Shown here: in pieces, positions 1 to 64,000 of the stretch | Position numbering within the stretch: position 1 is the stretch's first letter | How the letters are laid out: every line of letters starts with the position of its first letter | Source of the DNA: Nitrospira sp. | GTDB lineage: Bacteria; Nitrospirota; Nitrospiria; Nitrospirales; Nitrospiraceae | DNA length: 64,000 nucleotides | Assembly (NCBI GenBank): GCA_030123605.1 | Contig: CP126123.1 | Location: 1,716,001-1,780,000, forward strand | Direction of reading: 5' to 3' | Program-made: the position numbers and the translations under genes | The notes under the pieces: generated by a model | Seen by the model: the letters and a program-made list of their open reading frames with translations, nothing else | Told to the model about the DNA's origin: nothing | Databases searched by the model: none

Positions 1-37
1 CCTGTCCCAACCGAATGGGACCACCGAAAGTGAATAA
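1..37 (+). CDS. 3' tail of an upstream gene, possibly the ABC ATPase of the cluster (partial)
   Basis: From base 2 a frame reads LSQPNGTTESE and stops at TAA (35-37), 14 bases before the permease start. Gld-type ABC clusters normally have the ATP-binding subunit directly upstream of the permease, so this is plausibly its C-terminus. Eleven codons cannot identify the gene; the assignment rests on position only. Confidence 0.3.
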   Translation, partial: LSQPNGTTESE

Positions 38-51
38 CACTGACTGACACT

Positions 52-822
52 ATGGCACCTGTTCAAGCCCTCATCGCGAAGGAACTGCGCTCTTCTTTCG
101 TCTCGCCGATCGTCTACGTGGTCGGCGGAGTCTTTCTGCTGACCTTCGGGTTCCTGGCGTACCTCTATATCGTCTTCACCGGAGCTCAGGCCATCCAGTT
201 GATGCAGATGCAGGGCGGCATGGCGCAGATCAACCTGAACGACCTCGTCTTCCGCAACCTCTTTGCCAGCATGCGGTTCGTCCTGTTGCTGATTCTCCCC
301 ATCTTGACCATGCGCTTGCTGGCCGAGGAACGGAAGCTTCGCACCTTCGAATTTCTCATGACCGCCCCGATACGGACCACCGACATCATCGTCGGAAAAT
401 TCATGAGCGTCTATCTCGTGTTTCTCGGGATGCTCCTCGTGACCACCTTGGTCCCGCTCACCCTGGCGCTCTTCAGCGATTTCGACTGGTATCCGATCCT
501 CACAGGATATCTCGGTTTGGCCCTGCTCGGCGGGTTCTTTCTCGCCGTAGGTCTCTTCGCCTCATCCATCACGGAAAATCAAATCGTGGCCGCCTTCACC
601 AGCTTCGGCCTGCTCCTGATGTGCTGGCTCCTGGCCGGGCTCGGCGCGCTCCTGGGTGATACGCCGGCCGGTAATGTGGTGTCGTATTTATCGTTCATGG
701 AACACTTCGATCATTTGGTGCGCGGTCTGGTCGATACGAAAGACCTGGTGTATTACATCAGCGGAACCGTCCTGATGTTGTTCCTCGCCCACCGGATTGT
801 GGATTCGTCGCGATGGAAATGA
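52..822 (+). CDS. ABC-2 type transporter permease, GldF-like
   Basis: Membrane subunit of an ABC exporter in the inner membrane. The 256-residue protein starts with a short cytoplasmic stretch (MAPVQALIAKELRSSFVSP), typical of ABC-2 permeases, and has about six hydrophobic segments. The cytoplasmic motif AEERKLRTFEFLMTAPI (about residues 90-107) is a hallmark of the GldF/NosY-like branch, where it contacts the ATPase. No clear Shine-Dalgarno site precedes the ATG at 52. The end overlaps the next gene by 10 bases, which indicates an operon with the GldG-like and DUF4340 proteins. The transported substrate is unknown; the GldF name refers to family only and does not imply gliding. Confidence 0.85.
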   Translation: MAPVQALIAKELRSSFVSPIVYVVGGVFLLTFGFLAYLYIVFTGAQAIQLMQMQGGMAQINLNDLVFRNLFASMRFVLLLILPILTMRLLAEERKLRTFEFLMTAPIRTTDIIVGKFMSVYLVFLGMLLVTTLVPLTLALFSDFDWYPILTGYLGLALLGGFFLAVGLFASSITENQIVAAFTSFGLLLMCWLLAGLGALLGDTPAGNVVSYLSFMEHFDHLVRGLVDTKDLVYYISGTVLMLFLAHRIVDSSRWK

Positions 823-2342
823 ATCGCCACCCGATGCCCGTCGGAGCTGTCGGGGCCGGCTTGGCCGCGGCGGGATTGATCGCCTATTCTTTGGTGCCTG
901 AGAAACTCTGGCTCGTCACGCTCTTGGAAGGGGCGGCGCTGGCCTGTCTCATCTGGTTTCTTGTCACCCATTTCGATCGCCTGAAAAAACTTTCCGCACA
1001 ACGATCCACCCGCATGGGCGCGAACAGTGCCCTCATGGTGGCGCTCTTTGTCGCCATTTTGGCCATCGTCAATTTCCTCACCGCCCGCCATTCCGTCCGC
1101 TGGGATTTCTCGGAAAACCAGAACTACACGCTGGCGCCGGAAACCCATCGCGTGCTTCGCGGCTTGACCCGAGACGTCGCCGTCACCGTCTTCACCAGGG
1201 AGAAAGACCCGGGGTATCAAGCCTACAAGGAACGGTTCGATAGTTACCGACAGGCCAGCCCCAAACTGAGCGTCCAGTTCATCGATCCCGAACGCCAGCC
1301 GAAGGTGGCGCAGAATTACGGCATCACCAGGACCGACATCGCCATCTTCGAAAGCGGTCCGCAGTCGGTTCGCATCACATCGCCAGCTGAAGTGGAGATC
1401 ACGGGTGCCCTGCTCCGCGTCTCCAGGGACAGTAAGAAGCGGCTCGTGTTTTTGGAAGGCCACGGAGAACGGAGCCTGGAAGACAAAGACCGGGGCGGGC
1501 TCGCGATGACGAAAGAGGTGCTGCAAAAACAAGGCTACGACATCGGCACCGTCACCCTGCTCCGGGAATCCGCGGTGCCGGAGAACACCGACGTGCTGAT
1601 CATTGCCGGGCCGCGTCGCGCAGTGACCCAGGAAGAAAAGGAACGGATCCGGACCTATGTCGACAAGGGCGGACACCTCATGGTGCTGGTCGATCCGGAC
1701 ACGCAGGCCGATGTGGATGATCTGCTGGGCACGTGGGGGCTGGAATTGGGACGCGGCGTCCTGGTCGACCTGCAAGATCGGCTGGCGCAGGGTGATCTCA
1801 CCGCCCTCTTGGTCCGCACCTTTACGGACCATGAAATTACGCACGAACTGACCGCCGCCGTGTTGTTTCCCCTGGCCCGCCACTTGATCTTTCACGAGGA
1901 CAAGGGCAAAGACTGGGACTATGTGCCCCTCGCCCGCACCTCACCGCGCAGCTGGGCCGAGACCGATATCAAGGGACGTGTCGTGAGTTACAACGAAAAG
2001 GAAGACATCCAAGGCCCCTTGGCGTTGGCGGCAGCCTTGACTCCGAAACAGGCCTCCGAAGAAGGAAAACCCAGGCCCGCACTCATCATCGTCGGCAACT
2101 CCGCCTTTGCCAGCAACGGCTTCATTAATTTTCCCGGCAACAGTGATTTTTTTCAACGTTCGATCGGATGGCTCACGGAAGAGCGCGATCTCATTTCACT
2201 CACGCCCAAAGATCCGGCGGTCCGTCCCTTTGTACCCAACCCGCTGCAGGAACGCATCCTGCTCTATGTCCAAGTCATCTTCCTTCCGGCTATGACATTC
2301 CTCTCCGGCCTCCTGGTCTGGCGGAAACGGCGCCGCCTGTAA
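813..2342 (+). CDS. GldG-like ABC transporter auxiliary protein
   Basis: The 509-residue protein has two N-terminal membrane helices (about residues 10-50 and 70-90), a large extracytoplasmic domain and a C-terminal helix ending in a basic tail (WRKRRRL). The segment following the second helix (RWDFSENQNYTLAPETHRVLRGL) and the stretch LVFLEGHGERSLED match the GldG/uncharacterised ABC auxiliary family (DUF4350-like fold). It overlaps the permease by 10 bases and is followed 4 bases later by the DUF4340 gene, so the three are almost certainly co-transcribed and form one export complex. The substrate is unknown. Confidence 0.85.
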   Translation: MEMNRHPMPVGAVGAGLAAAGLIAYSLVPEKLWLVTLLEGAALACLIWFLVTHFDRLKKLSAQRSTRMGANSALMVALFVAILAIVNFLTARHSVRWDFSENQNYTLAPETHRVLRGLTRDVAVTVFTREKDPGYQAYKERFDSYRQASPKLSVQFIDPERQPKVAQNYGITRTDIAIFESGPQSVRITSPAEVEITGALLRVSRDSKKRLVFLEGHGERSLEDKDRGGLAMTKEVLQKQGYDIGTVTLLRESAVPENTDVLIIAGPRRAVTQEEKERIRTYVDKGGHLMVLVDPDTQADVDDLLGTWGLELGRGVLVDLQDRLAQGDLTALLVRTFTDHEITHELTAAVLFPLARHLIFHEDKGKDWDYVPLARTSPRSWAETDIKGRVVSYNEKEDIQGPLALAAALTPKQASEEGKPRPALIIVGNSAFASNGFINFPGNSDFFQRSIGWLTEERDLISLTPKDPAVRPFVPNPLQERILLYVQVIFLPAMTFLSGLLVWRKRRRL

Positions 2343-2346
2343 CGTC

Positions 2347-3723
2347 ATGACGCGCTACTGGCCGACGATGGTGCTGGCAGGCCTGTTCGCAGGGCTCGGA
2401 CTGTACCTCTATCTCGTCGAACTCCCGAAACAGCGGACCGAGGAAGCGACGACCGTCCAGGCTAAGCGAATTGTGTCGTTCCACGAGCCGGACATCACCA
2501 CGTTGACGGTCCGCAGTCAGTCCGGTGAAGTCGTCCTGACCCAGACAACAGGCCAGGCTTGGACCATCACGGCACCGATTCACACCGACGCCGATCAACG
2601 GCAGGTGCAGGCATTGTTCCGGGCCCTGTTCACGGGAAAGGTCTCGCGGCTCGTCGAAGAGCGGCCAGCTTCGTTGACTCCGTTCGGCCTCGATCGACCC
2701 TCCACGGTCATTACGCTGGGAACCGGCACCGGGCAAGAAACCCTGTCGATCGGCGATGCCGGCCCCCTATCCTCCACCCTCTATGTCTTGCGGGCCTCCG
2801 ATCAAGCCGTGCTCCTCACCGACCTGGCGCCGAAAGACTTTCTGAATAGGACCTTGCTGTCGTTGCGACGCAAGGAGGTCCTGCAGTTCAACCAACAGGA
2901 GGCGGAACGGCTTCGCCTCACCTACCCGACGACAGAGATCGTGCTCAATGCGCAGGAGGACAAGTCGAAAAAGAAATGGAAAATCCGCTATCCGATCGAA
3001 GCAGATGGAGACCGCACAGCCGTCCAGGCTCTGCTCTTCAGGTTGGAGGACCTGAAGGCGCTCGCCATCGTCGACCCCGGGCCTGAGCGAGATACGCTCG
3101 CCCAATCCCTGACCAAACCGAAAGTGAAAATCACCCTGCATGCCGCAGGCGTGGACCATGTGGTGCGGCTCTTTCAGCCGGACCCTGCCAGCGGCGAAGC
3201 CTATGCCCAAACGACGCCCGACGGTCCGATTTACAAAATCAGCCCCTCGGCGATCAAGGACCTGACCAAGGACCTGTTCGCAGTTCAGGATAAGCGCCTG
3301 CTCGGGGTGGATATCGGCGATATCGCCATGCTTTCGATCAAGACGAGGGACGAACAATACGTGCTCATTCACGATCAGAATGAATGGGTGCTCGAAGACC
3401 AGCCGACTGAGAAGGTCCGTCAGAACATCGCAGACTTGCTCGTCAGTCGCATCGCCAACCTCCCGGCGGAGGAACGTGTCCTCAAGCAAGCCGGCCCGCT
3501 GGCGCCCTATGGACTTGTGGCGCCCGTCGCCGAGTTCGTCGCCACAGGAAAGGATGGGCGCGTCGCCGGTCGTCTCGCACTGGGGAACCAGGTCGGCGGC
3601 CTGGTGTATGCCATCGGCCATCGCATTCCCGGCGTATTTCAGGTACGCCCCGACCTGCTGACTCAAATCCCCTCTCGCCCTGCCCTCCTGGGCCAGGGAC
3701 AGGAAACGGGCGGAACGTCCTGA
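2347..3723 (+). CDS. DUF4340 domain-containing membrane-anchored protein
   Basis: The 458-residue protein has one N-terminal membrane anchor (YWPTMVLAGLFAGLGLYLYLVE) followed by a soluble periplasmic region. That region contains repeated beta-rich units with the recurring pattern 'LTPFGLDRPSTVITLGTG' and 'LAPYGLVAPVAEFVATGKDG', which is the DUF4340 signature. DUF4340 genes commonly close GldF/GldG clusters, as here. Only 4 bases separate it from the upstream gene. The molecular function is not known; a periplasmic scaffold or substrate-capture role for the exporter is inference. Confidence 0.8.
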   Translation: MTRYWPTMVLAGLFAGLGLYLYLVELPKQRTEEATTVQAKRIVSFHEPDITTLTVRSQSGEVVLTQTTGQAWTITAPIHTDADQRQVQALFRALFTGKVSRLVEERPASLTPFGLDRPSTVITLGTGTGQETLSIGDAGPLSSTLYVLRASDQAVLLTDLAPKDFLNRTLLSLRRKEVLQFNQQEAERLRLTYPTTEIVLNAQEDKSKKKWKIRYPIEADGDRTAVQALLFRLEDLKALAIVDPGPERDTLAQSLTKPKVKITLHAAGVDHVVRLFQPDPASGEAYAQTTPDGPIYKISPSAIKDLTKDLFAVQDKRLLGVDIGDIAMLSIKTRDEQYVLIHDQNEWVLEDQPTEKVRQNIADLLVSRIANLPAEERVLKQAGPLAPYGLVAPVAEFVATGKDGRVAGRLALGNQVGGLVYAIGHRIPGVFQVRPDLLTQIPSRPALLGQGQETGGTS

Positions 3724-3807
3724 TCAAGAGGCACTCGGAGGTGTTTCCAGGCGAGGCGGGTTTATGCTACTGTGCGCGCATCGTCCACGATAAAGGAGGA
3801 TTTTTCA

Positions 3808-4224
3808 ATGACGTACACGCGTTCTCACGGTGCCTTGGTCCTGTCCTTTTCTCTGCTCCTGCTCAGCGCCTGTGCGACGGAAGAAGCGGTCACCGGCAGC
3901 GGTTCGACGCAGGCCGCGCCGGCAAGCTCTTCGATGAAAGCTACCGCCCCGGCTTACGACTCGCTTCAAGCCTGCATGGCACGTATCCCGTCCGGCGGTA
4001 CGGCCGGCACTCGCATGCTCGCCGAGGAAGGGTGTCAGCGGGACGAGAGGCTTCGCCAGTCTATCGCAGGAAACGCCACCACCAAGAGCGGAAACCGGGC
4101 GGCAGCCGGTGCGGTGGGCGACAGCCTCGATGCCTGCATGGGACGGATCCCGAACGATGCCTCAGCCGGACAACGGATGTTGGCCGAGGAAAGCTGCAAG
4201 CGCGACCAGGCTACTCAGCGCTGA
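3808..4224 (+). CDS. Small lipoprotein with two Cys-containing repeats
   Basis: The start is the ATG at 3808, preceded by a strong Shine-Dalgarno site (aaaggagga, 3793-3801). An in-frame ATG 36 bases upstream lacks one. The 138-residue product has a lipoprotein signal ending in the lipobox LLSAC. The mature part contains two copies of a unit of about 30 residues: DSLQACMARIPSGGTAGTRM then LAEEGCQRDE, and DSLDACMGRIPNDASAGQRM then LAEESCKRDQ. Each copy holds two cysteines, so a disulfide-stapled helical hairpin is likely (inference). No family is recognised. Confidence 0.8.
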   Translation: MTYTRSHGALVLSFSLLLLSACATEEAVTGSGSTQAAPASSSMKATAPAYDSLQACMARIPSGGTAGTRMLAEEGCQRDERLRQSIAGNATTKSGNRAAAGAVGDSLDACMGRIPNDASAGQRMLAEESCKRDQATQR

Positions 4225-4252
4225 CGAACCCCTCAGATCAATGCTTCAAACC

Positions 4253-4295
4253 GATGCGCCTCCGACGGGGCTCCGGCCTCCTTCGGAGGCGCATC
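4253..4295. terminator. Inverted repeat between convergent genes, likely bidirectional terminator
   Basis: A perfect 13-bp inverted repeat (gatgcgcctccga, 4253-4265; complement at 4283-4295) with a 17-base loop lies between the stop of the plus-strand lipoprotein and the convergent minus-strand gene. There is no long T tract. Confidence 0.55.
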
Positions 4296-4363
4296 CGGTC
4301 AGTCGATGTCCTGGCTGTCAATCTTTTCTTCCGCAAGCCCCGACCATACCGGAGCACTCTCTT

Positions 4364-4681
4364 CTACCGCGGTTCCGATTGCCGCACATCCGGCAAAGAG
4401 GGTTCCGAATTCCCAAGCTTGCTGATGTGGGAAATCTTATCGTTCGTATCGATTTCCACCGTGACCTGGTCTCCCCTGGCAAGGGGCTTCTCTTGAAGGA
4501 CGCGCGGATCCGACACCTGCAACGTCCACGATTGGCCGTCGCGCGTTTTGAAGGTCACGGTTTGCTGAGCGGAGTCGATCCGTTCAATCGTCGTTCCGAC
4601 GAAGTTGGCCGCGTGACCGACCGAGGCTCCTGCGATCCAGACAAGCACCGTGACGATCAACATGTATGAACGTGACTTCAT
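4364..4681 (-). CDS. Small exported protein, OB-fold/DUF1344-like
   Basis: The ATG at 4681 is chosen because aaaggaggg lies just upstream; a longer reading from 4714 has no such site. The 105-residue product has a Sec signal peptide (MKSRSYMLIVTVLVWIAGAS, cleavage near VGHA-AN). A short beta-rich domain follows, running from VGTTIERIDSAQQTVTFKT to LARGDQVTVEID. That pattern is seen in small periplasmic OB-like proteins (DUF1344/DUF5666 type). Function unknown. Confidence 0.75.
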   Translation of the reverse strand: MKSRSYMLIVTVLVWIAGASVGHAANFVGTTIERIDSAQQTVTFKTRDGQSWTLQVSDPRVLQEKPLARGDQVTVEIDTNDKISHISKLGNSEPSLPDVRQSEPR

Positions 4682-4765
4682 GGCACCCTCCTTTCGAGTT
4701 GTACCTATGTCCACCTCCCCTCGCTCGACAAGGCCTCTCGACGTCTGCGATCTGCGCCTGCCCCG

Positions 4766-6079
4766 TCACGCGGACGCGTGGACGCTCCGACTGAACCAGC
4801 TACCGGCCGATGCCAACACAAACAGAACGGTTCCAATGCCGATCACCCCGGCAGAGGACCCGAACGATTCCACAACCCACCCGAAAACACTCATCCCTAC
4901 CATCGACGTGGCCGTGGCGACAGCTGTGTACACCGCCATGACCCGCCCCACCATGCCGGATGGAACCGTTTCCTGAATGATGCCCCAGGCGATCGGCGTC
5001 CATGCGCCGAACCCGGTCCCGATGCAGACCGCGAGCAGGGACGCGACTCGAAAGTCTCTGGCCCACACCAAGGCGCAGACTGCAGCGCCTCCGAGCATCG
5101 CGGACGCGACAATGGCGAAGGCGCGACGGCGAAGACTCCAAGCGCTCAACCTGATTAAGGCCAGCGAGGTCAGAAACAACCCCACCCCCAACCACGACCA
5201 GAGATACCCGACTTCGACCGGCCCGAGCCCGAGTAGATTCCGTCCGAACACGGGGAACAGCGTCGTGAACGCCCCGGTGCCGAATGTGTACAGGGAAGCC
5301 ATCAGAATCAGGAGCAGCAGGTGACGGTGCGTGAGCAAGGCATAGCGAACCCCTTCGACCATATGGCGAATCATGTGCGTCGCCATGCCTTCGCCATGGG
5401 CAACGTCCACACCTTGCAATCGGATCGGTAAGAGGCACGCGGCCGAGACCAAATAGGTGACGGCATTCATACAGAGCACCTCTTGAGAACCGGAAAACGC
5501 AATACCGATCCCGCTCAAAGCCGGTCCGATGATGATGCCGAAGCTCGTCGTGCTCTGGAGCAGCGCATTCGCGGCGGTATATTGCGGCCGACGCACCATG
5601 AACGGCACGGCGGAGGACAGGGCAGGTACGAAGACGGCGGTGGCGATCCCGTAAAGGAACGTCAACACGTAGAGAGACTCCACGGTGAAGTTCTGAACCG
5701 ACACCCAACAGGGGATTAAGCCGATCAGCACGCCACGGGCGAGGTCGCTGCCGATCAAGAGGGCCTTCTTGGAAAGCCGGTCGACCATCACCCCGATGAA
5801 CGGACCGAGGACAATCGGAGGCAAGGTCTGCAACAGACCGATCACGGCGGTCTTCAGTGGAGATCCGGTGATCGCGTAGACGAACCACAACAGAGCCAGT
5901 TTACTGACCCCGTCGGCGACTTGCGAGAACACCTGACTCCACCACATCAAACTGAAATCCCGAGTGAGCAACCATCGGTGCGTCAGCTTTGAGGCATGGA
6001 CCGTACCGTCTGCGTAGCGGGTCTGCGCATCATGCAGTTCGATCAGAACAGCCTGCGTTGATGGCCTCCCACGTCTCAT
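4766..6079 (-). CDS. MFS transporter, MFS_3/EntS-like exporter
   Basis: An inner-membrane major facilitator with about twelve hydrophobic segments. The N-terminus carries the MFS_3-type entry motif RDFSLMWWSQVFSQVADGVSK, and the loop between helices 2 and 3 has GPFIGVMVDRLSKK, the classic MFS motif A region. A longer reading exists from a GTG at 6118; the ATG at 6079 is preferred, but the start is uncertain because no strong ribosome site is seen. The family includes enterobactin and macrolide exporters. The substrate cannot be read from sequence. It is paralogous to the next gene upstream on the same strand, so the two arose by tandem duplication. Confidence 0.85.
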   Translation of the reverse strand: MRRGRPSTQAVLIELHDAQTRYADGTVHASKLTHRWLLTRDFSLMWWSQVFSQVADGVSKLALLWFVYAITGSPLKTAVIGLLQTLPPIVLGPFIGVMVDRLSKKALLIGSDLARGVLIGLIPCWVSVQNFTVESLYVLTFLYGIATAVFVPALSSAVPFMVRRPQYTAANALLQSTTSFGIIIGPALSGIGIAFSGSQEVLCMNAVTYLVSAACLLPIRLQGVDVAHGEGMATHMIRHMVEGVRYALLTHRHLLLLILMASLYTFGTGAFTTLFPVFGRNLLGLGPVEVGYLWSWLGVGLFLTSLALIRLSAWSLRRRAFAIVASAMLGGAAVCALVWARDFRVASLLAVCIGTGFGAWTPIAWGIIQETVPSGMVGRVMAVYTAVATATSMVGMSVFGWVVESFGSSAGVIGIGTVLFVLASAGSWFSRSVHASA

Positions 6080-6172
6080 CCTTGGACTCGCATGCCTCGC
6101 ACCAATGATCACACCCACAATGGATACACCCTTTGAAAGGGAGCCGACTCACTTGAGGCTCGCCCCTCCGGT

Positions 6173-7435
6173 TTACGCCACCGCCGTATTCAAACCGATC
6201 GTTCGACGGGTACATTGCACGGCCACTCCCGCCGTCAATAACAATACTAGGCCCAATCCCACGAGGCTCGCCGCCGGTCCGACTGCGTCGGTCACCCAGC
6301 CGAATCCCATCATGCCGACCATCGCCGCTGCCATCGACCCCACGCTGAACGTCGTCAACACTCGGCCGATGAGGGGTTCCGGTGTCACTTCCTGCAGCAA
6401 GGCCCAGACGATCGGATTCAGCACCGCAGTACTCCCTCCGATGACAACGACGACGGCTGCCGCGACGAGCGGTGTTTCAAGGAAACTGAGGCTGCAGACC
6501 GCAATCCCTCCGACCGTCATTCCGCTCACCACGATGCGCAAACGGCCCTGCATGTCACAGTGCTGTTTCCAGGCCAACCAGGTCGAGACCGTCAACATCC
6601 CGACGCCCAGAGCCGACCACAGCCATCCCAATTGCACCGGTCCGACCTGAAGAAATTCCTTGGCATACACTGGCAGGATAAAGACGAATGCGCTGACCCC
6701 GAGATTGTACAACGACGAAACCACCACCAATGTCAGGACCATCGACTGGTGCCTGAACACGAACCGGAAACCGATGGACAGTTCTTTCCAGAAGGACGGA
6801 GACACCTGGGCCGGTTGCGCCTGAGAGACCATAAAGCGAATAGGCAAGAGACACAAGGCGGAGATCAAGAACGTCGCCGAATTGACGAACAACACATTCT
6901 CCGCATCGATCAACGCGATCATCACGCCGCTGATCGCAGGGCCCAAGAGCATACCGATGTTGTTGGTCCCTTGAATCAGCGCATTGGCGGACACCAATTC
7001 GGACGGCCGAACCAGGAGGGGCACGGCTGAGACTAGCGCTGGGCCGAATACCGTGGACACCACGGACGTCAGAAAAATCAGCGCATACAAACCTTCGATC
7101 GACAGCACGTCGGCCGCATACAGAGCCGGGATCATGAAGGTTAAGACCGCTCGAAGCAGATCCACCCATACCATCACCTGCTTCTTGTGCCACCGATCCA
7201 GATACACCCCGATCAGAGGTCCGAAGAGCAGCGGAGGAATCGTCTGCAACAGTCCCACGACGGTCATTTTCATCGCCGATCCGGTCAACCCATAGACGAA
7301 CCATAAGAGAGCGACCTTATTCAGCCCCTCACCAACCTGAGACGTCACCTGACCCCACCAGAGCAACCCGAAGTCTTTCGTTTTGATGAGACGCCACCCT
7401 CGACTGACCGTTCCGTCCGCTACATCGAGAGACAT
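6173..7435 (-). CDS. MFS transporter, MFS_3/EntS-like exporter (tandem paralogue)
   Basis: A membrane exporter of about 420 residues with the same entry motif (KDFGLLWWGQVTSQVGEGLNK) and motif A (GPLIGVYLDRWHKKQ) as its neighbour. Two adjacent ATGs occur at 7438 and 7435. The second is better spaced from the ribosome site (gaggaggg) immediately upstream. It lies 93 bases upstream of the second MFS gene on the same strand. The two proteins align end to end but have clearly diverged, so the duplication is not recent. Substrate unknown. Confidence 0.87.
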   Translation of the reverse strand: MSLDVADGTVSRGWRLIKTKDFGLLWWGQVTSQVGEGLNKVALLWFVYGLTGSAMKMTVVGLLQTIPPLLFGPLIGVYLDRWHKKQVMVWVDLLRAVLTFMIPALYAADVLSIEGLYALIFLTSVVSTVFGPALVSAVPLLVRPSELVSANALIQGTNNIGMLLGPAISGVMIALIDAENVLFVNSATFLISALCLLPIRFMVSQAQPAQVSPSFWKELSIGFRFVFRHQSMVLTLVVVSSLYNLGVSAFVFILPVYAKEFLQVGPVQLGWLWSALGVGMLTVSTWLAWKQHCDMQGRLRIVVSGMTVGGIAVCSLSFLETPLVAAAVVVVIGGSTAVLNPIVWALLQEVTPEPLIGRVLTTFSVGSMAAAMVGMMGFGWVTDAVGPAASLVGLGLVLLLTAGVAVQCTRRTIGLNTAVA

Positions 7436-7438
7436 CAT

Positions 7439-8802
7439 CCCTCCTCGCGTAATCCGAGCATGGCCTCAAGGCCAGCACTACGTTCCGGCGATCGAAGCAT
7501 ACCGACGATCTCTCTTCCATGATAACCATCGGTGAGGAGGGACAACACTGGGGAAACCCCTAGACACAGTCCGCAGACGGCATGTGCAAGGGGCCGCGTC
7601 CGACTCTACCAGGGCCTTGTCCAATGAGAGATTTTCATCATCCTGATAAGGTGATCGCAAGCGAAGGGGTGGAGATACTCAACCGAATGTGTGAATTTCG
7701 TCCCACACGCACAATACAAAAACAGGAACGGAGGACGACAGATGTATGTGAATGAATCATTCAACTGGCCGGCTTTTTTGGCAGATGCCTTCATCGACGC
7801 CGGCAGCACATCGGCCTCCCGGTTCTGCTGCCCCTCTCCTCTTCCGCATCGATGAGGGTTTTGTCTAAGCTTGCATATCGCGTTGCGCCCGATACGGTTT
7901 CACCTGAATAGCACCACGACGAAGAGTGACTCCCGCTGACTTACGACATACGATCGTGGAACAAATCCTCCGTCAACTTGCCTCCCGCTTCCAGACGGAA
8001 GAAGAGCTGCTGTATAGAGACATCCGAATCAAGGAGGATCGGGAGAAAAAACCGGTGAAAGAGGCATTGCTCAAGCGCGAAGCGATGACGGCAATACGGT
8101 TCGTCGCGAAATCGAGAGGTCATCAAGCGAGACGGGCAAACACAGTCGCAAAGGACCAACGCGTACTTGCGACAGTACGTCGAGGGACTAAGCGGCAAGC
8201 ACGCCCGCCGATGGGCTTGCCGCAGCGGCGACCCCGCGTGCAGCAGAAGCGTTCATCAATAATGCGGGCTACATCTCTTCGATCGGGCGTGCCGGGTTTA
8301 TCATCGTCTCCATCACATTGATCCTGGATGACGCGCGCATTCGGCGAATGGATTGTCGATAGGATCGACTTGGGCTGGCTGTTCCTCTTCGCTTGGCATA
8401 TCCTGCAACAGCATATCCGACATTGGCCGGTCGCCGCGATGTTGATGCTGTTCGCCCTGACGATCATTTATTATATGTGTTCCAATGTGGAGCATGACCG
8501 GCATTGAGCCACTCCGGGTCCGTCTCCGTCGTATCCTTGTGGGTAAAGATCTCGTTCGGATTAAAAGCGTATGTGGACCACGTTGAGACCTATAATGCCG
8601 GCTATGCATCCGCAGGCGGGGCATCGTTCTCATGTTGTGGCTCTCTTCGACCGGAGTCGTGATGGTGCTCAGGAGAGAGATCACCGCTCAGATCGAACAT
8701 GCGGCTGCCGCCTTTCGTTCCTTGCACGTGCCAAGCCCGCAAGCGGAACCGGTCAGCAAAGACTCATAGCAACAGTTCAGACGAAAGGGACGTGACGCCT
8801 CT
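7439..8802. other. Stretch without a confident gene; decayed coding DNA
   Basis: No frame gives a convincing full gene. Three fragments look like former coding sequence: a charged helical frame from about 7962 to 8120 (plus), a 59-codon frame 8328-8507 (plus) with two hydrophobic stretches (DLGWLFLFAWHIL, AAMLMLFALTIIYYM), and a frame from about 8600 to 8769 containing GIVLMLWLSSTGVVMVLRRE. Frame breaks separate them. One copy of the dispersed repeat lies at 8191-8270. Together this suggests eroded membrane-protein genes, but none can be named. Confidence 0.5.
8191..8270 (+). repeat. Dispersed intergenic repeat, copy 1
   Basis: Head agcggcaagcacgcccgccg, middle cttgccgcagcggcg, tail gcagcagaagcgttcatcaa followed by taatgcgggct. 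Head and tail modules recur in five other places in this window. Confidence 0.7.
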
Positions 8803-10005
8803 ATGAACCCGGACTACCCAGACCTGCTGACGGAACACAAGACCCAATCGCTCTCCACGGAAACAGCCTCCACTCCTCCTGCCGACCGCCATCTGTGGGA
8901 GATCACGTCGATCAGAGACCTGCTTTGGCTCGGAGGTATCGCCTTTCTTCTCTGGTTCGGCTATTACCTACGCGGAGTCTTTACTCCCGTGTTGATCGGG
9001 CTGCTGTTCGCCTACCTTTTCAATCCCTTGATCAGACGGGCGGAGACGCAATGGCACATTCCTCGGCCAGTCACGATTTCCGTCGTGCTCTTCCTCTCTG
9101 CGCTGATAACAGGCGGCTTGATCACCTGGCTGGGCCCGCTCCTCACCGAACAGGTCCAGTCGTTCGCGGAACGAGTTCCCGGCTACATTCAGAGTATCGC
9201 GCAGCGCTATCACGTCCGCCTCGGCGATTTCTCAGCGCACCTGTCAACGATCGCCGCCAGCCTGAGAGATGATCCGCTCTCGATCCTGAGGCCGCTGTTC
9301 TCCGGCACGGGCCAGGCATTCGGAGTGCTCGGGACGGTCATCGGTACGACGACCGATGTCATCCTGGCGTTCATCTTGATCCCCATCTATTTCTTTTTCT
9401 TCGCCTGGCAGTTCGACGGCGCGATCAGTCATGTCAAGCGCTACATTCCCGCCGACTATCGCACGAAAACAAGTCAGATCGTGCAACGGATGGACCATGC
9501 GGTCAGCGGCTTCTTCCGGGGACGGCTGGCGATCGCGCTTGGCTCGGCGATACTCTATTCCTTGGGGTGGGCGTTGACCGGAATACGTTATTGGTTTTTG
9601 CTTGGTCTCATCACCGGCGTTCTCACCATTATTCCCTATGCCTCATTGGTCGGCTGGCCGTTGGCCGTCCTCTTGAAGTATTTGGATGTCTTGTCGAGCG
9701 GGGCCGGCACCTTCGATCTCATGACGGTCATCGCCTGGCCGTCTCTGGCCTATCTTATCGTGCAGTTCATCGAGAGTTGGATGTTGACACCATGGGTGCA
9801 GAGCCAATCGATGGACATGAACGCCGTGACGGTCTTGCTCGTGGTGTTTATCGGCGGCGCGCTGGGCGGATTTTACGGGCTCATGCTCGCCATTCCCGTG
9901 GCGGCCTGTCTCAAGATCCTGGTGCAGGAACTGGTTCTTCCCAGACTCGCGCACAGAGCCGCCGAGGCCTCACCCTCTGACGGAAATCGAAAGGAAAGAC
10001 CATGA
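8803..10005 (+). CDS. AI-2E/PerM-family transporter (putative permease)
   Basis: The 400-residue integral membrane protein has the AI-2E transporter (PerM/YdiK/TqsA) layout. A hydrophilic N-terminal stretch of about 35 residues is followed by a hydrophobic pair (LLWLGGIAFLLWFGYYL, VLIGLLFAYLFNPLI). A periplasmic segment follows (residues about 105-190), then five to six helices ending in the conserved GGALGGFYGLMLAIPVAACLKIL. Members include autoinducer-2 exporters and Na+/H+ antiporters, so the cargo is open. It is monocistronic here. A start at 8803 fits the family N-terminus. Confidence 0.87.
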   Translation: MNPDYPDLLTEHKTQSLSTETASTPPADRHLWEITSIRDLLWLGGIAFLLWFGYYLRGVFTPVLIGLLFAYLFNPLIRRAETQWHIPRPVTISVVLFLSALITGGLITWLGPLLTEQVQSFAERVPGYIQSIAQRYHVRLGDFSAHLSTIAASLRDDPLSILRPLFSGTGQAFGVLGTVIGTTTDVILAFILIPIYFFFFAWQFDGAISHVKRYIPADYRTKTSQIVQRMDHAVSGFFRGRLAIALGSAILYSLGWALTGIRYWFLLGLITGVLTIIPYASLVGWPLAVLLKYLDVLSSGAGTFDLMTVIAWPSLAYLIVQFIESWMLTPWVQSQSMDMNAVTVLLVVFIGGALGGFYGLMLAIPVAACLKILVQELVLPRLAHRAAEASPSDGNRKERP

Positions 10006-10130
10006 TGATCACGGTGGCGCATGTGGCACGGGGCACGCGTGTAGAGCGATCGCCCCGAGTTGGGGATGGATCGAAGGACAGCGACCAGTGTGTATCGGAG
10101 TCGGTGAAGGTACAACCCGGAGACTGATCG

Positions 10131-10467
10131 ATGAAGGTCGCGCTTGTTCCAGTATTCATGTTTTTGTCGAGTTGTCTCATGGCGCTGGCTTGGTCATTTA
10201 CGGTTTCGGGGTAGGATCGGCTTCTGAACCGCCCTGGGGGCGAGTTGGCTGCTGGTCCTTCCCGAGTATGTCCTCAATGTCGCGGCCACGCGGTTCGGAT
10301 ACGGCACCTACACCGGCGCTCAGATGGCTTCCTTTCACTTGGCGTTCGGGGTGGTCTGTGTGGCGATTGTCTCGTGGTACGTGCTCGGGGAACAGCTGTC
10401 CGGCTATCAACTCCTGGGGTTCGGGCTGCTGACGGTCGCCATCCTACTCATTACCTACAGAACCTAA
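10131..10467 (+). pseudogene. DUF486-family small membrane protein, disrupted
   Basis: Intact DUF486 proteins are about 110 residues with four helices. Here the frame opens with MKVALVPVFMFLSSCLMALAW. A frameshift near 10193 then moves into GHLRFRGRIGF, which ends in an in-frame TGA at about 10225. That TGA is followed without another shift by TALGASWLLVLPEYVLN, then FGYGTYTGAQMASFHLAFGV and the C-terminal helix up to TAA (10465-10467). The TGA falls where a Trp is expected, consistent with a TGG to TGA change. One frameshift plus one nonsense codon make it a pseudogene. Confidence 0.7.
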
Positions 10468-10521
10468 CCCGCATCATTCATGACGGTGCGTGACGACATC
10501 GCGGAGCCGCGTCGCGAGACC
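10464..10521 (-). repeat. Dispersed intergenic repeat, copy 2
   Basis: The reverse strand reads gtcatgaatgatgcgggtta, the shared tail, directly touching the stop codon of the DUF486 pseudogene. The head is diverged. It forms an inverted pair with copy 3. Confidence 0.6.
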
Positions 10522-10576
10522 GGCGCGTGGAGCAGTGAGGGAGAAAGGCAGACTCGTACCATCTGACGACCGACTG

Positions 10577-10659
10577 AGCGGCGAGCCCGCCGGCCGCAGG
10601 CTGATCGCAGCGGCGTATCGGCGCTTGCAGTAGAAGTCATCCTGAATAATGCGGGTGAG
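10577..10659 (+). repeat. Dispersed intergenic repeat, copy 3
   Basis: Head agcggcgagcccgccggccg, middle ctgatcgcagcggcg, tail gcagtagaagtcatcctgaa followed by taatgcgggtgag. It lies just beyond the 3' end of the minus-strand gene that stops at 10686. Confidence 0.7.
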
Positions 10660-10685
10660 AGGAATGAGACGGAATTCGTGAGGCG

Positions 10686-11396
10686 TTACGGCAGACTGCG
10701 AAGCGAGGCGTCCAACGGAACGAGAGGGCCACCTCCCTTACTGATCGCGATCGCTTCGATCGATCGGCCGAATTCATTGTCGGTACCGTTGCCCTGCACC
10801 GCCACCGAATCGCCGACATGGAACGACTTTCGTACGTCCTCGCCGACATCGAGCGGGAGGCGTATCTGTGTGCCGTCGCTCAACAGCATCCCTTGTACGA
10901 TCGATTTTATCGGATGGTAGAGCAACACCCGAATCGTTCCCGCGGCTTTCAATTCCGTCATCGACAAATGTTGCTCCTGTTCCTGCATCGGAAGGTCCAG
11001 ATGAAACGGAACGATGAACGTCGCGCCGGTCGAAAGATTTCTGATCTTATCAGGCTGGATGATCAATGCGTCAGGACTCCGGCGGCCATAGACCAGCACA
11101 TGATCGCCGGGCTTGAGGGCCTGCACCAATTGATCCGCCGCACGGGAAGTCACGTACAGATACGATCCATCGACCAGCAAGAGACCTTCCACTTCACCGC
11201 GCGGGTCCAAGACATACCGCTCGATTTCACCGTCGGCCACCGGCCGCTGGTGACGAACATCGTCATCTTGCGCCGCGACCGAATCGGTCGGGCGATCCGC
11301 CGCCGTAGCGAGAAAAGACCATGAGCCTCCCGGATGGACCGTGGCGCAGAGCAGACAGACGGCAAGCAGACCAAGGCGAAGCATCCATTTCCTCAT
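10686..11396 (-). CDS. Exported protein with two related beta-rich domains
   Basis: The 236-residue product has an N-terminal signal peptide (MRKWMLRLGLLAVCLLCATV). Two related halves follow. Half one contains GEIERYVLDPRGEVEGLLLV, then SYLYVTSRAADQLVQALKPG and DHVLVYGRR. Half two contains GTIRVLLYHPIKSIVQGMLL, then TQIRLPLDVGEDVRKSFHVG and DSVAVQGNG. The repeated order (strand, ligand-like DG turn, 'GD.V.V.G') suggests a duplicated OB-like domain acting in the periplasm. No named family is recognised and no operon partner is evident. Confidence 0.75.
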   Translation of the reverse strand: MRKWMLRLGLLAVCLLCATVHPGGSWSFLATAADRPTDSVAAQDDDVRHQRPVADGEIERYVLDPRGEVEGLLLVDGSYLYVTSRAADQLVQALKPGDHVLVYGRRSPDALIIQPDKIRNLSTGATFIVPFHLDLPMQEQEQHLSMTELKAAGTIRVLLYHPIKSIVQGMLLSDGTQIRLPLDVGEDVRKSFHVGDSVAVQGNGTDNEFGRSIEAIAISKGGGPLVPLDASLRSLP

Positions 11397-11883
11397 CCTG
11401 TCTCAATGAAACAACGTGCCATACTATTGTGCGTAACAGCATGCGTTTCGACAACTAGGTATTCCCCTGGCTGTCCATTCTTGTCTGTCTCTTGCAACCT
11501 TGGTTATTCTCGTGTTTCGCTGACCTCAGACCATCCACGCACGAAAGGAGGACCGTTGAAAAAAATAGTCGCAGGAAAAACCGTCCGGGGTACGGGCGAA
11601 AAATGCACCGGCTCTTTTCTCAAAACAGGTCAACAAACCGTTCGGAATTCGAAGGCAGCCCGAAGGTTCACGTCGGTGCCGGCCGCAAAGTCAAAAAGAA
11701 GGCCATGTGGTCGGCACCTTATTGGACAAGGCGATCGGCAAGGTCGAACAGGCCGTCGTACGTGTCATGAAAAGCGTCACGCCTTGTCAACGCCGAGTGA
11801 CCCGCTGAACGATCGACAGCAGGGCTAGGGACACACCTAGTTCGGCAAGGAGGGAAAGATTCATACACTCGTCTCAACCCGCA
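11397..11883. other. Intergenic stretch with one weak candidate small ORF
   Basis: A TTG at 11556 follows a good ribosome site (aaaggagga, 11544-11552) and opens 90 codons to 11828. The peptide becomes arginine-rich and low-complexity after about 30 residues. A shifted frame in the same DNA reads GHVVGTLLDKAIGKVEQAVV, so a frameshifted small gene is possible. I do not call a gene. Confidence 0.35.
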
Positions 11884-11934
11884 TTATTCATGAACGCTGC
11901 TACCACAACCACCGGTACGTCGCTGCGACAAACT
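11873..11934 (-). repeat. Dispersed intergenic repeat, copy 4, overlapping the NDH-2 stop
   Basis: The reverse strand reads gtttgtcgcagcgacg, then gcagcgttcatgaataatgc and gggttgag. The stop codon and last residues of the NADH dehydrogenase gene lie inside this repeat. Confidence 0.7.
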
Positions 11935-13269
11935 TGAGAGCGAGTTTTCGGCTCCCAACCGGGCAGTCTCCCCTTTATCGCGCCCCCGCCAGTAGATCAG
12001 CCGCGCGCCCGGCTTGAACGTCAGGTAGTACCAGATCCATTCGAACATCACTCGAAACCTGTTCCGGAATCCGATCAGAAAAAATACATGAATGAAGCAC
12101 CACGCGAGCCAGGCGACGATGCCGGAGAGCGCAACGGGTCCGAACAGCGCCACGGCCTTGGCGCGACCGATCGTGGCCAAAATCCCACGATCCCGATATT
12201 CAAACGGAGGCCGGTACCCTTCCGGAATCTGCTTGCCGATGATGTCCGCCACATAGCGGCCTTCCTGCATGGCTACCGGAGCCAACCCAGGTAATGGCCT
12301 GCCGCCTGGCGTGGGACAATGGGCCGCATCGCCGATCACAAATATCCAGGGATCTCCGGCGAGGCTGAGGTCCGGCCGAACCAAGACGCGCCCCGCAGCA
12401 TCCAACGGCACATTCAACGACTTCAGTATCGGGGATGCCACGTTGCCCGCAGCCCAAATGACATTGGCGCTGCGGACAAACTGAGAGCCGGCCAACACTC
12501 CTTGTGAAGTGACCTGTTCCACCCTGGTATTCAGCATCACCGTGACACCCAGCCCCTCGAGTGCCGACTGCGCCTTGCGGGAAAGATCAGGCGGGAATGA
12601 TTCCAAGATACGTCCGCTTCCTTCGACGAGCAAAATCCGACATTCGACTTGACGCAGCACGGGAAAGTCCGGCGTCATGGCCTTCCGCCCTATTTCCGCA
12701 AGCGCCCCGGCCAATTCCACCCCGGTCGGCCCTCCGCCTACGATGACGAAGGTGAGGAGGTCACGAATACCTTGCGCTCCGTTCAGACGTTCCGCCTGCT
12801 CGAATGCCATGAGCATCCGCTCGCGAAGTTCCAGCGCGTCCGGCAACGTTTTCAGTCCCGGCGCCGCAGCCTCCCATTCGGCATGGCCGAAGTAGGAGTG
12901 ACGAGCGCCCGGCGCCAGGATCAACCGATCGTAGGGAATCGGCTCGCCGTCCACCAGTTCAACACGCTGCGCAATCCGATCGATCTTCCGCACGTCTGCG
13001 AGGACGACCCGAATGTTTTTCTGCGAACGAAACAGCGTTCGCAACGGCCATGCAATGTCGCCGGGAGAAAGTGCCGCGGTGGCGACCTGATACAAAAGCG
13101 GCTGGAACAGGTGATGGTTGGCTCGATCGATCAGTACGATCTCGACCGCCGCCGCTTCAAGCGCACGGGCGGCTGCCAATCCGCCGAATCCCCCTCCGAC
13201 GATGACCACCCGGTTTCCGGAGCGCGCCGATGTATCACCTGTTACGGAAGGAACCATCGGCATGAGCAT
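11884..13269 (-). CDS. Type II NADH dehydrogenase (NDH-2), NAD(P)/FAD-dependent oxidoreductase
   Basis: NDH-2 transfers electrons from NADH to quinone at the cytoplasmic face of the membrane without pumping protons. The 461-residue protein has an FAD-binding Rossmann motif near the N-terminus (VVIVGGGFGGLAAARAL) and an NAD-binding Rossmann motif mid-protein (FVIVGGGPTGVELAGALAEI). A second FAD contact is seen in WIFVIGDAAHC. A C-terminal membrane-associated region contains GIVAWLAWCFIHVFFLIGFRNR. Start codons at 13269, 13263 and 13257 are all possible; none has a strong ribosome site. Its last codons lie in a dispersed repeat, so the C-terminus may have been altered by that insertion. Confidence 0.88.
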   Translation of the reverse strand: MLMPMVPSVTGDTSARSGNRVVIVGGGFGGLAAARALEAAAVEIVLIDRANHHLFQPLLYQVATAALSPGDIAWPLRTLFRSQKNIRVVLADVRKIDRIAQRVELVDGEPIPYDRLILAPGARHSYFGHAEWEAAAPGLKTLPDALELRERMLMAFEQAERLNGAQGIRDLLTFVIVGGGPTGVELAGALAEIGRKAMTPDFPVLRQVECRILLVEGSGRILESFPPDLSRKAQSALEGLGVTVMLNTRVEQVTSQGVLAGSQFVRSANVIWAAGNVASPILKSLNVPLDAAGRVLVRPDLSLAGDPWIFVIGDAAHCPTPGGRPLPGLAPVAMQEGRYVADIIGKQIPEGYRPPFEYRDRGILATIGRAKAVALFGPVALSGIVAWLAWCFIHVFFLIGFRNRFRVMFEWIWYYLTFKPGARLIYWRGRDKGETARLGAENSLSSLSQRRTGGCGSSVHE

Positions 13270-13354
13270 AACTCAGGTCGCACCCTGTTGACGGAGATGT
13301 CCGCAATGACGACGCTCGTCCATGAACTGGAAATTCAAGACAGAGATCCTGTCA

Positions 13355-16252
13355 TCAGGTGCAACGTTCGAGCAGCCCTACCGGGCAATGGTTCAAGACC
13401 AGTCCGAGCGGCAACACCTGCCGTTCTCCCTGGGTGACGGTCTCCAGGTGCTCTCCGGTGAAGACATTGCGATAGGCCGACCCGCTCTTCCACGATGGAA
13501 CCGTCATCCACGTATCGTGCCATACCGCCTCTCCGAGCCCACCGACGCCGGACAGGCCCCACAGGCCGACCGTAAGACGCGGGACGACTGCCACCACCGC
13601 CTGGTCCTGATGCAGTCTGGCGAATGCGCAGAGATGCGACCGGTTGCTGCCGCCGCAGTCGAGCGACACATAGTCCCCTTCCAGATAGACCGCTGCGTGC
13701 GCACGCCGATGCCGAAGTCCCTCCTGGATGAGGTACAGTTTGATGCGCCCATCCTTCCACGATTCCATGAGCCGACGCAGGAGGTCGATCCGATCGACGC
13801 CCTCCTCATCGCAGGCACGTCGAAGCTCCGCCGACATCCTTGCGCGTACCTCAAAGTCCACCGGCCGTCGATTATCCGGATCGACCAGGCTGAGTTCCCA
13901 CAACTCCGTTCCCTGGTAACAATCCGGCACACCCGGAGAAGCCAGCTTCAGCAGGACTTGCGACAGCGCATTGCGCATGCCGTGGCAAGCCACCAGGTTC
14001 TGAAACGGCAGAAACTCCTCCAGGAAGGGGTTCGGAACACCGCGCTCCAATATCGAATGCACGAACCGGCGCACCGCCTCCTCATAGGCCTCATGCGGGT
14101 TGACCCAACTGGTATGGACCTTGGCTTCGCGGATCGCCTTCAGCATGTAGCCCTGGATCCGCTCGCGAAAGGCTTCGTATTGGGCATCGTCCATCGCCGC
14201 AACGGGCCAGACTCCCACGAGGGTTTGATAGAGCAGATACTCTTCGTTGCGATCCGGTGCCGGGGCTTCGTCGATATCCGTTCGAAAACGTTTGTTGAAT
14301 TTGGTCCACCGTGTGATCGCACGCTTCCAACGTTCGGGGATTTCCGACAGCACATTGACCCTGGCGCGCACATCTTCGCCGCGCTTGGTGTCATGAGTAG
14401 AGGTCGCGAGAAGGGAGTGGGGCCAGCCTGCGCGTCGCTCCCGTATCCGCCTGTGGAACGTCTCGACCGACAGGCCGAATTGAGCCGGTTCTCCGCCCAC
14501 TTCATTCAGGGAGGTCAGCCGGTTGTAAATATAGAAGGCCGTGTCTTCGATCCCCTTCGCCGTGACGGGGCTGGTGGCCTGCTGGAACTTCGCCACGAAC
14601 CGCATCTGCTCCTCTTTCGTCAAATTCGCGCGGTCCTCCAGCCTCCGTAACAGGAGGTCACGGACAAAATCGAAGACATGACGGCTCAGCGCCGGGTTCC
14701 GCCGTTTGGCACGGGCCACCGCCATGCCGATGTAGGCTTGATCGCGCTCCAACAGTTCTTTTTGGGCGGCCGTCACGTAGGACCGGTATACGGGAAAACA
14801 GGCGATGATTTCTCTGATCGCATGGGTGAGGCTGTTCAGGGTGAAGTCGCGGTAACGCCGGTCCCGTTCGGACAGCAAATTCAACTGATGGCCGAGCACG
14901 TTGATCTCGCTGGACATGGAGGCTCGCATGATCAATTTTTTGCTCTCGTAGACCAACTCCTCATAGGACAGACGCTGCCCGATAAAGCGCGCGTAGAGCG
15001 TGTCCATGGCCCGCTCCTGATCGGTCTGCACGAACAGTCCGTTGACCAGATTCAGGAAGTCATAGCCGGTCGTACCGGAGACCGGCCATGTCCGCGGAAG
15101 GTGCTCTCCCTTGCCGAGAATTTTTTCCACGACGACGAAGAGCGACGGCTGCTCTCTCGTGGCATCCTGCGGGAGTTCGCGGGCCGCCCAGTCCTGCAGC
15201 TGAATCAGATATTGCTCCGGATCGTACAACCCATCAACATGGTCGATGCGCAGGCCTGTCGCTCGACCGTCCTTGAGCAGGCGAAAAATGAGCCGGTGCG
15301 ATTCCTCGAACACGCGGGATTCTTCCGTCCGTATGGCGGCCAGTTCATTGATGTCGAAAAATCGCCGATAATTGATTTCCTCCGACGCGACACGCCAGGA
15401 AGCCAGGCGGTAATATTGTTCGTTCAACAACGCATCCAACCGATCGAAGCTCGCAGAATCCCCCGCAGTTCCGTTATACGCAGCCACATTCGCCAGCACA
15501 TGTTCCCGCACTTCCCCGCACTGTTCGACCAACGCCGCCAACCGTCGCCGAACGATGGCCTTCTCGCGATACCGTTCGGCGACCCGCTCCGGCCCACGTT
15601 CATGGCGCGACGGCAGGTTGCGCAGGGCCGTCAGGATACTATGCAATTCCAGTATGTGTTCGTCCTCCTCGCCCAGCGTCTCGACCAGTTCGGACAGCCG
15701 AAACGACAGAATCCCGGCCCAAGACTTCGGGGCAATGGGGAATGTGTGATCGAAATAGGTCACCACGAATCCACCCTCTTCATACGCGAGACGGATTTCC
15801 TGATTCTCCAGGACCGTGCCATACTGTTCGCCGAGGATTGGAAGCAGCACCTTATCCTCAAGTTCACGCTTCAGCGGAACCCAATCGATGTCGAAGGCCG
15901 TGGCATAACGCGAACTGGGTCCGTTCTCCAGCACATCCCACCACCAGCGGTTCTGCGTGGTCCGGATACCCATATGGTTGGGAACCACGTCCAACAGAAG
16001 CCCCATGTCGTGTTGCTTGAGGGCGGCGACAAAGTCGTCGAATTCCTGCTCCGTTCCCAGCTCCGGATTCAAAGCACCGGGATCGACAAGGTCGTATCCA
16101 TGCAGGCTGCCCGGTACCGCCTTCAGCAGGGAGGAGGTGTAGCAATCGGTGATCCCCAGCTCATGCAGATAGGGGACAATGCGAGCGGCATCACGAAACG
16201 TGAAGGAGTGGTGTAACTGAAGACGATAGGTGGCGACGGGGATACGCAGCAT
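13355..16252 (-). CDS. treY: Malto-oligosyltrehalose synthase
   Basis: A GH13 enzyme that converts the reducing-end alpha-1,4 bond of maltodextrins into an alpha,alpha-1,1 bond, giving maltooligosyl trehalose for TreZ. The 965-residue length is usual for TreY. Visible motifs: the start MLRIPVATYRLQLHHSFTF, region I DVVPNHMG, the nucleophile Asp in GLRIDHVDGLYDP, the acid/base Glu in VVEKILG, and STHDTKRGEDVRAR near residue 660. The ATG at 16252 is preceded by gtgaggtcc; a longer frame upstream lacks family similarity. treZ lies upstream on the same strand but 564 bases away, with a small ORF and a repeat pair between. Confidence 0.95.
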   Translation of the reverse strand: MLRIPVATYRLQLHHSFTFRDAARIVPYLHELGITDCYTSSLLKAVPGSLHGYDLVDPGALNPELGTEQEFDDFVAALKQHDMGLLLDVVPNHMGIRTTQNRWWWDVLENGPSSRYATAFDIDWVPLKRELEDKVLLPILGEQYGTVLENQEIRLAYEEGGFVVTYFDHTFPIAPKSWAGILSFRLSELVETLGEEDEHILELHSILTALRNLPSRHERGPERVAERYREKAIVRRRLAALVEQCGEVREHVLANVAAYNGTAGDSASFDRLDALLNEQYYRLASWRVASEEINYRRFFDINELAAIRTEESRVFEESHRLIFRLLKDGRATGLRIDHVDGLYDPEQYLIQLQDWAARELPQDATREQPSLFVVVEKILGKGEHLPRTWPVSGTTGYDFLNLVNGLFVQTDQERAMDTLYARFIGQRLSYEELVYESKKLIMRASMSSEINVLGHQLNLLSERDRRYRDFTLNSLTHAIREIIACFPVYRSYVTAAQKELLERDQAYIGMAVARAKRRNPALSRHVFDFVRDLLLRRLEDRANLTKEEQMRFVAKFQQATSPVTAKGIEDTAFYIYNRLTSLNEVGGEPAQFGLSVETFHRRIRERRAGWPHSLLATSTHDTKRGEDVRARVNVLSEIPERWKRAITRWTKFNKRFRTDIDEAPAPDRNEEYLLYQTLVGVWPVAAMDDAQYEAFRERIQGYMLKAIREAKVHTSWVNPHEAYEEAVRRFVHSILERGVPNPFLEEFLPFQNLVACHGMRNALSQVLLKLASPGVPDCYQGTELWELSLVDPDNRRPVDFEVRARMSAELRRACDEEGVDRIDLLRRLMESWKDGRIKLYLIQEGLRHRRAHAAVYLEGDYVSLDCGGSNRSHLCAFARLHQDQAVVAVVPRLTVGLWGLSGVGGLGEAVWHDTWMTVPSWKSGSAYRNVFTGEHLETVTQGERQVLPLGLVLNHCPVGLLERCT

Positions 16253-16278
16253 GGACCTCACAATCACGACGGGACATT

Positions 16279-16437
16279 TCAGTAGGGCGACAATCGGCGT
16301 TTGGCGAGATCCTCCTCTATCGGCTTGAGGAAGGGCACAAGGCCCGACGCCATCCATTGAACCGCAAGGTTTCCCAGCTCGTCCATATGCCTCAGCTCCG
16401 CTTCAGTCGAAACCTCATTCTGGCGGTCGATGATCAC
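16279..16437 (-). CDS. Possible small protein upstream of treY (hypothetical)
   Basis: A GTG-started frame of 52 residues ends 26 bases before the treY start. It has natural-looking composition: IIDRQNEVSTEAELRHMDEL, then GNLAVQWMASGLVPFLKPIE. An in-frame stop lies 11 codons above the GTG, so it is either a real small gene with weak initiation or the 3' remnant of a longer one. No family is recognised. Confidence 0.35.
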   Translation of the reverse strand: MIIDRQNEVSTEAELRHMDELGNLAVQWMASGLVPFLKPIEEDLAKRRLSPY

Positions 16438-16619
16438 GCGATGTAGGCGCGCCTTATCGGCCTGTCAATAAGCCGGGATGGTGCCCACATCACGCCTATA
16501 GCCTGGTTCTTCAGAATAGGCGACGTCGGGCACCTCGTCGTCCCCGAAATTATACGCCATGACACGGTCGGTTTGCCGAGAGCGCAGAAGAACATCATGA
16601 CCGAAATCGTGCGTACCCC

Positions 16620-16727
16620 CTTGCAACTGTAGGGTTCCACTGAAGCACCATGCTCCCGGTGGCCGCGCCCGCGCCGATCGAGCTGCCCGTCTTGCAACTG
16701 TAGGGTTCCACTGAAGCACCATGCTCC
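16620..16727. repeat. Two identical 37-bp direct repeats with a 34-bp spacer (CRISPR-like unit)
   Basis: The same 37 bases occur at 16620-16656 and 16691-16727 without mismatch. They begin cttgcaactgtagggttcca and end ctgaagcaccatgctcc. The 34-bp gap (16657-16690) is unrelated. Unit and spacer sizes fit a minimal CRISPR array, but only two repeats exist, no cas gene is in the window, and no third degenerate copy is seen at the same period on either side. Confidence 0.5.
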
Positions 16728-16816
16728 AGCACCCAGCACCTTACAGAAGTAGACGTTCTGATCATACTGGCAATATCCCTAGTGGCGGCAGGAGACACAC
16801 CAAAACACCGAAAAGG

Positions 16817-18715
16817 TTACGGCACGAAGGGGTCATGGTCCGGTGAGAGATAGAGGGCCACGGCGTAGGGAGGAAAGAGGCTCGATGGTCCCGTTCCGGG
16901 CAGATCGAGGGTGGCGGGCATGAGGGCCTGTCCGTCGCCTGCCTCTCCGTAATCGATCGATGCGGCATTCAGCGCCAATCGCCAAGATCCGCTCGGTCGA
17001 TGAAGCGCTATGGACTGTTGGGCAGGAGTGAAGTTGATCAGCAGCAAGGCCGATGGACCATCCTCCATCCAGCGATGCAACAGGAGCACGGAACGGCCTT
17101 CATCGGACCAGACGGCGTGGTGGTGTCGACCGGGTATGCCAGCACCGAGAACCGGCAGTCGTTTCCGCATATCAATGAGATCATGGTACCAACGCAACAA
17201 GCCTTGCGACCGGCTGTCCGTGGCAACGCCCGGCCTGACCCGGCTCCGCTCGAAGGTGGAGGGAGATTGCGGATCGGGAATGTCTTCCTCCCGCCACCCG
17301 AAGGGCGCGAATTCCTCCCGCCGCCCCTTCCGCACGGCGTCGACAAGCGCCGGATCTCCGTGGTCGATAAAATACTGGAAGGGGGCGGGCTCACCGTACT
17401 CCTCACCCATGAAGAGTAACGGAATACTGGGAGACAGCAAAACCAGGGCTGCGGCCGCCTTCAAGGCTCCAAGCGAAAGCTGCACGCTCAGCCGCCTTCC
17501 ATCGGCACGATTGCCCACCTGGTCGTGGTTCTGCGAAAAGACGACGAACTGCGTCGGCGCAATCTTCTCCGAAGAATTGCCATGGCGGCGCCTGCGAAAC
17601 TCGGAATAGCGGCCATCATAGACGAACCCCTCTTGGACCGCCCGGACGAGATCGGCCATGCCGGTGAAATCCTGGTAGTAGCCTTGCTTTTCTCTCGTGA
17701 GCAGCACGCGGAGCGCATGATGAAAGTCGTCGTTCCATTGAGCATCGCACCCATGTCCGCCGCACGTCGCAGGCGTGATGACACGGGTGTCGTTGAGATC
17801 GCTCTCGGCGATGACCTGCACGAGACGATGCCGCCGCTCCGCCTCGTGATGTACGGCTTCCGCCAGCTCCTGTAGGATGTGCCGGGCGCTGAAGTCGAAG
17901 ATTCCATGGATCGCATCCAGCCGGAGCGCATCGACATGGTATTCATCGATCCAATAGATCGCATTGCCGACGAAGTATCGGCGCACGGGATCGCTGTCGG
18001 GGCCGTCATAGTTGATCGCCTGCCCCCAGGGCGTCCGGTACCGATCGGTAAAATAGGGGCCATAGTCTTGGAGATAATTCCCCTCCGGCCCGAGATGGTT
18101 GTAGACCACATCGAGCACCACGGCCAAGCCCTGACCATGACAGGCATCGATCAATCGTTTGAGGCCAACCGGGCCGCCGTACCCGTTGTGTGGTGCAAAC
18201 GGATAGGCCCCATCGTATCCCCAGTTGCGCCTGCCGGGAAATTGCGCAACCGGCATCAATTCGATCGCGGTCACTCCGACCTCCTGCTTCAAGTAGGGAA
18301 GCAGCGGAATGATCGCGTCGAAGGTGCCTGCCTCGGTAAATGTTCCGACGTGGAGTTCGTAGAGGAGATAGTCCCGTAGCGCCAACCCCTTCCAGGCCTG
18401 GTCGGTCCAAGAAAATGCGCCCGGATCCACCACGGCGGACGGGCCATGGACGCCGTCAGGCTGGAAGCGGGACGCAGGGTCCGGCCTGGCCTTCGCGCCG
18501 TCCAGGACATAGAAATAGCGCGCGTGCGCTGCCACCCCTTCAAGACGGCTTTCAAAATACCCCGTGCCGTCCGATTGCAGCGGGGCAATCTTTTCGACCG
18601 GCGCCGTGATCTTGACGGCGACCTCCTTGGCGTGGGGCGCCCATACCTTGAAGCGCACGGTCTGTTCATGCACAGGGGTCGCGCCGATGTCGAGAGCGCA
18701 GCACAAGGGTTCCAT
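16817..18715 (-). CDS. treZ: Malto-oligosyltrehalose trehalohydrolase
   Basis: A GH13 enzyme that releases trehalose from maltooligosyl trehalose. Motifs in order: the N-terminal carbohydrate-binding-like domain (FKVWAPHAKEVAVKI), ELMPVAQFPGRRNWGYDG, region I VVLDVVYNHLGPEGNY, the nucleophile in DALRLDAIHGIFD, the acid/base in VIAESDLNDTRV, and FSQNHDQVGNRADG. A C-terminal beta domain ends the protein. The ATG at 18715 (MEPLCCALDIG) follows agga at good spacing; an upstream GTG at 18745 is an alternative. About 632 residues, normal for the family. It pairs with treY. Confidence 0.94.
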   Translation of the reverse strand: MEPLCCALDIGATPVHEQTVRFKVWAPHAKEVAVKITAPVEKIAPLQSDGTGYFESRLEGVAAHARYFYVLDGAKARPDPASRFQPDGVHGPSAVVDPGAFSWTDQAWKGLALRDYLLYELHVGTFTEAGTFDAIIPLLPYLKQEVGVTAIELMPVAQFPGRRNWGYDGAYPFAPHNGYGGPVGLKRLIDACHGQGLAVVLDVVYNHLGPEGNYLQDYGPYFTDRYRTPWGQAINYDGPDSDPVRRYFVGNAIYWIDEYHVDALRLDAIHGIFDFSARHILQELAEAVHHEAERRHRLVQVIAESDLNDTRVITPATCGGHGCDAQWNDDFHHALRVLLTREKQGYYQDFTGMADLVRAVQEGFVYDGRYSEFRRRRHGNSSEKIAPTQFVVFSQNHDQVGNRADGRRLSVQLSLGALKAAAALVLLSPSIPLLFMGEEYGEPAPFQYFIDHGDPALVDAVRKGRREEFAPFGWREEDIPDPQSPSTFERSRVRPGVATDSRSQGLLRWYHDLIDMRKRLPVLGAGIPGRHHHAVWSDEGRSVLLLHRWMEDGPSALLLINFTPAQQSIALHRPSGSWRLALNAASIDYGEAGDGQALMPATLDLPGTGPSSLFPPYAVALYLSPDHDPFVP

Positions 18716-18934
18716 GAACAGTCCTAGCTCCGACAGGGCTGCCACCGTGCGCGCTCCGCTGCTACACGACGCATGGGTCGGCCCGTATTCGTTGTACCAA
18801 CTATCATGTTAGTGCCCGACTCACAAGGTCGACAGTCTCAAGACCAGGCGGCTGTCACGTTTTTGTCACGGTCAGGCCCATTCGGCGCTTGAGACGCCGG
18901 AAGCAGTGGTGTAAGGTACTGAAAAACTGAGAAT

Positions 18935-19011
18935 GCCCCCGTAGCTCAGTTGGATAGAGCAGCGGTTTCCTAAACCGCGGGTCGCACGTTCAATTCGTGT
19001 CGGGGGCACCA
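18935..19011 (+). tRNA. tRNA-Arg (CCU anticodon), integration target
   Basis: A cloverleaf folds from GCCCCCG (acceptor 5') to CGGGGGC plus A and encoded CCA. The D-arm is GCTC-AGTTGGATAGA-GC. The anticodon stem GCGGT/ACCGC holds loop TTCCTAA with anticodon CCT at 18969-18971. The T-arm is GCACG-TTCAATT-CGTGT. The integrase gene starts 6 bases beyond its 3' end, and the 3' part recurs at 26980-27025. Confidence 0.95.
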
Positions 19012-19012
19012 A
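18967..19012 (+). repeat. attL: 3' end of tRNA-Arg
   Basis: 46 bases from the anticodon loop through CCA plus one base. It matches 26980-27025 in 44 of 46 positions by eye; the two differences pair with each other in the T-stem. Confidence 0.88.
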
Positions 19013-19016
19013 TTTT

Positions 19017-20087
19017 TCAACAGGTTAGCGAAACCTGCTCCGGCCGAATCTCCGCTTGTGCTAAATTTGTGCTAAACGGCCTTCCCGCATCGAAAATCGC
19101 CACTCCATCCCGCAAACTTTCCGGATAATGGTGCGCATACCGCTGCGTCATCATCGGCGACTTATGCCCCAGAATCCGCTGGACCTTGTACAAGTCCACA
19201 CCCGCCTGCACCATGCGAGTCGCGCAGGTATGGCGCAGGTCATGAAACCGGAAATCCGACACGTGTCCATGCTTGAGCGCTAACCGGAAACTCCGTCGTA
19301 GGTTGGGAGCATCCAACGGTGTGCGTGCCGCGCTTGTAAACACTAACTCCGAATCCATGCGGCGACTACTGGCCTTGTTCTGAAGGGCCTGCACGAGCGT
19401 GTGACTGAGCGGAATCGTCCGCCGCTCCCCGCTCTTCGATTTAAACACCGTAGCGGTTCGTCGATTGAGGTCCACACCGGCCCATGTGAGATTCAGAATT
19501 TCCCCACAACGCATTCCGGTATGGATCGCGAACACGATCACTTCCCGTAACCACGGTGCTGAAGCCGCAAGGAGGCGTCGTTCCTCCTCACACGTCAGCC
19601 ATCGATCCCGCGTATTGTTCTCTCGTTCCATGGACACCCGGCAGACTGGATTGTCCTTGGTCCATTCCCATTCGCGACAGGCCAGATTGAAGGCCTTCTT
19701 CATCAGCGCCAATTCGCGATTGATCGTGGCCGGTGTGACCCCGTCCGCGTACCGTTTGTTCTTATAGGCGACGATTGTTTTGGGTGTCACGTGCTCCAAC
19801 TTGGGATTGCCAAAATGCGCGGTCAGATTCGTGACCATGTTCACATAGCGACGGTAGCCCGACCGTCGACTGGCATGCTCCCGCAAATACCGATCCATCA
19901 ACTCTCGGAATGTCCTGGCTTCCTCTTTGGGCTTGTCAAAGTACTTTCCTTCCACAATCTGCACCCTGACTTTACTGAGGATAGCTTCGGCCAACTTTTT
20001 GTCCGAGGTTTCGGTCGATCGCCGCACTTGCCGCCCTTGAAACGTAAATGACATCCACCAGATATTGTTCCGTTTAACGAGCCCCAT
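19017..20087 (-). CDS. int: Tyrosine recombinase (site-specific integrase)
   Basis: The 356-residue integrase catalyses recombination between the tRNA att site and the element. The start ATG at 20087 has a perfect ribosome site (aaggaggag). An N-terminal arm-binding domain (MGLVKRNNIWWMSFTFQGRQ) and a core-binding domain (TFRELMDRYLREHASRRSGY) precede the catalytic domain. Catalytic residues seen: Arg in HTGMRCGEILNLTW, His-x-x-Arg in FHDLRHTCATRMVQAGVD, His in RILGHKSPMMTQRYAHHYPE, and the nucleophile Tyr in RYAHHYPE. The 3' end abuts the tRNA, as usual for such elements. It overlaps the HTH gene by 14 bases, so the two are translated together. Confidence 0.93.
   Translation of the reverse strand: MGLVKRNNIWWMSFTFQGRQVRRSTETSDKKLAEAILSKVRVQIVEGKYFDKPKEEARTFRELMDRYLREHASRRSGYRRYVNMVTNLTAHFGNPKLEHVTPKTIVAYKNKRYADGVTPATINRELALMKKAFNLACREWEWTKDNPVCRVSMERENNTRDRWLTCEEERRLLAASAPWLREVIVFAIHTGMRCGEILNLTWAGVDLNRRTATVFKSKSGERRTIPLSHTLVQALQNKASSRRMDSELVFTSAARTPLDAPNLRRSFRLALKHGHVSDFRFHDLRHTCATRMVQAGVDLYKVQRILGHKSPMMTQRYAHHYPESLRDGVAIFDAGRPFSTNLAQAEIRPEQVSLTC
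19057..19075 (+). repeat. Candidate integrase arm-type site, left (tandem tgtgctaaa)
   Basis: The 19 bases tgtgctaaatttgtgctaa contain the 9-mer tgtgctaa[a] twice, 11 bases apart. The identical 19-mer recurs near attR at 26830-26848. They lie inside the integrase 3' end, 45 bases from attL. Confidence 0.5.
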
Positions 20088-20382
20088 GCTGCTCCTCCTT
20101 CGTGCGTGGGCTCGGTGTGATGGTTTCCCCGCCGCGAGTATAGACCTCGGGTTTCGCCGCTTCAATGAGTCGGTCGAGGTCGCGGGTGTCCTGGTGAGTT
20201 GGCGGTGAGAACGGCTTGCCGGGACTGGCTTCAAAGCTCTTCAGCCAGGCCTGGATCGCCTCAGGTTCAAAGCGGACGAGGCCGTGAATACGGCGGCAGG
20301 GAATCTTCTTCCGTGAGACCCAGAGATACAGTGTGGACGGTTTAATATTCAGCCAAGCGGAAAGCTCTTTGACGGTAAGCAT
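20074..20382 (-). CDS. Helix-turn-helix excisionase-like DNA-binding protein
   Basis: About 102 residues. The N-terminal winged-helix motif of the excisionase/MerR-like HTH_17 family is clear: MLTVKELSAWLNIKPSTLYL, then WVSRKKIPCRRIHGLVRFEP and EAIQAWL. A charged tail follows. The ATG at 20382 fits the family; a GTG four codons earlier is possible. It sits directly upstream of and overlapping the integrase, the usual place for a recombination directionality factor, so control of excision is the likely role (inference). Confidence 0.85.
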   Translation of the reverse strand: MLTVKELSAWLNIKPSTLYLWVSRKKIPCRRIHGLVRFEPEAIQAWLKSFEASPGKPFSPPTHQDTRDLDRLIEAAKPEVYTRGGETITPSPRTKEEQHGAR

Positions 20383-20847
20383 GTGCGGATACACCGGGGG
20401 AGTCTGACGACACCCCCAGTCCCCCTACCATGGGCTGCCCGCGTGACCGCCGGCAGACCGGTGAAACCGATTGGGTGGTTGCTTGAGCAAATTGCGGTGT
20501 CGGTCTTTCCACCGAGTGATGCCCCTGACAATTTCGTTCAGTAGCCATTCTTCCCCTCCAGGGGTGGCACAAATCACCGCCAACATCGGCGTCAGGGTGT
20601 CACTCACCCATCGTTTTACATTTTGCAGGGTCTGCACCTGCTTCTCCTGGGCCAATCGCCCCTTCTGAAATCCCTCCGTCAGGAGGGCATACCACTCCAA
20701 CACTGGAGCCCGGTACCGTTCTTCATCCTCGGCATCCTTCGGAATCTGCCGGAAATCCACATACGAGCGAAGCAAGCCGACCACCAACTCCTTCCAGTCG
20801 GCTTCGTCTAAACTCGCTAACGCTCTGGCACACTGTTCGGCCCGATC

Positions 20848-22266
20848 GAGCCACCGTCAAGAGGTGTGTAAAAGAACTTCAGGCGGCGATGTTTTTCGGC
20901 TGACGGCTCGCTTCGCTCCTCACCTGTCCTGATTGCTTCCGCACCCCGTCCGTAAACTTGCCTCCAGAGGCCACCAGGGGCAGCAGCTCCGTCGCATTGA
21001 GCCTTCTCCACGTCTTCTCGGCGACGGTGAGCATCTTCCAGATGATTGCCTTGGCGCTCTCGACCCGTTTGTAGCGGCGTGAGGCGTCCGTCCGAAGCCG
21101 CACGGCCGCGAAGGGTGACTCCACGATGTTCGTTGTTCTGAGGTGAATCCAGTGCTCTTTCGGGAAGGAATAGAACGTGACCATCCGGTCCCAGTCCCGC
21201 ACGAGCGTCTCCACGGCCTTCTGGTCCGTCTTGTTGTACGTGCGGACGAATTTGTCGCGCAGCTGCTCGCACTCGGCCTGGGTCTCGGCATAGGGCATCG
21301 CCTTGAGCAGCTCGGCCGCCTTCTGCTGCTCTTTCTTGGGCACCGCGTCCAAGACATTGGTGATCTTGTGATTCCAGCACCGCTGCTCCTTACCGGTGGG
21401 ATGGAGTTCCCCGAGAGCGGCCCAGATGCCAAGGTGTCCGTCAGCGACCGTGAGCTGCGGAAACTTCAGTCCACGCTCCCGCAGACTGCGCAGGACCTTC
21501 AGCCACGACTCCTTGCTCTCCCGCTCGCCGCTCTCGCAGGCCAGCACGATCTTTTTGCCGCTAGCGAGCGCTCCCACGATCGTCAGCAGCGCCGCCTTTC
21601 GGTCTTCGATCCCGGCCTTCACATACAGACCATCAGCCCACCAGTAGACGACCTCCAGGGCCGACACATCCCGCGTCTTCCAGGCCTCGTATTCCAGTTC
21701 GAATCGGGCCTTGAGTCGCTGGATGGAACTGGCCGACAGCGGTGCCCCCTCACCGAGCAGCCCCCTCAGAGCGAGTTCGAAATCCCCGCTTGAGAGCCCG
21801 TGCAGATATAGCTCCGGCAGCACCTCACCGACTTCCCGGGTGCGGCGCGTAAACAGCGGCAGCACCTTGCTCTTGAAGCGCTCCTCCAGGTCCCGAACTC
21901 TGGGGCGCCACACCGTCACCGTCCCGCAGCTCATCGAAACATGGCGAGGGTTTCCGTAGCCGTTCCGACTGCCCTTAGGCGGGTCCAGCGGGGACACCCG
22001 TTCCCGCCGCTCATGCCGTTGGCGGCCCAGGAACGTGGTCACCTCTTCCTCCAGGATGCGCTGGAGCTGGTCCTGAATCTGCCCTCTGGCCCACTGCTCC
22101 AGCGTGTCGTAACACACCTCGCTTGACTCGACCGCCTCGTGTCTGCTCTTCTCACGCATGGTGGCGTATCCTTTCCCCTCCGCTCCAACGGAGGCTTGGT
22201 TGGTTGATGTCCAACCGAAAGGTTACGCCGCCTTTATCCTATTTCCACACCTTCTGATAGTAGCTC
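20848..22266 (-). mobile_element. IS256-family insertion sequence, copy A (1419 bp)
   Basis: Imperfect terminal inverted repeats: left end gagccaccgtcaagaggtgt, right end (reverse) gagctactatcagaaggtgt. It is flanked by an 8-bp target duplication, gcccgatc, at 20840-20847 and 22267-22274. It is the same length as copy B (28135-29553) and encodes the same transposase. Confidence 0.93.
20879..22159 (-). CDS. IS256-family DDE transposase (copy A)
   Basis: The 426-residue transposase (Transposase_mut, PF00872 type) has an N-terminal zinc- or helix-rich DNA-binding part (LEQWARGQIQDQLQRILEEE), then GSRNGYGNPRHVSMSCGTVT. The catalytic core begins near VVYWWADGLYVKAGIEDRKA (first Asp) and continues with LTVADGHLGIWAAL (second Asp) and the IS256 signature QRCWNHKITNVLDAVPK. 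The catalytic Glu is probably in RTTNIVESPFAAVRLRT. It is intact and the same translation as copy B, so both IS copies are likely active or very recently moved. Confidence 0.95.
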   Translation of the reverse strand: MREKSRHEAVESSEVCYDTLEQWARGQIQDQLQRILEEEVTTFLGRQRHERRERVSPLDPPKGSRNGYGNPRHVSMSCGTVTVWRPRVRDLEERFKSKVLPLFTRRTREVGEVLPELYLHGLSSGDFELALRGLLGEGAPLSASSIQRLKARFELEYEAWKTRDVSALEVVYWWADGLYVKAGIEDRKAALLTIVGALASGKKIVLACESGERESKESWLKVLRSLRERGLKFPQLTVADGHLGIWAALGELHPTGKEQRCWNHKITNVLDAVPKKEQQKAAELLKAMPYAETQAECEQLRDKFVRTYNKTDQKAVETLVRDWDRMVTFYSFPKEHWIHLRTTNIVESPFAAVRLRTDASRRYKRVESAKAIIWKMLTVAEKTWRRLNATELLPLVASGGKFTDGVRKQSGQVRSEASRQPKNIAA

Positions 22267-22898
22267 GCCCGATCCTTCTTGAGCTCTAATTCCCATCGCG
22301 TCCCGTAGTCCTGATAGTGCTCTTGTCCTTTGCTCTGGAGTTCCAATCGCTTGTCATAAATGCGCAAGAGTGTCTGACTCTGCGGACTGCCGAAGTAGAT
22401 CGTCTCGCCCGTCGTCGCCCCGGTGCCGTGCGTCAGGTTCGAGACGATATGCCGGACCTGAGTGGCACGAGTTACACATTGGCCTGCCGATACCGCTGCT
22501 CGGATGGTCGCCATCGACACCGTGCCTGCTCGGTCATCCAACGCACAGTCGATGCGCGTCACGTGGCCTTGTTGGGCATGCACCCATTTGAGCAGGGTGC
22601 GAATTTGATCCAGTGTCAGGGCGGACGCGAGGCCGCCCGACAGATCCACATGGATTTCATTCGGACGCCGAGGAGCATTCGTACCTAATTTGCCGACCCC
22701 GCGCAGACCGTCAGTTCTCATCCACGACAAGGGATAGCCTCGGAACCCGCCTTTAGCCTTGCTCCAGTCTCCACCCAATACCCGCATCGTCTCTTGCGGA
22801 TTGCTGGCCAGGACCGTAAAGGCGAGCCAATCAATGGTGAGGGTGAAGCTCGAATCCATGGATTCTATCGAACTCCTGTACGGAGCGCTGTGGGTAGC

Positions 22899-22968
22899 GC
22901 CCCCGTGTTACCAAGACGGGGGCCATTCCGGTCCGCCCCGCAGCCTTCCGGCATGCGGCGCGGACCGG
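22899..22968. other. Double-hairpin region upstream of the rep/relaxase gene: candidate nicking origin
   Basis: Hairpin 1: gcccccgt (22899-22906) pairs perfectly with acgggggc (22916-22923), loop 9. Hairpin 2: ccggtccgc (22928-22936) pairs with gcggaccgg (22960-22968), and after one mismatch ccgca pairs with tgcgg, leaving an 11-base loop. It lies 39 bases upstream of the Rep_trans start codon, where rolling-circle origins (dso) or oriT of this family are found. Confidence 0.5.
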
Positions 22969-23003
22969 CATCACCTCTTGATGGAAGGCCGGATAGCACG
23001 TTC

Positions 23004-23252
23004 CTAGCGTCCCTCCGTGGTCGGTCGGACAAGCTTCTGTCTGACTACGCCAAAGGCCTTTTCTCCGACTTCTCTTGCCACGATCTTGATCGCCTCGGCC
23101 TTGCCATCCATCACCATGCTCATGAGGACCGCACCACGGACATACTTGGACACGGTCGTGCCTTCGTCCTGAGCACACCGCTCGATCAGTTTGCGTTCTT
23201 GGTCGGTGACCTTGAACTGTAGTGTTTCGGTCTTTGCGTCATCGGTCCGCAT
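23004..23252 (-). CDS. Ribbon-helix-helix protein, possible mobilization accessory factor or regulator
   Basis: The 82-residue protein opens with a ribbon-helix-helix pattern: KTETLQFKVTDQERKLIERC, then AQDEGTTVSKYVRGAVLMSM. The beta-strand TLQFKV and the DEGTTVSKYVR helix are typical of Arc/MetJ and of MobC-like relaxosome proteins. A strong ribosome site (gggaggagct) precedes the ATG at 23252. It lies upstream of the rep/relaxase on the same strand with the hairpins between, as expected for a relaxosome accessory protein. A plain autoregulator or antitoxin is the alternative. Confidence 0.75.
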   Translation of the reverse strand: MRTDDAKTETLQFKVTDQERKLIERCAQDEGTTVSKYVRGAVLMSMVMDGKAEAIKIVAREVGEKAFGVVRQKLVRPTTEGR

Positions 23253-23269
23253 AGCTCCTCCCTATTAAA

Positions 23270-23292
23270 TATATTATATAGTATATTATATA
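23270..23292. promoter_or_regulatory. Tandem 11-bp AT-only operator and likely promoter region
   Basis: tatattatata occurs at 23270-23280 and again at 23282-23292, a 12-bp period, 17 bases upstream of the ribbon-helix-helix start. It is strikingly AT-rich in GC-rich surroundings. Such proteins bind short tandem repeats, so autoregulation is likely. The sequence can also serve as a -10 region. Confidence 0.5.
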
Positions 23293-23526
23293 TGCGGCAA
23301 TATCAAGTTGCCTATTTTGACCTGGACTCACCATACACGGCGTTTCGGTCTTTTGTCGTATGCGGCAACCACATACACCTAAGATTGCTGGACGTCATAA
23401 CATCGGTAGGAATTCACCCTACCCCATATGATACGAGCCTTCCCCCCTGCGTAAGCTCCCCCTAAACTGCGACACTCAGTAAGGAGAACTTTCTGGCACA
23501 ATACGTCACCTAGCCAGGAGGTTCCC

Positions 23527-23793
23527 ATGCGTCAGTCAAAGTTCACCGAAACGCAGATTGTGTCGATCCTGAAAGAAGCGGATGCCGGCCGGCCGGTCAA
23601 TGAGATCTGGCGGCACTACGGCATCAGCTCCGCCACCTACTACAAGTGGAAGGCCAAGTACGGCGGGCTAGAGGCGTCGGATGTGAAGCGCCTCAAAGAG
23701 CTGGAGCACGAGAACAGCCGGCTCAAACGGATGTATGCCGATCTGTCGTTGGAGAATCTGGCCCTGAAGGATGTCATCGTAAAAAAGCTCTAG
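23527..23793 (+). CDS. IS3-family transposase OrfA
   Basis: The 88-residue HTH protein (transposase_8 type) begins MRQSKFTETQIVSILKEADA, with helix-turn-helix in EIWRHYGISSATYYKWKAKY. A C-terminal leucine zipper follows (LKELEHENSRLKRMYADLSL). The end contains the slippery heptamer AAAAAAG at 23781-23787, where a -1 shift leads into OrfB before the TAG at 23791. Confidence 0.92.
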   Translation: MRQSKFTETQIVSILKEADAGRPVNEIWRHYGISSATYYKWKAKYGGLEASDVKRLKELEHENSRLKRMYADLSLENLALKDVIVKKL

Positions 23794-24644
23794 GGCCTGC
23801 TGAACGGCGGGAGGTCGTCACGCATCTCGTGACGGTGAACGGTCTTCCGGTTCAGCGGGCCTGTCGGGCAGTGGGATTGCATCGGGCCACGTACTATCGG
23901 CCGCTCGTGGATTGGGCCCGGCGGGATGCGCCAGTGATCGCGGCGTTGACCACGCTCGTGGCGGCCAAGAGTCGGTGGGGGTTCTGGAAATGTTGTGATC
24001 GACTCCGACTAGATGGGCGTCCCTGGAACCATAAGCGCCTCTGGCGGGTGTACTGTCAGTTGCGGCTGAATTTGCCACGGCGGACCAAGAAGCGGCTGCC
24101 GGTTCGCCTGCGCCAACCGCTGGTCGTGGTACCCCAGCCGAATACCACGTGGGCTGTGGACTTCATGAGCGACACGCTCTATGGCGGCCGCCGATTTCGC
24201 ACCTTAAATGTGCTGGACGAAGGCGTGCGGGAAGGCTTGGCGATCGAAGTCGACACGTCGCTGCCCGCGGATCGGGTGATTCGCGTCTTGGAGCAAGTGG
24301 TGGCCTGGCGCGGACGACCGCAGGCCATTCGGCTCGACAATGGCCCGGAACTCATTGCAGAGCGCTTTATGACCTGGTGTGCCGACCGCGGGATTGAGCT
24401 GCGGTACATCCAACCCGGAAAACCGGATCAGAATGCCTTCATCGAGCGGTTCAATCGAACGTACCGCACTGAAGTCCTCAATGCCTATGTGTTCGAGTCA
24501 CTCGAGCAGGTCCGAGAGATCACCGCGGAATGGTTGCAGAGTTACAACGAGGAGCGGCCCCATGACGCGCTGGCGGGGCTTCCGCCGACGCTGTATCGGG
24601 CCCAACTGGAAGCCAGAAGTTCTCCATTGGCAGTGTCGCCTTGA
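23787..24644 (+). CDS. IS3-family transposase OrfB (made by -1 frameshift)
   Basis: An rve integrase-core catalytic protein read in the -1 frame after AAAAAAG; the fusion runs DVIVKK-ALGPAERREVVTHL. DDE residues: first Asp in TTWAVDFMSDTLYGG, second in AIRLDNGPELIAERF, Glu in PDQNAFIERFNRTYRTEVL. The C-terminus LQSYNEERPHDALAGLPP is typical of IS3. The frame is open above 23787 as well, but no good independent start is seen, so OrfAB fusion is the expected active form. No internal stop: the element looks intact. Confidence 0.9.
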   Translation, partial: ALGPAERREVVTHLVTVNGLPVQRACRAVGLHRATYYRPLVDWARRDAPVIAALTTLVAAKSRWGFWKCCDRLRLDGRPWNHKRLWRVYCQLRLNLPRRTKKRLPVRLRQPLVVVPQPNTTWAVDFMSDTLYGGRRFRTLNVLDEGVREGLAIEVDTSLPADRVIRVLEQVVAWRGRPQAIRLDNGPELIAERFMTWCADRGIELRYIQPGKPDQNAFIERFNRTYRTEVLNAYVFESLEQVREITAEWLQSYNEERPHDALAGLPPTLYRAQLEARSSPLAVSP

Positions 24645-24810
24645 CGGGGGAGCTTACGCCTGAAGCTCAGTAGCTGGCTCACAACCCGCCCTGTAGATTC
24701 ACACGCAGCATTCGATATTTCGTGAGATAACGCACATTCAGTCGTTCGAATAATAAGACGAATGAGCCAATTAACTCTCAGCTCATCGGTAATTACAAAG
24801 GAGAAACAGA

Positions 24811-25182
24811 ATGAATAAGCTGTCTCGTTGGTCCACTCTGACTCTAATGAGCTGTGTAATCCTGACCGGGTGTAGTTCCACCGGAAATCTCGGAATTGTG
24901 ACAAAACCTTCTGCCGATAACGCCGAGCGTCTCCGCTCAGGCGTGAAGTTCGAAGAACTCGGTCCAGTAGAAGGTTCATCCTGCCGGCATTTTGTGCTCG
25001 CCGTGATCCCTTTCGGAGATGGCAGCTTCTCTAAAGCAGTGGAGGATGCGCTGTCCGCTCGAGGCGGAGATGCATTAATCAATGTCACGGTGACGAATAG
25101 CCTCTATGGCTTCATTCCGATCTATAACGTCTACACCTTCACCTGTACGTCAGTCAGCGGCATTGCGGTTAAATACAAATGA
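24811..25182 (+). CDS. Small lipoprotein, TRL-like
   Basis: The 123-residue product has a good ribosome site (aaaggagaaac) and a lipoprotein signal ending in the lipobox VILTGCSSTG. The mature part contains GVKFEELGPVEGSSCRHFVL, then DALSARGGDALINVTVTNS. This pattern of small lipoproteins (TRL/DUF6567-like) is often found near tRNA loci. DNA here is visibly less GC-rich than the flanking chromosome, consistent with cargo acquired with the element. It is followed by a second lipoprotein gene 22 bases on. Role unknown. Confidence 0.75.
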   Translation: MNKLSRWSTLTLMSCVILTGCSSTGNLGIVTKPSADNAERLRSGVKFEELGPVEGSSCRHFVLAVIPFGDGSFSKAVEDALSARGGDALINVTVTNSLYGFIPIYNVYTFTCTSVSGIAVKYK

Positions 25183-25204
25183 CCTTGAAGCGCGGGAGTG
25201 GCCG

Positions 25205-25807
25205 ATGAGATTGATAAAAATAGGTCTTCAGGTAACTGTGTTGTCGTTGTCGTGCCTGGCCACAGGCTGCATGATGGTACGAGGTGACCAACTTCAACCA
25301 CCCACGCAATGGCCACCTGACAAGCCTCTACAAATGAAATCGATAGCCCTTGCGGTGAAAAGTCAATTTGAATCCAGCGGCCAATCGAAGCAAAACGAAG
25401 CAGCCATGCATCTCATTGAAGGGCAGGCGCAGAAGGCATATGCGGATTCGGCGCTTTTCTCTCATGTCTCGGTGGCGAAGGAACGCGCGGATCTGTTTGC
25501 CGAGATTCAAATTACGGAAGATGGGAATAAGGGCCTAGCAGGGATCTCCGGCTTTATAAGCGGGTTTACCATGGGAATCATTCCAGGTTACGCCCATGCG
25601 ACACTGACAAGTCAGACGGTCTTCCGAAACAACGCCGGTGAGGAAATTGGGACAATCAAGAAATCAGAATCCATATCATTTTGGATTCAACTCTTTCTGG
25701 TGGCTGCCATGCCGTTCCGAGATGAACCGAAGGTGGTCGTGCGGGACGTGTATTATGATCTGAACCGCGCAACTTTAGCCGAGGCTCGATCCAAGGGATA
25801 CTTCTGA
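25205..25807 (+). CDS. Lipoprotein of unknown function, element cargo
   Basis: The 200-residue product starts at the ATG 25205 (gggag upstream). The signal MRLIKIGLQVTVLSLSCLAT leads to lipobox LATGC. A soluble domain follows with KSIALAVKSQFESSGQSKQN and AQKAYADSALFSHVSVAKER. A Gly-rich hydrophobic hairpin (GLAGISGFISGFTMGIIPGY) resembles the inserted segment of GNA1162/DUF4136-like lipoproteins. A second hydrophobic stretch is ISFWIQLFLVAAMPF. It probably forms an operon with the preceding lipoprotein. Unrecognised family. Confidence 0.7.
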   Translation: MRLIKIGLQVTVLSLSCLATGCMMVRGDQLQPPTQWPPDKPLQMKSIALAVKSQFESSGQSKQNEAAMHLIEGQAQKAYADSALFSHVSVAKERADLFAEIQITEDGNKGLAGISGFISGFTMGIIPGYAHATLTSQTVFRNNAGEEIGTIKKSESISFWIQLFLVAAMPFRDEPKVVVRDVYYDLNRATLAEARSKGYF

Positions 25808-25998
25808 TCAGACAATGGAGGCCTTCCCAGGAGCACTCTCCATCATCGCTCCGCCTATGCGTGAGCAGACCGACTCCTTCCGGAGGAGGTGTTGGTGCTT
25901 CCACTAGGAACCGGATACCCAGGAGATGCCGGGAAATCAACGCTGCATGGTGGCTTGTGTGATCGTTGTGAAGAGACAGTCTCGATGTGGGGATGCGG

Positions 25999-26415
25999 TT
26001 AGGCTGACCGTTTCCAGCTTTCGACGCTGAGGCCAGCGATGCGCTGGAAGTGAGCGAGATTGTTCGTGATCAAGGGTCGCTGCGCTTCCAAGGCGGTGGC
26101 AGCAATGAGGAGGTCCGCATCGGGCAGCAAGGCTCCCTGCCGATGGAGGTCACCGTATAATGTCGCCGCACGTTCCACGACTTGGTCGGTGATCGGGAGA
26201 ATGAGACTCGCCTGGCATAGCAACGTGAAGGCCGCCTCTTGAGTCCGCGCCTGTTTCGCCTTCAGTCCCCGCAGGAGTTCATAACGCGTGATGATCGAGA
26301 AGGCAAGCCGCTGGTGCTCCGCCAGATAATTCCGCACCCGCTGCACGACGAGAGGATGTTGCTTGAGGAGTTCTGAGAGAATATCGGTATCGAGCAGAAC
26401 GGCGGGTTGCGGCAT
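25999..26415 (-). CDS. VapC-type PIN-domain toxin ribonuclease
   Basis: The 138-residue PIN nuclease has the acidic residues of the active site: LLDTDILSELL near the N-terminus, Glu in ITRYELLRG, and Asp pair in LLPDADLLIAATALE, followed by the C-terminal TNNLAHFQRIAGLSVESW. VapC toxins cleave tRNA or rRNA and are held inactive by the antitoxin encoded just upstream; start and stop overlap by one base (taatg). On a mobile element such a pair usually acts in maintenance. Confidence 0.9.
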   Translation of the reverse strand: MPQPAVLLDTDILSELLKQHPLVVQRVRNYLAEHQRLAFSIITRYELLRGLKAKQARTQEAAFTLLCQASLILPITDQVVERAATLYGDLHRQGALLPDADLLIAATALEAQRPLITNNLAHFQRIAGLSVESWKRSA

Positions 26416-26651
26416 TAGGCAGCCGGTTCACGGAAGAAGTGCTGTCGATCTAATGCGATGGACTCAACCTGCGTGATCTCGTCAGCACTCAGCCCTTGAT
26501 AAACCTGTGCGGCACGCCGCAGAACTTCGTCCGTACCGAGCGCAAGGTCGGTATCGACCGTCACTTGTACTTCCGCGTCATCGGCCAGCGCGAGAGGTTC
26601 CAACGGCTGTAACACTCCGTCATGATAACGAGCTTTGATCGTTTGTCGCAT
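26415..26651 (-). CDS. Antitoxin of the AF2212/DUF104 type (VapB-like)
   Basis: The start ATG at 26651 has gggaggg upstream. About 78 residues: RQTIKARYHDGVLQPLEPLA, then DDAEVQVTVDT, the short beta-strand DNA-binding motif of AF2212-like antitoxins. A helical toxin-binding tail follows (DEVLRRAAQVYQGLSADEIT). It overlaps the PIN toxin gene by one base. The pair is expected to repress its own promoter. Confidence 0.87.
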   Translation of the reverse strand: MRQTIKARYHDGVLQPLEPLALADDAEVQVTVDTDLALGTDEVLRRAAQVYQGLSADEITQVESIALDRQHFFREPAA

Positions 26652-26979
26652 TGGAAAACCCTCCCATGCATTCACCTGTACGCGGCACTGCATTGGTTGA
26701 CCCCATTCTACTCAAACCGCGTCCAAATCTCACCACTTGCCGCAAGATTGCACATCATTCTGTCAAGAGAGTTCGGGCTATCGCTGTCTCTAACTGACTG
26801 TCTCACGGAAGGGGTTCATCCCAAAACACTGTGCTAAATTTGTGCTAAGAATTTTCAAAACCCACCCATACCCCTCGAATCGATCGAATCAGTGGAATGC
26901 ATGCAAGCCACTGTTTTCGTAGTAAAAACGGGGAAACCATTTGAAACACCGAGCATTCTAAAAACTGTCCTGGCCTGAT
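26652..26979. other. Element end without a gene, holding the right arm-type site
   Basis: No convincing coding frame. It holds the VapBC promoter side and the 19-bp tandem motif at 26830-26848. Its composition is less GC-rich than the chromosome. Confidence 0.6.
26830..26848 (+). repeat. Candidate integrase arm-type site, right (tandem tgtgctaaa)
   Basis: Identical 19-mer to 19057-19075, same orientation, 131 bases inside attR. Confidence 0.5.
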
Positions 26980-27025
26980 TCCTAAACCGCGGGTCGTACG
27001 TTCAATTCGTATCGGGGGCACCAAC
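26980..27025 (+). repeat. attR: partial tRNA-Arg 3' end with compensatory T-stem change
   Basis: Copy of the tRNA 3' part beginning ttcctaaaccgcgggtcg. It differs from attL only at two paired T-stem positions (gtacg/cgtat against gcacg/cgtgt). It has no 5' half, so it is not a tRNA gene. Confidence 0.88.
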
Positions 27026-27300
27026 TTCATCCCCGCTCCAGTCGCGGCACAGGCTGCACTGGACGCGGGGATTCTTATTTTCAGCGCGCTCCCCACTTAC
27101 CTTCAACCGATCACATCCGACCAAAAACCGTCAGTTGGGGTGGCCTTGGCAATCGGTGGCCCAAGCTCAGGAAACACGTGAGGTTCTTGCCTGCTCTGGC
27201 AACGATGGGTTTTGGTCGTCTGGATGTTGCCCGAGCGCTCACGACCATCGAGATCACTTCGCCGCGAGAGGGGCAGGTAATGAAGATGGCCTGATCCCTC

Positions 27301-27948
27301 TCACCGACTCCAAGGCGGCGTAATCGTCTGCGGAGGCGAAGTTCCCTCAAACAGTCCAGGAGCCCGTTTGGGAGGGAGCGCAGGGAGGGCCTGGCCGTCC
27401 CCTTCGACATTGCGCTTGAGCCGGACCACCAGAGCACCCATCACATCCCATTGCTGAAAATTCGTGCGCGCCGCGCGGGGATGTCGGTTGTGGCAATCGA
27501 CACAGGAGCGCACCAACGCCAAGTCCGCCGACACCGCCTTGAATTCATCGCCGTCGATAAAACCAATGACGCCGCGCTGTCGATCCTTCTCCAACTGCAG
27601 CAACGCATTCATCTCCGCATCCGTACGGGGGCGGTTCGCAGGATTCAGTGGCGTCAAACCGATGAGGCCGATCTCCATACCCTTCACCTGTTCCGCGGCC
27701 TCCTTGACGAACTGAGCCGGGAGCGGGAGGAAATGCGCATCCTTTTCCCAATCCTCTCGCGTCGACAGGCCCGCACCACGGGTATGTTCGACCACGTGGA
27801 GCACATAGGCGGTGCGAAAGGCTTTGACGATGTTGAGGATATAGCCGGCCGTCTGGTCAAAAGAAGGTTCGGCCCTGGTGGCACCCAAACCGGAGAGGGT
27901 TAGGCCACTGCACAGACTGACCGCAATGACCATTCGACGCATGCGCAT
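27301..27948 (-). CDS. DUF3365-type periplasmic haem-binding protein
   Basis: The 215-residue exported protein has the signal peptide MRMRRMVIAVSLCSGLTLSG. The DUF3365/Tll0287-like sensor fold is suggested by KAFRTAYVLHVVEHTRG, LPAQFVKEAAEQVKGMEIGL, LNPANRPRTDAEMNAL and a C-terminal single c-type haem motif VRSCVDCHNRHP (CxxCH). Such proteins bind haem in the periplasm and are thought to act in redox sensing or electron transfer. It stands alone, just outside the integrated element. Confidence 0.82.
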   Translation of the reverse strand: MRMRRMVIAVSLCSGLTLSGLGATRAEPSFDQTAGYILNIVKAFRTAYVLHVVEHTRGAGLSTREDWEKDAHFLPLPAQFVKEAAEQVKGMEIGLIGLTPLNPANRPRTDAEMNALLQLEKDRQRGVIGFIDGDEFKAVSADLALVRSCVDCHNRHPRAARTNFQQWDVMGALVVRLKRNVEGDGQALPALPPKRAPGLFEGTSPPQTITPPWSR

Positions 27949-28134
27949 AACGCCTCACAATGGTTCGGTTCAGAAGTGATGGAATCGGCACACTATCGCG
28001 CGAAGCCTAGCCTATCGAACATCGCCGGTCAACCAGCCACGGTTGCCTCGTTGTCTGGCAGGCCTGCACCTTTCCCGGGTTAACTCTTCACGGAATTCCT
28101 TGCCTGCACTTTTCACGATGACTTCTATTGCAAT

Positions 28135-29553
28135 GAGCCACCGTCAAGAGGTGTGTAAAAGAACTTCAGGCGGCGATGTTTTTCGGCTGACGGCTCGCTT
28201 CGCTCCTCACCTGTCCTGATTGCTTCCGCACCCCGTCCGTAAACTTGCCTCCAGAGGCCACCAGGGGCAGCAGCTCCGTCGCATTGAGCCTTCTCCACGT
28301 CTTCTCGGCGACGGTGAGCATCTTCCAGATGATTGCCTTGGCGCTCTCGACCCGTTTGTAGCGGCGTGAGGCGTCCGTCCGAAGCCGCACGGCCGCGAAG
28401 GGTGACTCCACGATGTTCGTTGTTCTGAGGTGAATCCAGTGCTCTTTCGGGAAGGAATAGAACGTGACCATCCGGTCCCAGTCCCGCACGAGCGTCTCCA
28501 CGGCCTTCTGGTCCGTCTTGTTGTACGTGCGGACGAATTTGTCGCGCAGCTGCTCGCACTCGGCCTGGGTCTCGGCATAGGGCATCGCCTTGAGCAGCTC
28601 GGCCGCCTTCTGCTGCTCTTTCTTGGGCACCGCGTCCAAGACATTGGTGATCTTGTGATTCCAGCACCGCTGCTCCTTACCGGTGGGATGGAGTTCCCCG
28701 AGAGCGGCCCAGATGCCAAGGTGTCCGTCAGCGACCGTGAGCTGCGGAAACTTCAGTCCACGCTCCCGCAGACTGCGCAGGACCTTCAGCCACGACTCCT
28801 TGCTCTCCCGCTCGCCGCTCTCGCAGGCCAGCACGATCTTTTTGCCGCTAGCGAGCGCTCCCACGATCGTCAGCAGCGCCGCCTTTCGGTCTTCGATCCC
28901 GGCCTTCACATACAGACCATCAGCCCACCAGTAGACGACCTCCAGGGCCGACACATCCCGCGTCTTCCAGGCCTCGTATTCCAGTTCGAATCGGGCCTTG
29001 AGTCGCTGGATGGAACTGGCCGACAGCGGTGCCCCCTCACCGAGCAGCCCCCTCAGAGCGAGTTCGAAATCCCCGCTTGAGAGCCCGTGCAGATATAGCT
29101 CCGGCAGCACCTCACCGACTTCCCGGGTGCGGCGCGTAAACAGCGGCAGCACCTTGCTCTTGAAGCGCTCCTCCAGGTCCCGAACTCTGGGGCGCCACAC
29201 CGTCACCGTCCCGCAGCTCATCGAAACATGGCGAGGGTTTCCGTAGCCGTTCCGACTGCCCTTAGGCGGGTCCAGCGGGGACACCCGTTCCCGCCGCTCA
29301 TGCCGTTGGCGGCCCAGGAACGTGGTCACCTCTTCCTCCAGGATGCGCTGGAGCTGGTCCTGAATCTGCCCTCTGGCCCACTGCTCCAGCGTGTCGTAAC
29401 ACACCTCGCTTGACTCGACCGCCTCGTGTCTGCTCTTCTCACGCATGGTGGCGTATCCTTTCCCCTCCGCTCCAACGGAGGCTTGGTTGGTTGATGTCCA
29501 ACCGAAAGGTTACGCCGCCTTTATCCTATTTCCACACCTTCTGATAGTAGCTC
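28135..29553 (-). mobile_element. IS256-family insertion sequence, copy B (1419 bp)
   Basis: Same length, ends and reading frames as copy A. Target duplication attgcaat at 28127-28134 and 29554-29561. Inserted in an intergenic site. Confidence 0.94.
28166..29446 (-). CDS. IS256-family DDE transposase (copy B)
   Basis: The translation is identical to the transposase at 20879-22159 over all 426 residues, including the QRCWNHKITNVLDAVPK signature. See that entry for domains. Identity at this level indicates very recent transposition within this genome. Confidence 0.95.
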   Translation of the reverse strand: MREKSRHEAVESSEVCYDTLEQWARGQIQDQLQRILEEEVTTFLGRQRHERRERVSPLDPPKGSRNGYGNPRHVSMSCGTVTVWRPRVRDLEERFKSKVLPLFTRRTREVGEVLPELYLHGLSSGDFELALRGLLGEGAPLSASSIQRLKARFELEYEAWKTRDVSALEVVYWWADGLYVKAGIEDRKAALLTIVGALASGKKIVLACESGERESKESWLKVLRSLRERGLKFPQLTVADGHLGIWAALGELHPTGKEQRCWNHKITNVLDAVPKKEQQKAAELLKAMPYAETQAECEQLRDKFVRTYNKTDQKAVETLVRDWDRMVTFYSFPKEHWIHLRTTNIVESPFAAVRLRTDASRRYKRVESAKAIIWKMLTVAEKTWRRLNATELLPLVASGGKFTDGVRKQSGQVRSEASRQPKNIAA

Positions 29554-29803
29554 ATTGCAATCGTCGATATGTCGTTGTGACGAGTCTGAATACGGACTAC
29601 GGTGATCCGGAACGTGACGCCTGATCGAGTGCCGGGGACATGATTGAAAATTCGTAACGGGTGGCGTAGAGGATGAGGCACGAATGGACAGGCTGCGGGA
29701 GGCTCGCAGAAGGCATCTTCGGTTTCCGTCCGGCCTATTGGCGAACGTGCGGCCGACGCTTCACGCACAGGTTGTCTCGACACTGTTTGCAGGAGGCCCG
29801 ATC

Positions 29804-30361
29804 ATGAACGTACGGATTGTGTTCGCGTTCTTCCTACTCTTGTTTGTCGGTGCGCCCGTCCACGCACAGACCCCTTGTACAGATTGTCTCAACACAGCTG
29901 ATGCGGAGGCGAGAAAATGCTTCGGGAATGCCATCAGTGCGAACGACAAGGTCGCGTGCCTGGATAATCGGGAAGCGCAGGCAAAGGCCTGTCGAAACAG
30001 AGAATGCCAGATTGAGAGAATTGAGAAAGAGGAAAGTGTGACGAGCAACGCGCAACCGACGCCCGGCCGGCCAGGCCAGGCGCTGTACATACCGACGGCA
30101 GGTGAATGGCTGACGGTCACCATGCGCGCCGGCCTCAGGCGAGAGGCGAGTCCCGACCAGCCCTATTCGCTCGACATCATGCTCGTGGATCCCGAGACAC
30201 TCCAGATCGTCGTTCGATATCAACCCACCGTGAACCGAGAAAACATGAACCGAACCATTGCCGCCGCTCAGGAGGCGATCAAGAGTACGGCCAAAAGTTA
30301 CGGGTGGGAGAAATGGGTCAAGATTCGGGAAACCGTCGAGCCGTACTCCGCTAAAAAATGA
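29804..30361 (+). CDS. Exported cysteine-rich hypothetical protein
   Basis: The ATG at 29804 follows caggaggcccgatc, a clear ribosome site. The 185-residue product has the signal peptide MNVRIVFAFFLLLFVGAPVH, cleavage near AQ. The first mature part has six Cys (TPCTDCLNTADAEARKCFG, CLDNREAQAKACRNRECQI) that could form disulfides. The second part (GEWLTVTMRAGLRREASPDQ) looks like a small beta domain. No family recognised. It ends 11 bases inside the convergent next gene. Confidence 0.7.
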   Translation: MNVRIVFAFFLLLFVGAPVHAQTPCTDCLNTADAEARKCFGNAISANDKVACLDNREAQAKACRNRECQIERIEKEESVTSNAQPTPGRPGQALYIPTAGEWLTVTMRAGLRREASPDQPYSLDIMLVDPETLQIVVRYQPTVNRENMNRTIAAAQEAIKSTAKSYGWEKWVKIRETVEPYSAKK

Positions 30362-30791
30362 ACCCTGTGCTAAGTCGGCCGCTTTTCCGGAGTTCTGCGC
30401 TACTTGGCCGACGGTCGCGATCGTCGGCCCCGATGCCCTTTCGGGCATTCTCACGTCTGCCGCTATGGCCGACAGAATCAGGCAATATGAGGTGCAGCGG
30501 ACGAGTCATGAACGGAAGTCCACGCTCCCGGCTAAGGATGTCAACGGGAGGCAACGAATGGCGATACCACGCACTCTCAGTCGGAGTTGTGTTATTCGGT
30601 CGAGAAAATTCAATTTGTATCATGAACAAGACCAGAATGAGGAAGGCGATAAACATCCCAACGCCGACCAGCCATATTGAGACACGGTCGTCTCGAGATT
30701 GCCGCTCTTGCTGAAAGAGTTCTTTCAGCGCCTGGCTCGCGAGAAGATTATCGATCTCTTCTTCGGAAATTTTTACGGTGGGAGTAGTCAT
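30351..30791 (-). CDS. Single-pass membrane protein, hypothetical
   Basis: 146 residues. A charged N-terminal helix (KISEEEIDNLLASQALKELF) is followed by one membrane segment (VSIWLVGVGMFIAFLILVLFMI) and a hydrophilic, Arg-rich tail without recognisable motifs. The start at 30791 has a modest ribosome site. The convergent overlap with the neighbouring gene and the low-complexity tail lower confidence that the whole length is real. Confidence 0.5.
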   Translation of the reverse strand: MTTPTVKISEEEIDNLLASQALKELFQQERQSRDDRVSIWLVGVGMFIAFLILVLFMIQIEFSRPNNTTPTESAWYRHSLPPVDILSRERGLPFMTRPLHLILPDSVGHSGRRENARKGIGADDRDRRPSSAELRKSGRLSTGFIF

Positions 30792-31547
30792 GTGGCAATT
30801 CTTCCATCCGCAGGAGTCCGATAACCGAGACGTACTACGTTTCTACTCCATAGCGACTCTGGCTCAACGTCGAGTGATCCGACCGATCCAGACGACCCAC
30901 ACCGAGAACCACATCCTGTCGAGGCCAGTACTACATCTGTCGCGTGACCTGTTTCAAACTGACACTGAAGCTTCCTTCTCACTACATAGAGAATACGGTG
31001 GCCGATAGGTGCTGATACTGGCATAAGACCATCTCCTGAGCCGACAAGAAGCTTGGAACCGCAGGTTGATCGGAACGTCACCACCGTTGCCTGCGGAACG
31101 CAGAACTAGTAAGCAAGTGTTGGTCCGACTTGAGGGAACCATAAAAATTTCTAAGATTGCCCGGAAGGTGTTAAAAACCAAACGGATGAATGAAACACTC
31201 CAAACAGGATTTCAGGCAGCCGGTAGGATTTTGGATGACGATTCGGATTTCGCTCGATGCGCATTGAGCAAGAATGCTCTATTTGAAGCTATCGACGGTC
31301 ACACGACCAGGAAATCACTGAGTCAGACTGTGATGAATAGCATGCCGAACGAGATCGGCGTCGGTCTTGGCATGGGTGTTATCGAAAATACGGGCTCGGT
31401 AGGTGCCGACGGTCGTCACATCACGCTTGAGCGACCTCGCGGTTTCGGTGATCCCCTTGGTCGTTCGAATGCGACGAGTCGATGTGTGGGGAATCGATCC
31501 GTAGCTCCCTCCTGTCGCGCCCGAGGGTGCGACGAATCCGACTTCAC
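30792..31547. other. Stretch without a confident gene downstream of modA
   Basis: Several open frames exist on both strands but none shows natural composition or a ribosome site. A minus-strand frame of 78 codons (31315-31551) begins at an ATG overlapping the modA stop; it does not resemble ModB or ModC. Probably decayed DNA. Confidence 0.5.
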
Positions 31548-32384
31548 TCACTCATGTATGAACGTGGCGGCAGGGTCTCCGGTCAATGAGGCGAGATTCG
31601 ACGAGACGGGATCGAATCCATATTTGAGCATGAGCTTTTGTATGCGGGGACTCATGATGAAATTAAAAAACTTTTCCGCTGCTTCGAAGGATTCGCTCCG
31701 GCAGGTCGATACCACCGCTTCCCCGAATTGAACCGGCGTATACCTTCCTGCCGGGGTTTCATCGATGATACGCACCTTCCCGCTCTTGATCGCGTCCACG
31801 CGGTAGACGATCCCGACGTCGGCCTTCCCTGTGCTCACCAGCTTGACGACATCGTCACTATGCACGGCATGGAGAAGTCGGAAACGATTCGAATAGACGG
31901 GATCCACCTTCATGAGCGCCCTGGCCGTAATTTCTCCCAACGCCGAGGTCTTTGGATCGACAAGTGCGATGCGAGCCGCTTGATTCGGCAAGCCATTGTG
32001 AAAGGAAACCGATGTTGACGAAGCAGACGTTGCCATGACGACGACGAGAGAAGTCTGGGCAAAGACTCGGGGTCCTCCGTTGATGGTCAGTCCCATCTTC
32101 TGCAATTTCTCGACTTCCTCGAAGGCCTCAGGAAGAAACACGTCGATGGGGGCTCCCTGTTCAATTTGATGGCGCAACGTTTGCGACGGACCGTACAGAA
32201 CTTCCACCGTCACACCATTCTCTTTCTCGAACATCGGGATGATGTCCTGGAATGCCCCCTTCAAACTATAGGCCGCTGCAACCGTCAGGGTTTCAGCCCG
32301 AACAGACTCCGCAGTCGCCACGGCGCCGACAAATCCGAGTATGACGATGGCAACGGCCATCTTGAATGTTCGAAATCTCGTCAT
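31548..32384 (-). CDS. modA: Molybdate ABC transporter substrate-binding protein
   Basis: Periplasmic oxyanion-binding protein of 278 residues with a signal peptide ending near ESVRA-ET. ModA features: LTVAAAYSLKGAFQDIIPMF, EVLYGPSQTLRHQIEQGAPI, then DVFLPEAFEEVEKLQKMG, VDPKTSALGEITARALMK, and KADVGIVYRVDAI. Start 32384 with aagaggagatcc upstream. ModB (permease) and ModC (ATPase) are not adjacent on either side, so it is an orphan or acts with a remote transporter. Tungstate or another oxyanion is an alternative ligand. Confidence 0.85.
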   Translation of the reverse strand: MTRFRTFKMAVAIVILGFVGAVATAESVRAETLTVAAAYSLKGAFQDIIPMFEKENGVTVEVLYGPSQTLRHQIEQGAPIDVFLPEAFEEVEKLQKMGLTINGGPRVFAQTSLVVVMATSASSTSVSFHNGLPNQAARIALVDPKTSALGEITARALMKVDPVYSNRFRLLHAVHSDDVVKLVSTGKADVGIVYRVDAIKSGKVRIIDETPAGRYTPVQFGEAVVSTCRSESFEAAEKFFNFIMSPRIQKLMLKYGFDPVSSNLASLTGDPAATFIHE

Positions 32385-32906
32385 GGATCTCCTCTTTTCA
32401 ACTCGATCGTCAAAGGCTTTTAGCGGACGATTATGATAACTGTGATTATGAGCAATCGAGGAAGCTTAAAAGCAAAATCAATGCCACTCCGGACATCTGG
32501 TCAATGCCCCCTAAAAATCAAGTCCAACCGTCAGCATTTCTAAAGAATTTGCTCTGCACATTATCCCGAACGTATGACTTACACATTCGACAAATCGTGA
32601 AATTTCGCACGGTGCGCGCATTGCGCAAATGAACAATCCATTTCTCGATGCATCGATGCTCGGAACAGAGCACGGAGCCGCCGACCTATTTATGCAGTTT
32701 ATGCGGCTAACATAGCGCAAATTTTGCGTTGCCAGTCGGCGAACGGATGTGTAGAGTACGTATGGCTGATGGCAAGAACCTTGCTTCGGCTTCAAGGGGT
32801 GTCTCAGTCTGAGACCGATGTTTCGATCACAAAAAATATCAGAGCACAGACAGGCAAGCGATGTTCCGATGACAGAGTGATCAGCCTCTCACCCTAGGTT
32901 TCGCCC
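32385..32906. other. Intergenic region between modA and the RND locus
   Basis: No gene seen. It must hold the divergent promoters for modA and the first RND gene. It is AT-richer than its surroundings and contains a palindrome at 32716-32728. Confidence 0.6.
32716..32728. promoter_or_regulatory. Palindrome, possible operator
   Basis: cgcaaattttgcg is a 13-base palindrome with one central base, 179 bases upstream of the first RND permease ATG. A similar half-site run (tgcgcgcattgcgcaaat) occurs about 100 bases before. No regulator gene is adjacent. Confidence 0.3.
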
Positions 32907-34478
32907 ATGAACGAAATCGTTCTTATCGCCCTCCGTCGGCCGTACACCTTCGTCGTCATGTCCATCCTCATCGTGGCGATCGGGACCATGACGGTGCTCC
33001 ACATGCCGACCGACGTCTTCCCGAACATCACGATTCCCGTCACCTCCGTGGTCTGGATCTACTCAGGACTGCTGCCGCAACAGGTGGAAGGCCGCATCAC
33101 CTATCTGTTCGAACGCTTCCTGACCTCCACGGTGGAAGGCATCAAATATATCCATAGTCACTCCTACTACGGGAGCAGCATCACCAATATTTTTCTCCAG
33201 GACGGCGTCGACGTGGGCCGGGCCGAAGCGGATATCGTCGGCATTGCGCAGAACGTCGTGAAGGCGTTGCCGCCCGATATCTCTCCGCCCATGGTCATGC
33301 GTCTGGCGCCATCGTCCATCCCGGTCGCCATGCTCCAGATCAGCTCCGAGCAAATGACTCCCGCGGAGCTGTACAACCTGGCCTACATGCGCATCCGCCC
33401 CTTGCTCGTCACGGTGCCGGGGATCGTCCTGCCCCATCCCTACGGAGGCCAGGACATGCAGGTCATGGTCAACCTCGATCAGCAGAAATTGCTCGCCCGC
33501 CACCTCACGCCGTCGGATATTCATGATGTCCTCATGAAGCAATACCTCGTGCTGCCGTCGGGCGACGTCAAGATCAAGCAGACCGACTGGATCGTCCTCA
33601 CCAATGCTTCGCCGTTGAAGATCGAGGATTTCGCGAATATTCCGATCAAGCGGGAAGGCAACGCGTTCGTCTACCTGCGCGACGTCGCCACGGTGCAGCT
33701 CATGGGCCGGGTACAGCAAAACGCAGTGTTGGTGAAGGGCAAACAGACCGTCATCATCGTCGCAATGAAGAGCACGGAAGCCTCGACCCTCGATGTGGTC
33801 GACGGGATCAAAAAGATGATCCCGCGCGCCGAGCAAATCTCTCCGGAGGGCGTGAAGATCCGGCTCCTCGACGACGCTTCGACCTTCGTGAAAGACTCGA
33901 TCGCGGACGTCGTGCATGAAATGGCGACCGCCGGCGCACTGGTCGGCCTCATCGTCCTGTTGCTGCTCGGCTCCTGGCGGGCCACGGTCATCGTCTGGAC
34001 CTCGATCCCGCTGTCCATTCTGACCGCCATCATCGGTCTGCATTGGCTCGGGGAGACCATCAACGTCATGACCTTGGGCGGATTGGCGTTGGCCGTCGGC
34101 ATCCTGGTCGACGATGCCACCGTCATGATCGAGAATATCGACCGCCACATCGAAATGGGCAAGCCGCTGGAGCAGGCCATCATCGACGCCGCCAATCAGA
34201 TCGTCGTCCCGACGCTCGTCGCCACCCTGTGCATCGCGATCGTCTGGCTCCCGCTCTTCCAACTCGGCGGCGTCGCCGGCTACCTGTTCAAACCCATGGC
34301 GGAGGCGGTCATCATCGCCATGCTCGCCTCCTTCATCCTGTCGCGCACCCTGGTGCCGACCATGGCAAAATACATGATGAAGAGTCATCATGTCGCAGAG
34401 ACGCCGATCGCCCCGCACAGTGATGAGCTGGATGCTGAGCTGCCGGGTCTCTTGAAAAATGAGAAGTCGCCGGCGTAG
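32907..34478 (+). CDS. RND efflux permease, N-terminal half only (orphan)
   Basis: 523 residues covering TM1-TM6 and the first porter domain of an AcrB/HAE1-type pump. Visible are the amphipathic start MNEIVLIALRRPYTFVVMSI, the RND motif RMPTDV-like HMPTDVFPNITIPVTSVVWI, and the proton-relay Asp pair in TM4 (GILVDDATVMIENIDRH). A full permease has about 1050 residues with a second half (TM7-TM12); none follows here. The frame ends after a unique tail (ETPIAPHSDELDAELPGLLK). It is very similar to the next gene but differs at scattered sites. It could be a relic or could assemble with a C-terminal half from the adjacent unit. Confidence 0.88.
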   Translation: MNEIVLIALRRPYTFVVMSILIVAIGTMTVLHMPTDVFPNITIPVTSVVWIYSGLLPQQVEGRITYLFERFLTSTVEGIKYIHSHSYYGSSITNIFLQDGVDVGRAEADIVGIAQNVVKALPPDISPPMVMRLAPSSIPVAMLQISSEQMTPAELYNLAYMRIRPLLVTVPGIVLPHPYGGQDMQVMVNLDQQKLLARHLTPSDIHDVLMKQYLVLPSGDVKIKQTDWIVLTNASPLKIEDFANIPIKREGNAFVYLRDVATVQLMGRVQQNAVLVKGKQTVIIVAMKSTEASTLDVVDGIKKMIPRAEQISPEGVKIRLLDDASTFVKDSIADVVHEMATAGALVGLIVLLLLGSWRATVIVWTSIPLSILTAIIGLHWLGETINVMTLGGLALAVGILVDDATVMIENIDRHIEMGKPLEQAIIDAANQIVVPTLVATLCIAIVWLPLFQLGGVAGYLFKPMAEAVIIAMLASFILSRTLVPTMAKYMMKSHHVAETPIAPHSDELDAELPGLLKNEKSPA

Positions 34479-34901
34479 GGCTGGGGCTTGGGGCAGGAGG
34501 AAGAGGAGCTACTGCTTATGACCGTTCGGACACCGGCGTCGTTGCGACAAACCTACGCCGCTAAGCCCTCCGGTCGAAAAAGATCTTGCATCCCAAGCTG
34601 GGTGTTTTCGAGAACCTCAGTATACTGTTGTGGCTCCGCTCATGAAGGACATGCGGTCATCGCTCTGGCTTCGATCCATCTGCAATATCCACGCGTCTTC
34701 GAAAATGTGAGGTTCCGCACCATAGGTTCTGTGCGAACATGCACAAGAGCCGGAGTTTTTCCTGGCTTCCTGCTCAAAAAACTCCGTAGTTCAGGCTGCT
34801 CCGCTAATAAATCCTGCATACCAGTCTATTCCGCACTGAGGAGAGAGGGCGTACGCGTAGCGGGTAAGCGTTTTGCTACGACTTTGGGCAGGACTGCACA
34901 T
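34479..34901. other. Spacer between the two N-terminal permease halves
   Basis: A frame is open from 34488 into the next permease, but its first 138 codons have no family similarity, so I treat it as non-coding. It holds the inverted repeat at 34751-34786. Confidence 0.55.
34751..34786. terminator. Inverted repeat upstream of the second RND unit
   Basis: cggagttttt (34751-34760) and aaaaactccg (34777-34786) form a perfect 10-bp stem with a 16-base loop. Possible terminator of the orphan half gene or a leader element. Confidence 0.4.
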
Positions 34902-36419
34902 ATGAACCAGATCGTCCTCATCGCCCTCCGTCGGCCGTACACCTTCGTCGTCATGTCCATCCTCATCGTGGCGATGGGGAGTCTGACGGTGCTCCACATG
35001 CCGACCGACGTCTTCCCGAACATCACGATTCCCGTCACCTCCGTGGTCTGGCTTTACTCCGGGCTGTTGCCGCAACAGGTGGAAGGCCGCATCACCTATC
35101 TGTTCGAACGCTTCCTGACCTCGACGGTGGAAGGCATCAAATATATCCATAGCCACTCCTACTACGGTATCAGCATCACCAATATCTTTCTCCAGGACGG
35201 AATCGACGTGGGCCGGGCCGAAGCGGATATCGTCGGCATTGCGCAGAACGTCGTGAAGGCGTTGCCGCCCGATATCTCTCCGCCCATGGTCATGCGTCTG
35301 GCGCCATCGTCCATCCCGGTCGCCATGCTCGAAATCAGCTCAGACCGCCTGACGCCCGGAGAGCTCTACAATCTCGCTTACATGCGCATCCGCACCCTGC
35401 TCGTGACGGTCAATGGGGCGATCTTACCGGCGCCCTACGGAGGCCAGGCCATGCAGGTCATGGTCAACCTCGATCAGCAAAAATTGCTCGCCCGCCACCT
35501 GACCCCGGCGGATGTCCATGCGGTCCTCATGAAGCAATACCTCGTGCTGCCGTCGGGCGACATCAAGGTCAAGCCGACCGACTGGATCGTCCTCACCAAT
35601 GCTTCGCCGTTGAAGATCGAGGACTTCGGCGGGATCCCGATCAAGCGGGAAGGCAACGCGTTCGTCTACCTGCGCGACGTCGCCACGGTGCAGCTCATGG
35701 GCCGGGTACAGCAGAACGCCGTGTTGGTGAAGGGCAAACAGACCGTCATCGTCGTCGTGATGAAGAGCACGGAAGCCTCGACCGTCGATGTGGTCGACGG
35801 GATCAAAAAGATGATCCCGCGCGCCGAGCAAATCTCTCCGGATGGCGTGAAGATCCGGCTCCTCGACGACGCTTCAACCTTCGTGAAGGAGTCGGTCGCG
35901 GACGTCGTGCATGAAATGGCGATCGCCGGCGCACTGGTCGGCCTCATCGTCCTGTTGCTGCTCGGCTCCTGGCGGGCCACGGTCATCGTCTGGACCTCGA
36001 TCCCGCTGTCCATTCTGACCGCCCTCATCGGCCTACATTGGCTCGGGGAGACCATCAACGTCATGACCTTGGGCGGATTGGCGTTGGCCGTCGGCATCCT
36101 GGTCGACGATGCCACCGTCATGATCGAGAATATCGACCGCCACATCGAAATGGGCAAGCCGCTGGAGCAGGCCATCATCGACGCCGCCAATCAGATCGTC
36201 GTCCCGACGCTCGTCGCCACCCTGTGCATCGCGATCGTCTGGCTCCCGCTCTTCCAACTCGACGGCGTCGCCGGCTACCTGTTCAAACCCATGGCGGAGG
36301 CGGTCATCATCGCCATGCTCGCCTCCTTCATCCTGTCGCGCACCCTGGTGCCGACCATGGCAAAATACATGATGACCAGTCATCACGACCACGAGGCACC
36401 ACATGTCGCAACCGCATGA
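34902..36419 (+). CDS. RND efflux permease, N-terminal half (split gene, part 1)
   Basis: Start ATG 34902 (MNQIVLIALRRPYTFVVMSI), matching the start of the full-length paralogue at 44894. 505 residues with TM1-TM6, the first porter and docking parts, and the TM4 proton-relay pair in GILVDDATVMIENIDRH. The frame stops after SHHDHEAPHVATA, in the cytoplasmic linker between TM6 and TM7. The second half is encoded by the overlapping next gene. The break point lies exactly where AcrB-type pumps have a dispensable linker, so the two chains may still assemble. Confidence 0.92.
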   Translation: MNQIVLIALRRPYTFVVMSILIVAMGSLTVLHMPTDVFPNITIPVTSVVWLYSGLLPQQVEGRITYLFERFLTSTVEGIKYIHSHSYYGISITNIFLQDGIDVGRAEADIVGIAQNVVKALPPDISPPMVMRLAPSSIPVAMLEISSDRLTPGELYNLAYMRIRTLLVTVNGAILPAPYGGQAMQVMVNLDQQKLLARHLTPADVHAVLMKQYLVLPSGDIKVKPTDWIVLTNASPLKIEDFGGIPIKREGNAFVYLRDVATVQLMGRVQQNAVLVKGKQTVIVVVMKSTEASTVDVVDGIKKMIPRAEQISPDGVKIRLLDDASTFVKESVADVVHEMAIAGALVGLIVLLLLGSWRATVIVWTSIPLSILTALIGLHWLGETINVMTLGGLALAVGILVDDATVMIENIDRHIEMGKPLEQAIIDAANQIVVPTLVATLCIAIVWLPLFQLDGVAGYLFKPMAEAVIIAMLASFILSRTLVPTMAKYMMTSHHDHEAPHVATA

Positions 36420-38103
36420 CCAGCACGGGCAGACCGACGCGACCCCCTCGCGCAACCCCTTTGTCCGCTTTCAGAAGGGATTCGAGCGTCGCTTCGATCG
36501 GTTTCGTGAGGGGTACGGTGTGCTGCTCGAACAGGTAATCGCCAATCGCAACACCTTCGTCACGATCTCTCTCGCCATCGCACTGAGCTCTCTGTCCCTC
36601 TTTTTCTTCCTCGGGCGCGATTACTTCCCGGAGATTAGGTCGGGCGTCATTCAGATGCATATGCGGGCGCCCCTCGGGACTCGCATCGAGGTGTCAGGGC
36701 GCCTCGCTACGCTGGTCTCCAACAGCATTGAAGAATTGCTGCCTGGCCATGTTGAAAATATCGTCAGTAATTGCGGTTTGCCAGTCGGACCGCACAACCT
36801 CGCCTTCATTCCGACGCCGACCATCGGATCCCAAGATTGCGACCTGACGATCCTTCTGCACGATGAAAAGTCGCCGGTGTGGGACTACCGCAGTATCCTC
36901 CGCAAGGGTTTGAAGGAACGGTATCCGGGAACCGAATTCACTTTTCAGCCGTCCGATCTGACCGCAAAAATTCTCAATTTCGGCGCGCCGGCACCGATCG
37001 ACGTGCAGATCAACGGTCCGGACATGTACCCCAACTACGAATTCGCCCGCAAATTAGTGGGTAAGTTTCGTGAAATTCCCGGCGCCACGGACGTGGTGAT
37101 CCAGCAGACGATGCGCACGCCGACCCTCATGGTCGAAGGCAATCGCACCTTCGGTCTCGGCGTCAACGCGACCTTGAAGGACATGGCCGACAATCTGCTC
37201 ATGACGACGGCCGGTAGCCAACAGGTCGATCAGATCTATTGGCTCGACCCCAGTACCGGCATGTCGTACCTCATCAACGTCTATACGCCGCAGGCGCAGA
37301 TCAACAGCATCAATAGCCTTAAAACCGTCCCGGTCGATACCGAAAGCAATGCTTCGACCGATCGTCATGGTGTGCAACTGCTCGGTAATGTGGCCGACAT
37401 TACCGCGGAGGGCACGCCTGGTGTGGTTACGCACGGAAACATCATGCCGCTGTTCGATGTCTATGTCTCCGCCGAGGGACGTGACCTCGGAGGGGTGCTG
37501 GCGGATGTCCAAAAGGTCGCCAAGAGCATGGAACACGAGAAACCTCGTAGCGCGGAGCTCGAAATCCACGGTCAGGCCTCTCTGATGTACGAGGCCTATG
37601 CCGAACTGATCTTCGGACTGCTCGCCGCAGTCGTCCTGGTCTATCTGTTGATCGTCGTCAACTTCCAATCATGGCTCGATCCGTTTATCATCATTACGGC
37701 CTTGCCCGGTGCGCTGGCGGGCATCGCGTGGGCGCTATTTTTGACCCATACGCGTCTGTCGGAGCCAGCACTGACCGGCGCCATCATGACCATGGGTACG
37801 GGAACCGCCAATTCGATCCTCGTCGTGTCCTATGCGCGCGAGCGACTCCAAGAACACGGTGATGCGATCTTAGCCGCGATCGAATCCGGAAAGACCCGGT
37901 TACGTCCCGTCCTCATGACGGCCTCGGCCATGATCATGGGGATGGTCCCCATGGCGACGGGTTATTCTCAGAATGCGCCGTTGGGTCGTGCCGTCATCGG
38001 CGGCTTACTCGTGGCTACCATCTTCACCCTGTTTTTCGTACCCTGTGTGTACGCGATCCTCTATACTCGGCGAACGGGTCGACAAAAGGAACAGGTCTCA
38101 TGA
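36403..38103 (+). CDS. RND efflux permease, C-terminal half (split gene, part 2)
   Basis: 566 residues: a hydrophilic linker (MSQPHDQHGQTDATPSRNPF), the amphipathic segment FQKGFERRFDRFREGYGVLL, TM7, the second porter domain and TM8-TM12. The ATG at 36403 lies 17 bases inside part 1 in another frame. In the equivalent of AcrB TM10 the protein reads MGTGTANSILVVSYARE, where AcrB has Lys940 (SAKNAIL); here that position is Ala. Its stop overlaps the adaptor start (ATGA), showing one operon. Confidence 0.92.
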   Translation: MSQPHDQHGQTDATPSRNPFVRFQKGFERRFDRFREGYGVLLEQVIANRNTFVTISLAIALSSLSLFFFLGRDYFPEIRSGVIQMHMRAPLGTRIEVSGRLATLVSNSIEELLPGHVENIVSNCGLPVGPHNLAFIPTPTIGSQDCDLTILLHDEKSPVWDYRSILRKGLKERYPGTEFTFQPSDLTAKILNFGAPAPIDVQINGPDMYPNYEFARKLVGKFREIPGATDVVIQQTMRTPTLMVEGNRTFGLGVNATLKDMADNLLMTTAGSQQVDQIYWLDPSTGMSYLINVYTPQAQINSINSLKTVPVDTESNASTDRHGVQLLGNVADITAEGTPGVVTHGNIMPLFDVYVSAEGRDLGGVLADVQKVAKSMEHEKPRSAELEIHGQASLMYEAYAELIFGLLAAVVLVYLLIVVNFQSWLDPFIIITALPGALAGIAWALFLTHTRLSEPALTGAIMTMGTGTANSILVVSYARERLQEHGDAILAAIESGKTRLRPVLMTASAMIMGMVPMATGYSQNAPLGRAVIGGLLVATIFTLFFVPCVYAILYTRRTGRQKEQVS

Positions 38104-39347
38104 CAAAGACATTCGGCGGACGTGGCATTGTCATTTCAGCGGTCCTCTTGTGTGTGGGCTATATCGGTTATCGAGTGTATGAGAGTAGGAGCGACGCGGC
38201 TCTGCTGAGTGAGAAAACGCAGGAAGACGCGATCCCCACCGTGGCGGTCGTCAATCCAAAACCCGGGGCACAGTCCGAAACCATTACGCTGCCCGGCAAT
38301 ATCGTGGGGTGGTATGAGGCGCCGATGTACGCGCGCGTCACGGGTTATGTGAAGATGTGGTACAAGGACTACGGAGATGTGGTCAAGAAAGGCGACATCC
38401 TCGCCGAAATCAATGCACCGGATCTCGATGCCGAATATCGGCAAGCCAAAGCGGATCTGGACACGGAGCGCGCCAGGTATCGACTTGCCGAAGTGACCGC
38501 GCAACGTTGGGTGGCATTGCGTCCCAATCATGCGGTCTCCGAGCAGTCGATCACCGTAAAGGAACAGGAGTTGAAGGCCGAAGCGGCAAAGGTCAAGGCG
38601 GCTGAACAAAGGGTCGGAAACATCGAAGCATTCATCCGGTTCAAAACGATCGTCGCGCCCTTCGACGGCGTGGTGACCCAACGTAACATCAACGTCGGCG
38701 ACCTGGTCAGCAAAGAAGGCAATCTCAGCACCCCCAATGCGAAAAGTAACCTCTTTAACGTGGCCGACGTCCATATCTTGCGTCTCTTCGTCAGCGTGCC
38801 GGAAACGTTCGGGCCTTTCCTCCAGCCGGGCCTGACGGCCCAGGTGACCGTACCGCAATTGCCCAATCGTCGTTTCGAGGCGAAGTTCCTGACGGTCGCG
38901 AAGGGTTTCGATGTGGGCACGCGTACCGCGGTGACGGTGTTTACGATCGAAAATGAAGATCGAGCGCTCTGGCCAGGCTCCTACGCTCAGGTCCATCTCA
39001 CGGCCCCGGTCGATAGGCAAGTCTTCATGATTCCGTCCACCGCATTGGTGTTTCAGGAACACGGCACGCAAGTGGCCATGGTGACGGAGGACGAGCGCAT
39101 ACACTTACAACCGATCCTCGTGAGCAAACTCATGGACAGTGCCGTCGAAGTAGCGGAAGGGATTTCCTCGCACGATCGCATCGTGAACAATCCGAGCGCC
39201 GCCCTGCTCGAAGGCGACAAGGTACGCGTCGTGACGCCGGCACCCGGTTATGATCTTGTCAATAAAGGGCCGGACGACTCAATAGCGGTGATGAAAGAAG
39301 CGGTAAAAGAACCGCCGAAAGCAGTATTAAAGGAAGCGGCACAGTGA
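38100..39347 (+). CDS. RND periplasmic adaptor (membrane fusion protein)
   Basis: 415-residue adaptor linking permease and outer-membrane channel. One N-terminal membrane anchor (GIVISAVLLCVGYIGYRVYE) is followed by the first lipoyl half-motif (ARVTGYVKMWYKDYGDVVKK), an alpha-hairpin (AEYRQAKADLDTERARYRLA), the second lipoyl half (APFDGVVTQRNINVGDLVSK), and beta-barrel and membrane-proximal domains. Its start overlaps the permease stop by 4 bases (ATGA) and its stop overlaps the outer-membrane factor start (GTGA). Substrate unknown. Confidence 0.92.
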   Translation: MTKTFGGRGIVISAVLLCVGYIGYRVYESRSDAALLSEKTQEDAIPTVAVVNPKPGAQSETITLPGNIVGWYEAPMYARVTGYVKMWYKDYGDVVKKGDILAEINAPDLDAEYRQAKADLDTERARYRLAEVTAQRWVALRPNHAVSEQSITVKEQELKAEAAKVKAAEQRVGNIEAFIRFKTIVAPFDGVVTQRNINVGDLVSKEGNLSTPNAKSNLFNVADVHILRLFVSVPETFGPFLQPGLTAQVTVPQLPNRRFEAKFLTVAKGFDVGTRTAVTVFTIENEDRALWPGSYAQVHLTAPVDRQVFMIPSTALVFQEHGTQVAMVTEDERIHLQPILVSKLMDSAVEVAEGISSHDRIVNNPSAALLEGDKVRVVTPAPGYDLVNKGPDDSIAVMKEAVKEPPKAVLKEAAQ

Positions 39348-40933
39348 CTATCACCTGCATTCTTTCGGCCTGCGCTAAGCGTAGTGGATTGCTTTTGGTG
39401 ACACTCGGTTTGTCCGCGTGCAATACGTTTCCGGCCGTCGATCTGGCGCCGACGTATGATCCGCCGCAATACGTCGTCCCCGCCTCATGGCACGGGTCGA
39501 GTCCCTTCGTTGACGCAAAGCCTTCGGACGATGAATTACGCCCGGATTGGTGGAAGGAATATAACGATCCGATTTTAAACAAACTTGTGGAACAGGCGAT
39601 GGCGGCCAACCCGGATCTACAGGCAGCCGCTGAACGGTTCGTTCAAGCCCGCGATGTGATGATGAAGGCTCGGTCGCAGTATATTCCTCACGTCGGCATA
39701 GGGTTCGACGCATCGGACAATAGGCAGTCCGTCAATCGTCTGTTTCGCCCGCCCGACAGTCCGATCGAAGAATCGAGCGTCATCACCGGAGGCCTCGCAT
39801 CGTGGGAGCCCGATTTCTGGTCGCAGCTCCGCAATACCATGCGCGTTGAATTGTACCGCGCCGAAGAGCGTGCCGCCGATTATGGGCTCGCACGCTTAAG
39901 CCTCCAGGCCGAAATTGCGGCGGACTACTTCACGTTGCGGGGATACGACGCGCAGTCGGCGATTTATACTCAATCGATTATCCTGTACCGACAGTCGCTG
40001 GACCTGGTAAAGGCGCAGTTCGTCGGCGCCATCGCGTCGGCTCTCGACGTCGCCCGCGTTGAATCGCTGTTGTTCAGCACGGAGACGAAGCTGGCTCAAA
40101 TTCAAGGCCAACGCCAAGTGACGGAACAGGCGATCGCCATCCTTCTTAATGTGACGCCGACCAGTTTCAGCGTCAAGCCGGTCGACGAGCTTCTCGTGCC
40201 CACCTTTACGATTCCTCAAACCATTCCGTCCACCTTACTTGAGCGTCGGCCGGATATCGCCGCGATGGAGCGTCGGATGGCGGAGGCCAATCGCACCATC
40301 GGCATTGCACGGGCGGCTTTTTATCCCAATGTGTCATTCCGACTCGGAGGCGGGTTCGAAGACGATGCCTTCAATCTGTTCAGGCTCGCCACCAGCTTTT
40401 GGTCCTTCGGAGGCGACGTGACGCTGCCGATCTTCCAGGGCGGCTACCGACGAGCCCAATTGCAGCAGGCTTGGTCGGCCTATCGCGAGACGGAAGACCG
40501 CTACCGGTCGACGGTGCTCAACGCATTTCGCGAAGTCGAAAACAATTTCAGCCTGACGAACCGCTTGACCCTCGCGGTCAATCACCAGAACGCCGCCGTC
40601 GGAGCCACGTTCAAAACACAAAACCTGACCATGGAACTCTATCAGGGCGGCTTGGCCTCCAGCCTTGAACTCATTTACGCGCAAGTCGCCACGCTGATCG
40701 CGCGTATCGAACTGGTACAGATCAAAGCGGACCTGTTGCGCAGTTCTGTCGCCCTTCTTCGCGCGCTCGGCGGGGGCTGGAACCGCAAGCAATTGCCCAC
40801 GGACGAACAAATCCAGCCGTTCGATATCTTCCAATATACCGATCTCGACAAGCCGAAACCTGCCGGCGGCATCGATGTCAATGCGCCCAACAACTGGGTG
40901 AATAATGATCTGACCAAGCCGGCCGTCCGATGA
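39344..40933 (+). CDS. RND outer-membrane factor lipoprotein (NodT/OprM-type)
   Basis: 529-residue TolC-like channel of the NodT family. A GTG start at 39344 overlaps the adaptor stop. Lipobox LGLSACNTFPAVDL. Two OEP repeats follow, with typical EYNDPILNKLVEQAMAANPD, LQAEIAADYFTLRGYDAQSA, then LERRPDIAAMERRMAEANRT and IGIARAAFYPNVSFRLGGGF. A C-terminal extension ends in FQYTDLDKPKPAGGIDVNAP. It completes the only intact tripartite set in this region. The same extension reappears as a fragment at 49440-49653. Confidence 0.92.
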   Translation: MTITCILSACAKRSGLLLVTLGLSACNTFPAVDLAPTYDPPQYVVPASWHGSSPFVDAKPSDDELRPDWWKEYNDPILNKLVEQAMAANPDLQAAAERFVQARDVMMKARSQYIPHVGIGFDASDNRQSVNRLFRPPDSPIEESSVITGGLASWEPDFWSQLRNTMRVELYRAEERAADYGLARLSLQAEIAADYFTLRGYDAQSAIYTQSIILYRQSLDLVKAQFVGAIASALDVARVESLLFSTETKLAQIQGQRQVTEQAIAILLNVTPTSFSVKPVDELLVPTFTIPQTIPSTLLERRPDIAAMERRMAEANRTIGIARAAFYPNVSFRLGGGFEDDAFNLFRLATSFWSFGGDVTLPIFQGGYRRAQLQQAWSAYRETEDRYRSTVLNAFREVENNFSLTNRLTLAVNHQNAAVGATFKTQNLTMELYQGGLASSLELIYAQVATLIARIELVQIKADLLRSSVALLRALGGGWNRKQLPTDEQIQPFDIFQYTDLDKPKPAGGIDVNAPNNWVNNDLTKPAVR

Positions 40934-41640
40934 GCCATTTGATGTTCCGCCTGATCTTTTAGGTGAGCGTGTATTGACCACAGGCTCGGTGGCCCCAGAC
41001 ATTCCCCCACGGCTCACCGCGTGTGCCTCGTCTGTTTCAAGTATGCTTTGGGCCTTCGCGCCGTAGACCTCGCCAGCGACTGCTCGGTTTCGTCACGAAC
41101 CGTCATGAATCATGCACGCTATGGAAGAGATGATCGCGGCTTCCTCTCAAAGTCATCGCACATCCTTCGTGAAACACAACGAAGGTCACATGTTCGATGC
41201 TGTCTTCTCTGCCGCCGCGTGGCGTTCTTAAAGCCTGGCAGGCGCAACCTCGCGTTCTTCTCACGACCGGCCTCCTGTTCACAACGCCTTGATTTTATCG
41301 GGGCGATGCCACTACGAAGATCATGGAGAACACCCCGGTGTTGATCACTCCACCCCGAACAGAAACGTGTAGCACATGAGATCGTCATCCATAGTCGTCG
41401 CACCTTCCGCATCGTTGTTGGACAACCGAACAAGCGTGCGGCGCCACATGGATCCGACGCCTGTGAAGAGTCGCCCGTTCTCCGCAAGAAGGCTTCTTCC
41501 GATTGCATACAATACATCCCGACACGCCGCGTACGATTATGTCGAAAGTGCATACTAGGCGAGACACGTCGCTTTCATGTCCTGTATCCGTCGCGCGCGC
41601 GTCGGTGAATAGGACGATATAATCATACGAACTGTCATTC
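40934..41640. other. Stretch without a confident gene between two efflux units
   Basis: No frame with natural composition on either strand. A tataat box lies at about 41616. The stretch cgtcacgaaccgtcatgaat at about 41091 resembles the tail of the dispersed repeat and may be a diverged copy. Confidence 0.5.
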
Positions 41641-42942
41641 ATGTCTCAGCAAGCGCACGAAGACCACGAACATACCGGCGCGGCGCGGCTGCAGCGCCCA
41701 TACGCTCGGTTTCAACAGCGCTGGGAACGCCGTCTCAACAAGGTCCGAGAACGCTGCGGCGCCTTGCTCAAACGGGTGATCGCGCCTCGCCGCAGAAACC
41801 TCGTGACCGCGTTCGTGATTCTGACGTGTGGTCTCTACCTGAGCTACCGTCTCTATGATGGCAGAACCGACGCTGCCACTCCGCACCACGAGACGCCTGA
41901 AGAAGCCATTCGCACCGTCACGGTCATCCATCCTAAACCGGTGCCGGCGACCGAAACCATCACCCTTCCAGGCAACATTGCCGGCTGGTACGAGGCGCCG
42001 ATCTACGCACGCGTCACGGGTTATGTGAAAATGTGGTACAAACGTTACGGAGATCTGGTAAAAAAAGGCGACCTCCTCGCCGAAATCAGCACTCCGGACC
42101 TCGACGCGGAATATCGACAGGCCAAAGCCGCGCTGAAATCAGAACGCGCCAGATATAAACTCGCAGAAGTCACCGCGAAGCGTTGGATCGCGCTCCGTCC
42201 GACTCAATCCGTCTCCGAGCAGTCGATCACGGTGAAGGAACAGGAAATGAAAGCCCAGGCGGCCTTGGTCAAGGCAGCCGAACAAAAGGTCAAGAACATC
42301 GAGGCGTTCATTGAGTTTAAAAAGATCGTCGCGCCCTTTGACGGTGTGGTGACGCAGCGCAACATCAATGTCGGTGACTTGGTCAGCAAGGAGGGCAATC
42401 TCAGCACCCCCGATGACCGCAACAACCTCTATAAGGTGGCTGTCGTCGATACGTTACGCCTCTTTGTCAACGTGCCGATGCGGTTCGCCCCCTTCCTCCA
42501 GTCGGGTCTGACGGCCGATGTGACGGTGCCCCAATTGCCGGATCGTCATTTCATCTTCACGTTCTTAACCATCGCTCGTGGGTTCGACGTGGCCACACGC
42601 ACCACGACGACCGTCTTCGTTATGGACAATAAGGATCACGTGCTCTGGCCGGGTTCTTACGCTCAAGTCACCATCACGGCACCGGTCGATCGCCAATCCT
42701 ATACGGTGCCGCTTACAGCGCTGGTGTTTCAGGAACACAACACACAAGTGGTCGTGCTGACCGAGGATGATCGCGTCCATTTCAAGCGCATTACTGTGAG
42801 CAAACTCATGGACCAAACGATCGAAGTCGCAGAAGGCCTTTCCGCAAACGACCGCGTTCTCAACAATCCGAGCAACGCGTTGCTCGAAGGCGACCAAGTG
42901 CATGTCGCTACGTCCACCTCCCGCAACGACGCGGATCATTGA
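41641..42942 (+). CDS. RND adaptor with an N-terminal segment derived from a permease C-half (chimera)
   Basis: 433 residues. The first 55 or so (MSQQAHEDHEHTGAARLQRP, then FQQRWERRLNKVRERCGALL) align with the start of the permease C-half at 36403. From about residue 58 the protein is a normal adaptor: anchor (FVILTCGLYLSYRLYDG), lipoyl half RVTGYVKMWYKRYGDLVKKG, hairpin, and second half APFDGVVTQRNINVGDLVSK. An internal deletion that joined the beginning of a C-half gene to the following adaptor would produce exactly this. No permease or outer-membrane factor is adjacent in the same unit. No ribosome site is evident. Confidence 0.87.
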   Translation: MSQQAHEDHEHTGAARLQRPYARFQQRWERRLNKVRERCGALLKRVIAPRRRNLVTAFVILTCGLYLSYRLYDGRTDAATPHHETPEEAIRTVTVIHPKPVPATETITLPGNIAGWYEAPIYARVTGYVKMWYKRYGDLVKKGDLLAEISTPDLDAEYRQAKAALKSERARYKLAEVTAKRWIALRPTQSVSEQSITVKEQEMKAQAALVKAAEQKVKNIEAFIEFKKIVAPFDGVVTQRNINVGDLVSKEGNLSTPDDRNNLYKVAVVDTLRLFVNVPMRFAPFLQSGLTADVTVPQLPDRHFIFTFLTIARGFDVATRTTTTVFVMDNKDHVLWPGSYAQVTITAPVDRQSYTVPLTALVFQEHNTQVVVLTEDDRVHFKRITVSKLMDQTIEVAEGLSANDRVLNNPSNALLEGDQVHVATSTSRNDADH

Positions 42943-43001
42943 CAGCCTATCTCAACTGCACACAGACACCATATGCCCCATAACGGGCGTAACAACGTGG
43001 T

Positions 43002-43096
43002 TGCGGCCCGCCTAGCCGCCGATGAAGCGTGGCCAGGCTTGTCGCAGCAGCGAGGGGATGATGGAGCAGAAGCGCGGTCGTGAATAATGCGGGCTA
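43002..43096 (+). repeat. Dispersed intergenic repeat, copy 5
   Basis: Head tgcggcccgcctagccgccg, middle ggcttgtcgcagcagcg, tail gagcagaagcgcggtcgtga followed by ataatgcgggctag. Its last bases contain the stop codon of the minus-strand gene ending at 43094. Confidence 0.7.
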
Positions 43097-43927
43097 GGCC
43101 CTATCCTCAGGGAGAAATCGCCGTTTGGGTTCATGGTTCGACGGCATCATCCGAAGCTCAATAAACGTATAGCCCCAGACTTCATGCATTGCCGACCTGA
43201 GAACGAGCCACCTTTCAAGGGATCGTCCGTCGGACAACTCAATGATGCCGGTAATAGGGCCCACGGGTTCCCGCGTTCCGGTGTTATGTAACCCATAGGC
43301 GTCACTGGTGTTATACGCCAACACCTGACACGAGCCTTCAGGTCGAACCATGCCGACGATCTCTTTCATGGATGTTTCAGAGTCTTGGACTGCATCGATC
43401 ACCTTGTGTGTCGATTGCAGGTAATAGAACTTCGTGTTCAGCTCTTCCGAAGCCAGGACTTGCAGCCCCGTCACGGAAAAGTCTTTGTCCGGAGTCATAC
43501 ATGCACCTGCCGATTGAGCGGTATTCATTGTCTCGGCCGCTCTCCACCTGAGGAGCGAGGTGATTCCTTTTCCCACGGCAACCAGAAACTGTGCTCGTGG
43601 ATCCGACAGCCGACCTTCCACCGGACCATAGACATAATGCGGCCGGGGGTTAGCCATTTCCTTTGGCATAATGGGTTCGTTTTGTAAGCGCCTGAGATGG
43701 ACGAGATCGGTATGGTGGTAGAGCAGAAGCACCTCTTCGTTCTCCGCGGGCGGATGAACAAATGGGATGAGAATGCGGTCGCCCATTCGCTGAGCAGGAT
43801 AGAACCGGATCTGATCATCACGAAAGTCCAAAGATTCAGCCCCTACAAATGCCTCGGATACGATCAACGCGATCGCCCAAAGTAACGTGAAAAAAACAAC
43901 CTGTCTGAGACGAACCATAACAACCAT
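43094..43927 (-). CDS. Exported hypothetical protein
   Basis: About 277 residues with a signal-type hydrophobic segment (LRQVVFFTLLWAIALIVSEA). The mature part contains QIRFYPAQRMGDRILIPFVH, EEVLLLYHHTDLVHLRRL and ISTHKVIDAVQD-like helices. It ends with a beta-rich segment (GPITGIIELSDGRSLERWLV). No family recognised. Starts at 43966, 43927 and 43918 are all in frame; 43927 gives the best signal peptide but there is no strong ribosome site. The stop codon lies in a dispersed repeat. It is transcribed against the flanking efflux genes. Confidence 0.65.
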   Translation of the reverse strand: MVVMVRLRQVVFFTLLWAIALIVSEAFVGAESLDFRDDQIRFYPAQRMGDRILIPFVHPPAENEEVLLLYHHTDLVHLRRLQNEPIMPKEMANPRPHYVYGPVEGRLSDPRAQFLVAVGKGITSLLRWRAAETMNTAQSAGACMTPDKDFSVTGLQVLASEELNTKFYYLQSTHKVIDAVQDSETSMKEIVGMVRPEGSCQVLAYNTSDAYGLHNTGTREPVGPITGIIELSDGRSLERWLVLRSAMHEVWGYTFIELRMMPSNHEPKRRFLPEDRA

Positions 43928-44893
43928 GCCATCACGTGCTTGATCTGTTTCCGTGAATCTATCCATTTGTCGCGATGAAGGTTTCGTTTGAGCCGAGGTA
44001 GTATCGACAACCTATGGTTCAAGCTCGGGTCCATGGTTCATGCGACTGAATGATCCCCAGCAGAGAGTGCCTACGTTCAATTGTCGCAAGATCGGACAGG
44101 CTCGACGGATAGTCAACTGTCGTCCGTCTGACGGTTGAGACAGAGAGCGAGACCGACGGCGGATCGTTCGATGACCCAATCGCGCAGATGGTTGCGTGCC
44201 GTTCCGATTCTCGCCCCTATGCTTCGCCGTTCGCTCTGCACGGTCTCTTATCCACAAGATTGTCTTGACCATCGTCGATCCTGAACAATTCAGAGTATGA
44301 CGTGAGACGACGAGCGTCCGTACGAACCTACGAACGACTTCGTAGTCATGAATCTGTCATGCCGACCACCACTCGGCAGGACATGTTCATATCGCGACAT
44401 CCTACATCATCTATCCCACGATTTCTGACAGTAACTCTGACATCTTGAGTCTATAAAAGAGCGAGGGAGTGCGGGCCATTATAGCAAAGCGGCTAGGGCG
44501 GATCAGCGAGTATGTACGGATATGACACACGTACTACGCGCTCACCCGCGTGACTCATGATCGCTTTCGTCGAAATCGCGGATTCACCACTGCGACAAGC
44601 CAGTCGGCGAACGGGCTTGCCGCTGAGATCAGACTGCCTCGCCGGCACACACCCGTGGCCACGTTCGTCTTTGCATCGTGCGTCTTACGCGCCCGTGCGT
44701 ACCTTGTCTCGCTTGACGATTCCACCTGCCTGTGCGGACAGGCAGACAGGTCATTCCGCGACGAACCATCATGCAGGCCACAGACTGCACAGTTCCATGA
44801 GTATGTGCCGGTAACGGCCCCTGAACCTTCATTCAATTTCACACGGCTTGGAAGCCGATCCGCCGCAGGATAACTTCCCGGAGCGCTGCAGGT
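43928..44893. other. Long stretch without a confident gene upstream of the third efflux unit
   Basis: Nearly 1 kb. Short open frames exist but none has a ribosome site or natural composition. It includes dispersed repeat copy 6 and presumably the promoter of the full-length permease. Confidence 0.55.
44541..44624 (-). repeat. Dispersed intergenic repeat, copy 6
   Basis: The reverse strand starts agcggcaagcccgttcgccg, continues ctggcttgtcgcagtgg and ends in a diverged tail agtcacgcgggtgag. The head is nearly that of copy 1. Confidence 0.6.
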
Positions 44894-47800
44894 ATGAACC
44901 AGATTATCCTCGTCGCTCTTCGACGGCCATACACGTTCGTCGTGTTGGCGATCTTGATCGTGCTGTTCGGGACCTTGACAGTGCGCCGCATGCCGACGGA
45001 CGTCTTCCCGTATATCAATATTCCTGTCACCTCCGTGGTCTGGATCTACACCGGGATGTTGCCTCAGAAGGTGGAAGGCCGCATCACATATTTATTCGAA
45101 CGGTTCGTGACCTCGACGGTAGAAGGCATCAAGTATCTCCATAGTCATTCCTATTCTGGCATCAGCATCACCAATATTTTCCTTCAGGACGGCGTGGACG
45201 TAGGCAGGGCTGAGGCAGATATCACGGCCATCGCACAGACCGTGATCAAAGCCCTGCCGCCCGATATTTCTCCACCCATGATCATGCGTCTCGCGCCGTC
45301 TTCAATCCCGGTCGCGACACTGCAAATCAGCTCCGACACGATGACGCCCGCGGAGATCTTCAATCTCGCCTACATGCGCATCCGCCCCCTGCTGATCACG
45401 GCCCCCGGCGTGATCGTGCCGTTTCCCTACGGGGGCTCCCCCATGCAGGTCATGGTCAACCTCGATCAGCAGCAATTGCTTGCCCGCCACATCACTCCAA
45501 CGGACGTACACGACGTGCTCCGTCAACAATACCTCATCCTGCCGTCCGGGGACGTTAAGATCCAACCGACCGACTGGATTGTCCAAACGAATGCCTCGCC
45601 GTTGAGAATCGAGGACTTCGAAAATATTCCGATCAAACGTGACGGCAACGCGTTCGTCTATCTGCGCGACATCGCCACCGTACGCCTCATGGGTGCGGTG
45701 CAGCAGAACGTGGTGCTGGTGGAGGGCAAACAAGCGGTCATCATGATCGTGATGAAAAGCACGGAGGCCTCCACCTTGGACGTAGTCGACGGGATCAAAA
45801 AAATGATTCCGCGCATCCAGAAGACCGTCCCGAAGGGAGTGACGATCAGCCTCCTCGACGATGCCTCAACCTTCGTCAGAGATTCGGTCTCGGACGTTGT
45901 GCACGAAATGTTGTCCGCCGGCGCGCTGGTCGGTTTCATTGTTTTGGTGCTTCTGGGGTCGTGGCGACCGACCATCATCGTCGCCACGTCGATTCCTCTG
46001 TCCATCCTGACCGCCCTCATCGGCCTCCATTGGCTCGGTGAAACGATCAATGTCATGACCCTGGGCGGACTGGCGTTGGCCGTCGGCATCCTGGTCGATG
46101 ACGCCACCGTGATGATCGAGAATATCGATCGCCATATCGAAATGGAGAAACCGCTGGAACAGGCGATCATCGATGCGGCCAATGAGATCGTCGTGCCGAC
46201 ATTGGTGGCCACGTTGGCCATCGCGATCGTCTGGCTGCCGCTTTTCGACCTCACCGGCGTGTCGGGTTGGCTCTTCATGCCCATGGCCGAGGCGGTCATC
46301 ATCGCGATGCTCGCCTCCTTTATCCTGTCGCGTACCTTGGTGCCGACCATGGCGAAATATATGCTGGTGGGCCACCGGAAGGCACAGGGTCGTTCACCGT
46401 CCGGACTCGCCGAAGAGAAGAGACGTCCGGCTTTCTTCGCTCGCGTCCAGCAGGGATTCGAACGCCGCTTCAATGCCTTCCGAGCTCGCTATGGAACACT
46501 GCTCCAATCCGTCATCGCTCGTCGCGGCGCCTTCGTGACCATCTCACTGGTGATCGCCGTAGGATCCCTGGGACTCTTTTATTTCCTCGGACGCGATTAC
46601 TTCCCCGAGATCAGATCGGGCGTGATTCAGATGCATCTGCGAGGGCCGCTCGGCACACGTATCGAGGTATCCGCACGCATCGCCGCGCTTGTGACGGAGG
46701 ACATCGAGACGTTACTGCCCGGTCGGGTGGACAAGGTCGTCAGTAATTGCGGCCTGCCGATCGGACCGCATAACCTCGCCTTCATCCCGACCCCCACGAT
46801 CGGTTCTCAGGATTGCGATCTGACGATCCTCTTGAAGGACGGCAAGTCTCCCGTGTGGGAGTACCGGCGTACCCTCCGGAAGGGCTTAAAAGAACGCTAT
46901 CCCGGAATCGAGTTCACGTTTCAGCCTGCGGATCTGACGGCGAAGATTCTCAACTTCGGCGCGCCCGCTCCGATCGATGTGCAGATCAACGGCCCGGACT
47001 ACTACCCCAATTACGAGTTCGCTCGCAAATTGGTGGGTCGCCTTCGCCAGATCCCAGGAGCCACCGACGTGGTGATCCAACAGACGATGCGCACGCCGAC
47101 CATCATGGTCGAAGGTCAACGCACATTCGGGCTTGACGTGAAGAAGACCGAGAAGGACATCGCAGACAATCTGCTGATGACGACCGCGGGGAGCCAACAG
47201 ATCGACCAGCTCTATTGGCTCGATCCTTCGACCGGATTTTCGTATCTGATCAACGTCTATATCCCTCAGCCGCAGATCAATAGTATCGAAAGCCTCAAGA
47301 TCATCCCGGTCGCCTCTGCAGATCACGCGGCGGATACCGAGGTGCAACTGCTCGGCAATTTGGCCAAACTCTCTCCCGTAGGAACACCGGGCGTGGTCAC
47401 GCACGGCAACATCATGCCGCTGTTCGACATTTACATCTCCGCCGAACGACGCGACCTTGGCGCGGTGCTCGCAGACGTGGAGGAAGTGACCCACGAGATG
47501 GAGCAGGAGCTACCCGAAAGCGCCGAACTCGAAATCCATGGCCAAGCTTCATTGATGCACGACGCCTATTCCGAACTGATCTTCGGGCTGCTCGCCGCGA
47601 TCGTGCTGGTCTACCTGCTGATCGTCGTCAATTTCCAATCCTGGTTGGATCCGTTCATCATCATTACGGCCTTGCCCGGCGCGCTGGCAGGCATCGCGTG
47701 GTCTCTCTTCCTGACCCATACGCGGCTGTCGGAACCCGCACTGACGGGTGCCATCATGACCATGGGTACGGCGACCGCCAATTCGATCCTCCTCGTCTCG

Positions 47801-48076
47801 TATGCCCGCGACCGGCTCGCAGAGCACGGTAACGCGTTGCAGGCCGCGATCGAGGCCGGGACGACCCGCTTTCGCCCCGTGCTCATGACGGCCTCGGCCA
47901 TGATCCTGGGAATGGTCCCCATGGCGACGGGTTATTCTCAGAATGCGCCGCTGGGTCGTGCCGTCATCGGCGGCTTACTCGTGGCCACCGTCTTCACGTT
48001 GTTTTTCGTACCCTGTGTGTATGCGATTATTTATAACCGACGAGCGGTTCGGCAACAGGACACGGCCTCACGATGA
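44894..48076 (+). CDS. RND efflux permease, full length (AcrB/HAE1-type)
   Basis: 1060 residues, a normal size, with both halves in one chain: MNQIILVALRRPYTFVVLAI start, RRMPTDVFPYINIPVTSVVW, TM4 relay pair in GILVDDATVMIENIDRH, linker RSPSGLAEEKRRPAFFARVQ, TM7, second porter domain and TM8-12. TM10 reads MGTATANSILLVSYARD, with Ala at the AcrB Lys940 position. It is paralogous to the split permease at 34902-38103; some stretches near the 3' end are identical at DNA level. Its stop overlaps the next adaptor (ATGA). Confidence 0.95.
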   Translation: MNQIILVALRRPYTFVVLAILIVLFGTLTVRRMPTDVFPYINIPVTSVVWIYTGMLPQKVEGRITYLFERFVTSTVEGIKYLHSHSYSGISITNIFLQDGVDVGRAEADITAIAQTVIKALPPDISPPMIMRLAPSSIPVATLQISSDTMTPAEIFNLAYMRIRPLLITAPGVIVPFPYGGSPMQVMVNLDQQQLLARHITPTDVHDVLRQQYLILPSGDVKIQPTDWIVQTNASPLRIEDFENIPIKRDGNAFVYLRDIATVRLMGAVQQNVVLVEGKQAVIMIVMKSTEASTLDVVDGIKKMIPRIQKTVPKGVTISLLDDASTFVRDSVSDVVHEMLSAGALVGFIVLVLLGSWRPTIIVATSIPLSILTALIGLHWLGETINVMTLGGLALAVGILVDDATVMIENIDRHIEMEKPLEQAIIDAANEIVVPTLVATLAIAIVWLPLFDLTGVSGWLFMPMAEAVIIAMLASFILSRTLVPTMAKYMLVGHRKAQGRSPSGLAEEKRRPAFFARVQQGFERRFNAFRARYGTLLQSVIARRGAFVTISLVIAVGSLGLFYFLGRDYFPEIRSGVIQMHLRGPLGTRIEVSARIAALVTEDIETLLPGRVDKVVSNCGLPIGPHNLAFIPTPTIGSQDCDLTILLKDGKSPVWEYRRTLRKGLKERYPGIEFTFQPADLTAKILNFGAPAPIDVQINGPDYYPNYEFARKLVGRLRQIPGATDVVIQQTMRTPTIMVEGQRTFGLDVKKTEKDIADNLLMTTAGSQQIDQLYWLDPSTGFSYLINVYIPQPQINSIESLKIIPVASADHAADTEVQLLGNLAKLSPVGTPGVVTHGNIMPLFDIYISAERRDLGAVLADVEEVTHEMEQELPESAELEIHGQASLMHDAYSELIFGLLAAIVLVYLLIVVNFQSWLDPFIIITALPGALAGIAWSLFLTHTRLSEPALTGAIMTMGTATANSILLVSYARDRLAEHGNALQAAIEAGTTRFRPVLMTASAMILGMVPMATGYSQNAPLGRAVIGGLLVATVFTLFFVPCVYAIIYNRRAVRQQDTASR

Positions 48077-49413
48077 AGACGCTCGGCGGAAAACCGGTTG
48101 CCTTGTTTGTCGCCCTACTGTGCGTAGCCTATCTCGGCTATCGCATATATGCGAGCAGAAGTGACGCCGCGGAGGTGCGCGACGAGACACTCGAAGAGGC
48201 CACTTCAACGGTAGCCGTCGTCTCTCCCAAGGCAGTGCCTGCGACGGAGACCATGACGCTTCCCGGCAACATTGTGGGTTGGTACGAGGCACCGATCTAC
48301 GCGCGTGTGACCGGCTATGTCAAGATGTGGTACAAGGTGTACGGAGACCGAGTGAAAAAAGGCGACGTGCTCGCCGAAATCAGCACGCCGGATCTCGACG
48401 CCGAATACAGGCAAGCCACCGCCGATCTGAGATCAGAGCGCGCCAAGTATCGGCTGGCCGAAGTGACCGCAAAGCGATGGCTCGCCCTCCGCCCCAATCA
48501 TGCCGTCTCCGAGCAGTCGATCACCGTGCAGGAACAACACCTGAGAGCGCAAGCGGCGGCGGTCGAGGCTGCGGAAGAAAAGGTCAAGAATATCGAAGCA
48601 TTCATTGGGTTCAAAAAAATCATCGCGCCTTTTGACGGCGTGGTGATCCAGCGGAACATCAACGTCGGTGATTTGGTCAGCAAGGAGGGTACGCTCAGCA
48701 CCCCCAGTGCGAAGACCAACCTCTATACCGTCGCCATCGTCGATATGTTGCGTCTCTTCGTCAAGGTGCCGGAGACGTTCGGGCACTTCCTCCAGCCGGG
48801 ACTGACGGCTGATGTAACCGTACCGCAATTACCCAAGCGTCATTTCACCGCCGCATTCCTGACCGTCGCCGGAGGGTTCGATTTGGGTACGCGCACCGCG
48901 GCCACCATCTTCACGATCGACAACAAGGACCACGCATTGTGGCCCGGCTCCTATGCCCAGGTCACTCTCACAGCCCCGATCGATCGACAAGCCTTCACGA
49001 TCCCGTCCACCGCATTGGTGTACCAGCAATACGGAACGCAGGTGGCGGTGGTGACCGAAGACAACCGCGTGCACTTCAATCCTGTCACCGTAACCCAACT
49101 TATGGACAACGCCGTCGAGGTGGCCGGGGGGCTCTCCACCAGCGACCGTGTCATCAACAACCCCAACGCTACATTGCTCGAAGGAGATCCTGTACGCATC
49201 GTGACCCCGAGGCCTGGATACGACCTCATCAACGTCCGCGCAGCCCAGCAAGGACCTGAGTCAACACAGACCTCTCAACCGCCACAGGGACCTCCACCGG
49301 CCGAGCGGTCGGAACCAGCACAGCCGCAATCCGGGACACAGCTTATATCGCCTCGATCGCAGCCTGAACCATCGCGGCATTCGCCACAGGCTCTGCAGCG
49401 GATCCAGCCATGA
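48073..49413 (+). CDS. RND periplasmic adaptor with Pro/Gln-rich C-terminal tail
   Basis: 446 residues. Anchor (VALFVALLCVAYLGYRIYAS), lipoyl halves (RVTGYVKMWYKVYGDRVKKG and APFDGVVIQRNINVGDLVSK), alpha-hairpin and barrel as in the other two adaptors. It has an extra low-complexity tail of about 60 residues (QPPQGPPPAERSEPAQPQSG) absent from them. The start overlaps the permease stop. The gene that should follow, an outer-membrane factor, survives only as a fragment, so the tail may have grown when that gene was deleted. Confidence 0.92.
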   Translation: MKTLGGKPVALFVALLCVAYLGYRIYASRSDAAEVRDETLEEATSTVAVVSPKAVPATETMTLPGNIVGWYEAPIYARVTGYVKMWYKVYGDRVKKGDVLAEISTPDLDAEYRQATADLRSERAKYRLAEVTAKRWLALRPNHAVSEQSITVQEQHLRAQAAAVEAAEEKVKNIEAFIGFKKIIAPFDGVVIQRNINVGDLVSKEGTLSTPSAKTNLYTVAIVDMLRLFVKVPETFGHFLQPGLTADVTVPQLPKRHFTAAFLTVAGGFDLGTRTAATIFTIDNKDHALWPGSYAQVTLTAPIDRQAFTIPSTALVYQQYGTQVAVVTEDNRVHFNPVTVTQLMDNAVEVAGGLSTSDRVINNPNATLLEGDPVRIVTPRPGYDLINVRAAQQGPESTQTSQPPQGPPPAERSEPAQPQSGTQLISPRSQPEPSRHSPQALQRIQP

Positions 49414-49439
49414 TTTCATGTCACGCGGTAACTCCGTAC

Positions 49440-49653
49440 AGATCAGGGCGGACCTCTTGCGCAATTCTGTCGCCCTTCTTCGCGCACTCGGCGGGGGTTG
49501 GAATCGCAAGCGATTGCCTACGGACGAACACATCCAACCGTTCGATGTCTTCCAATATACCGATCTCGACAAGCCAAAACCCGCCGGCGGCATCGATGTC
49601 AATGCGCCGAATAATTGGGCGATAACGATCCGACCAAGCCCGCCGTTCGTTGA
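49440..49653 (+). pseudogene. 3' fragment of an RND outer-membrane factor gene
   Basis: From about 49440 the DNA encodes VQIRADLLRNSVALLRALGG, then GWNRKRLPTDEHIQPFDVFQ and YTDLDKPKPAGGIDVNAPNN. This matches the last 70 or so residues of the intact factor (39344-40933), with high DNA identity. A one-base loss near 49619 shifts the final codons (DPTKPAVR then TGA at 49651). The N-terminal 450 residues, including the lipobox and both channel repeats, are gone. Confidence 0.85.
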
Positions 49654-49765
49654 CCGTCGTCCGCAAACTTGGGTTCCGCCCCGATTTTGCGGCCCCCTCC
49701 GTCCTTCTGCGCGGCCGCCGTTAGGTCTTCCGGCTCAGCGCAAAATGTTCTGATTGCACAGTTCT

Positions 49766-49796
49766 CTCCCTCGCTGCTTGCCGCAAAGCGAGGGAG
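49766..49796. terminator. Hairpin downstream of the third efflux unit
   Basis: ctccctcgct (49766-49775) pairs perfectly with agcgagggag (49787-49796), loop 11. No T tract, but its position after the last efflux fragment suits termination. Confidence 0.5.
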
Positions 49797-49918
49797 GTGC
49801 CCTCGCTCCGTCAACCTCGTCCATGAGAATCAAGACGTTACGTCATGGTCACCTCGCCGACAAACAGCGGTACCGAGCTTGCACTGGGGACGCTCCACAC
49901 AACAAAGGAGTCCGTCTC

Positions 49919-50050
49919 ATGATTGAGTTCCCGTTGATCCTGATCGGTTATGCGCTTGTTCCGATTATCGCCGTCCAGTTGATGGTCATGGCCGACCGGC
50001 CACGAGAAACCGGTGATCAGCACGCCTTTCCCAACGTCGAAATCTTGTGA
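49919..50050 (+). CDS. 43-residue single-pass membrane protein
   Basis: A strong ribosome site (aaaggag, 49904-49910) precedes the ATG at 49919. The peptide starts MIEFPLILIGYALVPIIAVQ, continues LMVMADRPRETGDQ and ends PNVEIL. One hydrophobic helix is followed by a short charged tail. Not recognised; the good ribosome site and clear helix support a real small gene. Confidence 0.6.
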   Translation: MIEFPLILIGYALVPIIAVQLMVMADRPRETGDQHAFPNVEIL

Positions 50051-50312
50051 GCCTGCGGCGGCTCCGGTACCGATGGACGGAGCCGCTGCCTTTCCGGCCT
50101 CTCCACGATCAGCCGCTCACTGCAGCACGAACGCAGAGGCAAGCGTCAGACGTCCCTGACGCTGCCGACAACTTCGTCCGCACCATGGTGAGCCGTTCAT
50201 GTATAATGCCGACCGTCGATACAGGCATCATTCCACGCGCAAGACCACCTGCCATTGATGAAAGAAAGTTTCACGTTGACGGTTCCTGGGAAATTCTATA
50301 GCTAAGAGACTG

Positions 50313-51002
50313 ATGAAATCGGTGAATCCGGTCATAGTTTTGTATGCCCTCCTCCTGGTCACGACCGGCTGTCGAGGCTACGCGTTCGTGGAAACTCCGA
50401 TTACGGACGGTTTCCATGCCAAACTGCCGTCGCCCTACACCAGGGCGGTCGTCTGGGGCGGACGCCCCGATACGATCCAGAGTGCCAGCACCTGGCTGCT
50501 CAAGAAGGGGATTCTCGTCGTAGATCAAACCAAGGTGCTGCAGGCTGCCGCCGACCAAAAGGTGAGCCTGACAGGCTATCAATATATTGAAACGGATGTG
50601 CTGCGGATGGCCAAACTGGTGGGAGCTCGATTGGTCGTCTTTACCAACGCCGAAGTGGGATCGTGGGAAACGTTGAATTGGAGCACAGGTTTCCCACAAA
50701 GTCAGAAAGTCTATTCGGCCACGATTGCGCTCCGCGCCGTCGACGTCAATACCGGTGAAATCGAATGGAGCGGCAAGGCCCAGTCCACCGAACGCTTCGG
50801 GAATATCGAAGAAGGCATCAGCCTTCTCACATGTCATGCCCTCGCCACAGCCTGGGGCATGCGCAACCCGGGTGCCGTTGCCCCGGAAAACGTCTGTCCT
50901 CCGGGATCCGGCCTCATGACCAGTGAAGCAGGTTCTCCAAAAACTCAGGCCCACCCCGCTGCGTCCGGCAGCCAGAGTTCAACCACCTCCACAAATTATT
51001 GA
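50313..51002 (+). CDS. Lipoprotein, CsgG-like fold suspected
   Basis: The 229-residue product has a lipoprotein signal MKSVNPVIVLYALLLVTTGC. The mature domain has the order nucleotide-fold-like helix (TWLLKKGILVVDQTKVLQAA), MAKLVGARLVVFTNAEVG, then the strand pair YSATIALRAVDVNTGEIEWS. That order is seen in CsgG/curli-assembly-like and related lipoproteins. A disordered Ser/Thr-rich tail ends the protein. It is followed by another exported protein gene. Function unknown. Confidence 0.75.
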   Translation: MKSVNPVIVLYALLLVTTGCRGYAFVETPITDGFHAKLPSPYTRAVVWGGRPDTIQSASTWLLKKGILVVDQTKVLQAAADQKVSLTGYQYIETDVLRMAKLVGARLVVFTNAEVGSWETLNWSTGFPQSQKVYSATIALRAVDVNTGEIEWSGKAQSTERFGNIEEGISLLTCHALATAWGMRNPGAVAPENVCPPGSGLMTSEAGSPKTQAHPAASGSQSSTTSTNY

Positions 51003-51175
51003 CTCGACTCCATTTCGCCTGTCCGAAGACCCATGCGCCGACGTGTTTCCCTCCGGTAACCACATTCTCAACCTCATCGTCCTTGAACGCAAAATCGCTC
51101 TTTTGTCGATTTTACCCGGCGGCGCGTTATACTGCGAAGAAAACCCACAGACCACACCGTTCCTCAAGCACCCCT

Positions 51176-52024
51176 ATGGTCCAGTCCCTGGTGATTGCGC
51201 TTCTCGCCATAAGCCTTCTCGCCGCCTCGACTGCTGAAGCCGCTGAGAATCGCCCGTTCTGGACGGAACAAGCCTCGTTTCACTTCGGCGACGATCTCTT
51301 CTTCACCGGGCGAGCCTCTTGCGCTCCCACCATTGAAGCCGGGCGGCAACGCGCTTACATGGCCGCCGTCCAAGAAGTCAAAAATTTCACGCGAGCCCAG
51401 GAAATCGCCGGATTTCCGCTGGACACACAAATGGTCTTCGAAGATCCCCATCCTCCCGACTGCCCGACAGGACTCGTTACGGTATGGCGATTGTTGCGCG
51501 CTCCTCGAACAGCGCTGGAAACACTCACGAAACGGGCAGGCTCCGTGAAGCAAACGGACCTGTCTCCAATTCTCGCGCAAATCCAGGCAATCCGAAATCT
51601 GACGCCGCGAGTGGGAATGTTGCGCGATGAAGTGTGGAATCGGTACGGGCTTCCCCGTTCCATCCTGGCGCATCCGGACAGGGGGGAACTGGTCTGGGAC
51701 TACTCTCAATTCGGATTGACCATCGTGTTCAACCAAGACGATGTCCTCACACGTTGGCGATTGAACGGCCCACATCCACGCTCCAGCGAAGACACATCGA
51801 ATGTCCCACGACCGGACAAACCGTCGGAGAAGGACCTTCCGGCCATCGACCTCACGGCCCGTCTTCAACAGTTGGAGGAACTGCAAGACCTCGATCGACA
51901 TCGACAGGCTCAGCGTTATTGCACACTGCGTTTCGCAGACGTGCCGGAACAAGTCAGGCCCAAACAGGGCAGCTGTGAACAACGTGAGTACGAGCGCCTC
52001 AAGGAACGCCCTCGTCCGTTCTAA
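51176..52024 (+). CDS. Exported hypothetical protein
   Basis: 282 residues from the ATG at 51176, which gives a clean signal peptide (MVQSLVIALLAISLLAASTA). The mature N-terminal half contains GDDLFFTGRASCAPTIEAGR, then QRAYMAAVQEVKNFTRAQEI, a pattern like LPP20/FlgT-type periplasmic domains. A mid region (RVGMLRDEVWNRYGLPRSIL, then GELVWDYSQFGLTIVFNQDD) resembles a SmpA/BamE-like small fold. The C-terminus is charged. The function is not assigned. Confidence 0.7.
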   Translation: MVQSLVIALLAISLLAASTAEAAENRPFWTEQASFHFGDDLFFTGRASCAPTIEAGRQRAYMAAVQEVKNFTRAQEIAGFPLDTQMVFEDPHPPDCPTGLVTVWRLLRAPRTALETLTKRAGSVKQTDLSPILAQIQAIRNLTPRVGMLRDEVWNRYGLPRSILAHPDRGELVWDYSQFGLTIVFNQDDVLTRWRLNGPHPRSSEDTSNVPRPDKPSEKDLPAIDLTARLQQLEELQDLDRHRQAQRYCTLRFADVPEQVRPKQGSCEQREYERLKERPRPF

Positions 52025-52148
52025 CAGGATGCGGAAAAAGTCCGCTAACGGCGTTCTCGCATCGTTCAGAGGCTCACCGTACGGCCCAGAGTACGACTCG
52101 CCTCTTCGCTCGCTGCGGCCTTGCTGGACGGCCTTTTTGCGCATCCTG
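52025..52148. repeat. MITE-like 124-bp element with terminal inverted repeats
   Basis: Left end caggatgcggaaaaagtcc (52025-52043); right end, reversed, caggatgcgcaaaaaggcc (52130-52148); 17 of 19 match. It starts immediately after the TAA of the preceding gene. The interior has no coding capacity. It could fold into one long hairpin. Confidence 0.6.
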
Positions 52149-52294
52149 CGTGGTGGTGTGGAGTCGTCTCGAACCTCGGTATTGACGACTGGTTCGGAGG
52201 CCAACATGAGTTTTTTCGCAACCTGCTAAACGCGCGCTTTGCACAGGTCACCGTCATCGTACGTGCCACAGGAGCCGGCACGGAGGAGCCCGCC

Positions 52295-52789
52295 ATGACC
52301 AGCAGTTCACGACAGGCCGCGACTATTTTGATCGTCGACGATGATCCCACCACCCTCCTCCTCTGCACGAAACCGTTGCGGGAGGCTGGCTATACGGTCT
52401 TCCAAGCACCGGGAAGTTCCGAAGCCCTCAAGCTCTATGAGGAGCATCCCGACCCCGTGCATCTCATCCTGACCGATATTTTTCTTCCTCCGCCCGGCTT
52501 TCAACTCTCCTTCGAGAACAATCCCTATCCCCGGATGAACGGCCTCGATATGGTCGAACGATTGTTGAAGAAAAAGAGAGAGGTCCGGATCATTCTCATG
52601 TCCGGCAGCCCAGGGCCTGAATTACACAGTCGCGGCCTCGCACGGGATGGGCTCCCGTTTTTGCAGAAGCCCTTTACCAGCGAGGCGCTCCTGACCTTGG
52701 TGCGGCAAGTCCTCGCAGGCCCACCCGCCGCGGCAGATCCGAAGAAAACGGCTTCCTCCGGTAAAGCAGAAGTGAAATGGGTTGACTGA
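52295..52789 (+). CDS. Single-domain response regulator with an inserted loop
   Basis: 164 residues from the ATG at 52295 (cggaggagcc upstream). Receiver domain: acidic pair in ATILIVDDDPTTLLLC, phospho-acceptor Asp in VHLILTDIFLP, Lys in LPFLQKPFTSEALLTL. After the phospho-Asp there is an extra segment (PPGFQLSFENNPYPR) before the usual MNGLDMVERLL; most receivers have only a few residues there. No output domain. No histidine kinase is adjacent, so partners are unknown. Confidence 0.88.
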   Translation: MTSSSRQAATILIVDDDPTTLLLCTKPLREAGYTVFQAPGSSEALKLYEEHPDPVHLILTDIFLPPPGFQLSFENNPYPRMNGLDMVERLLKKKREVRIILMSGSPGPELHSRGLARDGLPFLQKPFTSEALLTLVRQVLAGPPAAADPKKTASSGKAEVKWVD

Positions 52790-52822
52790 CGAATTGGCCT
52801 GTTTGGAAAAGGCACGGTACCG

Positions 52823-54226
52823 ATGGCAAAGATCAAAACCAGCGAACCACGCAATCGTGCGAAACCGAACGCCCTAGAGGAACTCACGCGCGACATCGCA
52901 AAGCTGCGTGAACTGAGTACTCACATCGACGACCTGAGCCGTGATGGATTTCCCTACGGCGAAGCGGTTCGCGCCAGAACCGAACTCTCCTTGCGGGAGA
53001 CTATTCGGCGGATCTTCGGCGAAAAGTCGCCGGAATACCAAACCCACAAAAACCACAAGCTGCGTATCGGTACTCGTGCGGAGTCCGCACAGAGCACCGT
53101 GCTCTTGAAAGACCTGATCGCCGCACTGGAGCAGCAGAAGACCGACCTCTTGGGCCTCAAACCAGCCTCACCTGCCATGCCTGAACCGGTGAATGATCGG
53201 ACTTCCCTCGCCGTAACGCCTCCCCTCAAGCAACCAATCCCACCGGTCTCTCCGCCAGCCACGTCGGAACCGGGCTCTCTGCCTCCCACTCAGGCCACCG
53301 TCATCCCTCCACCACAAACGATTCGCGACACGTCGATGCCTCACCGATCGGATTCGCCGTCATCGTCAGGACCTGACAACAGGCACACCGATGCAACCTG
53401 CGTCACGGCTCCGCTTGCTGAAACACCGTCGCTTCGAACAATCATTCTGCAAGAGACTGTCCCCCCTGATCCGCAGGCCGTACAACACCCTGTTCCGCCA
53501 AACCCGGCAGCCACTGTGCCGAAAGAGAACCAACCGAGCAACGGGGAACCCGCTATAGTCGCACTCCCGCCTGAACCTTTGTCCAGTGGACCGTTATCGC
53601 CGGTCTCCGACCACGCGCCGGAACGGCTCGCCCCAGCCGCTGCGGAACCATCCACCACCCTTCCCGTACCGGAGGTTTCTCCCATGGCGACCACTGAGCG
53701 TGACCGTCCGCCTTCGATGACCGAACCGCCTGTTGCGCCGGTGACTCGGCCTCCGATCGGAACGGAGGACGCCACGCGCGACCTCCTCAGAAAAACCTGT
53801 GTGCGATTCCATTTGGTAGCCCGGCAACTTCGCTTGCGAAAAGAATACCGTCCGACGTTGGAGATCAACGACGAGTATGACCTACAGGACCTGTTCTATG
53901 CGCTCCTTCGCCTGCAATTCGACGAAGTCGGAACAGAGGAATGGAGCCCGGATTATGCCGACGGCGCTCGACGGACCACCTACCTCCTCGATTGGGACAG
54001 AACGGCCGTTGTCGTCAAACGGACCGGTCCGGGATTGAGCACAAAAGACCTCGCCGAGCAGGTGAAGGTCGACGCAGCCCACTACTCCGCGCGCCCGAAC
54101 GGAAACACTCTGTTATGCTTCATCTACGATCCAGACGGACGAATCGGAAATCCTCGCGGATTGGAGGCCGACCTTGCGACAGTCGGCAACACCTACGGAG
54201 TGGAAGTCATCGTCGCACCGAAATGA
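52823..54226 (+). CDS. Protein with degenerate PD-(D/E)XK (DpnII/MboI-like) C-terminal domain
   Basis: 467 residues in three parts: a helical N-terminal domain (ALEELTRDIAKLRELSTHID to about residue 115), a Pro/Thr/Ser-rich linker (about 115-315), and a C-terminal domain resembling the REase_DpnII-MboI-like family. The C-terminal domain includes LQDLFYALLRLQFDEVGTEE, GARRTTYLLDWDRTAVVVKR, KDLAEQVKVDAAHYSARPNG, LLCFIYDPDGRIGNPRGLEA. In active relatives the core is a D followed by E-x-K; here those positions read T (RRTTYLL) and V (VVVKR). The fold is therefore probably kept without nuclease activity. Function unknown; regulation or binding is inference. Confidence 0.75.
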   Translation: MAKIKTSEPRNRAKPNALEELTRDIAKLRELSTHIDDLSRDGFPYGEAVRARTELSLRETIRRIFGEKSPEYQTHKNHKLRIGTRAESAQSTVLLKDLIAALEQQKTDLLGLKPASPAMPEPVNDRTSLAVTPPLKQPIPPVSPPATSEPGSLPPTQATVIPPPQTIRDTSMPHRSDSPSSSGPDNRHTDATCVTAPLAETPSLRTIILQETVPPDPQAVQHPVPPNPAATVPKENQPSNGEPAIVALPPEPLSSGPLSPVSDHAPERLAPAAAEPSTTLPVPEVSPMATTERDRPPSMTEPPVAPVTRPPIGTEDATRDLLRKTCVRFHLVARQLRLRKEYRPTLEINDEYDLQDLFYALLRLQFDEVGTEEWSPDYADGARRTTYLLDWDRTAVVVKRTGPGLSTKDLAEQVKVDAAHYSARPNGNTLLCFIYDPDGRIGNPRGLEADLATVGNTYGVEVIVAPK

Positions 54227-54358
54227 TGGAACGAGACAGGACCGCCGGGTACGGGGTACCGTCCGTTCTGTTGACTTCATCCGGATCAATCCGCTAGGTT
54301 TTGAAAGACGGCCAGACGTGACGTTATTCCCCACCCCACAACACGGGAGACCCCCTGC

Positions 54359-54613
54359 ATGCCGGATCGAGCCTATGTGCTGATCAATGTCCATCCCGGC
54401 CAGACCGCCGATGTAGTAAAAGCCTTGGCAAACATCAAGGAGATCAAACAAATCGACCCGTGCTGGGGCAAGCCGGATATCTTCACCATCGTCGAAATCC
54501 CTCATCAAGACGCATTGACCCAACTGGTGCTCGCGAAGATTCATGCCATCCCAGGTGTCGACCAGACGGACACCCACATGGTCTACCGCCTGCAGGAAGG
54601 GAAGCCCCAGTGA
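54359..54613 (+). CDS. Stand-alone Lrp/AsnC ligand-binding (RAM) domain protein
   Basis: 84 residues: AYVLINVHPGQTADVVKALA, IKQIDPCWGKPDIFTIVEIP, VLAKIHAIPGVDQTDTHMVY. This is the alpha/beta ferredoxin-like RAM domain without the HTH domain. Such proteins form dimers to decamers that bind amino acids or other small ligands and may modulate full-length Lrp proteins. A ribosome site (gggaga) lies upstream. Its stop overlaps the GTG start of the next lipoprotein gene (GTGA), so the two are translationally coupled. Confidence 0.88.
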   Translation: MPDRAYVLINVHPGQTADVVKALANIKEIKQIDPCWGKPDIFTIVEIPHQDALTQLVLAKIHAIPGVDQTDTHMVYRLQEGKPQ

Positions 54614-55056
54614 GATCCGCAGCAGCAAGCATCGTTACCCTGACGTTGATCGCAACAGTCTCCGGCTGCGCGGGAGCCCCTCCCGCCCCTGAGCCGGATG
54701 TGGTCGAGGTGACACTCCCCGCCTCAGCCGACCTGGTCGGCAAGGCCGTGACGGATGTCTTGACTGAAGGAGGCTACGGGGTCGATCAAGACGAGGCCGG
54801 CAACCTGACGACCGGCATGAGGCAGGAAATCAGAGGCCCGTGGAACAGTCTCCTGCGTTGGCGGTTCGGCGTGGGGAAGAGCCGGGTGGAAGCTCGGATG
54901 GTCCCACAAGACGACCGCACCACCAGATTGAGACTCCAGGTCTTTCATCGCGGAAAGGACGGACTCTTCGACTGGTGGGAAGATGCCGAAACGCCGCTCC
55001 CGCAGAGTGCCGCCAACGAGATCCGCCTGATCAAGAACGCGCTGCGACTGTTGTAA
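54610..55056 (+). CDS. Lipoprotein of unknown function
   Basis: 148 residues from a GTG at 54610 overlapping the previous stop. Signal VRSAAASIVTLTLIATVSGC, with Cys as the lipidation site. The mature domain (ADLVGKAVTDVLTEGGYGVD, then RWRFGVGKSRVEARMVPQDD and TTRLRLQVFHRGKDG) looks like a small alpha/beta fold such as in BamC-like lipoproteins; this is only a resemblance. It ends 8 bases before the convergent regulator gene. Confidence 0.7.
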   Translation: MRSAAASIVTLTLIATVSGCAGAPPAPEPDVVEVTLPASADLVGKAVTDVLTEGGYGVDQDEAGNLTTGMRQEIRGPWNSLLRWRFGVGKSRVEARMVPQDDRTTRLRLQVFHRGKDGLFDWWEDAETPLPQSAANEIRLIKNALRLL

Positions 55057-55064
55057 TCCGCCTG

Positions 55065-56459
55065 CTATTTTTCGTCCGTTTCATCGCCAAGGTTCAGCCC
55101 GAACCGTTCCGCCATGCGATAGAGCGTGCGCCGATCGATCCCGAGAATCTTCGCGGCCTTGACCTTGTTGCCTCGCATTTCCTTGAGCACCAGCGTGAGA
55201 TGCCGTTTTTCGACTTCATCCAGGGTCAGGAGTGCCTCCTGCCCCGCCTCGGCGCGATCTCCCTTCGGCACGTCGGCCGGTTGCGGTTCGGCTCGGATGG
55301 TCTCAGGAAGATCCTCCGGCAGCAGCAGCGGGCCATGGCTGAGAGACACCGCCCGTTCGACGGCATTTTCCAACTCGCGCACGTTCCCGGGCCAGTGGTA
55401 CCGTTTGAGCACCGCCATCGTATCCGAGTGAAATCCCTTCACGCGCAACGACTGTTTGGCGTATTTCTGCAAGAAGTGTTGGGCCAACATCGGAATGTCT
55501 TCTCGCCGCTCGGCCAGCGAAGGCAAAGTGATGCGTACCACGTTGAGGCGGTAGTACAGGTCGTCGCGAAACTTCCCTTCTTTCACGAGGGTGGCCAAAT
55601 CGCGATTCGTCGCGGCAATGATACGGACATCGACCTTCACCGACGAGGTGCTGCCGACACGACGCACCTCCTGCTCCTGCATCACCCGCAGCAATTTGAC
55701 CTGGAGCGCCGGCCCGAGATCACCGATCTCATCAAGGAACAGCGTCCCACCGTGGGCCGCTTCAAACAGCCCCGCCTTTGCCCCCACGGCTCCCGTAAAG
55801 GCGCCCTTGTCATACCCGAACATTTCCGATTCGAGCAGGTGATGGGGCAAGGCTCCGCAGTTGACGGGAATGAAGGGTTTCTCCCTTCGAGGACTGTTCG
55901 AATGCACGGCCCGCGCAATCAACTCTTTCCCGGTTCCGCTCTCGCCTTCGATCAGCACCGTGCTCCGCCCTTCGGAGACCCGGGCCACCAGCTTATAGAC
56001 CTCCAACATCGCGGGGCTGCTGCCGACCAATTGAGACCAGGGCTCGCGCGAGCGCGCATCATCTCGGAACCGGGCATTCTCCCGAACCAGCCGGCAATGT
56101 TCCAAGCTGCGTTGCACCACGAGGCGGATTTCTTCCTTCTTGAACGGCTTGGCGAGATAGTCATAGGCCCCCAGCTTGATCGCTTCGATCGCGCCCTCCA
56201 ACGAGCCGAATGCCGTCAGCAACACGATCGACGTTTCCGGGCTGAACCGCTTGAACTCCTTCAGCAGCATGAACCCATCGCCCTGTTCCATACGGATGTC
56301 GGTCAAGACCACGTCGGCGGAAGCGTGCTTGCCCCGTTCAACGGCCACCTGACCGTTGGAAAACACCTCGACGTCGTACCCCTCCTTCACCAACGCCTCC
56401 GCCAACAGCGTGCGCGCGACCTCGTCGTCATCGACTACGAACAATTTCGCCTGACTCAT
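55065..56459 (-). CDS. NtrC-family sigma-54-dependent response regulator
   Basis: 464 residues: receiver (FVVDDDEVARTLLAEAL, phospho-Asp in VVLTDIRMEQGDG, Lys in AKPFKKEE), AAA+ domain with Walker A GESGTGKELIARAVH, the sigma-54 contact loop GAFTGAV, Walker B GGTLFLDEIGDLG, arginine region FRDDLYYRLNVVRI, and a Fis-type HTH (NKVKAAKILGIDRRTLYRMA). Start at 56459, with aggagaa upstream, 11 bases after the sensor kinase stop. The pair is an AtoSC/ZraSR-like two-component system. Its targets should have -24/-12 promoters. Confidence 0.94.
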   Translation of the reverse strand: MSQAKLFVVDDDEVARTLLAEALVKEGYDVEVFSNGQVAVERGKHASADVVLTDIRMEQGDGFMLLKEFKRFSPETSIVLLTAFGSLEGAIEAIKLGAYDYLAKPFKKEEIRLVVQRSLEHCRLVRENARFRDDARSREPWSQLVGSSPAMLEVYKLVARVSEGRSTVLIEGESGTGKELIARAVHSNSPRREKPFIPVNCGALPHHLLESEMFGYDKGAFTGAVGAKAGLFEAAHGGTLFLDEIGDLGPALQVKLLRVMQEQEVRRVGSTSSVKVDVRIIAATNRDLATLVKEGKFRDDLYYRLNVVRITLPSLAERREDIPMLAQHFLQKYAKQSLRVKGFHSDTMAVLKRYHWPGNVRELENAVERAVSLSHGPLLLPEDLPETIRAEPQPADVPKGDRAEAGQEALLTLDEVEKRHLTLVLKEMRGNKVKAAKILGIDRRTLYRMAERFGLNLGDETDEK

Positions 56460-56470
56460 CGACAGTTCTC

Positions 56471-57625
56471 CTAAGAGGCGACTGAATCCGGTTGCAAACC
56501 GGGAAGGGTCACCGTGACGGTCGTGCCCTTTCCCACTTCGCTCTCCAGCGTCAAACGACCGCCGTGGGCCACCACCACCTCGCGGCTCAGAAACAGGCCC
56601 AAGCCCGTTCCCTTGCCGACGGCCTTGGTCGTAAAAAAAGGCTGGATCGCCCGTTCCACATCTTCCTGCGGCATCCCGCAACCCGTGTCGCGCACTGCGA
56701 GCGTAACCATGGTGTCGAGATCGGAACGGCCCGTGCAGGCGGCGTTGTCTCTCTCGTCGGCCGACGCCTGGCGCGTCGCCAAGACGACCTTCACCTGTCC
56801 TCCCGCCCCCGTTGCGGCCAGCGCATTGGTCAGGAGGTTGACCAGCACTTGATGGATTTTCTCGGCATCCGCCCAGGCGAGCGGCACAGGATGCGCCACG
56901 TCTGTGTGGAGCGTGACGCCCTTGGCATGGTAGGCCGCTTCCATCAAGGCGACGACCGGCTCGATCAACCGCTCCGCAGGATACCACGTGGGTTCCGGCT
57001 TTCGTTGTCTGGTCGATGACAAGAGATCTTGAATGATGCGCACCACCCGATTCAACTGTTCATCGATGATGCCGATTCGTTTTTTCATCTCGGCCGTGAC
57101 GCCGGGCTCTTCCGCCAACGCTTCCACGTGCCAGGCGACCGAATGCAAGGGGGTTCCGACTTCATGCGCCACGGAGGCCACCAACTGTCCCACCGCCGCC
57201 AACCGTTCGGATCTCGCCAGGCGGTCCTTCATTTCCACGAGTTGCGTATTGGCGCGCAGGAGATGTTCGGTTTGCGTTGCCAGGGCGGCTCTGGCGGCTT
57301 CTTCACGGGCTTTCCTCTCTTCCCATGTGACACCGATATAGGCCACTCCCGCCAAGACACAGACCACCATCGTGCGGTTGAACACGACCGTCGTGAATCG
57401 TTCCTTCTTCCGCCCCGGCTGAAAGAGTCCGATGAAGGTCACCACGATACAGAGCGCCAGGGTGAAGAACATGAGTCGCCGGTTGCGAACGGTGGCCACC
57501 AGCAGAATGGGCAATACGAAACCGAATGCCCCTACGACATTGAGCGGGAACATCCACTCCATGACCATGACGATGAGAAACAGACAGGCGGCAATGGCGA
57601 GAACGACCTGATTTCGGCTCTTCAT
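56471..57625 (-). CDS. Sensor histidine kinase partner of the NtrC-type regulator
   Basis: 384 residues. Several N-terminal membrane helices (VVLAIAACLFLIVMVMEWMF and three more to about residue 105) without a large periplasmic domain. A coiled-coil signalling helix follows, then H-box VASVAHEVGTPLHSVAWHVE, N-box KIHQVLVNLLTNALAAT, G1 VRDTGCGMPQEDVERAI and G2 GKGTGLGLFLSREVVVAHGG. An upstream GTG (57652) is an alternative start. It lies only 4 bases downstream of malQ if that start is used, so malQ and the two-component genes may be co-transcribed. Confidence 0.92.
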   Translation of the reverse strand: MKSRNQVVLAIAACLFLIVMVMEWMFPLNVVGAFGFVLPILLVATVRNRRLMFFTLALCIVVTFIGLFQPGRKKERFTTVVFNRTMVVCVLAGVAYIGVTWEERKAREEAARAALATQTEHLLRANTQLVEMKDRLARSERLAAVGQLVASVAHEVGTPLHSVAWHVEALAEEPGVTAEMKKRIGIIDEQLNRVVRIIQDLLSSTRQRKPEPTWYPAERLIEPVVALMEAAYHAKGVTLHTDVAHPVPLAWADAEKIHQVLVNLLTNALAATGAGGQVKVVLATRQASADERDNAACTGRSDLDTMVTLAVRDTGCGMPQEDVERAIQPFFTTKAVGKGTGLGLFLSREVVVAHGGRLTLESEVGKGTTVTVTLPGLQPDSVAS

Positions 57626-57655
57626 CGCGATCCCACGCCGCGCGGCGGCCACCGT

Positions 57656-59920
57656 CTAGGAGGTTGCGACAGAGGGACGGAGGGTACGTAGGGCCGCGGC
57701 GAGCGATTGCACACGTTCATCCCGTTGAAGCTCCTCCAGCGACAGCGACAGCTTCCGAGACCAATTCGGATAGGCATCCACGGTACCGGGCAGGTTCATT
57801 TGTGTCACTTCACCGATCACGTCGTCAAGGTTGGCCATCACGATCCAAGCCTGCGAGGCGGCAAGGTACACATGGATCGCTCGGCACAGTTCCGGCGTCA
57901 TCGCCGCAACCTGTTCCGGCCGGTCGCTCAGGCCCTGAGGCAAGAGGTCCATCTCCTTCAGGGCGGCAAGCATATGGCCCTTATCCCGCAACCGTTCCTC
58001 CAACGCCTGTTGCACAACCTGTTCGCTCGCATACATCCCGAGCCTCGCCCGCAACCGGATGTCTTCACCAGTCCAGTAGCCGGAAAGGGTCGGAAGGTCA
58101 TGGGTGGTCACGACCGCCAGCGATTGATCCGGATAGGCCGACGGCGGCTGGAACGACCCGTCGTTCCAATTCCGCTCGAAGTAGAACACGCGATAGGACA
58201 GGATCCGATAGCGCGCCAGTTGCTCCCGCACGTAATCCGGCACCGTGCCCAAATCCTCTCCGATCACCAATGTCCTGGCGCGGGTGCTTTCCAAGGCCAG
58301 AATATGCAGCAAGTCCTCCGCGGGATAGTGCACGTAGGCCCCCGCCGCAGCGGTCGAGCCGCGCGGTACCCAAAACAACCGGAACAACATCATGACATGG
58401 TCGATGCGAATCGCGCCGCCCTGACGAAGCGTCTTTCGCAGCAATTCGATATAGGAACGGTAGCACGTCGCCTTGAGCCGAAGCGGATGGAACGGAGCGA
58501 ATCCCCAGTTCTGACCCTGCGGAGCAAATGCGTCCGGCGGGGCACCGCAGTCGGCGTTCAACGCCAGGACGTCCTGCAGCATCCAGGCCTCGGCGCCGTT
58601 GCGATCGCTTCCCAAGGCCAAGTCCGGATACAATCCGACCGCCATCCGCACCTGAGCCGCCCGGGTCTTTGCCTCGTTCAACTGATCCGCCGCCACCCAC
58701 TGCAGATACTGAAAGAACCGGACCCGCTTGCGATGTCGTGTGGCAAATTCCCGCAGAGCCGGCGCACTCGGAGTCCGATACTGGGCGGGCCACTCTGGCC
58801 AGAGCGTGGGACGCTGTTCGACCAACCGTTGCTCCTCTTCCAGGACTTGAAACAGAGCGAACCGCTCCAGCGACTCTCCCTCGTCGCGGATAAACCGCTC
58901 CAACAGCCAGCCGCGCGCGCTGGTCGGCTGAAGCGCGGGTTCCGTTCCCGTATAGTTCTCTTTCAAGAACTGCCCGTAGGCCAAATCCAGCATCGTCCGC
59001 TTCGCCTTCACCACGGACTCGGAATCCACATGGTCTGTCAAACGAACCTTCTCCAATTCTTTCTGAAACTCAGGACTGTTCCGCAGCCGCTGGGCATCCG
59101 GCGAGGTACGAAACTCGGGCAATCGATCGAGATCGATGTAGAGATCATTCAAAAACAACCGGCTGGTCGGCGAATAGGGACTGAGATGATGGGGACGAGA
59201 ATTTTTGAGCGCGTGCAGCGGATTCAGGCCGATGATCCCGGCCCCCAACTCCTTGCCGGCCCATTCGACCAGGCGGGACAAATCGGTAAAGTCCCCGACA
59301 CCCCAATTCGTGTCGGAGCGCAGCGCGTACAACTGCACCGCCAACCCCCAGACCCTGTCGCCCTGCGCCATGCCTTCCGGCACATAGCAATGCGGAGGGG
59401 CAACGACGAGACGGAACGAACCCTTCGTCTCGATCTTGCTTCCCTTGGTCACGACCAACAGATCGTAGTAGCCGAGGGCCAAGTCGTGAGTGAGCGGCAA
59501 CTCCATACGCACCATGCGGCATTCCGACGAATACAGTACTTCTTGCGGGACCAGGTGCGGACCTGCTTCCTCACGATGCACGACCGTTCCCTGCTCGTCG
59601 AGCACGTTCCAGGCCACAACCAGGCCTTGCTCTTCTCCCTCATCCAGCGGCAGTCGCAGCGACCACCGCGCGCCTTCATACCCCTGCTGGAGGATGAGAA
59701 TCGGATCACAGGGTTGTCGCCACGGTGCCTCGTCCCAGGCGGCCAATTCTTGGGTGAGGGTCTCGCGCGATTCCACCTGAAACCCCATTGCGGACAAGAT
59801 GGACCTCCTGGTCTCGTCGCTCGTGACGTGAAGGGTGCCTGTGATGTCGTGGTACTCAGGAGAAATTCCAGCCCGCGAGGCGAGGAGACGAAGCAAGTCT
59901 TGCTCGGTGCCTTCGTACAT
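57656..59920 (-). CDS. malQ: 4-alpha-glucanotransferase (amylomaltase)
   Basis: A GH77 enzyme that disproportionates maltodextrins. 754 residues, including an N-terminal beta-sandwich extension (about 1-190) as in proteobacterial MalQ. Motifs: VWGLAVQLYALRSDTNWGVG with DFTDLSRLVEWAG, the catalytic Asp region GGAIRIDHVMMLFRLFWVPR, the acid/base Glu in LVIGEDLGTVPDYVR, and VTTHDLPTLSGYWTGEDI. It supplies longer linear glucans to TreY/TreZ encoded 40 kb away and works in glycogen turnover. The upstream end is close to a convergent-free gap of 220 bases. Confidence 0.95.
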   Translation of the reverse strand: MYEGTEQDLLRLLASRAGISPEYHDITGTLHVTSDETRRSILSAMGFQVESRETLTQELAAWDEAPWRQPCDPILILQQGYEGARWSLRLPLDEGEEQGLVVAWNVLDEQGTVVHREEAGPHLVPQEVLYSSECRMVRMELPLTHDLALGYYDLLVVTKGSKIETKGSFRLVVAPPHCYVPEGMAQGDRVWGLAVQLYALRSDTNWGVGDFTDLSRLVEWAGKELGAGIIGLNPLHALKNSRPHHLSPYSPTSRLFLNDLYIDLDRLPEFRTSPDAQRLRNSPEFQKELEKVRLTDHVDSESVVKAKRTMLDLAYGQFLKENYTGTEPALQPTSARGWLLERFIRDEGESLERFALFQVLEEEQRLVEQRPTLWPEWPAQYRTPSAPALREFATRHRKRVRFFQYLQWVAADQLNEAKTRAAQVRMAVGLYPDLALGSDRNGAEAWMLQDVLALNADCGAPPDAFAPQGQNWGFAPFHPLRLKATCYRSYIELLRKTLRQGGAIRIDHVMMLFRLFWVPRGSTAAAGAYVHYPAEDLLHILALESTRARTLVIGEDLGTVPDYVREQLARYRILSYRVFYFERNWNDGSFQPPSAYPDQSLAVVTTHDLPTLSGYWTGEDIRLRARLGMYASEQVVQQALEERLRDKGHMLAALKEMDLLPQGLSDRPEQVAAMTPELCRAIHVYLAASQAWIVMANLDDVIGEVTQMNLPGTVDAYPNWSRKLSLSLEELQRDERVQSLAAALRTLRPSVATS

Positions 59921-60139
59921 AGGGGTAGGTTGAGAGTGTGAGTGAAGACCCCGATCAAGTCAAGGCGCCCGAGGATTTCCCTCCTGCCCTCCACGCCAGC
60001 ATTGCACAGCCGGCTCCCCTGCCGGATTGGACCGCATTGCCGCCGATCAGATCGCGTGGTAGCATGAACCGAGCATCGTCGCTCAGAGGCCGAATTCAGA
60101 GGCGATCTTGAGCCGGCCTCAGAAAGGTAGGTGGCTCAT

Positions 60140-60871
60140 ATGACCGCGCTGCTGTCCGTCTCAGGAACCGGCGCCCTGTTCCTGCTCGCCGTACAAGGTT
60201 TCCTGCTCGTCACCCCGTCGCAAGCCCTTGCGGAAAGCCTCCGCGTCGATATCACCGGCGACTATCGGTACACCTACCACGATCCGGAAACCGCGGTCGA
60301 AGCCAAACAGATCGCCTGCATGGAAGCTCTTCATCAAGCCGTCAGCACCTCGGCGGCGGTACGGGAACAGACCGCCTCGATCGTCGATTCCAAATTATTC
60401 CGCAATCTGGTCCATACCCTGGCCACGAACCATGTCAGCGACCAGCAAATCCTGCAACAGAGTGAAAAGGGTCGCACGGTGTACTGCAAGGTGAAGGCGA
60501 TCTTTCACCCGGAAGAGGTGGAACGGGTGATCCTGGCCCAGACGACGGGCGGAGGGGATCCGAGATTGGATCAGAACCGGGTCTTGAGGATCCTCAGCGC
60601 GCGGGAAGACCCGGACGGCACCATCGTCATCGCCTATCAGGCGCTCAAACGCCTCGACTGGCTCGGAACGGCCTATCAAGGCAGTCTGCGGGAGGCGGCC
60701 GATGTGATGGTGGACTTCTACGATGAACAGGGCACGTTGCTGCGAAGTTCCCGTTACCCCGCCAGGAAAACCGCAATCGGTGACGATGTGATGAATCCCG
60801 GTGAGGTCGGAACCCTGAAGGTGGCGAAGCCTCTCAGCACGAAAACCTATCGCGTCTGGGTCGTCAAATAA
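60140..60871 (+). CDS. Exported protein, LPP20/FlgT-like
   Basis: About 243 residues. The ATG at 60140 is preferred; a GTG at 60131 is in frame. The signal peptide spans MTALLSVSGTGALFLLAVQG to about TPSQALA-ES. The mature start (LRVDITGDYRYTYHDPETAV, then EAKQIACMEALHQAVSTSAA) is the FlgT N-terminal/LPP20 pattern found in periplasmic proteins. A C-terminal beta domain has TIVIAYQALKRLDWLGTAYQ and KPLSTKTYRVWVVK. Function unknown. Confidence 0.75.
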   Translation: MTALLSVSGTGALFLLAVQGFLLVTPSQALAESLRVDITGDYRYTYHDPETAVEAKQIACMEALHQAVSTSAAVREQTASIVDSKLFRNLVHTLATNHVSDQQILQQSEKGRTVYCKVKAIFHPEEVERVILAQTTGGGDPRLDQNRVLRILSAREDPDGTIVIAYQALKRLDWLGTAYQGSLREAADVMVDFYDEQGTLLRSSRYPARKTAIGDDVMNPGEVGTLKVAKPLSTKTYRVWVVK

Positions 60872-60952
60872 TCGGCGGGCGGCTCAGGGCAAGATCTCGG
60901 CCTCGCCCGGTTTCCCCTTCTCGCGGCACGTGACGGCTTCCCCGCGCGACTC

Positions 60953-61780
60953 TTATCGATCGGTTCCGAGGGGCGGCAGATTGATGCCGAATCGTTCCAA
61001 CCCCATGATGACGGTCAAGGCCGACGGTGAGTGCTGCACGATTTCCTTTTGTACTTCGATGCGACGCAGGTCGACGAACTCCGGCGCCGTCAACCCCAAC
61101 GATTCACGATAGGCGCGATCCGCAATGCCGCGCTGCTTCTCGGCCTTTTCACGCGCTTCCTCCGCCTTTTGGAACTCGACCATCGTGATCTTCCGTTGTT
61201 CCTGCACGATGGTTTGGGTCGTCTGCTCCACCACGCCCTTCGGCGGGAGAATGCTGCCGACGACCACGCGATTGAGTCGGATCGGCAGGTTTTGCTTATC
61301 GATGAGTTTGGTTTGCACCTCGCGCGCGATGGCATCCTGCAACTTCGTTCTGGTCGTCGGGTCGGTGGTCAACTGGAAGAGCGGATACTTCTGCACTTCT
61401 TCCCGAACGAAGGTGCGGAAGGCCTCTTTCACGTTGTTTTGATACCAGTTGACACCGTAGCGACCGACGATCTCCGGCGAGCGGCCTTCGATGACGTTGG
61501 CGATCATGAACGCGTCGAACGACACCGGGGCGTTTTCCGCCGAAATGATGTCGAAATGCTCCGAATACTGCACGGGCCTGATGTCCACTTCCTGCACCTT
61601 CGTGGTCGGCGCGACCCAGACACGACCTGTTTTCGACGGCACCGGGTCCACTCCGCCATGGCCGAAGAAGAAAGGTTGTTCGACCAAGACCCCCTCATGA
61701 CCGGCCTCGATCGCCACACAGCCCGACGTGAACAGCAAGGTCCCCACAACCCCCACCATGGACCAGGCTTCCTGTCTCAT
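60953..61780 (-). CDS. SPFH/prohibitin-family lipoprotein
   Basis: 275 residues with a good ribosome site (ggaggaacct). The N-terminus is a lipoprotein signal ending LLFTSGCVAI, unusual for SPFH proteins, which mostly use a transmembrane anchor. The SPFH/band-7 domain follows: EAGHEGVLVEQPFFFGHGGV, QYSEHFDIISAENAPVSFDA, QKYPLFQLTTDPTTRTKLQD, LPIRLNRVVVGSILPPKGVV, then a coiled coil (VEFQKAEEAREKAEKQRGIA). Such proteins form membrane-associated oligomers and act as scaffolds. It is downstream of the cytochrome gene on the same strand, 185 bases apart. Confidence 0.87.
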   Translation of the reverse strand: MRQEAWSMVGVVGTLLFTSGCVAIEAGHEGVLVEQPFFFGHGGVDPVPSKTGRVWVAPTTKVQEVDIRPVQYSEHFDIISAENAPVSFDAFMIANVIEGRSPEIVGRYGVNWYQNNVKEAFRTFVREEVQKYPLFQLTTDPTTRTKLQDAIAREVQTKLIDKQNLPIRLNRVVVGSILPPKGVVEQTTQTIVQEQRKITMVEFQKAEEAREKAEKQRGIADRAYRESLGLTAPEFVDLRRIEVQKEIVQHSPSALTVIMGLERFGINLPPLGTDR

Positions 61781-61965
61781 AGGTTCCTCCTCCGATTAGG
61801 TCGGGCCGACAGGTCACGCCCCCTGCGTCTTACTGTGCGTGCCGACGGCCTCGTCAAGCCATGCGAGTACCTTACGAACCGCATGATCGTGTTGTCAAAC
61901 CAGGGGCTGGAACAGAAAAATGACGATCCCGGAAGGAGACCGAAGGGAGACAGGAGACCGCGACG

Positions 61966-62388
61966 CTAATAAATCCCGGCCTCTCGTTGCAACCATCGCA
62001 CATACCGAATGATGTGATCGACATCCTCGACCGTCACGCCTTCGATCTTCGGCATGTTGCCGAATTCCCAATGGTGAGCACGCACACCGTTCGCCGCCGC
62101 CCGCTGGAAAGCGACATCGGCGTGATGATTCGGTTCGTAGATCTTATGGACCAAGGGCGGGCCTTGCTTCGTTCCGCCTGCACGGACCCCATGACAAGCG
62201 GCGCAGTTGGCGTTGAACTTCGCCTCGCCCACCTGCACGTCCGCCGGCGTGGAACCTCCGGCAGGCTTGGTCCCGTCCTGATTCGTGGCATTAGACTCAC
62301 AGGCCGCCGACACCGCGACCACCATCCCCAGACCGATGCCGAGGAACCACACATCCATCCGAAAGCCACCCCCGGTCGTCCCTCTCAT
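61966..62388 (-). CDS. Small c-type cytochrome lipoprotein
   Basis: 140 residues. The hydrophobic segment WFLGIGLGMVVAVSAAC ends in a probable lipidation Cys, then a linker and a class I cytochrome c domain: haem motif FNANCAACHGVRAGG, distal Met in FGNMPKIEGVT, and C-terminal helix VDHIIRYVRWLQREAGIY. It acts in periplasmic electron transfer. The ATG at 62388 overlaps the stop of a small upstream gene (ATGA), which decides the start; a second ATG at 62358 is less likely. Confidence 0.88.
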   Translation of the reverse strand: MRGTTGGGFRMDVWFLGIGLGMVVAVSAACESNATNQDGTKPAGGSTPADVQVGEAKFNANCAACHGVRAGGTKQGPPLVHKIYEPNHHADVAFQRAAANGVRAHHWEFGNMPKIEGVTVEDVDHIIRYVRWLQREAGIY

Positions 62389-62561
62389 CGTGGCGGCTCC
62401 GACGGAGTGGTCGTCGATCGACTTCCCTCTGATCGGTTCAATTGCTCGCGCAGCATCTGCGTCGTGCGATTCAACATCAAACGCCGATAGAGGCGCGCGC
62501 CGATCGGGGTCACGATCACCAGGGCGATGATCAGGTACATGAAGAACTCTTCAGGTGTCAT
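62385..62561 (-). CDS. 58-residue single-pass membrane protein coupled to the cytochrome gene
   Basis: MTPEEFFMYLIIALVIVTPI, then GARLYRRLMLNRTTQMLREQ and a hydrophilic tail. One transmembrane helix is followed by a basic cytoplasmic stretch, similar in size and layout to CcoQ-type or other small oxidase accessory proteins, though no clear match can be claimed. Its TGA overlaps the cytochrome ATG by 4 bases, so the cytochrome is translated by coupling. The absence of a strong ribosome site lowers confidence slightly. Confidence 0.65.
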   Translation of the reverse strand: MTPEEFFMYLIIALVIVTPIGARLYRRLMLNRTTQMLREQLNRSEGSRSTTTPSEPPR

Positions 62562-62638
62562 GATTCGTTATCTGTTGATGTGTTGATGTTCTATTCGAAT
62601 CACTCGATCATCAGATCGACTGGTTGCACGATTCATCG

Positions 62639-63337
62639 TTAGGGTATCGCATAGGGGACAGGATCCACAACTCCCGCCTGTCGGAACCCTTCCCGCCTGA
62701 TCCGGCAACTGTCGCACCGACCGCAGGCGATCGTTCCGCTCCCAGGATCATAACAACTGTGCGTCAGCTCGAAGGGAACCCGGAGGTCCCGTCCTCGCCG
62801 CACGATCTCGGCCTTCGACTGCATCAGCAGCGGTGCGCACACCTCAATCGCACGACCCGCGACGCCCATCTTGGTCCCCAGTCTGGCGACCGTCTCGAAC
62901 GCGCGGATAAATTCAGGCCGGCAATCAGGATAGCCGGAATAGTCCAGGACATTGGCTCCGAAATAAATCATCCGCGCGTCGAGTGTCTCCGCATAGGCGA
63001 GAGCCAGCGACAAGAAAATAGTATTGCGTGCCGGGACATAGGTGACGGGAATCGCACCGGCCCGTTCCTCTTCCGTGCGATCCTTGGGGACCTCCACCTC
63101 GTCTGTAAGGGCCGACCCGCCCAAGGCCCTCAGGTTCACCTCCAATACGACATGGCCTGCTGCGCCTAGCGCTCCAGCCACTGCCCGCGCCCGCTCGACT
63201 TCGACCAGATGGCGCTGCCTGTAAGACATCGTCAGGCAATAGAGCTGAAACCCGTCCTGCTTAGCTATTGCGGCAGTCACGGTGGAATCCAACCCGCCGC
63301 TGAGTAAGACGACTGCCTTCGAAGCGTCGTGGTTCAT
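62639..63337 (-). CDS. queC: 7-cyano-7-deazaguanine synthase
   Basis: Converts 7-carboxy-7-deazaguanine to preQ0 with ATP and ammonia in queuosine synthesis. About 232 residues, the usual length. PP-loop ATP motif VVLLSGGLDSTVTAAIA; TYVPARNTIFLSLALAYAET and NVLDYSGYPDCRPEFIRAFE are family signatures. The zinc site is in ELTHSCYDPGSGTIACGRCD with SCRIRREGF. The ATG at 63337 is preferred over a GTG at 63343. No other queuosine genes are in view. Confidence 0.95.
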   Translation of the reverse strand: MNHDASKAVVLLSGGLDSTVTAAIAKQDGFQLYCLTMSYRQRHLVEVERARAVAGALGAAGHVVLEVNLRALGGSALTDEVEVPKDRTEEERAGAIPVTYVPARNTIFLSLALAYAETLDARMIYFGANVLDYSGYPDCRPEFIRAFETVARLGTKMGVAGRAIEVCAPLLMQSKAEIVRRGRDLRVPFELTHSCYDPGSGTIACGRCDSCRIRREGFRQAGVVDPVPYAIP

Positions 63338-63452
63338 AGGCACAGAGAGGGAGCGGGAAGGTCAGGCCGGCGGCAAGAGAGTCTGTGACGGTGCATCGAC
63401 CGTGCAGCAGGAACAGATGAACCGGAGGACGGACGCGGCAACCAGGAGAGGG

Positions 63453-64000
63453 CTAGTCGCGATCCTCCTCCTTCTCGATCTTCTCAAGCAGTTCTTGCCG
63501 AGACTGGCATTGGACACAAAGCTTGGCGAACGGCACAGCCTCCAGCCGTTTCTCGCTGACCTCGATGCCACATTCCGCACAAATCCCGTAGGTGCCCTCG
63601 TTCAGCCGCGTCAAGGCTTCGTCGATCGCCTGGCGCTTCCGGTTCCGCATCTCCATCAACGAGATGCCGAGCTCGCGATCCAGGTCCATGAGGGCTTGAT
63701 CTCCCACGTCCCGAGCCGATTCCAGTCGGCGCTGTTGGTCTTCGGTCAGCGATTGCCCAAGGTTACCTTCGATTTCTCGAATGATTTCTTGACGCTTGCC
63801 GAGCAACATCCGCTGCAAGACTTCCCGCCGGCGCTGGCGCTCTTCACGTTCCTTGGGAGTTTCCTTGAGCGTGAGGGCGGCCACAACACGCGCAGCGACA
63901 CTATCTTCGTCTTTTTCAGTCATGGTGGGTACCGGCGCCGGACGCTCTTTCACAGCGGGTTTCTCAGGAGCGGCGGCTTTCGCTTTCGTCGTTGGTGTTT
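63453..64000 (-). CDS. DksA/TraR-family zinc-finger protein (5' end beyond the window)
   Basis: The frame is open to the window edge with a Lys/Ala/Pro-rich N-terminal extension (TKAKAAAPEKPAVKERPAPV). It may begin outside; an internal ATG at 63923 (MTEKDEDS) is an alternative start. A coiled-coil (REVLQRMLLGKRQEIIREIE) precedes the C4 zinc finger GICAECGIEVSEKRLEAVPF with KLCVQCQSRQE. DksA proteins bind the RNA polymerase secondary channel and work with ppGpp. The coiled-coil tip here reads DVGDQALMDLDRELG. The Asp-Ala pair required in E. coli DksA cannot be assigned with certainty, so a DksA-like rather than DksA call is made. Confidence 0.87.
   Translation of the reverse strand, partial: TPTTKAKAAAPEKPAVKERPAPVPTMTEKDEDSVAARVVAALTLKETPKEREERQRRREVLQRMLLGKRQEIIREIEGNLGQSLTEDQQRRLESARDVGDQALMDLDRELGISLMEMRNRKRQAIDEALTRLNEGTYGICAECGIEVSEKRLEAVPFAKLCVQCQSRQELLEKIEKEEDRD

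Follow-up and report, generated by a model that had tools for sequence, protein, structure and literature searches.

An island at tRNA-Arg in Nitrospira belongs to an inovirus-derived lineage of probable filamentous-phage satellites

The 64,000-nucleotide stretch of DNA analysed here (the window) carries an 8-kb island flanked by two copies of the 3' end of tRNA-Arg(CCU). The host had been taken for a probable Nitrospira from the letters alone, which agrees with relatives that include Candidatus Nitrospira defluvii FP929003. In the features below, L008 is a related locus in the same genome and L122 is a twin of the element in another Nitrospira.

18935-19011, forward strand: tRNA-Arg(CCT) (ARAGORN), the integration target, with its 3' end as att core
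18967-19015: att repeat, integrase-proximal copy, a 49-nt direct repeat
19017-20090, reverse strand: tyrosine integrase (PF00589, 135.5 bits), probable ATG start at 20090, open reading frame reaching 20234
19057-19075, forward strand: arm-type repeat TGTGCTAAATTTGTGCTAA, integrase side, identical to 26830-26848
20074-20394, reverse strand: HTH_17 excisionase-like gene overlapping int (PF12728, 43.8 bits; phrog_66 excisionase)
20425-20847, reverse strand: C-terminal part of rep, 97% identical to residues 196-334 of the L008 rep
20848-22266, reverse strand: IS256-type insertion in rep (PF00872, 181 bits; Transposase_mut at 20879-22159), target duplication GCCCGATC
22267-22859, reverse strand: N-terminal part of rep (PF02486, 82 bits), catalytic motifs TRIDCALDD, IYDK and RWELELKKDRA
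22899-22923, reverse strand: origin hairpin GCCCCCGT-CTTGGTAAC-ACGGGGGC, predicted nick between loop G and T
22925-22971, reverse strand: second GC-rich hairpin beside the origin, perhaps for Rep binding or packaging
23004-23252, reverse strand: ribbon-helix-helix (RHH) gene (PF21983, NikA-like, 32 bits)
23449-24659 (approximate), forward strand: IS3-type insertion with terminal inverted repeats, transposase-like reading frames at 23527-23793 and 23646-24644
24811-25182, forward strand: cargo, small lipoprotein-like gene, weak TRL-like match below cut-off, common to L122
25106-25807, forward strand: cargo, lipoprotein-like gene, probable start near 25204, common to L122
25999-26415, reverse strand: cargo, VapC-like PIN toxin (PF01850, 53.5 bits)
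26415-26693, reverse strand: cargo, AF2212-like antitoxin overlapping vapC (PF01954, 37.8 bits)
26830-26848, forward strand: arm-type repeat, cargo side, identical to 19057-19075
26979-27027: att repeat, distal copy, 94% identical to 18967-19015, where the match to L122 stops

The inventory given by the sequence-only reading (integrase, overlapping excisionase, Rep_trans gene, RHH gene, hairpins and VapBC) was recovered in full through profile matches and repeats, and its placement of the element between two tRNA-Arg(CCU) 3' ends holds, given the ARAGORN tRNA and the 49-nt repeat, which is the longest direct repeat of the region. Pairs of TTAGCACA are found again at the distal ends of relatives of the element, and most elements, at all six tRNA types, keep the cargo-side arm-type repeat together with a GGTTTCCCC motif at their distal ends. 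A search of related genomes for tRNA-Arg occupancy, proposed earlier as a check, found sites that are occupied, differently occupied or free. With an integrase, att repeats at a tRNA gene and variable occupancy among relatives, the island has the features of an integrative tRNA-site element. A strictly empty site with both flanks of the window element was looked for in the relatives and not found; in the nearest relative by flanks (G037), whose right flank is 88-95% identical, the same spot holds a different element of the lineage described below. Another locus (L080), which was set aside, has a 7.1-kb element without rep or zot 5' of the same tRNA.

The two halves of the Rep_trans protein match PF02486 with 82 and 21 bits, in line with the profile search suggested beforehand, and the proposed 335-residue reconstruction is right because an uninterrupted 335-aa twin (L008) exists in the same genome. 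The catalytic motifs were taken from an alignment of this twin to structure 4cij. The IS256-type element that splits the gene has a second copy at 28135-29553, identical over 1419 bp, and the window element is disabled by this insertion in rep. A second insertion, the IS3-type element, had been absent from the sequence-only reading.

The window element is one of about 50 copies of a lineage, here class A, with the gene order rep-xis-int and without Zot or a pIII-like gene. Some 50 recurrences of this unit in relatives, each with exact ends, put the reality of the element far beyond chance. Most copies keep int, xis and rep intact, 28 loci are delimited exactly by direct repeats, at six tRNA types, and rep is under strong purifying selection (median dN/dS of 0.063 at a dS of 0.57). 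The RHH gene occupies the same place in about half of the elements. Minimal units of about 4.1-4.6 kb consist of rep, xis, int and a few further genes, whereas the elements often bring along anti-phage or toxin-antitoxin genes, with Lamassu, TIR, Fic, AbiTii and PIN among the cargo. The twin in another Nitrospira (L122) is intact, 5.4 kb long, and matches the window element exactly from the tRNA to the distal att, whereas the flanks do not align. Class A is a living lineage that moves between Nitrospira hosts.

The nearest relatives of the class A Rep are the Rep proteins of Zot-carrying filamentous phages (inoviruses) found in the same bacterial family; the window genome itself holds two such phages as prophages. 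In the Rep tree, 31 Zot-less Reps form a group (93/91) that is joined by Zot-bearing class B (99/97), and Zot-bearing class C and the Inoviridae fall outside the two, in a tree whose rooting is limited by long outgroup branches. Judged by its sequence, rep, nested among those of Zot-bearing phages, is of inovirus ancestry. Downstream of the class B and C reps lie pIII and then zot (Zot PF05707, 101.8 bits); neither Zot nor pIII was found in any class A locus, which therefore lacks the pI/Zot ATPase of a complete Inoviridae phage that class B and C have in Zot. What class A retains, a replication module under selection without structural genes, is one of the features expected of an inovirus satellite, and the loss of structural genes has occurred in a lineage that persists and is selected. 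In the Rep tree zot was also lost separately in L156 and L163; L156, a class B locus, has kept the GCCCCACCC hairpin of its relatives.

The origin hairpin occupies the same position upstream of rep in the Nitrospiraceae inoviruses, and class A and inoviruses have both it and the second hairpin in common in structure and position. The second hairpin retains its structure with changes on both sides at 4 of 12 predicted pairs. In the CTXphi origin, the nick falls between G and T of the hairpin loop (PMC4439123). Similar hairpins occur in Inoviridae, a Rep_trans plasmid of Lactobacillaceae and Tn916; because the type is found in Rep_trans plasmids and Tn916 as well, the hairpin alone is not specific to inoviruses, and we withdrew it as proof of descent. 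As for packaging, a large GCCCCACCC hairpin lies downstream of zot in class B and C. It was searched for in class A elements and is absent, which rules it out as a common packaging signal, and a search for perfect hairpins common to the minimal class A elements gave the origin only.

We suspect that the window island is a member of an inovirus-derived satellite lineage packaged by helper inoviruses, and consider this the probable explanation. The derivation from an inovirus is established by the comparisons above; nicking, excision and packaging are what we infer. The replication and integration core descends from integrative inoviruses of Nitrospiraceae, with the morphogenesis block gone entirely (pIII-like, Zot/pI and, by position, the coat genes). 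In the proposed scenario, an intact element would excise via int and xis at the tRNA att site. Rep could then nick the origin hairpin, which lies 40-64 nt upstream of rep, in its loop, leading through rolling-circle synthesis to circular single-stranded DNA. A Zot-bearing inovirus, either co-resident or superinfecting, may extrude this DNA in filament form, after which the satellite would re-integrate in a new host and bring in its cargo, such as VapBC here or, among the relatives, Lamassu, TIR, Fic and other genes. The broader proposition, that class A comprises long-lived, family-wide integrative satellites of filamentous phages in Nitrospiraceae, with interchangeable anti-phage islands, at least six tRNA sites reached by integrase change, and extrusion by resident inoviruses, seems to us evenly balanced between true and false.

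The same genes could instead make up an inovirus-derived integrative plasmid, a rolling-circle replicon spreading by transformation, vesicles or generalized transduction with no dedicated helper, an explanation that we regard as rather unlikely but worth keeping in mind. It would suit the hairpin searches, which identified no packaging signal in class A, the 4.1-4.6 kb units that encode little beyond rep, xis and int, and the 9 of 22 congeneric carrier genomes without Zot. Yet the genus commonly harbours Zot inoviruses, and for a strongly conserved initiator and origin combined with spread between hosts, export as single-stranded DNA is the simplest explanation. Co-occurrence was discarded as evidence, since Zot is present in 13 of 22 carriers and 3 of 7 non-carriers among congeneric genomes and is uninformative. 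Far less credible is a decayed inovirus prophage remnant without mobility of its own. It fits the window copy as it is now, broken by two IS elements, and the separate losses of zot in two other loci are of its kind, but the lineage as a whole contradicts it: about 50 copies with mostly intact int, xis and rep, purifying selection on rep, exact att repeats, and an element common to unrelated flanks in L122.

The sequence-only reading had the element as MOB_T-mobilizable, with Rep as relaxase, the RHH protein as accessory, the hairpin as oriT and a T4SS acting in trans. Class A does resemble the MOB_T elements Tn916, ICEBs1 and ICESt3 in its PF02486 catalytic domain, a domain common to Rep and MOB_T, and in an upstream C-run/G-run hairpin with TAACA in its loop, the type of the Tn916 origin; the RHH protein is NikA-like and weakly matches MbpA (25.8 bits against 90). 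However, MOB_T is defined by an N-terminal HTH plus PF02486 (Soler 2019, PMC6499999), and whereas the Tn916 Orf20 control gave HTH_3, Rol_Rep_N and Rep_trans, the profile search of the window and L008 Rep found neither HTH nor Rol_Rep_N. The MobT profile of NCBIfam, the other check proposed, gives Rep 58.7 bits against a cut-off of 600, much like the 50.1 bits of an inovirus Rep of the same genome. VirB4 occurs in 1 of 29 congeneric genomes, in a census restricted to VirB4 of the PF03135 type, and VirD4/T4CP (PF02534) in 6 of 29, the window genome being negative for both; no conjugation genes were found in the window element, and about half of the elements lack the RHH gene. Domain architecture, curated score, T4SS census and the position of class A among inovirus Reps lead us to reject MOB_T identity, which is highly improbable, and to retain the view of a mobile element that is integrated at a tRNA and has a Rep_trans initiator. 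Caution is warranted more widely, in that PF02486 proteins of Gram-negatives are not all MOB_T relaxases.

For filamentous phages, satellites are known in a few cases, chiefly RS1 and TLC of Vibrio cholerae, and to our knowledge the standard satellite finder does not model this kind. RS1, the CTXphi satellite with RstA as Rep, relies on a helper filament and is, like class A, a filamentous-phage replication module without morphogenesis genes and with a phage-encoded rolling-circle initiator. It differs in integrating by host Xer recombination (PMC4439123), in being a near-copy of its helper's module and in carrying an anti-repressor, whereas class A itself encodes a tyrosine integrase and an excisionase, sits at tRNA sites and has a large variable cargo, and its use of a helper is proposed here. 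The class A rep, unlike that of RS1, is about 50% diverged from local inoviruses. Class B and C inoviruses have in common with class A the Rep_trans protein, the origin and second hairpin, tRNA sites, cargo upstream of rep and, in some, related xis and int, but also possess Zot, a pIII-like protein and the GCCCCACCC hairpin. P4-like satellites and PICIs, whose helpers are tailed phages, are likewise phage satellites with an integrase; no packaging or regulatory genes of their type were seen in class A. P4-like satellites are described as carrying anti-phage cargo (PMC9122126). In descriptions that cite it, a plasmid is presented as an inovirus satellite, a non-phage element proposed to be packaged by inoviruses (Schmid 2024, AEM e00246-24); going by these descriptions, that plasmid is autonomous, whereas class A integrates and has a rep of phage origin.

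If the satellite interpretation is true, inoviruses sustain satellites in an ecology comparable to that around tailed phages, with class A as a single-stranded-DNA counterpart of P4 and PICI satellites, and Nitrospira, the main nitrite-oxidizing bacteria, whose genomes almost never carry a T4SS, would have a route of gene exchange. Against this interpretation, a scan of IMG/VR viral contigs for class A and B rep and origin patterns found none. Where a genome has both an intact class A element and a Zot prophage, packaging can be tested directly; two genomes (L050, L053) have Zot prophages and class A elements side by side at the same tRNA-Arg.

The island is an IS-broken member of a lineage of inovirus-derived, mobile integrative elements that are maintained by selection and lack the filamentous-phage morphogenesis ATPase Zot (class A). 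The window is part of one 4.32-Mb contig, and the sequence-only reading described the island correctly, as its repeats of the tRNA-Arg 3' end, gene order, hairpins and Rep_trans gene (rep) were all confirmed. Its boundaries and one insertion are as follows:

18935-19011, tRNA-Arg(CCT)
18967-19015 and 26979-27027, 49-nt direct repeat of the tRNA-Arg(CCT) 3' end
~23449-24659, IS3-type element

From the cargo towards the tRNA, the minus strand carries a vapB-like gene, vapC, a ribbon-helix-helix (RHH) gene, two hairpins, rep, an excisionase-like gene (xis) and a tyrosine integrase gene (int), and the plus strand has two lipoprotein-like genes. The rep is interrupted by a 1419-bp IS256-type element with the target duplication GCCCGATC. 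A second identical copy lies just beyond the island (28135-29553).

Both halves of the window rep matched PF02486 in the profile search. The N-terminal half had a further match to PF05144, a filamentous-phage replication protein domain (26.5 bits, cut-off 21.7). The nearest deposited phage reps come from Inoviridae records carrying ZOT genes. The nearest solved structure is the replication protein of entry 4cij, which we take to be RepSTK1; in the alignment the acidic, tyrosine (Y168) and RWELE-type motifs line up with rep. Three further intact copies occur in the window genome. One (L008, 335 aa, at tRNA-Glu) is a near-twin of the window rep. The other two (L006 and L007) are inovirus prophages, because rep there precedes a 422-aa protein, labelled pIII-like by position and make-up only and without a family match, and then a Zot protein (PF05707, 101.8 bits; phrog_197, 172 bits). 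The MOB_T identity proposed for Rep in the sequence-only reading is not upheld: the architecture of the protein, its curated score and the survey of T4SS genes in host genomes each argue against it. The NikA-like match of the RHH protein covers 37 residues, 5 bits above the cut-off. RHH proteins often act as repressors or antitoxins, and the gene, found at the same upstream place in about half of class A loci, is missing from about half of the lineage.

Among the 175 Nitrospiraceae genomes searched, 71 have rep. Class A accounts for ~50 copies (70-97% identity), nearly all within the window's genus and including Candidatus Nitrospira defluvii (FP929003); the inovirus reps of the family share ~50-52% (class B) and ~42% (class C) identity. 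In all class A loci examined with enough flank, rep, xis and int follow one another with short gaps, with no zot or pIII between them. Among the matches listed at E < 1e-20 in a drawn sample of 296 genomes of the phylum, all belong to Nitrospiraceae. In the rep tree, 31 Zot-less reps group together (support 93/91) and have class B as their sister group, while class C and Inoviridae branch outside both; the outgroup branches are long, and the direction of change depends on the outgroup rooting. Two more Zot-less reps (L156 and L163) are placed inside Zot-bearing groups, as recent zot losses would be. The class A rep has a median dN/dS of 0.063 at a median dS of 0.57, and this low ratio rules out that class A elements are decaying prophages. 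Five class A contigs (L048, L056, L064, L067 and L071) come from assemblies labelled Nitrosospira, Nitrosomonas and Sumerlaeaceae. They share 93-97% identity with Nitrospira copies, and misbinning, not transfer between phyla, is the probable explanation.

The class A hairpin GCCCCCGT-CTTGGTAAC-ACGGGGGC, with rare variants, lies ~40-64 nt upstream of rep and adjoins a second GC-rich hairpin; both occur in the same order in classes B and C. Both-sided changes were seen at 4 of the 12 predicted pairs across classes, all in the second hairpin, and the origin stem core is invariant and thus uninformative on covariation. In CTXphi, the nick at the origin falls between a G and a T of the second hairpin's loop (PMC4439123), and the conserved GTAA of the class A loop may by inference be a nick site of this type. 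Because the same hairpin type precedes a Rep_trans plasmid rep and is present in Tn916, it marks rolling-circle initiation, not phage ancestry. Classes B and C have a third large hairpin, cctccttct..GCCCCACCC-loop-GGGTGGGGC..gaaggagg, 3' of zot and ~5.2-5.7 kb after the rep start (7.5 kb in L006). This candidate packaging signal of the two inovirus classes is absent from class A. Locus L156, with a class B rep and xis-int but no zot, retains it, and is apparently an independent, recent origin of the satellite-like form.

In 28 loci, the 3' end of the tRNA beside int is repeated 1.7-12.2 kb upstream of rep, and the two copies usually agree at 24/24 bases. The elements delimited in this way measure ~4.1-14.7 kb and occupy tRNA-Arg, Thr, Val, Glu, Gly and Met. 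Immediately inward of the distal end, a tandem TTAGCACA motif together with GGTTTCCCC recurs in all six tRNA types, as expected of putative integrase arm sites. An intact twin of the window island with the same cargo (L122, genome G039) aligns from exactly the tRNA (18935) to 27033 at 91-97% identity, with no alignment of flanks outside the element. Occupancy of the tRNA-Arg site varies among relatives, in line with the integrative element of the sequence-only reading: the nearest relative by flanks (G037) has a different class A element there, and several congeners have this tRNA without an integrase. A second class A element of the window genome (~12.9 kb) is at tRNA-Glu. At two loci (L041 and L143), the distal att is present twice upstream of rep, which points to tandem or successive integration at a single tRNA.

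We infer that class A moves as helper-packaged single-stranded DNA, and consider it fairly probable that these elements are satellites of inoviruses. This is favoured by the near absence of conjugation machinery in the hosts, by the frequency of Zot inoviruses in the genus (16/29 genomes), and by the conserved rolling-circle module, which points to an exporter. Against it stand the packaging signal missing from class A and the lack of any signal of co-occurrence between Zot and class A. A literature search, with most subscription journals outside its coverage, found no paper on Nitrospira inoviruses or such satellites.

Family matching of 82 cargo proteins from the 28 delimited elements identified LmuA/LmuB (Lamassu), TIR domains, Fic, AbiTii, NACHT-associated helices, Mokosh-like proteins, PIN toxins and others. 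This cargo resembles the defence cargo that P4-like satellites bear (PMC9122126).

At L050 and L053/L138, a Zot inovirus and a class A element lie on opposite sides of one tRNA-Arg(CCT). At another locus (L080:5663-12815), a 7.1-kb element lies 5' of this tRNA-Arg and has the 42-nt 5' half of the tRNA as its boundary repeat. It has no rep or zot; its genes include those for a tyrosine integrase, a serine resolvase and a ParB-like protein. The inovirus prophages of the window genome (G000:C1, L006 at ~3655635-3677190 and L007 at ~3822741-3846550) apparently span 21-24 kb between tRNA repeats, which is large for inoviruses; the distal repeat of L007 is only 20 nt. Upstream of rep they carry restriction-modification-like and other genes. 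Both also have, inserted at the same place, a 503-aa ORF of reverse-transcriptase type (group II intron-like) that is identical in the two prophages (L006:2800-4311 and L007:3400-4911).
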